DNA of 33,901 bases from an uncultured Pseudomonadota bacterium (GTDB lineage Bacteria > Pseudomonadota > Alphaproteobacteria > RUG11792): positions 1 to 33,901 of the forward strand of contig CACZTP010000009.1 in the NCBI GenBank assembly GCA_902784055.1. Direction: 5' to 3'. Positions 1 through 33,901 of this stretch are shown here, in pieces. Numbering within the stretch: the stretch's first letter is position 1; each line of letters begins with the position of its first letter. The position numbers were made by a program, and so were the translations under genes. The notes under the pieces are model-generated. The model was given only the letters and a program-made list of their open reading frames with translations. It was not told where the DNA came from and made no database searches.

Positions 1-94
1 TAATAAATGATATTAATACATCTTTATTTTCTTCTGTCCCAAACACCTGCTTAAATACAAAATCGTTCTTTAAATCTAATAACTCTACCGTCAT
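1..94 (-). CDS. Rpn/PDDEXK_2 family nuclease-transposase-like protein, N-terminal fragment
   Basis: The first 31 codons of a gene that leaves the window on the left. The ATG at 94 is preceded on the minus strand by an AGGTGAG ribosome binding site about 8 nt upstream. The peptide begins MTVELLD and continues LKNDFVFKQVFGTEENKDV, the hallmark opening of the PD-(D/E)XK nuclease family transposase group (Rpn-type, PDDEXK_2), where an N-D-F/Y-V-F-K-x-h-F-G-x-E-E-N-K-D block is near-universal. Family knowledge: these proteins are linked to RecA-independent recombination, and many copies occur in intracellular alphaproteobacteria. The catalytic core lies outside the window, so whether the gene is intact cannot be seen. 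Confidence 0.85.
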   Translation of the reverse strand, partial: MTVELLDLKNDFVFKQVFGTEENKDVLISFI

Positions 95-819
95 TTATAT
101 ACTCACCTTGTCACATTTCACTATTATTTTAACAAATGTATTAATCACATTCTTTAGCAATTATCATTATCAAATAAATATTTTCATCACTGCATTATAA
201 TTGAAAATTCAAAAGGCAAATAATCGCCTAATATTTTTTTTCAAGATTAGCTTCTGTTGGAAGTTCATTATTAAAATAATAGACACTGTGTAACTATTCA
301 TCTGCAGGTTCAATTGTCGTTTTACACAAATGTTGTTTTACACGAAATTTTGTTTCAGTTTCCGTTTTATCAAACCACACATCAAGTAAATGATTTTCTT
401 ATCTTTAGCTCTTTCTGTCTTGATAAGTCCTTGTGGAAATACTTTGAATCCATCGTTTCAAAGTTAATAAATTTACAAGTATGTCCTTTAAATGAAAAAC
501 TAGTCGTTCCACAACATGGCTTTAAAACAGTTTTCTTTATATTAAACCGATTTGAAACTTTGTTCTGTTTTGTTTTTAGTTTAACCTTACTACATTTCAG
601 TTTTGTTTCTATAGCTTTATAAATTTTTTCCATCAGTTTTTGTTTGATCTTCATTTTATATAACTTTTTTATATAACATGTTTTAGATTCATTAACGGCG
701 TAATCTTTTACCTCTATTACTGGAGCAAATTTGCAATGACGCCCATGTAGTCTGATCTACCGGTTTTCCTAGAGGTCTTTAATGCCTCATTATTTCTTTT
801 ATATAATATTTTTTTGCAT
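95..819. other. Non-coding or decayed region between the Rpn-like gene and the adk terminator
   Basis: About 725 AT-rich bases without a gene I can recognise. On the minus strand one frame is open from about 755 to 382. It has an ATG at 654 giving 90 Lys- and Cys-rich residues (start MKIKQKLMEK, end KIRKSFT), with no ribosome binding site and no family I know. Just past its stop, in the +1 frame, a stretch ending at 294 reads like protein (LLDVWFDKTETETKFRVKQH). One frameshift near 385 would join the two, which hints at a decayed gene. An imperfect 16-nt tandem duplication (315-330 and 331-346, 14/16 identical) lies inside. The positions normally holding rpsM, rpsK, rpoA and rplQ show no trace of them. 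Confidence 0.4.
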
Positions 820-900
820 AAAAATTTATTTCTGTGTTGCGTAGGGATCAACCAGCGTTTTGTTTCACATTCCCCTTCCTTTGGCACAATACAGAAATAA
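820..900 (-). terminator. Long stem-loop after adk, probable operon terminator
   Basis: On the minus strand, 11 nt after the adk stop, TTATTTCTGT (900-891) pairs perfectly with ACAGAAATAA (835-826). The stem extends to about 14 bp through one G-U pair, with a further GGGGA/TCCCT helix inside. The 75-nt element is followed by an ATTTTTA tract. Position and U-tract suit an intrinsic terminator for the rpsL-adk run. The stem is AT-rich and the loop long, so a structured 3' end or small RNA is also possible. Confidence 0.55.
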
Positions 901-911
901 CATTTAACTCC

Positions 912-1583
912 TTATTTACTGAGGATCTCAATTATATCTTTATAAACAGTTGCTGTTTCAGCATCGGCATTTACTGAGAACAACAATCCCAAATTTTTAT
1001 AGAACTCTATAAGAGGTTTAGTTTTGGAGTAATACTCAGACAGACGATTTTTTAAAACCTCTTCATTATCGTCCTTGCGTCTGACAAATTCTTTACAACC
1101 GCATATATCACAAACACCTAAGACTTTCGGCTTGTTGAAATAATCGTTATATATCTTGTCACAACTCTTGCATTTCGACCGACCTACAACCCTTTTCGTT
1201 AGTATCGCATCATCTATTTCGAAGTTAATAACGTGAGATATTTCGTGTCCTAACGATTTTGTCATCTTAACTAAAGCCTCGCCCTGCCCTATTGTTCTAG
1301 GAAATCCGTCAAAAATAAGATTGGTATTTAAAACATCATCCATTTTTGACATTGCGTCTTTCACGAAATACACAATAACGTCATCGGGTAGTAATGTGCC
1401 TCCGCCTATTATTTCACCAACTGGTTTGCCTAGTTGCGGAACAACTGTTTTAAGGTTGGATCTTAATATATCCCCAACACAAATTACTTTAAAAGAAAAA
1501 TCGGAGGCGACAAGTAATTCACTTTGCGTACCCTTGCCACACCCCGGTGCTCCTAGTAAAACTATCCATTTTCCGGAATTCAT
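912..1583 (-). CDS. adk: Adenylate kinase
   Basis: Cytosolic enzyme interconverting 2 ADP with ATP and AMP. The 223-residue protein has the P-loop GAPGCGKGT (11-19), the AMP-site motif FDGFPR (91-96) and a long LID domain. The LID carries C138-x2-C141 and C158-x2-C161, the structural zinc site of the Gram-positive-like class, which some alphaproteobacteria also have. The ATG at 1583 overlaps the secY stop by 4 nt (ATGA), the usual secY-adk coupling. It is the last gene of the long ribosomal run; the expected next gene, rpsM, is missing and a stem-loop follows instead. Confidence 0.97.
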   Translation of the reverse strand: MNSGKWIVLLGAPGCGKGTQSELLVASDFSFKVICVGDILRSNLKTVVPQLGKPVGEIIGGGTLLPDDVIVYFVKDAMSKMDDVLNTNLIFDGFPRTIGQGEALVKMTKSLGHEISHVINFEIDDAILTKRVVGRSKCKSCDKIYNDYFNKPKVLGVCDICGCKEFVRRKDDNEEVLKNRLSEYYSKTKPLIEFYKNLGLLFSVNADAETATVYKDIIEILSK

Positions 1584-2923
1584 CCAAACAATCCTTTTAC
1601 ACGATTCTTCTTAAACAATTTATCATATTCCTGAGCCATAAGGTGAGATTGGAATTGAGTTATTGTATCCGTTGACACATTAACAACGATCAACAAACTA
1701 GTTCCGCCAAAATAAAATGGAAGAGACACCTGAGACAGAAGTATTTCTGGTAGCAAACAAATACAACACAGATATAAAGCCCCAACAAGGGTTAGTCTAT
1801 CTAGGACTGTCTCTATGTATTCAGCCGTTGCTTCCCCTGGTCTAATTCCTGGAATAAAGCTACCTGATTTTTTCAGGTTATCTGCAGTTTCTTTGGGATT
1901 AAACATTATTGCTGTATAAAAGAATGCAAAGAATATTATAGCAGCTGAAAATAACACCATATATAACGGCTGACCATGGCTTATAAGTCTTGAAAGTTTT
2001 CCAAACCAAGATGTTGGGTCAATATCAGCAAAACCAGCTATTGTCATTGGTAACAACAAAATCGACGAAGCAAAAATAGGCGGTATAACATTAGCGCTAT
2101 TTATTTTCAATGGTAAATGAGTTGATTGTTGCTGAGTCCCTCCGCTCATTACTTGACGCTTAGGATAAAGAATCGGAACTTTTCTGATTGCCTTTTCCAT
2201 GTATACAATAAAAAGAATTACGCCAAGAACCATTATCAATAGAAAAAATAGAGCCATCATTGATAGAGCTCCTTGTTTTCCCATTGCAAAAGTATTAAAT
2301 AAAGCTGCTGGTAAGTTTGCCACTATACCTGCATATATAATCATTGACGAACCGTTACCCAATCCACGTTTTGTTATTTGCTCACCCAGCCACATTATGA
2401 AAAGGGTTCCTCCAGTTAGAGATGTCATTGTTGTAAATCTAAACGACAATCCCGGATCTAGAACAGCACTACCAGACTGCCCCATCATTCTCTCAAGCCC
2501 GATCGCAATCCCATATCCTTGAGCTAAAGCCAACGCGACTGCTCCATACCGCGTATATTGGTTTATCTTCTGTTGTCCGGCATGTCCTTCTTTCTTGAGC
2601 GCCTCAAGTTGTGGGGACATTGTCGTTAACAATTGAACAATAATACTAGCGGATATATACGGCATAATATTCAGGGAAAATACAGTCATACGTCCCATTG
2701 CACCACCCGAAAACATATCAAGGATTCCAAATAAGCCACTGGCATGGTTTCGAGTAAACTCAGAAATTACGGCGGGGTTAATGTTGGGTAACGGAATAAA
2801 CGTACCCAACCTGTAGATTATAAGAATGACTAATGTAAACCAAATACGCTTTTTAAGGTCTTTAGACTTCCTAAAAGTCTCAAAACTAAAATTTTTAGCT
2901 AAGTATTCAACCGCAGAAGCCAT
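1580..2923 (-). CDS. secY: Preprotein translocase subunit SecY
   Basis: Pore subunit of the SecYEG inner-membrane channel. At 447 residues it has normal length, with about ten hydrophobic segments. The N-terminal SecY signature shows as DLKKRIWFTLVILIIYRLGTF, followed by a plug region containing LFGILDMFSGGAMGRMTVF. The C-terminal cytosolic loop holds GIRPGEATAEYIETVLDRLT, and the gene ends KNRVKGLFG. The ATG at 2923 follows an ideal AAGGAGGG site that overlaps the rplO stop. It sits between rplO and adk as in most bacteria, so it is co-translated with the spc ribosomal genes. Confidence 0.98.
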   Translation of the reverse strand: MASAVEYLAKNFSFETFRKSKDLKKRIWFTLVILIIYRLGTFIPLPNINPAVISEFTRNHASGLFGILDMFSGGAMGRMTVFSLNIMPYISASIIVQLLTTMSPQLEALKKEGHAGQQKINQYTRYGAVALALAQGYGIAIGLERMMGQSGSAVLDPGLSFRFTTMTSLTGGTLFIMWLGEQITKRGLGNGSSMIIYAGIVANLPAALFNTFAMGKQGALSMMALFFLLIMVLGVILFIVYMEKAIRKVPILYPKRQVMSGGTQQQSTHLPLKINSANVIPPIFASSILLLPMTIAGFADIDPTSWFGKLSRLISHGQPLYMVLFSAAIIFFAFFYTAIMFNPKETADNLKKSGSFIPGIRPGEATAEYIETVLDRLTLVGALYLCCICLLPEILLSQVSLPFYFGGTSLLIVVNVSTDTITQFQSHLMAQEYDKLFKKNRVKGLFG

Positions 2924-2932
2924 TAGCCCTCC

Positions 2933-3433
2933 TTAATTCTGACAATTGACTTCTTTACAATGCCACGTCTCAATAAGGGTGCTACCAGAGACCTTTAATG
3001 CTTCCTTAGCCCCAGCTGTTGCCTTCGTCACGTGTATTTTTACCGGTTTTTCCAACTTGCCATTAGCAAGGAGTACTATATTTTTAATATATTTTGGCAT
3101 GTAACCAATTTTTATTAAAAGTTTTCTGTTTATAGTTTCCCCATCTTTTAATAATCCGTTTTTTATAATTCTTGAAATTTGATTAAAATCTATTTCATAG
3201 AATTCTTTACGAAACGGATTGTTAAATCCGCGTTTTGGCATCCTTCTATAAATAGGAGTTTGTCCTCCTTCGAAACCATTTAAGCGAACACCTGAACGAG
3301 CAGTCTGTCCTTTACCACCACGCCCCGATGTTTTCCCTTTGCCGGAACCTATTCCACGACCAACAGTTTTACGATGGTGCCTTGCTCCAGTTTTTTCGCG
3401 AACATTTCCTAATGTCAATAATTCAACGCTCAT
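2933..3433 (-). CDS. rplO: 50S ribosomal protein L15
   Basis: Large-subunit protein that stabilises 23S rRNA late in assembly. The 166-residue product starts in the family manner (LLTLGNVREKTGARHHRKTVGRG is split here by the Gly-rich arm) with GRGIGSGKGKTSGRGGKGQ at about 26-44. It then has GFEGGQTPIYRRMPKRGF, both hallmarks of L15. Its ATG overlaps the rpmD stop by 4 nt, and secY follows after 9 nt. The C-terminus is about 10-15 residues longer than many homologues and ends in HCKEVNCQN. Confidence 0.96.
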   Translation of the reverse strand: MSVELLTLGNVREKTGARHHRKTVGRGIGSGKGKTSGRGGKGQTARSGVRLNGFEGGQTPIYRRMPKRGFNNPFRKEFYEIDFNQISRIIKNGLLKDGETINRKLLIKIGYMPKYIKNIVLLANGKLEKPVKIHVTKATAGAKEALKVSGSTLIETWHCKEVNCQN

Positions 3434-3633
3434 ACCGATTCTCCTTCGGACACAACTTTCACTAAGTGCCCGACTTTTTTTATTAAAGCCAATACAGATC
3501 TGTTAGATTCCAACTCACGTTCCGATCCTATATGACGAAGCCCCAGAGATTTTAAATACAATCCCTGTTTTTTGCTTCTACGAATAGGACTACCAATTTG
3601 CCGAACCTTTATCATTCTTTTTTTATCACTCAT
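3430..3633 (-). CDS. rpmD: 50S ribosomal protein L30
   Basis: Small globular large-subunit protein, 67 residues. The family core is visible as IKVRQIGSPIRRSKKQGLYLKSLGL, followed by VGHLVKVV near the C-terminus. The ATG at 3633 lies inside the last codons of rpsE (8-nt overlap), and its own end overlaps rplO by 4 nt, so translation is coupled on both sides. L30 is dispensable and often lost in reduced genomes, so keeping it argues against extreme genome reduction. The rpsE-rpmD-rplO position confirms identity despite its short length. Confidence 0.94.
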   Translation of the reverse strand: MSDKKRMIKVRQIGSPIRRSKKQGLYLKSLGLRHIGSERELESNRSVLALIKKVGHLVKVVSEGESV

Positions 3634-4207
3634 TAACGTTCTCCGTTTCTGCTATTTTGCCATTAGCCGGCTTATTAGAAACATCCATGCGACGAGCCAT
3701 TATATCTGAAAAGCTACGACCTAATTTTGAAGCAACATACTTAGGTGACACTGTTTTTTGCAAAGCGTCAAACGTTGCCCTGACAACGTTGTGATAGTTC
3801 CGAGAACCTACAGATTTGCTAACTATATCCTTAACACCCAATGCATCAAATATAGATCTCATTGCACCCCCAGCTATTACTCCAGTTCCAGAACCTGCTG
3901 TTTTTAAAAAAACATGCCCTGCTCCTGTTTTTGAGGAGACGTCACAACGGATAGTACGACCTTCAAGTAAGGATACTTTAATCATAGATCTCTTAGCTTT
4001 GTCCCCTGCTTTTTTTATAGCATCAGGTACTTCACGAGACTTAGCTGTCGCATAACCAACTCGCCCCCTACCATCTCCAACAACAACTAATGCGGAAAAC
4101 CTCATATTCTTTCCACCTTTGACAACTTTTGAAACACGACGGACACTTATCAGTTTTTCTATAAGTTGTTCCGGTTGCTTATTATTTTCGTTAAACTCTT
4201 TTGCCAT
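3626..4207 (-). CDS. rpsE: 30S ribosomal protein S5
   Basis: Small-subunit protein of the 16S body, involved in decoding accuracy and mRNA unwinding at the entry channel. At 193 residues it shows VRRVSKVVKGGKNMRFSALV (double-stranded RNA-binding fold) and VGDGRGRVGYATAKSREVPDA. Further on are GAGHVFLKTAGSGTGVIAGG and RNYHNVVRATFDAL, all S5 signatures. The ATG at 4207 follows an AAGG ribosome binding site, 9 nt after rplR. A polar C-terminal tail of about 20 residues (NKPANGKIAETENVNE) is extra to the conserved core. Confidence 0.97.
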   Translation of the reverse strand: MAKEFNENNKQPEQLIEKLISVRRVSKVVKGGKNMRFSALVVVGDGRGRVGYATAKSREVPDAIKKAGDKAKRSMIKVSLLEGRTIRCDVSSKTGAGHVFLKTAGSGTGVIAGGAMRSIFDALGVKDIVSKSVGSRNYHNVVRATFDALQKTVSPKYVASKLGRSFSDIMARRMDVSNKPANGKIAETENVNE

Positions 4208-4216
4208 GTTGCTACC

Positions 4217-4579
4217 TTAAAATTTAAGTCCATTTTCTCTGGCACTTTCTGCCAAAGCTTTAACTCTTCCGTGATACAAAAAACCAGATCTGTCGAACAC
4301 AACTTCGGAAATATTTTTATCCTTAGCTTTTTGAGCTACAAGTTGACCAACAAGGCTAGCTGCCGCAACATTTCCGCCGTATTTTAATTTGTCTCTAATA
4401 TCTTTAGATAATGTAGATGCGGAAACAATAGTGTTTTTTGTATCTTTATCCAATATCTGGGCATACATATGGTTATTGGTCTTATGAACCAATAACCTGT
4501 ATTTACCCTTTGAAACACGAGAAATTTTGAAACGCTGACGCAATTTACGGCGTTCTCGTAGTGTCCTATACTTAATCAT
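4217..4579 (-). CDS. rplR: 50S ribosomal protein L18
   Basis: 5S rRNA-binding protein of the central protuberance. The 120-residue product has the basic N-terminal arm ([12 protein letters not shown]), the [17 protein letters not shown] strand block, and the C-terminal [26 protein letters not shown] typical of L18. Its start ATG overlaps the rplF stop by one base and rpsE follows after 9 nt, the canonical spc order. Length and motifs are normal. Confidence 0.97.
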
Positions 4580-5112
4580 TATTTCTTCTTCCCTTCTTTT
4601 CGATATACAAATTCTCCTTGACGGATTACTCCTTTCCCTTTATAAGGTTCTGGCTTTCTATACCTACGCAAATCTGCTGCGACGTCGCCAACAGCGTTTT
4701 TTAGTTTTCCACTTACGACAATAGTCGTCGGGTCCGTACACGTAACAGTAATTCCTTCGGGAATGTCATAGTTGATATCATGACTGAAACCTAGTTGCAT
4801 TACAACTTGTTTTCCTCTCACAGAAGCCTTGTATCCAACCCCTGAAAGTTTGAGTGTGACAGTAAAATCTTTACCAAATCCGGCTATAATGTTTGACACA
4901 TTACGCTGGGTGGTCCCCCACATTGACGCCGTGTGACGGTCATTATTCGCTGGAGTGAATTTAATACCTCCATCGGAAACTTCTGTATTAAGGCAAGGCG
5001 GAACATTGTACTGATCTTTAACATTCCCTTTCGATATATCTAGAACACCATTCTTGAAACTAACGACAACTCCATTCGGAACAGGGATTACATGTTTTCC
5101 AACTCTGGACAT
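4579..5112 (-). CDS. rplF: 50S ribosomal protein L6
   Basis: Large-subunit protein near the GTPase-associated centre and factor-binding site. I start it at the ATG at 5112 ([15 protein letters not shown]). This is the family N-terminus and sits directly behind a perfect AAGGAGGG site at about 5116-5123, giving 177 residues, a standard L6 length. The frame is open further upstream to 5193 but that part overlaps rpsH. The two-domain repeat is visible, and the C-terminal signature is [24 protein letters not shown]. Confidence 0.96.
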
Positions 5113-5122
5113 AATTCCCTCC

Positions 5123-5518
5123 TTAGAAAACCGAACAAAGGACTTCGCCACCAAGTGACTTTTTCCTTGCATCAACGTCTGACATAACACCACAATTCGT
5201 GGATAATATGTAAATACCTAAACCATTTCTCACATATGGGAGCTTTTTTATAGCAGAATAAACGCGACGTCCAGGTTTTGAAATCCTCTTTATTTCAGCT
5301 ATAACAGGTTTGCCATTGTAATACTTAAGATCAATCTTAAGCATCTTGTGACCATTCTCATCATTAAACACGAAATACCCGCCGATATACCCCTCGATAC
5401 TCAACACCTTTAAAACATTTTCACGGAACTTTGAAAAAGGCGAACTTGTCGTTTTCAACTTTGCCATTTGAGTATTCCGAATCCGTGTTATCAAATCACC
5501 TATAGTATCAGTAATCAT
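5123..5518 (-). CDS. rpsH: 30S ribosomal protein S8
   Basis: Primary 16S rRNA-binding protein and, in Escherichia coli, the translational repressor of the spc operon. The ATG at 5518 gives MITDTIGDLITRIRN, the family start, behind a GAGAGGA site, and 131 residues. Upstream in-frame codons overlap rpsN and are not used. The C-terminal block KPGRRVYSAIKKLPYVRNGLG with SDVDARKKSLGGEVLCSVF is diagnostic. Whether spc autoregulation works here cannot be judged. Confidence 0.96.
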   Translation of the reverse strand: MITDTIGDLITRIRNTQMAKLKTTSSPFSKFRENVLKVLSIEGYIGGYFVFNDENGHKMLKIDLKYYNGKPVIAEIKRISKPGRRVYSAIKKLPYVRNGLGIYILSTNCGVMSDVDARKKSLGGEVLCSVF

Positions 5519-5525
5519 AGTCCTC

Positions 5526-5831
5526 TCACCAACTTGCTTTTGTAACACCCGGCAACATGCCTTCGGATGCGAATTTCCTTAAAGAAATCCTGGACAGTCC
5601 AAACAGCCTGTAATATCCTCTAGCACGCCCGGTAATAGCACACCTATTACGAAGTCGTACTTCAGATGAATTCCGAGGCATCTCGGATAGCTTAAACATT
5701 ATTTTAGTACGTTCTTCTGCAGATAAAGATCTGTCTCTGAACTTTTTACGCAAAGCGTCTCTTGTTGCCTTTTTTCGGGCAACAAGATCTCTGCGATTTA
5801 AATCTTTTTGAATTGAACTCTTTTTTGCCAT
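5526..5831 (-). CDS. rpsN: 30S ribosomal protein S14, zinc-free type
   Basis: Small-subunit head protein of 101 residues, the long zinc-independent class. The C-terminal [20 protein letters not shown] is present, but the C-x2-C...C-x2-C zinc ribbon of the short class is absent; one Cys is left. It ends [13 protein letters not shown], as S14 proteins do. It lies between rplE (6 nt upstream) and rpsH, the standard spc order. Confidence 0.97.
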
Positions 5832-5837
5832 ACACCC

Positions 5838-6377
5838 TCAATCGCGAAACGGAAAGTTTAATGCCTTCAGCAAAGCCACCGCCGACTTATCATCTTTTGC
5901 AGAGGTACAGATATTAATATCGAACCCTCGAATCTTATCGATTTTGTCGTAATTTATTTCGAAGAATATTATCTGCTCCTTAACACCCATTGAGTAGTTA
6001 CCTCTACCATCAAACCCTTTTTTCGAAAGACCACCAAAGTCACGTACCCTAGGTAAAGCCATATATATAAGCCTATCTAAGAATTCGTACATCTTATCTC
6101 GACGTAAAGAAACTTTAGCTCCTATCTCTGCCCCTTCCCGAAGTTTGAAGTTTGCAATTGACTTCTTAGCCATTGTCATAACAGCTTTTTGTCCAGCAAT
6201 AGTTGTTAAGTCATCGACTATAGCCTGCATTACCTTTTTATCGTGACCGGCATCCTTCGATGTACAATTTAAAACAACTTTCTCAAGTCTGGGTATCATA
6301 TACTCGCTTGAAATCCCCAACTCCTTTTTTAGAGCAGGTCTTATTTCAGAAAAATACTTGTCTTTTGTGTAACTCAT
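5838..6377 (-). CDS. rplE: 50S ribosomal protein L5
   Basis: Large-subunit protein that binds 5S rRNA and contacts P-site tRNA. The 179 residues include MIPRLEKVVLNC near the start and SIANFKLREGAEIGAKVSLRR in the middle. They continue with YEFLDRLIYMALPRVRDFGG (about 92-111), GRGNYSMGVKEQIIFFEI, and the final LLKALNFPF. The start ATG overlaps the rplX stop by 4 nt. Normal length for L5. Confidence 0.98.
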   Translation of the reverse strand: MSYTKDKYFSEIRPALKKELGISSEYMIPRLEKVVLNCTSKDAGHDKKVMQAIVDDLTTIAGQKAVMTMAKKSIANFKLREGAEIGAKVSLRRDKMYEFLDRLIYMALPRVRDFGGLSKKGFDGRGNYSMGVKEQIIFFEINYDKIDKIRGFDINICTSAKDDKSAVALLKALNFPFRD

Positions 6378-6715
6378 AGCTTTTCTACCTTCGGAACCAA
6401 ATTACCACTCTTTTTGAAATAACGGACTTTATTCCCATTTTCATCAAATTTAAATCCAACACGACCAGGTTTATCCGTTGAAGGATCAACAACGGCCACA
6501 TTCGATAAATCAATAGGCATTTCCTTTGTAAGAACCCCTTGAGGATAACGATAGTCTGGTTTTATGTGACGAGTTACTTTATTAACACCATCAACTATAA
6601 CCTTGCGCTCCTTTGGAAACACTTTTTTAACAACACCTCGTTGCCCTTTTTTTGAACTACCGCCAACGGTTACTTCAACAAGGTCTCCTCGTCTAACTTT
6701 AAAATGTATTCTCAT
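6374..6715 (-). CDS. rplX: 50S ribosomal protein L24
   Basis: Assembly-initiating large-subunit protein with a KOW motif. The 113-residue product begins [20 protein letters not shown], then [21 protein letters not shown] (KOW region, about 23-43), NKVTRHIKP and a C-terminal block with [21 protein letters not shown]. Its ATG overlaps the rplN TGA by 4 nt and its TGA overlaps the rplE ATG by 4 nt. Confidence 0.97.
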
Positions 6716-7080
6716 AACACCTCCGGTGCTAACGAAATTATTTTCATATATCCAGCTGACTTTAGTTCTCTTGGGACAGGCCCAAAAACACGAGTCCCCA
6801 CGGGTTCACCTTGGTTGTCGATAAGAACAACAGCGTTCGTGTCGAAAGATATTTGCATCCCATCATTCCGACGAACTGGAGCCTTTGTCCTGATAATGAC
6901 AGCCCGAACTACAGATCCTTTTTTTATCTTTCCATTTGGAATTGCTTCCTTAACAGATGCCTTAATAACATCACCAACTCCTGCATAGCGACGTTTAGAA
7001 CCGCCTAAAACCTTTATACATAAAACTTCCCTGGCTCCAGAATTGTCTGCTACGACCATCCGGCTTTCAGTTTGAATCAT
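6712..7080 (-). CDS. rplN: 50S ribosomal protein L14
   Basis: Large-subunit protein forming inter-subunit bridges with 16S rRNA. I choose the ATG at 7080 ([17 protein letters not shown]), the family start. It gives 122 residues, lies behind a GGAGAGG site, and overlaps the rpsQ TGA by 4 nt. The frame is open to 7113 but that part overlaps rpsQ. The signature [16 protein letters not shown] and the middle [19 protein letters not shown] are intact. Confidence 0.97.
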
Positions 7081-7322
7081 AACGCCTCTCCATTTCTGGA
7101 CAGAACAACCCACCTTTTCGTTTTAGAAATAGGTCTATGTTCGACTATTCTTACCTCATCCCCGATATGGCACGCATTCTTTTCATCATGTGCTGCGTAC
7201 TTCTTCCGTTTCTTTATGTATTTTTTATATAACGGGTGTATTACGCGATTTACGACCTGAACTGTTACAGTTTTGTCGCACTTATCACTAACAACAGTCC
7301 CTTTCAATACTCTGCGTGCCAT
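7077..7322 (-). CDS. rpsQ: 30S ribosomal protein S17
   Basis: Early-binding 16S rRNA protein with an OB fold, 81 residues. It shows [20 protein letters not shown] at the start, then [19 protein letters not shown] and [19 protein letters not shown] (about 53-71), the S17 signature. The start overlaps the rpmC stop by one base and the end overlaps rplN by 4 nt. Length and motif order are standard. Confidence 0.97.
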
Positions 7323-7537
7323 TATTTACCTTCTTTCTTAAAAGCCAATTGCCTTAAACGAGTTTTTAATCTCGCTATGTTCTTACGGCATTCCCGAATA
7401 ACTGAAGGATTAAAACCTTCCATTGGCGAAGCTTTCTTTATTCGCAAATTCATGTATTCGCGTTTCATATTCAAATAAGATTCAACCAACGCCGGTCTAT
7501 CAAGTCCGTCAACCAGTTTTTTAAATTTATTATTCAT
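7322..7537 (-). CDS. rpmC: 50S ribosomal protein L29
   Basis: Small alpha-helical protein at the polypeptide exit tunnel, a docking point for trigger factor and SRP in Escherichia coli. I use the ATG at 7537 (71 residues). A GTG at 7543, inside the rplP stop region, would add two residues, and one AAGAGGG site could serve either. The C-terminal helix carries the family block [17 protein letters not shown]. Position between rplP and rpsQ fixes the identity. Confidence 0.93.
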
Positions 7538-7539
7538 AA

Positions 7540-7950
7540 TCACGCAACCCTCTTAACAATCTTCGTTTTAATAGGGAGTTTTGCCATCGCATACTCAAAT
7601 GCCATATTGGCTACATCCTCTGGAATACCATCTAATTCAAAAAGAATTCGACCAGGCTTTACCCTGCAAATCCAATATTCCGGAGAACCTTTCCCGCTAC
7701 CCATACGGACTTCAGCAGGTTTTTTAGAAACTGGAACATCCGGAAATATTCTTATCCAAATACGTCCAGCACGCTTCATGCACCGGGAAATAGTTTTACG
7801 AGCAGCTTCAATTTGGCGCTCTGTAATACGGGCTGGTTCGAGGGCTTTTAACCCGAAGCTACCGAAACTTATATCGGTACCGACAGTCGCTACACCTTTT
7901 ATACGACCTTTGAACGCCTTTCTGAATTTAGTTTTTTTAGGGAACAACAT
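7540..7950 (-). CDS. rplP: 50S ribosomal protein L16
   Basis: Large-subunit protein needed for A-site tRNA positioning. The 136 residues start [19 protein letters not shown] and contain the L16 signatures [41 protein letters not shown] and [20 protein letters not shown]. Two bases separate it from rpsC and its TGA abuts the rpmC start. Length is normal. Confidence 0.98.
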
Positions 7951-7952
7951 TA

Positions 7953-8627
7953 TTATCGCCCTCCACTGTTTCTATTAGATGAATTTACATTTTTAGAATC
8001 AGGCTCGCCTCTATATATCCAAACTTTAATACCGCAAACACCATATGTCGTTTTTGCTTCACCTAATGCATAATCAACATCAGATCTCAGTGTATGCAAA
8101 GGAACACGACCTTCTCTATACCATTCCATTCTGGCTATTTCAGCACCACCTATTCTTCCAGATATGTTTATACGAATACCTTTAGCTCCCATTTTTAATG
8201 CTGATTGCATTGCTCTTTTCATAGCGCGTCTATAAGACACCCTTTTTTCTATTTGAGTTGCTATAGTATCCGCAACTATTTTGGCATCGAGCTCTGGTTT
8301 GTTAACACTAACTATATTTATAGTTAATTCACTGCCCGGTGCAATCATTTTTAAAATGTTTGCTTTTAATTTTTCTAATTCAGAACCGCCTTTTCCTATA
8401 AGGACACCTGGCTTACCAGCGTGTATATCTATATGGACCTTGTTCGCTGTTCTGTTTATTACAACTTTTGATATTCCCGATGAAAAACACTCTTTCTCAA
8501 TAAACTTCCTAACAATTAGATCTTCATTAAGACGTTTTGCATAATTTTTTCCATCTGAATACCAGCAAGAGTTCCAACTTCCTATTACTCCCAACCGCAA
8601 CCCGATTGGGTTAACTTTCTGTCCCAT
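7953..8627 (-). CDS. rpsC: 30S ribosomal protein S3
   Basis: Small-subunit protein at the mRNA entry tunnel. The 224-residue product begins [20 protein letters not shown], has the KH domain loop around [18 protein letters not shown] (about 75-92), and the C-terminal domain with [20 protein letters not shown] and [21 protein letters not shown] short Asn/Ser-rich tail ([12 protein letters not shown]) ends it. It follows rplV by one base. Confidence 0.98.
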
Positions 8628-8628
8628 A

Positions 8629-8979
8629 TTACGCCTCTGCTCTTAATACTATTGTCAAATGACTAAATGGCTTTTTTATAACATTACTACGCCCGCGACC
8701 CCGTGGCATAAACCTTTTTAGTCGAATGCTGTGTCCAACAAAAGCCTCCTTGACCACTAGACTACTAGGGTTTAATCCCTGATTATTCTGAGCATTAGCT
8801 ATGGCCGACTGTAACGTTTTTCTGACATCCACAGCTATCCTTTTTTTGCAATACAGCAATTTACCCATAGCAGGGATCGCGCTCATCCCTCGTATCATTT
8901 GAGCTACGAGATTAAGCTTCTGCGGACTTGTACGAACTTGACGTAATACAGCCTTTGTTTCATTACTAATCAATTTCAT
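8629..8979 (-). CDS. rplV: 50S ribosomal protein L22
   Basis: Large-subunit protein whose beta-hairpin lines the exit tunnel constriction. The ATG at 8979 (MKLISNETKAVLRQVRTSPQ) gives 116 residues. Earlier in-frame codons would overlap rpsS by more than 30 nt and do not match the family. The C-terminal hairpin and signature read KRFMPRGRGRSNVIKKPFSH. The ribosome binding site AAGAAG is weak and lies in the end of rpsS, suggesting coupling. Confidence 0.96.
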   Translation of the reverse strand: MKLISNETKAVLRQVRTSPQKLNLVAQMIRGMSAIPAMGKLLYCKKRIAVDVRKTLQSAIANAQNNQGLNPSSLVVKEAFVGHSIRLKRFMPRGRGRSNVIKKPFSHLTIVLRAEA

Positions 8980-8980
8980 A

Positions 8981-9256
8981 TTACTTCTTCGCTTTCTTAT
9001 CTCCACCGTGCCCATAGAATGTACGAGTTGGAGAAAATTCTCCTAATTTGTGTCCAACCATGTTTTCGGACACCGACACAGGTATAAATTTTTTACCGTT
9101 ATGCACGCCAAATGTTAAACCGACAAATTCAGGAATTATCATAGAACGACGAGACCACGTTTTAATAACATCGTTACGACCCGATGCCCGAACTTTCTCG
9201 GCTTTTTTTAACAAATAACGGTCGAAAAAAGGACCTTTCCAAACAGATCTTGGCAT
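8981..9256 (-). CDS. rpsS: 30S ribosomal protein S19
   Basis: Head protein of the 30S subunit, partner of S13. The 91 residues begin [20 protein letters not shown] and carry [39 protein letters not shown] and [20 protein letters not shown], all diagnostic. A strong AGGAGGAA site precedes the ATG. It lies 8 nt after rplB, as in the S10 operon. Confidence 0.98.
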
Positions 9257-9264
9257 TATTCCTC

Positions 9265-10089
9265 CTACTTCTTACGTCTGGAGATTATGTACCTATCGGT
9301 ACGTTTATTATTACGGGTTTTCTTACCCTTGGTAGACTTACCCCAAGGTGTAACAGGGTTACGACCTCCGGCTGTTTTACCTTCACCTCCGCCATGTGGA
9401 TGGTCGACCGGGTTCATTGCAACACCTCTAACGTGAGGACGTTTTCCTAACCAACGGCTTCGTCCGGCTTTTCCGTACTTGCGTTTCTGGTGTTCGGAAT
9501 TTGAAACAACCCCCACAGTTGCAAAGCAAAGACCATTAACAATTCGTTGTTCTCCAGATGGCAATCTCAAAATAACGTTTTCACCATCTCTACCTACTAA
9601 CTGGACAGAAGCGCCAGCAGAACGGCTTAACTGTGCACCTTTACCCAATTTGAGTTCGATGTTGTGAATAAACGAACCAACCGGAATATTCCGTAACTGC
9701 ATTGCGTTACCAGGACGGGCATCAACTTTTTCGCCTGAGATAACCTTATCCCCAGTTCGCAGACCCTCTGGGGCTATTATGTACCGCTCTTCTCCGTCGG
9801 AATACTTTAATAACGCTATAAAAGCGCTCCTGTTTGGATCGTACTCAATTCTTTCAACAGTTGCTTCTATATCACGTTTATTACGTTTAAAATCTACTAT
9901 TCTGTAACGTTGTTTATGTCCTCCGCCCCTGTTCCAAACAGTAATATGACCGTGAGCATTTCGCCCAGCTCTATTTACTTTCGCAACGGTAAGAGCTCGG
10001 ACAGGGCGACCTTTCCACAGCTGAGACCGGTCTATATTAACCAAGCCCCTTTGAGATGACGTGACTGGTTTATATCTTTTTAATGCCAT
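9265..10089 (-). CDS. rplB: 50S ribosomal protein L2
   Basis: Large-subunit protein needed for subunit joining and peptidyl transfer. The 274-residue product has normal length. It contains [20 protein letters not shown], an OB-like domain with [13 protein letters not shown], and the C-terminal signature [20 protein letters not shown], with the catalytic-region histidine in the HPHGG block. The ATG follows GGGAG at 7 nt spacing, one base after rplW. Confidence 0.98.
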
Positions 10090-10090
10090 C

Positions 10091-10402
10091 TTATACTCCC
10101 ATACCTAATTCAATTTTGTTTCCAGGCTCTAGCCGGACAATAGCACGTTTAGTATTTGAACGTTTACCTATTCGACCCTTGAATACCTTCCTTTTACCTT
10201 TTCTAATTAACGTATTAACGGAAACAACCTTGACGTCAAAAATGCTTTCAATAGCTCTTTTTATCATTGGTTTATCAGCTTTAATGTCGACAATAAACGT
10301 ATAAGCATTATTAATCGACAACACTCTATTACTTTCCTCCGTGTTAACAGGATGCCGAATTATATCAAATTGTTTTCCAATTGTTTTTTTTGTAACACTC
10401 AT
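10091..10402 (-). CDS. rplW: 50S ribosomal protein L23
   Basis: Exit-tunnel protein that docks trigger factor and SRP. The 103 residues show [52 protein letters not shown] and the basic loop [20 protein letters not shown] typical of L23. The start overlaps the rplD stop by 4 nt and rplB follows after one base. Confidence 0.97.
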
Positions 10403-11010
10403 AACAACCTGCCTTCCAAAGCCTTAATAGCTCCACTTGAAAGGACTAACTTTTCTTTTCTTATTATGTCGTATACGTTTGCACCAATTTGTGGAATGAA
10501 ATCAAACCCATCCACGTTTCGTAGTACCCGAAAAAACTGATCGTTTTTGTCAACATCTACAAACAAAGCAGACTTCAACCGACCAAAACAGTTCAAGAAA
10601 TCTTTGGTTTTATTCAATTCTGAATTAAAACTATCTAAAACTATTAAATTCCCTGTTTGAGCCTTATTTGACAAAATAATTTTCATTCCGAGTTTTCTTA
10701 TTTTCTTTGGCAACGAATATCCATGATCTCTAATAACTGGACCAAAAATAATCCCACCACCTCGAAATTGAGCCGCCTTCTTAGATCCATGACGCGCTCC
10801 ACCAGAACCTTTTTGACGGACAAACTTTTTTGTAGTACCGTGAACATCCGATTTACTTTTTACGTTATGGGATCCACTGCGCCTTTTGGCAAGTTGCCAA
10901 TTTACGACACGCGCGACGACATCAGGACGGCTTTCGACATTAAAGACATCGTCTGAACAATCTAACTCACCAGTTACATTGTTGTTAAAATCAAATACCT
11001 GAAATTTCAT
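10399..11010 (-). CDS. rplD: 50S ribosomal protein L4
   Basis: Large-subunit tunnel protein. In Escherichia coli it represses the S10 operon and inhibits RNase E. The 203 residues contain the extended loop with KKFVRQKGSGGARHGSKKAA and FRGGGIIFGPVIRDHGYSLP (about 63-104), then GANVYDIIRKEKLVLSSGAI near the end. The spacing to rplC is 15 nt. Whether the L4 leader control exists is unclear, because the S10 genes here follow tuf with no leader of useful length (23 nt). Confidence 0.97.
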   Translation of the reverse strand: MKFQVFDFNNNVTGELDCSDDVFNVESRPDVVARVVNWQLAKRRSGSHNVKSKSDVHGTTKKFVRQKGSGGARHGSKKAAQFRGGGIIFGPVIRDHGYSLPKKIRKLGMKIILSNKAQTGNLIVLDSFNSELNKTKDFLNCFGRLKSALFVDVDKNDQFFRVLRNVDGFDFIPQIGANVYDIIRKEKLVLSSGAIKALEGRLL

Positions 11011-11025
11011 AATACGTCTCCGATA

Positions 11026-11676
11026 TTATCTAACGATTGCGGGCTTTTTTATTGCGTCACGGACAAAAACAGTTCCATTTTTACAACCTGGAACCGCTCC
11101 TCGTATATACAATAATCCTTTATCAGGATCCGTCCCGTAAACAGTGAGGTTAAGAATCGTTACACGAGTATTTCCCATATGCCCAGCCATTCTTTTACCT
11201 TTAAAAACTCGACCGGGTAATGTTCTGTTTCCTGTAGATCCCAAGGATCTATGGGTCAGAGATACACCATGTGTTGCTCTCAATCCGCCAAACCCGTGAC
11301 GTTTCATAGCTCCGGCAAATCCTTTACCTTTAGTAATACCTGTAACATCGACAGTATCATCTTTCATGTAATGATCCACGGTAATGACATCACCGACGTT
11401 GTATTTACTAACCTCTTCAACTCGGAATTCTTTCAAAACCCGGAAATTATCTAATCCCAGTTTTTTAAAAGCTTCAAGTTGAGGCTTATTTATATGCTTG
11501 CCCTTTTCTTCTTTTTTAGAACCAAGTTGTACAGCATTGTATCCATTTACATCCTTGGTTTTCAGAGCAACAACCGTACAAGGTTCTGTCTTCAAAACAG
11601 TAACCGGCACAAGTACGCCATTGTCGTCGAAAAACTGAGTCATACCGATCTTCTCGGCAATTAACCCTACTCTCAT
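11026..11676 (-). CDS. rplC: 50S ribosomal protein L3
   Basis: One of the two assembly-initiator proteins of the 50S subunit, reaching to the peptidyl transferase centre. The 216 residues start GLIAEKIGMTQFFDDNGVLV and hold GKGFAGAMKRHGFGGLRATH and HRSLGSTGNRTLPGRVFKGK (about 140-180), including the Gln/Asn-containing tip region. The end shows GAVPGCKNGTVFVRDA. Spacing to rpsJ is 11 nt. Confidence 0.98.
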   Translation of the reverse strand: MRVGLIAEKIGMTQFFDDNGVLVPVTVLKTEPCTVVALKTKDVNGYNAVQLGSKKEEKGKHINKPQLEAFKKLGLDNFRVLKEFRVEEVSKYNVGDVITVDHYMKDDTVDVTGITKGKGFAGAMKRHGFGGLRATHGVSLTHRSLGSTGNRTLPGRVFKGKRMAGHMGNTRVTILNLTVYGTDPDKGLLYIRGAVPGCKNGTVFVRDAIKKPAIVR

Positions 11677-11687
11677 ATACCTATCCC

Positions 11688-11996
11688 TTATACTTTTATT
11701 TCGACATCGACTCCTGAAGCCAAATCTAGCTTCATAAGGTTATCAATAGTCTGAGGAGAACATTCCTTTATATCGACCAATCTCGCATGTGTTCTCATTT
11801 CGAATTGTTCGCGAGATTTCTTGTCAACGTGAGGAGATCTGTTGACAGTGAACCGCTTTATCCTAGTCGGAAGAGGAACAGGACCGCTTACGGCAGCCCC
11901 GCTACGTTGAGCAGTTTTCACTATTTCTCTAGCAGACTGATCCAACAACTTACGATCAAATGCCTTTAATTTAATGCGAATTTTTGAAGAGTTCAT
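11688..11996 (-). CDS. rpsJ: 30S ribosomal protein S10
   Basis: Head protein of the 30S subunit and partner of NusB in antitermination. The 102 residues include [60 protein letters not shown] and the end [13 protein letters not shown]. It lies only 23 nt after tuf, so the str and S10 operons appear fused into one transcription unit; no separate leader for L4 control is visible. Confidence 0.98.
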
Positions 11997-12019
11997 AAGT
12001 TCCCCATCCCTAACCGTTA

Positions 12020-13216
12020 TTACTTTAATATTTTTGTAACAACACCGGCACCAATTGTTCTACCACCTTCACGGATAGCAAACTTAAGACCTTCTTCCAT
12101 TGCAACAGAGCTTATCAACGAAATCTTTAAACCATCAACGTTATCCCCGGGCATTATCATTTCAACACCATCAGGCAACGTTATAGAACCTGTAACATCT
12201 GTTGTTCTGAAATAAAATTGAGGGCGATAGTTTGCTCCGAAGGTAGTATGACGTCCGCCTTCTTCTTTTGTTAGGACATAAACTTGAGCTTCGAACTCAG
12301 TATGAGGCGTCACACTTCCTGGTTTCGCCAAAACTTGCCCTCTTTCAACTTCTGTCCTGTCGATCCCTCTCAAAAGAACTCCAACGTTATCGCCAGCTTC
12401 TCCACGATCTAATAATTTCCGGAACATTTCGATTCCTGTAACAGTTGTCTTTTTTGTTTCTCTTAAACCAACAATTTCAACTTCGTCGTTTAAGTTAACA
12501 ACACCGCGTTCAATACGACCTGTTACAACAGTTCCCCGCCCAGTAATTGTGAATACGTCTTCAATCGCCAGCGCAAACGGTTTATCAATCTCGCGAACAG
12601 GATCCGGAATGTACTCGTCAACAGCATCCATTAACTTCAAAATAGCTTGAGATCCAAGTTCACCTTCGTCTCCCTCAAGGGCTTTTAAGGCTGAACCACG
12701 AATAACTGGAGTATTCTTCCCATCAAAATCATAACTCGTCAAAAGGTCACGTACTTCTTCCTCAACGAGATCTACAAGTTCTGGATCGTCTACTATATCA
12801 CATTTGTTTAAAAATACAACAATTTTTGGAACCCCAACTTGACGAGCTAACAATATATGTTCACGAGTCTGAGGCATAGGACCATCGGTCGCTGCGACAA
12901 CCAAAATAGCTCCATCCATTTGAGCCGCCCCGGTTATCATGTTTTTTACATAGTCAGCATGTCCAGGACAATCAACGTGTGCATAGTGACGCTTTGCTGT
13001 TTCGTACTCAACGTGAGCAGTATTAATAGTTATACCACGTGCCTTCTCCTCTGGAGCTGCGTCAATTTGATCATAAGACTTAGCTTGAGCCTGACCGGTC
13101 TTCGCTAACGTGGTAGTAATAGCCGCGGTCAACGTCGTCTTTCCGTGGTCGACGTGACCTATAGTTCCGATGTTGCAATGCGGCTTATTGCGAACGAACT
13201 TTTCTTTTTCTGCCAT
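12020..13216 (-). CDS. tuf: Elongation factor Tu
   Basis: GTPase delivering aminoacyl-tRNA to the ribosomal A site. The 398-residue protein has G1 GHVDHGKTT (about 19-27), the switch I region with [15 protein letters not shown]3 [21 protein letters not shown]4 NKCD and G5 GSALKAL. Domain 2 and 3 blocks follow, including RTTDVTGSI and MIMPGDNV. The ATG at 13216 follows CGGAG at 9 nt. It is the only tuf copy in the window and occupies the str position behind fusA (46-nt gap). Confidence 0.99.
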
Positions 13217-13262
13217 TTTTCTTTCTCCGAAAAACTAAATTTTACAACAACCTTCAATCATT

Positions 13263-15344
13263 TTACGATATTTTCTTTTTTATTTCATCAGCAACATTCT
13301 GCGGGACCTGGTCGTAATGATCGAATAACATGCTAAATTGAGCGCGTCCTTGGCTCATCGAGCGTAGCGTATTTACATACCCGAACATACTTGATAGCGG
13401 AACCATCGCCGAAATCTGTTTCGCATTTCCAAGTTGATTCATCTCAGAAACCTGTCCTCTCCGACTATTTAAATCGCCGATAATATCACCCATGTAATCC
13501 TCCGGTGTTACGACGTCAACTTTCATAATGGGTTCAAGAAGTTTTGGGGCACATTTTACTATTCCTTCGCGGAAAGCAGCCCGTGCAGCTATTTCGAAAG
13601 CCAAAACGCTTGAATCAACTGGATGGAATGCTCCATCAATTAATGTTGCTTTAAAGTCGATCATCGGAAAACCTGCAACAACGCCAGTTTCTTTAGCTGA
13701 CTGCAAACCCTTTAAAACGCCAGGAATGTATTCTTTTGGAATTGCACCGCCGACAATTTTGTTATCAAAAACAAAACCTTCTCCCGGTTGTAACGGTTCG
13801 AATATTATTTTTACTCGTGCAAATTGACCAGCCCCACCTGTTTGCTTTTTGTGGGTATAGTCGATTTCATTTTGTTTTGTTATTGTCTCACGATATGCGA
13901 CTTGAGGAGCTCCAATTTTTGCATCAACCTTATATTCCCGTTTTAGTCGATCAACCATAATCTCAAGATGGAGTTCGCCCATACCTTTCATAATAGTTTG
14001 ACCGCTTTCAACGTCAGATGAGACTTTGAAAGAAGGATCTTCGGTCGCCAAACGAGCTAAAGCTAACCCCATTTTTTCTTGATCTGCCTTAGTATTAGGT
14101 TCTATAGCTATTTCTATAACAGGCTCAGGAAAATCCATTTTTTCAAGGATTACCGGCTTGTTAGGGTCGCAAAGGGTATCCCCTGTAGTCGTATTTTTCA
14201 AACCAACTAAAGCTACAATGTCACCAGCATGAGCAATTTTTATTTCTTCACGCTTATTTGCATGCATAAGGAGCATACGCCCTATACGTTCAGACTTATC
14301 CTTAATTGAGTTAAATACAGTTGAACCTGATTCTATTGTGCCCGAGTACACCCTATAAAAAGTTAAGCTCCCTACAAAAGGGTCTGTCATTATTTTAAAC
14401 GCGAGACCCGAAAGAGGTTCTTCGGCTACCAGTTTTCTAACAGCAGGTTCACCATCAAGAGTCGTGCATTCAATTTGACCTAGATCTTCAGGCGACGGCA
14501 AATATGAGACAACAGCATCCAGCAGTGGCTGAACGCCTTTGTTTTTAAAAGCGGTACCGCACAGCACAGGAACAAATTTCGATGAAATAGTTCCCTTACG
14601 TAAGCATTTCCTTATAAGCTCTACAGAAATTTCTTTACCCTCTAAATACGTTTCCATTGCTTCGTCGTCAGCTTCGACAACTGTTTCAACTAGTTTTTTG
14701 TGATATTCATCAGCTTGAGATTTTAATTCGTCAGGAATATCAACTGTATCGTAGTGAGCTCCCATATCTTCCGTGTGCCATATGTAGGCTTTCATTTCGA
14801 CAAGATCAATAACACCTTTGAACTCTGCTTCGGAACCTATAGGCAATTCAATTACTGCCGGAGTTGCACCTAAGCGGTCAATTATCATATCAACACAACG
14901 GAAGAAATTAGCCCCCATTCTATCCATTTTATTAACAAAACAAATACGAGGAACATTATACTTATCCGCTTGCCTCCATACAGTTTCAGATTGAGGTTCG
15001 ACACCTGCTACTCCATCAAACACTGTAACAGCACCGTCTAAAACTCTCAAACAACGCTCAACTTCAACTGTGAAATCAACGTGTCCTGGAGTGTCGATAA
15101 TATTAATTCTGTGATTTTTCCAGAAACATGTTGTTGCAGCTGAAGTAATAGTTATACCGCGTTCTTGCTCTTGTTCCATCCAGTCCATCGTGGCAGCACC
15201 TTCATGGACTTCGCCTATTTTGTAAGATTTTCCTGTATAGAAAAGAATACGTTCAGTTGTAGTTGTTTTTCCGGCATCAATGTGTGCCATTATACCGATA
15301 TTGCGATACCGGTTTACTGGGATATTTTCGTTATTTTCAGACAT
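13263..15344 (-). CDS. fusA: Elongation factor G
   Basis: Translocation and recycling GTPase. The ATG at 15344 is chosen because it has a TGAGGT site and the normal start [20 protein letters not shown]; upstream codons begin with TTG inside the rpsG end. Length is 693 residues, typical for EF-G. The G motifs are [28 protein letters not shown] and NKMDRMGAN. Domain IV includes [12 protein letters not shown] and domain [15 protein letters not shown]. It lies between rpsG (8 nt) and tuf, the classic str order. Confidence 0.99.
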
Positions 15345-15352
15345 AAAAGACC

Positions 15353-15823
15353 TCACCAACTATAATGGGCAAAAGCCTTATTTGCCTCAGCCATTTTGTG
15401 AGTATCTTCTTTTTTCTTAATAGCTCCGCCTTTGTTAGCTATTGCATCAAGTAATTCTCCGGCAAGTTTTGCTTCCATACTTTTTTCATTTCTGCTACGT
15501 GCCGAATTTATAATCCACCTCATAGCCAAAGCCTGGGCTCTGTCTGGGGCTACTGCTGTGGGTACTTGATAGGTTGCGCCACCTACACGACGTGAACGAA
15601 CTTCGAGAACTGGACGAACGTTTTCAAGAGCTGTATTAAACAACTCAACGCATGTTTTACCGTCCTTACCATCTATTTTTTCAAATGCTGAGTAAACTAT
15701 CTTCTCTGCAACGGCTTTTTTACCGTCGTACATAAGACAGTTCATAAACTTTGCTACAGTAAGATCGCCAAATTTTGGATCGGCATCTATTTTTCTTTTT
15801 TCTGCTGCTCTGCGTCTTGACAT
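15353..15823 (-). CDS. rpsG: 30S ribosomal protein S7
   Basis: Assembly-initiator of the 30S head and, in Escherichia coli, repressor of the str operon. The 156 residues contain [20 protein letters not shown] at the start, [18 protein letters not shown], the central [20 protein letters not shown] (about 80-99) and [13 protein letters not shown] at the end. It starts 11 nt after rpsL and its TGA overlaps the ribosome binding site of fusA. Confidence 0.98.
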
Positions 15824-15834
15824 ATTACCTCCAA

Positions 15835-16206
15835 TTATTTGGGTTTCTTAGCACCGTAACGAGAACGGGCTTGTTTCCTGTCCTTAACACCTTGAGTATC
15901 AAGTGTTCCTCGGATTATATGGTAACGGACACCAGGCAAGTCTTTGACACGACCTCCGCGGATTAACACTACCGAGTGTTCCTGTAAATTGTGTCCTATA
16001 CCTGGAATATAAGATGTGACTTCGTTACCGTTAGTCAACCTAACACGAGCTACCTTACGTAAAGCCGAGTTTGGTTTTTTAGGTGTTGTTGTATAGACAC
16101 GTGAACATACTCCTCTTTTTTGAGGGCAATGTTCCATATCAGGAGTTTTACTACGGTATATAACCTTTTTCCTGGGATGACGTGTCAATTGATTTATTGT
16201 TGGCAT
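15835..16206 (-). CDS. rpsL: 30S ribosomal protein S12
   Basis: Decoding-centre protein and site of classical streptomycin resistance. The 123 residues begin [15 protein letters not shown] and carry [20 protein letters not shown] (about 40-59) and [20 protein letters not shown] with [10 protein letters not shown]. Both lysine positions linked to streptomycin resistance are wild type (the PKKPNS and GRVKDLPG blocks). It leads the long ribosomal run. The only purine-rich site, AAAGG, touches the ATG with no spacer, which is unusual for such a highly expressed gene. Confidence 0.98.
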
Positions 16207-16240
16207 CCTTTAAATTTCAAACATTACCAAGTCAACTTAT

Positions 16241-16270
16241 ATTGTAACATTTGAATACAAGACGGCACAA
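16241..16270 (-). promoter_or_regulatory. Promoter of the str-S10-spc run
   Basis: On the minus strand, TTGTGC (16270-16265) and TACAAT (16246-16241) are 18 nt apart, and the -10 box is extended (TGTTACAAT). The start of transcription would fall about 28 nt before rpsL. It is the only good promoter match ahead of 15 kb of same-strand genes. Confidence 0.6.
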
Positions 16271-16281
16271 CATACGTCTTG
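16258..16281 (-). repeat. Perfect dyad overlapping the rpsL promoter
   Basis: CAAGACG (16258-16264) and CGTCTTG (16275-16281) form a 7-bp perfect inverted repeat with a 10-nt centre. That centre contains the -35 box of the rpsL promoter. On the minus strand it could be the mlaA terminator hairpin (no U-run follows) or a protein operator. Confidence 0.45.
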
Positions 16282-16310
16282 ACGAGGATAGAAAAAAGAT
16301 CGATACGATA

Positions 16311-17090
16311 TTATTGTTTTTCAATAGCCATTACTAGATTACGAACAGTTTTATACTCATCTTTTGACATTGCAGTAATATTGCCCAGAAAATCTGCATA
16401 AGCAGATCTGGTATTTAATGCATCGAACAACCACGCTGTCCAGTATATACTCTCCTTAGCTATAGTATTCATAACATTAATTGGCATTAACGCAGTTGTG
16501 TCAAGAGACAAATGAACCGCCTGGCTTACTGCCCCCCTCATACTTGTGGGACCAAGAAACGGTAAAACAACAAAAGGGCCAGAAGATACTTTCCATTTTT
16601 TCAATGTGTCGTTAAATGTTGTACGTCTCTTTTTAAAACCTATTTTTTCAGCGACATCAATTAAACCAAAAAAGCCCAAACAAGCATTTATTACATATCG
16701 TCCCATAGTTTTAATTGCATCATCTCCATTTCCTTGCAATGTGTAATTTATAAAACGTGGAACTTCAAAAAAATTTTGGGCGAAATTACTCAACCCTTGT
16801 TTAATTATTCCTAGCTTTGTTTTGGATTTAAACAATTTACTAAAAGCTTTTTCTATGTTTTTGTTAAAAACAAACATCGTTTTATTAAATTGCTCGTATG
16901 GATCATTACATAAAATTTCCTCATCATTTGATATTTCATCATCTTCTATATCTTCATCTCCGACATCATCAATATCAATTACCTCTTCAGCTGTGCTACT
17001 TTTTGCATACACGTTACCGGCTGAAAAGGACATTAAAAATAACATAACGCACGAAATACGCCTCATAAACATTTTTGTTAATTTGCTCAT
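16311..17090 (-). CDS. mlaA: MlaA/VacJ family outer-membrane lipid asymmetry protein
   Basis: The family extracts mislaid phospholipids from the outer leaflet of the outer membrane and passes them to the MlaC shuttle. The 259 residues contain NDPYEQFNKTMFVFNKNIEK (62-81), the hallmark opening of the mature domain. Further on are FFEVPRFINYTLQGN, GFFGLIDVAEKIGF and GPFVVLPFLGPTSMRGAVSQ (about 172-191). The N-terminus is a signal sequence ending NVYA before KSS, with no lipobox Cys, whereas MlaA is usually a lipoprotein. A very acidic linker (about 35-58) follows. Shorter starts at 17072 or 17066 would give a tidier signal peptide. No mlaBCDEF genes are nearby. Confidence 0.85.
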   Translation of the reverse strand: MSKLTKMFMRRISCVMLFLMSFSAGNVYAKSSTAEEVIDIDDVGDEDIEDDEISNDEEILCNDPYEQFNKTMFVFNKNIEKAFSKLFKSKTKLGIIKQGLSNFAQNFFEVPRFINYTLQGNGDDAIKTMGRYVINACLGFFGLIDVAEKIGFKKRRTTFNDTLKKWKVSSGPFVVLPFLGPTSMRGAVSQAVHLSLDTTALMPINVMNTIAKESIYWTAWLFDALNTRSAYADFLGNITAMSKDEYKTVRNLVMAIEKQ

Positions 17091-17101
17091 AATTTGATTG
17101 A

Positions 17102-17110
17102 ATTATAACA
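17102..17110 (-). promoter_or_regulatory. Extended -10 promoter of mlaA
   Basis: The minus strand reads TGTTATAAT, a perfect extended -10 element, 11 nt before the ATG at 17090. No good -35 box is visible, as allowed for extended -10 promoters. Transcription would start about 5 nt before that ATG, so the internal ATGs at 17072 or 17066 may be the real starts. Confidence 0.5.
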
Positions 17111-17130
17111 AACAAACTATAAATATCAGA

Positions 17131-18201
17131 TTAAGCAATCAAATCTAAAATAACATTTACACCTTGTTCAATTTGCGAACGAGGCACAATAAACGTTGTA
17201 GACAATCGTCGTTGCACGACAAACTTTGGGGTAATATCAATTGATTTTAGTGAATTTAAAAAATTTGTAACCATTTTATTTGTTTCTCCCCCAACAACAG
17301 TAATTGTTCCAACATTTACATCCACGTTTTCACTAAAGTTTGTATTTTTCGGAATTAAATATAAATTGTTATCAACTTTAATGGAGTTATCATATTGCTC
17401 TGATGTTTTTAGTAAATTAAAGTCAACACTATGTGCGACACCCGTTATCGCATGAGGACTATTAATACTTCCGGAAATAAGCGTGCCATTACCTTCAGTA
17501 AAGCTCGATAATATACGAATTTCTACATTGTATCTTTTAGCAATTTCGACAGACCGATGCTGAAGAACTTTAGCCCCCCAGAAAGAAAGCTCAAGCATCT
17601 CGTCATATGACATTTCAGGAATTAATCTCGTATTAACAGCAATCCGGGGATCTCCGGTATGCACACCATCAACATCCGTGTATATATAACACTCATCTGC
17701 ATTAAGATAATAACTTAAAGCGCACGCTGTAGCATCAGACCCTCCTCGCCCCAAAGTAATAATATCTCCATTACCATCAATTCCTTGAAATCCAGTGATA
17801 ACGGAAACAATGCCGGCATCCAAAAGATCGAAAACCCGCTTGACGCCTACAGATGTAATAGATGCATTACCAAAAGACCCGTTCGCATATATGGGAACCT
17901 GAGAAGCGGAGAGAGACCGAGCCGGGATACCAGTCGTTTGGAGGATACGCGCAAGCATTCCTGCGGCTATCTGCTCCCCGCAACTAATGATAGCATCATA
18001 TTCTCGATCTATGTCAACAGATACAATTCTAGCAAGGGAAACAAGTTTATCTGTTTCGCCATGCATAGCAGAAGTGACTACAACAACTTTGTGACCCTGT
18101 TTAATAAAACCTGAAATTATTTTTGCTACATGTTTCATTCGTTCGATTCCTGCAACAGAAGAACCGCCAAACTTTACAATATACAAAGACACATCAGTCA
18201 A
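17131..18201 (-). CDS. lysC: Aspartate kinase with shortened regulatory region
   Basis: Phosphorylates aspartate, first step to diaminopimelate, lysine, threonine and methionine. The kinase domain is complete: KFGGSSV (10-16), GRGGSDATA (151-159), YTDVDGVHTGDPR (174-186) and MSYDEMLELSFWGAKVLQHR (197-216). The product is 356 residues, roughly 50 shorter than usual single-function aspartokinases. After ITGVAH (252-257) the first ACT domain is only about 40 divergent residues; the second (from about 299, TITVVGG) is recognisable. The start is TTG at 18201 or GTG at 18192; neither has a clear ribosome binding site. It ends 40 nt before mlaA. dapA, further along, uses the same pathway. Confidence 0.93.
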   Translation of the reverse strand: MTDVSLYIVKFGGSSVAGIERMKHVAKIISGFIKQGHKVVVVTSAMHGETDKLVSLARIVSVDIDREYDAIISCGEQIAAGMLARILQTTGIPARSLSASQVPIYANGSFGNASITSVGVKRVFDLLDAGIVSVITGFQGIDGNGDIITLGRGGSDATACALSYYLNADECYIYTDVDGVHTGDPRIAVNTRLIPEMSYDEMLELSFWGAKVLQHRSVEIAKRYNVEIRILSSFTEGNGTLISGSINSPHAITGVAHSVDFNLLKTSEQYDNSIKVDNNLYLIPKNTNFSENVDVNVGTITVVGGETNKMVTNFLNSLKSIDITPKFVVQRRLSTTFIVPRSQIEQGVNVILDLIA

Positions 18202-18296
18202 TTATTAATCGTTTTCGATTGTATAATATCACACTGGTGATTATCTGTTCTTTTATAAAAAGAAAAATTGTAACGAATTTTGACAATAGGTTAAAG

Positions 18297-18324
18297 ATAC
18301 CCCCTGTTATTTTTCGGGGGGTAT
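18297..18324 (-). terminator. GC-rich hairpin between the SurA/PpiD-like gene and lysC
   Basis: ATACCCCC (18297-18304) and GGGGGTAT (18317-18324) form a perfect 8-bp stem with a 12-nt loop, starting 3 nt after the upstream stop codon. On the minus strand it is followed by CTTTAA, so the U-tract is weak. It probably separates the chaperone gene from lysC. Confidence 0.6.
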
Positions 18325-18327
18325 TAT

Positions 18328-20346
18328 TTACCATTCCGATCTCTCGGTATCTTCAGTAATTATTGACACTAAAATTTTATTTCTATCCTCCGCTTTTATT
18401 TGTTCAAAAGGAATATCTCCAATTGTCTTGACTTGTTGTTCCATTAATTTGTCAACAATGGCAACTGCCTGTATTTTTTCAGCAACTTTTCTGAAAAACT
18501 GTGAAGTGTCTTCAAACTTAGGTAATTGAATTGGACGGCGATCTCCAACTCGTGCAATAGCGAAATCAAATCCATTAAAGCCGAATTTCTCTCCTTTTAT
18601 TGAAATTACTTTATCGCAACACGTAGATCCTCCTGATTTTTTAACAGCTTCCCAAATAGTTCCAATTGTCGGCTCTGGATTATTTTTTCTAATATATCCT
18701 AAATCGATTGCAGGTTTTGAATTTTTTATTGAATTTTCATAATCTTCATTGAATTTTTTTGTATTCGTTTTATAAGATGCAAGCTTCTTATCAGCTTCGG
18801 AACGCGTTTTGAAAAACATCATTTTTACAGAAATTTCTTGATCGTCTTTAATTGAATCTTTCATCATTTGCATGTACTTGTTGTATTCTTTGCGAGCGTC
18901 ATTTTCTGTAATTTTTACGGTTTTATTAAAATAAGCTCGACGCAACTGTTGCCGTTTCAAGGCACCAATTTTGTCTTCAATATCTTTCCTTTTCATAAAA
19001 CTCGATTGTTCCATTTCCGCGTTTATTAACCAATCCTGGACGCAAAGTTTTATCGCACTTAGTATTACTTCCTCCATACTTACTTTTAATTGTATTGACA
19101 TTGAATAGAATAGTTCATTTTCAAGAGTTTTAATGTTATACATTTGATATAAATCAGAAATCTTGAGTGTTTGTTTATCACCAATTTTAGCTATGACAAA
19201 GTCATCTTTTATTTTGGACAAATCTATAGGTTTGTCATCCTTTTTATCTTTACTGGCATTGTCCCCTTTAGTATTATTTATATCGACAACTTTTCCATTC
19301 AAGTCATAAACAACTACCTTTTTTTCAGTTAGTAACTTGTTTATATATCTAGTCGCAAATTCCCGTTTACCAATCTGTTTGTACTGATTTTTTATCTCAT
19401 CTGAAAATGTCTTTTTTACAGCTGGATTAATTGATTTAACGAAAAATAAAGTTGATATACCTTGAATATTAAACGGACCAATGATTGAATTCACTCCTTT
19501 AGCTTTGATTTGTTTTACAATGTCGGCTGGGAAACCGCCTTCTGGATAATCAACTAATGGCATAGTTGCTATTGCTTCCTTACCGCCTGATTTATACTCA
19601 TCAACAATTTTTTTCAATTGTTCTTCGTTTTTTACTTCTTTAACAAGTCGATCGGCTTGAGATTTCGAACTAACAGTTATAAGAGTTCCTGAAATCTCTT
19701 GAGTTCCTTTTATATGCTTGTCCCAAGTTTCGTCGTAATATTTCTTTACTTCATCATCTGTCATTAGTGTTTCAACCTGTTCATCTAAATACTTGGATGA
19801 AGCAAAGGATTTGCAACGATTTTTGATTGATTCATTTACGTCTTTATCACTAGAAAAATCTAATTCTTTTGATTTCGCATCAATTATTTTCCTATAAGCC
19901 TGCTTAAAAGACAGCAACTGTAGTAATTGCTGGTATGGAGTACGAGAGGTTATCTCAAGAGGAAGATTTTTCAATTCATTATTGATGTCATCTTTCGAAA
20001 TTATCGTACCGTCGGAAAAAACTACCGCAGCGTCTTTTGTATTCAAATCAGATACAGCTTTTTCTACAAAATTATTCTTTTTTTCGCCTTTTAGTTCAGA
20101 TGATGTAGAAGTTTCAGTTTTATCTAATGCTGTTATGGATTGTTTATTTTTTTTGTCATCAGTTTTTTTTAAATTGTCAGAACTATTTTGTGCATTGCTA
20201 TCTGGTTCTTTTCCTTTATTTGCATTCTCGTTTTCTTTTTCTTCTTTTTTGTCGGATTTGCCCCATGACCAAGCATTAACAGATTGTTCTAAGCAAAACG
20301 GTGCCAAAAGCGAGCCAAAGATTAAAAATTTTATTAATCTTTTCAT
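18328..20346 (-). CDS. Periplasmic SurA/PpiD/PrsA-like chaperone with two degenerate parvulin units
   Basis: Family role: folding of exported and outer-membrane proteins. I start it at the ATG at 20346, giving 672 residues with a signal peptide ending SVNA before WSW. Then comes a Lys/Glu/Asn/Ser-rich linker (about 25-95). Unit one starts near VVFSDGTIISKDDINNELKN (SurA N-terminal type) and runs into a parvulin-like stretch with GTLITVSSKSQADRLVKEV and GPFNIQGISTLFFVKSINPA. A second unit repeats the plan: DDFVIAKIGDKQTLKISDLY, then VKMMFFKTRSEADKKLASY and GEKFGFNGFDFAIARVGDR. The catalytic His/Cys positions of active parvulins are not evident in either unit, so it may be a chaperone only. The open frame upstream to 20505 is promoter territory. 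Confidence 0.75.
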   Translation of the reverse strand: MKRLIKFLIFGSLLAPFCLEQSVNAWSWGKSDKKEEKENENANKGKEPDSNAQNSSDNLKKTDDKKNKQSITALDKTETSTSSELKGEKKNNFVEKAVSDLNTKDAAVVFSDGTIISKDDINNELKNLPLEITSRTPYQQLLQLLSFKQAYRKIIDAKSKELDFSSDKDVNESIKNRCKSFASSKYLDEQVETLMTDDEVKKYYDETWDKHIKGTQEISGTLITVSSKSQADRLVKEVKNEEQLKKIVDEYKSGGKEAIATMPLVDYPEGGFPADIVKQIKAKGVNSIIGPFNIQGISTLFFVKSINPAVKKTFSDEIKNQYKQIGKREFATRYINKLLTEKKVVVYDLNGKVVDINNTKGDNASKDKKDDKPIDLSKIKDDFVIAKIGDKQTLKISDLYQMYNIKTLENELFYSMSIQLKVSMEEVILSAIKLCVQDWLINAEMEQSSFMKRKDIEDKIGALKRQQLRRAYFNKTVKITENDARKEYNKYMQMMKDSIKDDQEISVKMMFFKTRSEADKKLASYKTNTKKFNEDYENSIKNSKPAIDLGYIRKNNPEPTIGTIWEAVKKSGGSTCCDKVISIKGEKFGFNGFDFAIARVGDRRPIQLPKFEDTSQFFRKVAEKIQAVAIVDKLMEQQVKTIGDIPFEQIKAEDRNKILVSIITEDTERSEW

Positions 20347-20448
20347 GTTTTTTATCCCAAAAACTAAATCAAACTTATACTTCGCTAGTTTAGCACGTTC
20401 TAAATTTATAAATGTTAATAAACCCTTTACCGCAAGAAAGTTAATGCC

Positions 20449-20477
20449 TTGCAGAATAAACGGAATGTAGTTACAAT
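20449..20477 (+). promoter_or_regulatory. Promoter of rpsP
   Basis: TTGCAG (20449-20454) and TACAAT (20472-20477) with an exact 17-nt spacer; transcription would begin about 27 nt before the rpsP ATG. This promoter is why the long upstream extension of the divergent chaperone frame was not accepted. Confidence 0.7.
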
Positions 20478-20510
20478 ACAAAAGTGATGTTGTGCAAGAA
20501 AGCACTTAAA

Positions 20511-20858
20511 ATGGCTTTAAGAATAAGATTAGCCCGCGGCGGTTCGAAACACCGACCTTTTTACCATATTGTCGTTGCAGAAAATACTGCACCTAGAGAT
20601 GGTAGATTTGTTGAAAAACTTGGATTTTACAATCCTTTGTTGCCTCACGAAAATTCAGAAAGATTTGTCGTAAATGATGCACGAGCAAAGTACTGGGTGT
20701 CTGTAGGAGCACAACCGACTGAACGTGTCCAAAAATTGTTAGCTTCGAAAGGAATTTGTGATGCTCCGGTAATTCCTAATAGACCTAAAAAATCGGCTCC
20801 TAAGAAAAAAGCACAGGAACGTATGGCGCGTGATGCTGAAGCATCTAAAACTGAATAA
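20511..20858 (+). CDS. rpsP: 30S ribosomal protein S16
   Basis: Assembly protein of the 30S body. The ATG at 20511 gives the family start MALRIRLARGGSKHRPFYHI; the nine codons before it (from a GTG at 20484) are not conserved sequence and are excluded. The 115 residues include VAENTAPRDGRFVEKLGFYN (about 22-41) and AKYWVSVGAQPTERVQKLL, followed by a Lys/Ala-rich tail common in alphaproteobacteria. rimM follows after 5 nt, the usual order, but trmD and rplS, which normally complete this operon, are absent. Confidence 0.96.
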   Translation: MALRIRLARGGSKHRPFYHIVVAENTAPRDGRFVEKLGFYNPLLPHENSERFVVNDARAKYWVSVGAQPTERVQKLLASKGICDAPVIPNRPKKSAPKKKAQERMARDAEASKTE

Positions 20859-20863
20859 TTACA

Positions 20864-21376
20864 GTGTCGAATTTCGATAAAAATATATTATTAGTTGGTC
20901 AGATTTTAAAACCAATAGGCATAAACGGGACGGTTAAAATCCGTTCGTTTATGTCTGTTCCGTCTGACTTTCTTAAGCTATCTGCGTTTCAAACAGAAAC
21001 TTGTGATTGTATCAGTGTTTCCTGTATGAAACACATTGGGCAAGACGAATTTTCCGGAATAATAAACGGGATAAAAGATCGTTGCGTATTAGACAAATAC
21101 CGTTTAAAAAACTTGTATGTAAGCCGCGAGTTTCTACTCCCTCTAAAAGAGAATGAATATTATTTTGATGATCTCCAAAACCTCACAATTTATGACAAAT
21201 CAGAAAACATTATTGGTAAAGTTCGTACTGCGCTAGATTACGGAGCAGGTTCTTTTTTAGAAATTGCACTTGAAGAAGGAAGGATTGGAACTATACCTTT
21301 CAATAAAAATGCGATTGTGACAGTTGATTTACACAATTCGAAAATAGTAATAGATAAAAGTTATCTTCTTATTTAG
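20864..21376 (+). CDS. rimM: 16S rRNA processing protein RimM
   Basis: Maturation factor for the 30S head, binding S19. The start is GTG at 20864, 5 nt after rpsP, and the product is 170 residues. The N-terminal domain reads LLVGQILKPIGINGTVKIRS (about 9-28). The C-terminal PRC barrel is seen in EYYFDDLQNLTIYDKSENII, GAGSFLEIAL and IPFNKNAIVTVDL. The linker between the two is divergent, but order and length are normal. Partnership with rpsP supports the call. Confidence 0.93.
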   Translation: MSNFDKNILLVGQILKPIGINGTVKIRSFMSVPSDFLKLSAFQTETCDCISVSCMKHIGQDEFSGIINGIKDRCVLDKYRLKNLYVSREFLLPLKENEYYFDDLQNLTIYDKSENIIGKVRTALDYGAGSFLEIALEEGRIGTIPFNKNAIVTVDLHNSKIVIDKSYLLI

Positions 21377-21400
21377 CCTCTTTGAGCAATTTGTTTCTGA

Positions 21401-21429
21401 TTGATGCAATGTGTGCACTTTGATAACAT
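21401..21429 (+). promoter_or_regulatory. Promoter of accB-accC
   Basis: TTGATG (21401-21406) and TAACAT (21424-21429) are exactly 17 nt apart, in the 84-nt gap between rimM and accB. The same -10 hexamer is seen before atpB. A short leader of about 25 nt would result. Confidence 0.55.
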
Positions 21430-21460
21430 CGGGGAGTAAGCACTTTGTCGGTATGCGTTA

Positions 21461-22045
21461 ATGGAAAAGAAAGAAACGAACAAAAAATTAAAACATGGAC
21501 AACAAAACAAAAATCCCGACGTTTCATATATAAAAGAGATAGTTAAAATTCTAAAAGACAATGAACTCTCAGAAATAAAATACGAAGCAGATGGTATTGA
21601 AATAAAAATTGTCGCCCAGTCTGCGCCTCGCATTGAACCAAATCGACCAAATATTAGTGGTATTCCATCATTCGGTAATGTTTCTCAATCGGTTATAGTA
21701 CCGCAACTTAACTCCCCATCTCAGCCAATAGTCCAACCAACACCCGTGCCCCAAATTATAGACAATACAGGTTCACAAGATAAGAGAACCGAGATTGATT
21801 ATTCAAATAGCCCAGGAGCCATAAAATCACCAATGGTTGGTACATGTTACTTATCACCTGAGCCAGGAGCTACGAAATTCGTTAATGAAGGAGACATTGT
21901 CAAAAAAGATCAGCCATTACTTATAATCGAGGCTATGAAAGTTATGAATTATATAAAAGCGCCAAGAGACGGGAAAATAATACATATAGCTGTTGACGAT
22001 GCTCAACCTATAGAATTTGGGCAATTACTACTGGTAATAGAATAA
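21461..22045 (+). CDS. accB: Biotin carboxyl carrier protein of acetyl-CoA carboxylase
   Basis: Carries the biotin that shuttles carboxyl groups from AccC to the carboxyltransferase in the first step of fatty-acid synthesis. The 194-residue product is longer than the usual 150-165. An N-terminal helix-strand region (about 20-53, IKEIVKILKDNELSEIKYEA) is followed by a Pro/Ser/Gln-rich linker (about 54-118). The biotinyl domain (119-194) contains IKSPMVGTCYLSP and EAMKVMN, with K160 the biotin acceptor. Its TAA shares a base with the accC ATG. Confidence 0.95.
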   Translation: MEKKETNKKLKHGQQNKNPDVSYIKEIVKILKDNELSEIKYEADGIEIKIVAQSAPRIEPNRPNISGIPSFGNVSQSVIVPQLNSPSQPIVQPTPVPQIIDNTGSQDKRTEIDYSNSPGAIKSPMVGTCYLSPEPGATKFVNEGDIVKKDQPLLIIEAMKVMNYIKAPRDGKIIHIAVDDAQPIEFGQLLLVIE

Positions 22046-23385
22046 TGGTACAGAAGATATTAATAGCGAATAGGGGGGATATCGCTATAAGGGTGCTACG
22101 AGCATGTAAAGAATTGGGAATAAAAACTGTCGCTGTCCACTCGGTTGTTGATGAAAATTTAATGCACGTAAAACTAGCTGACGAAAGTGTTTGTATCGGA
22201 GATAATAGATCAACAAATAGCTATCTCAACATTTCTGCAATATTAAGTGCAGCAGAAATAACAGGGGCAGATGCAGTACATCCCGGGGTTGGATTTTTAT
22301 CTGAAAACGCAAACTTCGCAAAAATTGTCGAAGCACACGGACTGACTTTTATAGGACCAAGTCATGAGCATCTAACGATGATGGGTGATAAAATAATCGC
22401 TAGACACACAATGGAGAAATTTGGAGTTCCTACTGTATCAGGTTCAGCCGAGGTTCTAAAAAATTTAGATCAGGCTTTAGATATTGCTGAAAAAATTGGA
22501 TACCCAGTTATTTTAAAAGCTTCATCAGGTGGTGGTGGTAAGGGGATGAAAGTAGCTTGGGATGAGGAATATTTGAAATCAAATTTTAACCTTGCAAAAT
22601 CAGAAGCAAAAGCAAACTTCGGTGACGATCGTGTATATATTGAAAAATATCTTACCAACCCCAGGCATATAGAATTTCAAGTAATTGCAGATAAATTTGG
22701 AAATGTTATTTCTCTTGGAGAACGTGAATGTTCTATACAACGTAACAACCAAAAATTAATGGAAGAAGCACCATCAACTGTAATAACCCAAGAGGAAAGA
22801 GAAACAATTGGAAATCTTGTAACGAACGCTCTTCGTCAAATAAAATACGTCGGCGTTGCAACTGTTGAATTTCTTTACAATGATGGAAAATTTTATTTCA
22901 TGGAAGTTAATCCGAGACTACAGGTTGAGCATTCTGTAACTGAAGAAATTACAGGCATCGATATTGTTAAAGAACAAATTCGTATTGCGTCAGGTGAAAA
23001 ACTTTCGTTTAGACAGAAAGACGTTAAAATAAACGGTCACGCAATAGAATTCCGAATAAACGCAGAGGATCCGAAAACTTTTATGCCGTCTCCAGGTAAG
23101 ATTGAAGAATTGCATTTTCCGGGAGGTAATGGAGTACGAATAGATTCCCACATATACCGTGGATATAGCGTCCCTCCTTATTACGATAGCTTAGTCGCAA
23201 AAGTTATTATTCATTCTTCTGACCGTACGTCCTGCCTTATGAAATCCGACCAAGCTTTAGAGGAACTTATAATTGATGGTATAAAAACAACTACAGATTT
23301 ACATAAAGCTTTGGTCAAAAATAGTGATATAGTTGCCGGTCGATTTGATATACATTGGCTTGAAAAATATATAAAAACATTGTAA
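22045..23385 (+). CDS. accC: Biotin carboxylase subunit of acetyl-CoA carboxylase
   Basis: ATP-grasp enzyme that carboxylates the biotin of AccB. The 446 residues start KILIANRGDIAIRVLRACKE and include HPGVGFLSENANFA and K116 in MMGDK. The ATP-grasp loop SSGGGGKGMKV (160-170), ECSIQRNNQKLMEEAPS and MEVNPRLQVEHSVTE complete the active site. Length matches the family. Translation is coupled to accB by a one-base overlap; pgeF follows 4 nt later. Confidence 0.98.
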   Translation: MVQKILIANRGDIAIRVLRACKELGIKTVAVHSVVDENLMHVKLADESVCIGDNRSTNSYLNISAILSAAEITGADAVHPGVGFLSENANFAKIVEAHGLTFIGPSHEHLTMMGDKIIARHTMEKFGVPTVSGSAEVLKNLDQALDIAEKIGYPVILKASSGGGGKGMKVAWDEEYLKSNFNLAKSEAKANFGDDRVYIEKYLTNPRHIEFQVIADKFGNVISLGERECSIQRNNQKLMEEAPSTVITQEERETIGNLVTNALRQIKYVGVATVEFLYNDGKFYFMEVNPRLQVEHSVTEEITGIDIVKEQIRIASGEKLSFRQKDVKINGHAIEFRINAEDPKTFMPSPGKIEELHFPGGNGVRIDSHIYRGYSVPPYYDSLVAKVIIHSSDRTSCLMKSDQALEELIIDGIKTTTDLHKALVKNSDIVAGRFDIHWLEKYIKTL

Positions 23386-23389
23386 ATTT

Positions 23390-24118
23390 ATGAATACATA
23401 TACTATAAAAAATTTATCACAATTCAAAAATATAAAACATTGTTTTTTTGATAGAATGGGTGGCTACAGCACAGGTTCATTTAGTTCTTTGAACGTTGGA
23501 CTTGATAGAGGTGATGACAAAAATGCTCTTAAAAACCGTGAAAAAATAGCTAGGAATTTTGGTGTTGAGCCAATAAATTTAATTACACTTAATCAAGTAC
23601 ACAGCACAACAATACATCTAATTACCCGCGACAATATCTCATCATTTCAAAACACACAAGTACCAGGTGATGGTTTGGTTACTAATATTCCAGGAGTTTT
23701 TATAGGTGTATACACGGCTGATTGTATACCACTACTTATGTACGATAACAACACTGGATATATAGGAGCAATTCACTGCGGGTGGCGTGGAGCATTTAAA
23801 GGAATGCTAACAGAAGCTTTAGCTTTTATGCGTAGTATAGGATGCAAAAACTTAACTATTGCATCAGGAGCCTTTATTCATAAAATGGAGTTTAATAAAA
23901 ACGACATTCCGGCTGAATATCAGAACTTTTTTAGTAGTGACAATGTTTTTGATTTTAAAGGGTTTCTATATAATGCAATGCAAAATATCGATTTTGAAGA
24001 TTTAAATATAAATACATTTGAAAATGATAATTTCTTCAGTTACAGACGTTTTACTAAAGAAAATCTTACAGGTCGGAACGGTGTCCAACTTTCGGGTATA
24101 ATGATAAAGAATATATGA
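23390..24118 (+). CDS. pgeF: Multicopper polyphenol oxidase / purine nucleoside phosphorylase family (YfiH-LACC1)
   Basis: YfiH-type laccase-domain protein; known members act on purine nucleosides or remove mis-incorporated L-Ser from peptidoglycan precursors (PgeF). The 242 residues carry the metal-site motifs: NQVHSTTIHLI (about 64-74), GVYTADCIPLLMYD and AIHCGWRGAFKGM, with the His and Cys ligands in place. The end reads FFSYRRFTKENLTGRNGVQL. It starts 4 nt after accC and ends 15 nt before ybaB, so it is probably in the accBC transcript. Which activity it has cannot be told here. Confidence 0.88.
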   Translation: MNTYTIKNLSQFKNIKHCFFDRMGGYSTGSFSSLNVGLDRGDDKNALKNREKIARNFGVEPINLITLNQVHSTTIHLITRDNISSFQNTQVPGDGLVTNIPGVFIGVYTADCIPLLMYDNNTGYIGAIHCGWRGAFKGMLTEALAFMRSIGCKNLTIASGAFIHKMEFNKNDIPAEYQNFFSSDNVFDFKGFLYNAMQNIDFEDLNINTFENDNFFSYRRFTKENLTGRNGVQLSGIMIKNI

Positions 24119-24133
24119 GTTATACGGATCGTT

Positions 24134-24448
24134 ATGAATCCAAACATGAATAATTTGTTATCTCAAGCAAAAAAAATGCAAGCAGAATTGGGACGTGTGC
24201 AAGAAAATTTAAAAAACGCTGAGGTTGTAGGATCCGCAGGTAATGATGCTGTTATTATAAAAATGTCTGCAACTGGGATCTTAAAGTCTGTGTCTATATC
24301 TCCAGCTGTTATAGATCCAAATGACAAAGAAATGTTAGAGGACTTAATATTGACCGCTTTTAATGATGCAAAAGCGAATGCAGATAAGATGTCAGAACAC
24401 GCTATGTCGGCTGTAACAGGTGGTATGTCAATTCCTGGATTGTTTTAG
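24134..24448 (+). CDS. ybaB: YbaB/EbfC family nucleoid-associated protein
   Basis: Small dimeric DNA-binding protein. The 104 residues start with the helix MNNLLSQAKKMQAELGRVQE, then the family strands and the end block NDAKANADKMSEHAMSAVTG followed by GGMSIPGLF, diagnostic for YbaB/EbfC. Elsewhere the gene usually lies between dnaX and recR; here neither is present, and about 690 nt of apparently empty DNA follows. Confidence 0.94.
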   Translation: MNPNMNNLLSQAKKMQAELGRVQENLKNAEVVGSAGNDAVIIKMSATGILKSVSISPAVIDPNDKEMLEDLILTAFNDAKANADKMSEHAMSAVTGGMSIPGLF

Positions 24449-25141
24449 CCATTTAGCCCTATTAGCCTGATAGATTGGCGTCGATTGTTCGACAATTGTT
24501 CGTTTTCCACCAAGGCAAGATCAATAATCTTTGCAGATTATCCTGTGAGACACTGATGTTGTGGAGATATATAATATATTTAATATCGTAAAAATTAATT
24601 TTTGTCAGAAGCCAAACATAAACATGTTTTATATAAAATTTATATAAAGAAGTTATGTTTATAGGATCTGTGGCATAGAGGCGTAGGAAAAAGATTAAAC
24701 TAGACTGAACGATAGGTAAGGGTAAAAAGAATTATTTATATATAAAGTTTAAACAACTATCGTTGAATATGATGTTTTAAGATTTAAAGCGAAATCCAAT
24801 ATTAAAGGATAATGTTGTTTGCTATATAAGCACAAACAGATAATGGAACATATATAAACATAGAAATACGGCAAAAGTGTAGGTCTGACATGATCAGATA
24901 GAACGTTTATATATTGTTCAAAAATGGTTACAAGGTATAGCGAAAAATAAATGAATGTTAATAGTACAAAATGTATAGTTATTTGATTACTAAACTGTAA
25001 TATACCAGAGCTCATCAAGTTTAATAACGGACACATAATAGGAGATTTCCATTTTAGGAGTGCAATACCCATGAGAATTATTTATACAAATTTAATTGTT
25101 AAAATCAGACTATACCTGAAAATATTCCGTGAAAAATATTA
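24449..25141. other. Long intergenic region after ybaB without a recognisable gene
   Basis: About 690 nt at high AT. No tRNA, RNase P, SRP or tmRNA core motif was found on either strand. An inverted repeat AACGATAG (24708-24715) with CTATCGTT (24757-24764) and a short dyad TCTGA/TCAGA near 24893 are the only structures. The minus strand has a 107-codon hydrophobic frame (24749-25072) with no ribosome binding site, probably an AT-rich artefact. The plus strand just after ybaB has two 35-40 codon stretches in different frames. The whole may be a decayed gene; recR would be the expected neighbour, but I see no match to it. Confidence 0.4.
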
Positions 25142-25217
25142 TGGTGGAGCTGAGGGGGCTCGAACCCCTGACCCCCACGATGCCATCGTAGTGCTCTCCC
25201 AACTGAGCTACAACCCC
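25142..25217 (-). tRNA. tRNA-Ala (anticodon GGC)
   Basis: The minus strand folds into a full cloverleaf of 76 nt with encoded CCA (25144-25142). Acceptor stem GGGGUUG/CAGCUCC pairs with two G-U pairs; the D-arm is GCUC...GAGC. The anticodon stem CUACG/CGUGG encloses loop AUGGCAU, giving GGC, which reads GCC and GCU alanine codons. The T-arm is AGGGG-UUCGAGC-CCCU. It lies 48 nt after priA, same strand, with its own promoter. Confidence 0.97.
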
Positions 25218-25231
25218 TAAAGGACACACTC

Positions 25232-25260
25232 AGTGTACTATGTGTCAAAATTATATGCAA
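25232..25260 (-). promoter_or_regulatory. Promoter of tRNA-Ala
   Basis: On the minus strand, TTGCAT (25260-25255) and TACACT (25237-25232) are exactly 17 nt apart. Transcription would start about 8 nt before the first base of the tRNA. Confidence 0.6.
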
Positions 25261-25265
25261 CGCTC

Positions 25266-27200
25266 CTAGTCAAAATTGTAAGGATCAACATCGATTTTAG
25301 TAAAAATACCAAAGTGAGGTTTATATGATTTAAGTATACCTTTTATTTTATTTTGAATACTATTTTTTGAAATAAGTAAAATATTATAACGATACTTATA
25401 ATTTGTTTTATACAAATTTGGAATTATAACGCCAACAACTATTGTATTCGCAATTGAGGCATTCCGTAAGTTCTGAGTTAATTCCTGAGCGTATTCATTT
25501 GCTTTATCATCATTTGATGAAGAAATCTCAATACTTATAATGTGCCCGTACGGAGGCATATTAGTTAATTTACGATTATTAAGTTCATTTTTATAAAATT
25601 CAGATTGATTATTAATCATTGTAAGTAAAGGCTCTTCAGGATTATACGTTTGTATAATAACTTCCGATTGAAAGTTTCCTGTACGCCCAGCCCGCCCTGT
25701 TACTTGATATAGCAATTGAAAGGTATTTTCAACTGCTCTGAAGTTTTCAGTATATAACATATAATCAAGATTTGCTACTACAACAAGATTTAATGAGTTA
25801 AAATTATGCCCTTTAGCTAAAATTTGGGTTCCAATTATTATATTAACTTCATTGTTCTTTATTTTGTTAATTACTTCATCTATTTTAGTAGGATTATTCA
25901 TATTATCACTTGAACACATTACTATACTTGCTTTTGTAAATAGTTTTTGACATTCGGCATAAACTTTTTCTATACCTATACCAAAATTTACTAAATATTC
26001 ATTACCACACTTTTTACATTGTTTAATATTTGATGATGTATATCCGCAATGATGACAAATTAATCTTGAGCCTGTAGCGTGGTAACACAGCCATGTGTCG
26101 CAAGCGGGGCACATTATTTTCCATCCGCAATTAGGACATAATCGTTTAATTGCATATCCTCTACGATTTACGAATATTAAGATTTGTTGATTGTTATTTA
26201 GATAATATTTTATTTTTTCTATAGTTTCAGGGCTGAAAATTGCATTTTTTCCTACAAAACGCATATCAGTAACATTTACAGTTGGTAAATTTGCTCCGAG
26301 ATAGTATCTCGATGTTAATTTTATATATTTGTATTTACAATCAATTGCATTTTTATAACTTTCAACAGACGGTGTTGCGGAGGAAAGGATTATTGGAATC
26401 TTTAAAAGAGAGGCTAAGTATACAGCCATATCCCGTGCATTATATATTTGATGATCGTTTTGTTTAAAAGTAGGATCATGCTCTTCATCGACAACTATCA
26501 ATTTTAGATTTGAGAACGGTATAAATAAAGCCGATCTAGCTCCTACAACTATGATTGGTTCGCCTTGTATTGCATTTTGCCATATACTCAATTTTTTCGC
26601 AGGTGAAACTGAATTGTGCCATATAAAAACCTCACGTCCACAACGTTTTGCAATACTTTCTGCCATAACATTTGATAATGTTATTTCTGGAACAAGTATT
26701 AATATCTGTGCGTTATTTAATCGTTTTGCGACCTCAAGAAAAACTTCGGTTTTACCAGAGCCGGTAACTCCATGTAATAAATAAACATCAAACTTTTCAA
26801 GTTCAATTTTATTAACTGCATTTTGCTGTTCTTCATTCAATATGACGTTTGCAATTACGTCTGACCTTATACCTACGTGCGATTTATGTTGTTTTAATAG
26901 AACTGTTAAGTTAAATGGGCAAAGTAATTTGAGCGCAGAGCTCATTGGAATTAAATTATATTCAGATACGAATTTTATAAAATTCAAATATGCTTTATTT
27001 ATTGTGTAGGATAATATATCGGAAACTTGTTTTATATTCCCTAAGTAGTCACTATCTTCTGCATTGTCAAATACAATACCGATAATTTTTTTATTTTTAA
27101 AATAAACAGCAATTAATTGCCCCGGTTGAAGCTCGTCACTTGAAGAATAGGTACATAAAAAGTCTATTCCCTGCCTAACAACCCCAACCGAACTGTACAT
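25266..27200 (-). CDS. priA: Primosomal protein N' (replication restart helicase)
   Basis: Recognises stalled forks and reloads the replisome. At 644 residues it is shorter than the 730-residue Escherichia coli protein. The saving is between the N-terminal DNA-binding part (1-55) and the helicase, whose Walker A GVTGSGKTE is at 144-152. The DEEH box (VVDEEHD), a zinc region with CPNC, CPAC, CHHC and CKKC pairs, and the later helicase motifs TQILAKGHNF and YQVTGRAGR are present. The ATG at 27200 shares a base with the fabI stop, so the two are translationally coupled. Confidence 0.96.
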   Translation of the reverse strand: MYSSVGVVRQGIDFLCTYSSSDELQPGQLIAVYFKNKKIIGIVFDNAEDSDYLGNIKQVSDILSYTINKAYLNFIKFVSEYNLIPMSSALKLLCPFNLTVLLKQHKSHVGIRSDVIANVILNEEQQNAVNKIELEKFDVYLLHGVTGSGKTEVFLEVAKRLNNAQILILVPEITLSNVMAESIAKRCGREVFIWHNSVSPAKKLSIWQNAIQGEPIIVVGARSALFIPFSNLKLIVVDEEHDPTFKQNDHQIYNARDMAVYLASLLKIPIILSSATPSVESYKNAIDCKYKYIKLTSRYYLGANLPTVNVTDMRFVGKNAIFSPETIEKIKYYLNNNQQILIFVNRRGYAIKRLCPNCGWKIMCPACDTWLCYHATGSRLICHHCGYTSSNIKQCKKCGNEYLVNFGIGIEKVYAECQKLFTKASIVMCSSDNMNNPTKIDEVINKIKNNEVNIIIGTQILAKGHNFNSLNLVVVANLDYMLYTENFRAVENTFQLLYQVTGRAGRTGNFQSEVIIQTYNPEEPLLTMINNQSEFYKNELNNRKLTNMPPYGHIISIEISSSNDDKANEYAQELTQNLRNASIANTIVVGVIIPNLYKTNYKYRYNILLISKNSIQNKIKGILKSYKPHFGIFTKIDVDPYNFD

Positions 27201-27976
27201 TAGAATTTAACACCTACAGTATTACATCCGCAATCGACATGTATAATTTCCCCTGTAATTCCTGAAGCAAAATCACTAAGCAAAAAGGTGCACGCTTTAC
27301 CAACATCTTCCCTTGTAACATTGCGACACAACGGCGATCTATTCTGCTCGTACTCAAGAATTTTTGAAAATCCACCAACCCCCGATGATGCAAGAGTTTT
27401 TATAGGACCTGCAGACACAGCATTCACTCGTATATTGAATTCTCCAAGATCTGACGCTAGGTACCTTACGCTCGCTTCCAACGCTGATTTTATAACTCCC
27501 ATCACGTTATAATTTGGAACAACCTTTTCAGCTCCGTAGTATGAAAGTGTTAGTATACTTCCGCCATTTGGCATTACATCTTTGGCACATTTACAAACTT
27601 CCGTGAACGAATAGCATGAGATATTAATAGCATTGAGAAAATTATCTCGTGATGTGTCGTAATACTTCCCTTGCAATTCTTTTCTATCTGAAAAGGCTAT
27701 CGAATGAACAACAAAATCAATCGAACCATATAAATTGCCGATTTCTTGAAACAGTGCAGGTATTGCATCGGGCTGTGATACATCGCATGTAAATACTCGG
27801 CAATTCTTAAAAAGCTCTATATCGAAGATTTTCTGCTTAAAACGTTCGTTTTGAGCTGTAAATATCAATTCGGAACCGCAATTACTCAAAATAGAGGCAA
27901 TGCCATATGCTATTGAATATTCATTTGCCATGCCCATTATGAGCCCACGTTTACCTTTCATAAGCTGAATTTGCAT
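27200..27976 (-). CDS. fabI: Enoyl-[acyl-carrier-protein] reductase (NADH), FabI
   Basis: Last reduction step of each fatty-acid elongation cycle. I place the start at the ATG at 27976 (258 residues). The alternative ATG at 27961 is also possible; codons further upstream are not FabI-like. With this start Y146, Y156 and K163 (YYGAEK, NYNVMGVIK) fall at the same numbers as the catalytic residues of Escherichia coli FabI. The cofactor loop is KGKRGLIMGMANEYSIAYGI and the C-terminal end TGEIIHVDCGCNTVG. It is the type targeted by triclosan. Coupled to priA downstream; accBC in this window feed the same pathway. Confidence 0.95.
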   Translation of the reverse strand: MQIQLMKGKRGLIMGMANEYSIAYGIASILSNCGSELIFTAQNERFKQKIFDIELFKNCRVFTCDVSQPDAIPALFQEIGNLYGSIDFVVHSIAFSDRKELQGKYYDTSRDNFLNAINISCYSFTEVCKCAKDVMPNGGSILTLSYYGAEKVVPNYNVMGVIKSALEASVRYLASDLGEFNIRVNAVSAGPIKTLASSGVGGFSKILEYEQNRSPLCRNVTREDVGKACTFLLSDFASGITGEIIHVDCGCNTVGVKF

Positions 27977-28043
27977 AATATCTTTTCGTTTTAACCACGG
28001 TAAAGATAATAGCACTTCAAGCATCATCAATTTTATATAATCA

Positions 28044-28451
28044 TCATCCTGATATAAAAACTCCAAATATTCCACTAAATATGCGTGTAATAGCATTTGC
28101 AGTTTCAACTGTTGGTGATGTTAAGTTATTATGTGTTACTAGACAAATATTGTTGGTACACATTGTGTTCTCCAACAATTTTATATATTCATCATCAGAA
28201 ATACTATTTTTATGGTGGCAACTGTTTTTTTTATATGTCGCATTCGGTAACGTATTAGTATTGGGCTGAAAATAGGTAATAAGCGCTGGGTTGCATGTCA
28301 TATTGTTGTTTTTTTCATAGAAATTTTTGCATCCGATTGCGTTGCTTGCATCTGATATTTCTGTTGAAGCAATCGAACATCCTGACAAAATTAAAAAATT
28401 ATATATAATTTTAGCAAATAAAAATTGAATTAAATAAGAAATATTTTTCAT
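28044..28451 (-). CDS. Small Cys-rich lipoprotein of unknown function
   Basis: I do not recognise a family. The 135 residues begin with a signal peptide and a clear lipobox LSGC (22-25), so C25 would be lipidated. The mature part is Asn/Thr-rich with further Cys in GCKNFYEK, MTCNPA, NSCHHKNS and MCTNNICLV, then a hydrophobic, Gly-containing end (RIFSGIFGVFISG). An ideal GAGGAG site lies just before the ATG at 28451, slightly close at 2 nt. That and the lipobox are the main evidence that it is real. It lies 67 nt before fabI on the same strand. Confidence 0.65.
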   Translation of the reverse strand: MKNISYLIQFLFAKIIYNFLILSGCSIASTEISDASNAIGCKNFYEKNNNMTCNPALITYFQPNTNTLPNATYKKNSCHHKNSISDDEYIKLLENTMCTNNICLVTHNNLTSPTVETANAITRIFSGIFGVFISG

Positions 28452-28687
28452 AACTCCTCGTACAAATATCCTTGTTACACAATATATACTTTCATATAAA
28501 GTTTAATAAACTGTTAATTTTTTAAGCATTTTTTAAATTTGGTTAATTTAATTTAAAATGATGTTACATACACCAAAATGTGCGATACATCATATTTGTA
28601 TATTTTTATACGTTAACGATATTTTAATAAATACCCCCTTACTATCAGTATTAGAGGGATTGCTGGGGAAAGGCTAGAAACGGAGCT
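28452..28687. promoter_or_regulatory. Divergent intergenic region between the lipoprotein gene and comM
   Basis: 236 nt, very AT-rich, shared by two divergent genes. A perfect 7-bp inverted repeat ATGATGT (28558-28564) and ACATCAT (28587-28593) sits in the middle. A TTGTAT near 28597 could be a -35 box for the rightward gene. The last 60 nt before comM abruptly change to C- then G-rich sequence and end in a CGGAG ribosome binding site. Confidence 0.35.
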
Positions 28688-30211
28688 ATGGTATCCAAAA
28701 TAAGGACTGTGGCATTCGTTGGCATGTTGCCGACGGAGATTACCGTGGAAGCTCAGATTTCACCGGGGATTGCCTCATTTTGTATAGTCGGGTTGCCCGA
28801 TAAGGCTGTTGCTGAAGCAAAGGAACGAATTCGCTCGGCGTTTTTTACGCTTGGGTTGGGAATTCCAGCTAAGAGGGTAATTGTTAATATGGCACCTGCG
28901 GATATACCAAAAACGGGTTCGCACTATGATTTGCCTATAGCTCTGGCTGTTTTATGTTCGATGGGCATTGCTGAGCAGAATATGCTTGATGAGGCTGTTG
29001 TAATGGGAGAGCTGGGTCTTGACGGAAGTTTAGGGTACGTTTCGGGAACTATCTGTGCTGCTATGTTTGCTAACGAAGGCGGTTTGTCGATTGTTTGCCC
29101 GCGGAAGTGTGCTAATGAAGCCGTGTGGAGCGGTAACAAAAGCATAATAGTCGCTGAAAGCTTGGGGCAGTTGTTAAATCAACTTACCGGAAAAGCGCAG
29201 ATGCCGTTTGTTGAGCCGAAACCTGTAGTGTTAGAAACCGTTAAATACAACGGTGATTTTTCCGAAGTGCGGGGTCAGCTTGTAGCAAAACGGGCTTTTG
29301 AGGTGGCTGCGTGTGGAAAGCACAACGTGCTTATGATTGGCGTTCCGGGATGCGGTAAATCGATGCTAGCCTCCCGACTATGCACTATTTTGCCTCCTCT
29401 TACACCAAAAGAGATGTTAGAAACAACGTGTATTTATAGCTTAGCAGGTATGCTACCTGAAGAAGGGATTATACAAAACCCTCCGTATAGAGCGCCTCAT
29501 CATTCTGCCTCACTTGTTGCTATTACTGGCGGAGGCTCAAATGCAAAGCCTGGAGAAATTTCATTAGCTCACAATGGCGTGTTGTTTCTTGATGAGTTAC
29601 CAGAGTTTCAAAGACAGACAATAGAAGCGTTACGGCAACCTTTGGAAGATAAGAAAATAACAATATCGCGAGCAAAGGAACATGTTACATATCCCGCAAA
29701 CATACAGTTGGTAGCTGCTATGAACCCGTGCAGGTGTGGATATCTTGGAATACAAAACAAAGAATGTTCGAAAGCTCCAATATGCGCAAAAGATTATTTA
29801 AATAAAATTTCAGGTCCTGTTCTAGACAGATTCGATATAACAATTTGTATGAACAATATCAATAATTCAGAACTATTAAGCCCCCCAAGGCAATCTGAAA
29901 CATCCGAAGTAATAAGAAAAAGGGTGATTGAGGTACGTGAAAAACAGATAAATCGAGCTTTATCGCATGGTGTATCGTCAAACCAACTTAATGGGCAGAT
30001 TGGTAATAAATATCTAGAAACAATTGCCAATATGACAAGAGAAGCAAAAGAACTTATAAAAGATGTTATGTCCCGAACTTATCTGTCCGCACGAGGATTT
30101 CATAAAACAATAAAAGTTGCTCGCACTATTGCTGATATGCGTAACTCTGACAACATTGATATTGTTGATTTATCAGAAGCATTACAATATCGTACAGATA
30201 TAAATATGTAA
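28688..30211 (+). CDS. comM: ComM/YifB family Mg-chelatase-like AAA+ ATPase
   Basis: Hexameric helicase known to promote branch migration during natural transformation; YifB homologues are widespread even in non-competent species. The 507 residues have the N-terminal ChlI-like domain (GLPDKAVAEAKERIRSAF at 35-52, MAPADIPKTGSHYDLPIALA at 68-87). Then come Walker A GVPGCGKS (218-225), RAPHHSASLVAITGGG, Walker B VLFLDELPEF, and the C-terminal lid with YLSARGFHKTIKVARTIADM. Base composition changes sharply inside the gene: about 48-50% GC in sampled lines before about 29390, 32-38% after it. Confidence 0.93.
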   Translation: MVSKIRTVAFVGMLPTEITVEAQISPGIASFCIVGLPDKAVAEAKERIRSAFFTLGLGIPAKRVIVNMAPADIPKTGSHYDLPIALAVLCSMGIAEQNMLDEAVVMGELGLDGSLGYVSGTICAAMFANEGGLSIVCPRKCANEAVWSGNKSIIVAESLGQLLNQLTGKAQMPFVEPKPVVLETVKYNGDFSEVRGQLVAKRAFEVAACGKHNVLMIGVPGCGKSMLASRLCTILPPLTPKEMLETTCIYSLAGMLPEEGIIQNPPYRAPHHSASLVAITGGGSNAKPGEISLAHNGVLFLDELPEFQRQTIEALRQPLEDKKITISRAKEHVTYPANIQLVAAMNPCRCGYLGIQNKECSKAPICAKDYLNKISGPVLDRFDITICMNNINNSELLSPPRQSETSEVIRKRVIEVREKQINRALSHGVSSNQLNGQIGNKYLETIANMTREAKELIKDVMSRTYLSARGFHKTIKVARTIADMRNSDNIDIVDLSEALQYRTDINM

Positions 30212-30249
30212 TTAATAATAGTTAATAAATCATTACTTTAACTGAAAAG

Positions 30250-30278
30250 TTGACTTGATACATATTTTGATCTAACAT
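30250..30278 (+). promoter_or_regulatory. Promoter of the F0 ATP synthase genes
   Basis: TTGACT (30250-30255) and TAACAT (30273-30278) are 17 nt apart, with transcription predicted about 27 nt before the atpB ATG. Confidence 0.65.
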
Positions 30279-30311
30279 GAGTGTAGATAGGACGCGTGTT
30301 GACAAAGATAG

Positions 30312-31061
30312 ATGGTTGATCCGTTATCCTCATTTGAGGTTCACAACATAATCCCGATGCATATTTTTGGCATTGATGTATCGATTACCAATTCATCTTT
30401 GTACATGTTACTTGTCGTTGCTTTAATTTGTTCAGTTTGCGCTCTTGGGACTCGCTGTAACGGTTTAATTCCAACAAAACTGCAATTTTGTCTTGAAAAG
30501 CTTTACTTTCTTGTATCAGGTATAGTTGATCAACAAATACAACATAAATCAGCAAAGATGTTTCCTTATATATTTGCTTTGTTTATGTTTATAATGCTCG
30601 GAAATATAATTGGATTAATTCCCGGTTCGTTCTCTTTTACAAGTCAGCTTGTAATTACAATGGGTATGGCATTTATGGTATGGATTGCATCAATAATTGT
30701 TGGTTTTGTCGTTCAAGGTAGGCATTTCTTCCGCCACTTTTGTCCAGAAGGAATGCCGATATATATAGCTCCATTCTTTGTTCTTGTTGAAATAATGTCC
30801 TTTTGTTTTAGACCGGTAAGTCTTGGTATAAGGCTTTTTGCTAACATGCTTTCGGGACATATAATGATCGAAGTAATGGCAAGTTTTGCTGTTTCGTTAG
30901 CTGGTATATTTATGTTTGATCCAGCGTCTGCAGTTCCTGTTATAGCTAACGTGTTCCTAAATGTGTTTAAATTGGTTGTGTGTGTGTTACAGGCGTACGT
31001 TTTTTCAGTTTTGTCTTGTATTTATATGGCTGAAGTGTTAAAGCCTGTAGCGGATAAATAA
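30312..31061 (+). CDS. atpB: ATP synthase F0 subunit a
   Basis: Stator channel subunit that passes protons to the c-ring. The 249 residues form about five or six membrane segments. The essential arginine is R174 in SLGIRLFANMLSGHIMIE, and the C-terminal helix has LQAYVFSVLSCIYMAEVLK. It is first in the F0 cluster. atpI, often just ahead of atpB, is absent, and comM lies there instead. The ribosome binding site before the ATG at 30312 is weak. Confidence 0.96.
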   Translation: MVDPLSSFEVHNIIPMHIFGIDVSITNSSLYMLLVVALICSVCALGTRCNGLIPTKLQFCLEKLYFLVSGIVDQQIQHKSAKMFPYIFALFMFIMLGNIIGLIPGSFSFTSQLVITMGMAFMVWIASIIVGFVVQGRHFFRHFCPEGMPIYIAPFFVLVEIMSFCFRPVSLGIRLFANMLSGHIMIEVMASFAVSLAGIFMFDPASAVPVIANVFLNVFKLVVCVLQAYVFSVLSCIYMAEVLKPVADK

Positions 31062-31078
31062 GGAATGTGAGGTATAAA

Positions 31079-31306
31079 ATGGATATAGCTTCCGTAAAAT
31101 TAATAGCTGCCGGTATTGCGGTATTACCATTATTCGGTGTTGGTCTTGGATTGGGTAAACTATTTGCTTCTCTTATAGAATCAATTTCAAGAAACCCATC
31201 AGCAAAAGGTGATTTGACTTCGACGGGAATTTTATCGTTTGCTCTACTAGAATCAATTGCATTGCTTGCGTTCGTCGTCGCAATGATTATCTTGTTTGCG
31301 GTATAA
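31079..31306 (+). CDS. atpE: ATP synthase F0 subunit c
   Basis: Proteolipid of the rotating c-ring. I start at the ATG at 31079, behind GTGAGG, which gives a standard 75-residue hairpin; codons from 31067 are excluded. Two hydrophobic helices are joined by the polar loop SRNPSAKGD (37-45). The first helix has the Gly-rich packing motif GVGLGLG, and the proton-binding carboxylate is E58 in LLESIALLAF. Glu rather than Asp at this position is usual in alphaproteobacteria and mitochondria. No sodium-binding signature is evident. Confidence 0.96.
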   Translation: MDIASVKLIAAGIAVLPLFGVGLGLGKLFASLIESISRNPSAKGDLTSTGILSFALLESIALLAFVVAMIILFAV

Positions 31307-31324
31307 AAGTCTTATATAGTAAAA

Positions 31325-31765
31325 ATGGTTCCTCAACTTGATTCTTCATACTGGGTTTCTCAGATTGTATGGCTTACAATTTGTCTTGGGATACTAGTTC
31401 TATTTTTTAAAAAAGTATTTTTACCAAGGATTACATCGTCCGTATCGTCCAGGGATAAACATATCCAAGAATTAAAAGATAAGGTTGCCTCTTTGACAAA
31501 GCTTTACGAAAAATTTACGCAAAAGCTTACAGATATTGACAATCAAAGAATTAAAGAAACACAAAAAATTATGATCGAAACAAAGGATAGATGTGAAAAA
31601 ATACTGAATGAACAGCTAAAAGTTATTGACTTAAAAAGTAAAAATGCAATTGCCGAAGCCAGGAAGGACGCTGATAAACTTTTAAAGAATCTAAATGAAA
31701 CAATAAAAGCTGAAATAGACGTCACTACTAAATTGGTTATTAATAAGTTATTTGGAGATAAGTAA
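31325..31765 (+). CDS. ATP synthase F0 subunit b'
   Basis: One of the two peripheral-stalk subunits. The 146 residues have a single N-terminal membrane helix (about 10-30, SQIVWLTICLGILVLFFKKV), followed by a long charged coiled-coil region. It lies directly after atpE, where alphaproteobacteria and cyanobacteria carry b' (also called atpF2 or atpG), and is followed by a second b-like gene. Its stop shares a base with the next ATG. Assignment of b' versus b rests on order. Confidence 0.9.
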   Translation: MVPQLDSSYWVSQIVWLTICLGILVLFFKKVFLPRITSSVSSRDKHIQELKDKVASLTKLYEKFTQKLTDIDNQRIKETQKIMIETKDRCEKILNEQLKVIDLKSKNAIAEARKDADKLLKNLNETIKAEIDVTTKLVINKLFGDK

Positions 31766-32325
31766 TGCCTGGTGTACCGAACGCAAAACAAGAAATATTT
31801 ATCGGTTTAATAGTATGCGTCGTTGTATTAACTTTATATCCGAATATTCATATATCTTTATTTCTAAGTTTTGCGTGGATGATATATTTTATTTATAAAA
31901 ATGGTCGTAAAATTGTATCAGATTATTTAGACGAAGGCATTAAAGAAATAAAAACTAGTATTGACAATTTAGAAACTGAAAAAAACAACCTTCAAATAAA
32001 GATTGATGGATTGAAAAATGAAATATCAGACTCCGAAAGGTCTTACTCAATTGCTATCAAGAATGCGAAAGTTGAAGCACAAGCTTATTATGATAAAAAG
32101 ATGCTTGAAATTGATAACAAAATTAAAGAGATGGATGTAAAAAACAAAAACATTTTGCAATCAATTGAGGATGAATATGTAGAGCTTATTAAGCATAGAA
32201 TAACAGATCTAATTGTCGAAAACTTGATTGTAGAAATGAACGATCCTCGAAAAGTCAAAAATGTGACCCTTTCTGGAATATCTCGAGCTGTATCTGAACT
32301 CCAAAAACTTGGAAGCGTGAAATAA
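31765..32325 (+). CDS. atpF: ATP synthase F0 subunit b
   Basis: Second peripheral-stalk subunit, holding F1 against rotation. The 186 residues open with two hydrophobic stretches (about 11-26 and 29-44, the second ending WMIYFIYKNGRKI) rather than the usual one. A long coiled coil of Lys, Glu, Asn and Ile follows. Translation is coupled to b' by a one-base overlap. The F1 genes (atpH, A, G, D, C) are not in the window; alphaproteobacteria usually keep them elsewhere. Confidence 0.9.
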   Translation: MPGVPNAKQEIFIGLIVCVVVLTLYPNIHISLFLSFAWMIYFIYKNGRKIVSDYLDEGIKEIKTSIDNLETEKNNLQIKIDGLKNEISDSERSYSIAIKNAKVEAQAYYDKKMLEIDNKIKEMDVKNKNILQSIEDEYVELIKHRITDLIVENLIVEMNDPRKVKNVTLSGISRAVSELQKLGSVK

Positions 32326-32328
32326 TTT

Positions 32329-32697
32329 TTATGAAAAATGTATAAAAAGGGTGTGCCAAAGAAATAACGCCATTAATACTATCTGTGCCGTTCCGATTAT
32401 TACGAACCCAGCAGTGAATTTTATGTAATTTTATTGATTATTCAAGTCGTGTATTTTTTGGGTACCTTCCCAGAAAGGACATTCATTCGTTTTTCGAATT
32501 TCATAAGCTGAATAAAACACACTTAGTGCAAGTTCTGATAAAAACCTTTTGTAGCATCAAGCAGTCTTTCGAGGGGTAAATATACAAATCTCCCGAGAAT
32601 CAATCACAACACAAAAATCGAGTACATTGCGGAATAATGACAATTTTGGCTGTTTTAATCTCGGTTCTAATTTCGTGTAAAAACCAATCTGGTACTT
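32329..32697 (-). pseudogene. Decayed gene remnant downstream of dapA
   Basis: One minus-strand frame has protein-like sequence but two in-frame stops (TGA at 32559-32557, TAA at 32433-32431). The stretches read SLFRNVLDFCVVIDSREICI, then ELALSVFYSAYEIRKTNECP followed by FWEGTQKIHDL, then FTAGFVIIGTAQIVLMALFL running on through WHTLF, a membrane-helix-like end, to a TAA at 32329. A second frame (VYLPLERLLDATKGFYQNL) also looks coding, so there may be frameshifts. I cannot name the ancestor. A short 43-codon frame (32600-32731) begins 2 nt after the dapA stop and overlaps it. The 408-nt gap between atpF and dapA contains nothing else I recognise. Confidence 0.35.
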
Positions 32698-32733
32698 TTA
32701 TAACCATGAAATAACAAGTTAATATTTCCATTA

Positions 32734-33609
32734 TTACACTTGCTCTATTACGTCAAGAATACTGTCAACAATTTTTATCTTTTCTTTGTCTAACGGCAAT
32801 AACGGATGTCGTAGCACATTTTTTACCAATCCTTTTTTTGACATCATGTATTTTAAGGCGATGGGATTTGACGCAACTGAAGAAGCTCTACTTATTTCAA
32901 CTATTTTCTGAACTAATTTTGTATCAATTTTCCCAGATTGCCATGTTTTATAAAAATCGCTAATGACCTTCGGGCAGTAATTTGCTATGGCGGAGATGGA
33001 GCCACAGGTGCCATATAAAAGACTGGCAGGGAACGTTAAATCATCGCCAGAAAGTATATTAAATTTACTATCAGTTACGATTGACAATCGTGATATAGTT
33101 TCAAAATTTGGTGCCGCCTCTTTTAATCCGATTACATTAGATATTTGCGAAATTTTCAGCAAACTTTCGAAATTAATAGAGACACTTACACGGCTTGGAA
33201 TGTTGTACGCCACTATTGGTAACTCCGTTTTACTTGAAATTTCTCTATAAAAATTAACAATTCCATCCTGTGTTGGTTTTATATAATACGGTGGCGCAAC
33301 AAGAGCGAAATCAGCTTTATATTCTTGAGCCATAAGGACAAGATTTATTGCTTCAGAGGTAGAGCTGGCACTACATCCTACACCAGTAATTCCATTTTTA
33401 TTAACAATTTCAATCGATTTTTTGATAACAGCCTTTCGTTCTTCAAGAGTTAATAACGTTCCTTCGCCTGTCGATCCACACACAACAAACTGATTAATAT
33501 TATTATTAAGCTGATATTCAATAAGAATTCCCAACCCTCTATAATCTACAAAATAATCATCATTAAAAGGTGTTATTAATGCAGTACACACACCGTCTAT
33601 TTTAGTCAT
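32734..33609 (-). CDS. dapA: 4-hydroxy-tetrahydrodipicolinate synthase
   Basis: Condenses pyruvate with aspartate semialdehyde, first committed step to diaminopimelate and lysine. The 291 residues have CGSTGEGTLLTLEER (44-58), PPYYIKPTQDG (106-116), Y135 in AYNIPSR, and the Schiff-base lysine K163 in GLKEAAPNFE, all as expected for DapA rather than for related sialic-acid or dihydroxy-acid aldolases. The ATG at 33609 has no clear ribosome binding site. It stands alone, convergent to the F0 genes. With lysC it supports a working peptidoglycan precursor route. Confidence 0.95.
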   Translation of the reverse strand: MTKIDGVCTALITPFNDDYFVDYRGLGILIEYQLNNNINQFVVCGSTGEGTLLTLEERKAVIKKSIEIVNKNGITGVGCSASSTSEAINLVLMAQEYKADFALVAPPYYIKPTQDGIVNFYREISSKTELPIVAYNIPSRVSVSINFESLLKISQISNVIGLKEAAPNFETISRLSIVTDSKFNILSGDDLTFPASLLYGTCGSISAIANYCPKVISDFYKTWQSGKIDTKLVQKIVEISRASSVASNPIALKYMMSKKGLVKNVLRHPLLPLDKEKIKIVDSILDVIEQV

Positions 33610-33901
33610 AATTTATAAAAATACTTATCCATGAAAAAATTATAACACTTTAAGAGTTAGGAGACGCGGAGCATTCGCATTATTTTGGTTCGCTTGCAAA
33701 TCAATAAAAGAAGAATTAATTGACAATATTTTTTGTTTTTTAAATTATTTATGGACAAAAATTTGCATTGTTTTTACAAATTTGCATACCCTGCAAGTGA
33801 ATGGGTTCTCCTTCATATATCAACTTTGAGTTCTAAACGTTTGTTTTAAGAACTTAACCCTTTTGGGATGTAATTTTAGATCTAAAAAATTCCTATTTTG
33901 T
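33610..33901. other. Right-edge region with the dapA promoter, no gene seen
   Basis: 292 AT-rich nt. The minus strand has TGTTATAAT (33647-33639), an extended -10 element identical to that before mlaA, about 30 nt ahead of dapA. Further right AATTTGCAT occurs twice (around 33760 and 33780), and a TTGACA (33719-33724) could drive rightward transcription. The only frame there, 33751-33849 plus (32 codons), has no ribosome binding site and no known family. Confidence 0.4.
33639..33647 (-). promoter_or_regulatory. Extended -10 promoter of dapA
   Basis: TGTTATAAT on the minus strand, with no good -35 box at 16-18 nt upstream. The predicted leader is about 22-25 nt. Confidence 0.5.

Follow-up and report, generated by a model that had tools for sequence, protein, structure and literature searches.

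What could give the first part of a single gene a base composition unlike that of its own remainder and of nearly all other sampled DNA of the genome? The question is raised by comM in an uncultured alphaproteobacterium (assembly GCA_902784055.1), within a window of 33,901 nucleotides that covers positions 1 to 33,901 of contig CACZTP010000009.1. An initial annotation of this DNA described a sharp composition break inside comM and offered two readings of it: that the 5' part came by recombination from a relative poorer in AT, or that mutation bias acts locally. The source genome (G000) is a draft assembly of 751,025 bases in 28 contigs, a tiny genome that is probably that of a symbiont, and its genus is sampled by three species in all, the other two being the congeners G001 and G002.

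Measures and samples

Composition at synonymous sites is expressed as R, the fraction G/(A+G) at purine-ending codons, and Y, the fraction C/(C+T) at pyrimidine-ending codons. Composition surveys of G000 cover 273.5 kb of the genome. Background open reading frames begin with ATG only, and the shorter was removed wherever two overlapped. Minimum lengths were 200 or 240 codons in the survey of splits in third-position GC (GC3), 150 in the background of 414 windows, 120 in the survey of R-site blocks (195 genes), 300 in the survey of 5' gradients and 240 in the gene samples of G017 and G024. comM itself was excluded from the 414-window z-scores, from the 5'-gradient survey and from a comparison of R and Y in 115 windows of relatives. 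Most p-values are nominal, each test being taken singly.

The comM gene, its leader and its surroundings

The gene occupies 28688..30211 of the forward strand and encodes, in an intact frame of 507 aa, a comM/YifB-family Mg-chelatase-like AAA+ ATPase. A profile search gives a full-length match to TIGR00368 (502.8 bits, cut-off 362.4) and a score of 406.9 to the E. coli-type equivalog NF007365, under its cut-off of 530. Three domains, all above cut-off, follow in the order PF13541 (residues 20-139, N-terminal Lon-like, ChlI), PF01078 (190-395, central AAA+) and PF13335 (404-502, C-terminal). The Walker A motif, GVPGCGKS at residues 218-225 (29339..29362, forward strand), contains two residues, V219 and C222, that G000 shares with G002 and that are absent from all 23 family comMs used as outgroup. 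At residue 219 the outgroup has P in 12 of 23 sequences and V in none, and at residue 222 it has S in all 23 and C in none; the long-branch rows L028 and L030 were left out of this outgroup. DNA branch migration by ComM in transformation is known from other species (PMC11612176).

Immediately 5' of the gene lies a noncoding leader (28640..28687, forward strand), delimited by local alignment and common to G000 and G002. Its alignment with G002 conserves 42 of 48 columns and scores 62, where 200 shuffles reach 40 at most; with G001 it is not alignable (score 23, shuffle mean 22.4). The leader carries a Shine-Dalgarno-like site, GGAG, and is G-rich from 28654 onward, with 15 G in the 34 bases of 28654-28687 and a GC content of 0.56, compared with 0.24 over 28540-28653.

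The surroundings of comM differ among genomes. atpB stands downstream of it in G000 and G002 and not in G001, flanks vary widely across loci L001-L030, and the 27 comM loci of other genera contain none of eight proteins encoded beside comM in this genus. An open reading frame upstream of comM in locus L005 resembles, by eye, the ATP synthase subunit encoded at 31325-31765 of the window. Within 27200-28451 of the window, a minus-strand frame (28044-28451) overlaps the start of another (27200-28108) by 65 bases, and translation of this second frame probably begins at an internal codon. In G006 comM residues 2-33 have a further, short match (C15:151389-151484, 59% identity), which lies some 1.9 kb upstream of the complete gene and is perhaps the remnant of a duplication or integration.

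A G-rich, A-poor tract on the coding strand

The composition break in comM is real and rare in the G000 genome. The maximal-scoring segment, the GC3 split and the R-site block score delimit a tract at 28654..29376 of the forward strand, about 723 bp that comprise the end of the leader and comM codons 1-229 and in which the coding strand is G-rich and A-poor. The left edge lies about 34 nt 5' of the start codon, within the 60 nt where the initial annotation had placed the onset. The right edge, set by the GC3 split at 29374..29375 on the same strand, follows codon 229 (about residue 237 in the annotation), just past Walker A as had been described; it falls at neither a gene border nor a domain border, since PF01078 continues across it.

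Sliding windows of 200 bp show GC of 0.45-0.50 over 28700-29499 and of 0.19-0.28 immediately upstream; the values are 0.395-0.415 over 29400-29799 and 0.285-0.365 over 29700-30399. The strong G-over-C skew first noticed before about 29390 is borne out, reaching +0.32 in the tract region. Among 5249 overlapping 700-bp windows in the 273.5 kb surveyed, the one at 28701 (GC 0.484) ranks first. The best GC3 split of comM, from 0.46 to 0.25 after codon 229, has a likelihood ratio (LR) of 23.8, a value equalled in 0 of 5000 permutations, and is the largest internal step among 135 open reading frames of at least 240 codons. With an R-site block score of 26.5, the tract far exceeds both the maximum of the simulated null (11.2) and the next-best gene (11.0), and no comparable block was found in the other genes among the 195 tested.

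The break consists of an A-to-G shift on the coding strand and not of a general increase in GC. Between codons 1-230 and the remainder of comM, R changes from 0.58 to 0.25 (p 3e-7) and Y from 0.31 to 0.24 (p 0.30); relative to 414 windows of other genes, the tract has z-scores of 5.6 for R and 1.0 for Y. The shift in R is present in nearly all codon families, small in some. By the same background the 3' part (29375..30211, forward strand) is ordinary for G000, with R of 0.250 (z -0.1) and GC3 of 0.253 (z -0.4). Part of the raw GC contrast reflects amino-acid content, because among 30 family comMs the 5' part exceeds the 3' part in GC at first and second codon positions in 27, equals it in two and falls below it in one; the third-position step sets apart G000 and, less strongly, G002. 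A general 5' gradient of composition is absent from 98 other G000 genes, whether first of their unit or internal.

Three further features of the genome were recorded in these surveys. The second strongest internal GC3 split, in L033:8239-9312 (G000:C3), runs in the opposite direction, from 0.21 to 0.42 at codon 245 (LR 16.2). A C-rich candidate for a second block, in L044, was rejected when it turned out to be an Asn-rich repeat region: L044:4901-9208 (G000:C15) is a frame of 1436 codons with Asn-rich 69-bp tandem repeats (6089-6431), and its C-terminal part has a likeness to eukaryotic ubiquitin proteases seen by eye only. Among 42 tRNA matches of this AT-rich genome (loci L191-L220 and L222-L233), C34 tRNAs are found for 12 of the 13 G-ending codon families, Ala-CGC alone not being seen; small genomes usually lose C34 tRNAs.

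Several direct sources of the tract were considered and set aside. An overlapping gene was rejected, the longest stop-to-stop frame other than comM in any frame of 28600-29450 being an antisense one of 84 codons. A similar stretch of 80 codons exists in G002, and open antisense stretches are expected where the sense strand has few TTA, CTA and TCA triplets. Between 28400 and 29500 nothing matches Rfam at E<=1, and a conserved RNA fold was rejected as strong in G002, not strong in G000 and devoid of compensation. A search of the rest of G000 for a paralogue or conversion cassette returned only chance-level DNA matches of 18-22 bases, and a search of viral contigs for a mobile-element carrier returned no relative of residues 1-235.

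Distribution among relatives

The initial annotation had named the same gradient in all sister genomes as a finding that would tell against its reading. The gradient is not common to all of them: G002 shares it and G001 does not. The comM of G002 (86% protein identity) has the same break in weaker form, with R of 0.40 in the 5' part and 0.18 in the 3' part (p 2e-4) and Y of 0.28 and 0.30 (p 0.66); its best GC3 split, at residue 233, is non-significant by GC3 alone (p 0.12). The comM of G001 (77% protein identity) has no break, R being 0.17 in both parts.

Across 48 comMs, comprising 30 from the family and 18 near-full ones from class relatives (the partial class hits G037, G038 and G048 were left out), a GC3 split at p<=0.013 occurs in four: G000, G017 (residue 253, p 0.013), G024 (residue 235, p 0.003) and G035 (residue 369). 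A recurrent break near codon 229 in other genera was nonetheless rejected. Splits with LR>=12 occur in 1 of 19 sampled genes of G017 and in 4 of 24, comM included, of G024, and the breaks in these two genomes are not counted as evidence because such splits are also found in other genes there. Among GC-richer family genomes, G007 has a mean R of 0.536, and the 5' part of its comM has R of 0.64 and Y of 0.29. In 15 sampled relative genomes, 115 windows have R of 0.50-0.66, and only seven of these have Y <=0.31.

Phylogeny, divergence and substitution pattern

Residues 1-235 and 236-503 served as separate inputs to protein trees. Of 31 family genomes in which comM has a match, the trees include 30; the 89-residue fragment of G021 and the second short match of G006 were left out. 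Both trees join G000 with G002, then with G001 and then with the neighbouring genus, and in these 30-genome trees the two parts of comM do not differ in their nearest relatives. The initial annotation had proposed separate phylogenies as a check and taken identical relatives as evidence against an import; import from another genus is indeed unsupported, because both parts share their closest relatives. Along the tract, G001 ranks first or nearly first among relatives once the sister species G002 is set aside. At 30 tract residues the three congeners agree with one another and differ from the neighbouring genus, and 15 separate G000 and G002 from G001 plus that genus, 10 of them derived in G000/G002, three derived in the others and two tied. 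A donor, if there was one, was therefore a congener. Arrival of the tract from a different genus or a more distant group, a very improbable origin, gains something from topology tests, in which a placement of G000/G002 outside G001 and the neighbouring genus is allowed by the 5' data (AU p 0.228) and rejected by the 3' data (p 0.040); the affinity to G001 along the tract and the residue counts just given stand against it. The less AT-rich relative first envisaged may still have been a congener outside the sampled species.

At four-fold sites G000 and G002 differ at 41 of 102 positions in the tract and at 866 of 1674 in 18 other genes (p 0.025); the comM 3' part (49 of 93) is typical. Divergence in the tract is thus slightly below, not above, the sampled average, and within the spread of single genes (0.18 to 0.62). 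Because it is not raised, the tract is not older than the split of the two species and is, if anything, younger. The states of R sites in the two genomes are correlated at 0.49 in the tract and at 0.06 outside it (bootstrap P(diff<=0) 0.0013).

Amino-acid changes on the stem of G000 plus G002 number 17, against 12 on the G001 side, in the tract, and 8 against 18 outside (p 0.058). Most of the additional replacements in the tract arose in the common ancestor of G000 and G002 and are of A-to-G type, typically E>G, N>G, N>S, K>R and I>V, and stem A-to-G changes at codon positions 1-2 affect 11 of 103 sites in the tract and 3 of 141 outside (p 0.009). Among discordant R sites, G000 exceeds G002 by 18 to 5 in the tract (p 0.011) and by 19 to 14 outside. 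On the G000 branch T>C changes affect 12 of 48 sites in the tract and 6 of 45 outside, and the excess of A>G is weak (p 0.08); within the tract both kinds of change are present and third-position reversals are almost none. Replacements number 10 in G000 and 6 in G002.

A model of one import followed by decay, with the decay value set by hand at 0.66, gives lnL of -107.36 for equal decay in the two lines, -103.52 when G000 has its own equilibrium and -103.43 for unequal decay. The unequal-decay fit demands zero turnover in G000, which is unlikely because the number of replacements there is ordinary. Since a single import with equal decay fits worse, the data call either for repeated import or for a local bias that continues to act.

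Origin of the tract

The best explanation, one that we hold tentatively and at somewhat under an even chance, is an intragenic mosaic block acquired by recombination with a congener. By homologous recombination, DNA of a congener outside the sampled species with a G-richer comM coding strand would have replaced the leader and the first ~229 codons of comM, once before G000 and G002 separated and probably once more afterwards on the branch to G000. The incoming piece would have entered where leader homology began, and its other end would lie where the gene is most conserved, beside Walker A. The tract, its strand bias, its presence in both sister species, its affinity within the genus and the retained genes are observations; the event, its repetition and its donor are inferred. 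In favour of recombination stand the sharp edges, one in the leader and the other within a conserved domain; the odd composition and the 48-nt leader, common to G000 and G002 only; the synonymous states that the sisters share inside the tract, together with their lower four-fold divergence; and the enrichment of their stem in amino-acid changes. GC-richer genomes such as G007 are known in the family. Recombination is plausible in this lineage because ComEC, DprA and ComM are retained: ComEC is intact in G000 (an open frame of 646 aa), and of 35 family genomes 33 have ComEC, 31 DprA and 31 ComM. It is preferred partly on prior grounds, being common and having the needed genes at hand. Against it, both parts of comM have the same relatives, none of the three sampled congener species has the donor's composition, and a generally GC-richer donor fits the A-to-G-only shift poorly, given the seven matches in 115 windows of relatives. 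At least two imports are needed, and the lower divergence of the tract lies within the single-gene spread. The other reading of the initial annotation fits this strand bias. A local, strand-biased A-to-G mutational pressure acting in situ on a vertically inherited tract of the G000/G002 line, strongest in G000, is an unlikely alternative with these points in its favour: noncoding, synonymous and replacement sites are all shifted, R moves in nearly every codon family and Y does not, the leader is G-rich as well, stem changes at codon positions 1-2 are in excess with derived replacements of A-to-G type, R forms a graded series (G001 0.17, G002 0.40, G000 0.58), and G000 exceeds G002 at discordant sites in the tract and not outside. 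What that reading lacks is a mechanism, none having been found, as well as any similar block in 195 genes or 5' gradient in 98; T>C is also raised on the G000 branch where the A>G excess is weak, divergence between the sisters in the tract is not raised, and where G001 is A-rich parsimony cannot separate A>G in G000 from G>A decay in G002. Its more specific form, a sustained hypermutation- or editing-like A-to-G bias localised to one transcribed stretch of ~720 bp, from the comM leader to codon ~229, that alters noncoding, silent and replacement sites and the Walker A region, is doubtful. We know of no bacterial precedent for local A-to-G mutational heterogeneity of such a kind, and a process of this sort, if real, would to our knowledge be new for bacteria.

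Selection on RNA or codons, by which the first ~700 nt of the comM message would be kept G-rich for folding, stability or slow translation, is quite doubtful. The tract folds at -222.9 kcal/mol in G000 and -222.5 in G002, against -159.9 in G001, and that of G002 (L065:14360-15046) beats its synonymous shuffles (z -5.2); the G000 tract is no better than its own (z -0.8, or -0.02 to 0.37 over a limited span), nor is that of G001 (z -0.4). Single changes kept 30 pairs and broke 31, and pairs with two changes number four kept and four broken, so there is no compensatory pairing. The conservation of the leader with G002 and the C34 tRNAs that match G-ending codons would suit such selection, which is at odds with a shift that spans nearly all codon families and includes replacement changes, and with the lack of an Rfam match. 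GC-biased gene conversion at a local recombination hot spot, which would have raised the GC of the tract, is improbable. Such conversion has been proposed as widespread in bacteria (PMC4450053), and the retained competence genes, the co-occurrence in the tract of A>G with T>C on the G000 branch and the near absence of third-position reversals fit it. It is disfavoured because C should rise with G: Y is flat in G000 (p 0.30) and in G002 (p 0.66), and neither sister shows a strand-symmetric rise of G and C. A chimera of assembly or binning is scarcely credible; the 28-contig draft would permit one, and it is contradicted by the separate draft of G002, which breaks at nearly the same codon (233), by the intact frame and by the lack of a second copy of the tract in G000. 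Ordinary mosaic evolution is the likeliest class of explanation, with a strand-biased detail that stays unexplained. If recombination made the tract, a bacterium with a genome of ~0.75 Mb still exchanges genes and bears the mark of this in the very gene that aids it.

The comEC gene of G002 (L148:1518-3378) lies in two overlapping frames of 379 and 256 codons, where G000 and most of the family have one long frame. This may be a real loss or a sequencing error; as a speculation, a real split would suit a line whose intake of DNA has ceased and whose tract is decaying.

Comparison with known systems

Searches of open-licence PMC papers on mosaic composition, comM, symbiont transformation and biased conversion turned up no report of the comM break. 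Intragenic mosaic recombination as described in PMC2639706 likewise places breaks within genes and within annotated domains, in keeping with the statement there that protein domains are not units of transfer. The comM tract has the sharp composition edge inside a gene and differs from those cases in lacking tree conflict or a donor, its signal being one of composition only and on one strand. It is likened to mosaic genes and not proven to be one of them, because both trees show the same relatives. With GC-biased gene conversion, on the account in PMC4450053, it has in common a local rise in GC and the retention of recombination genes; it differs in that G is raised and C is not. Endomicrobium, a reduced endosymbiont treated in PMC8809381, likewise keeps comEC, comM and dprA in a small genome from a gut habitat. 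It belongs to a different phylum, and the evidence from the present lineage consists of the genes themselves. If the tract arose by recombination, DNA uptake by these small-genome gut alphaproteobacteria becomes a testable question.
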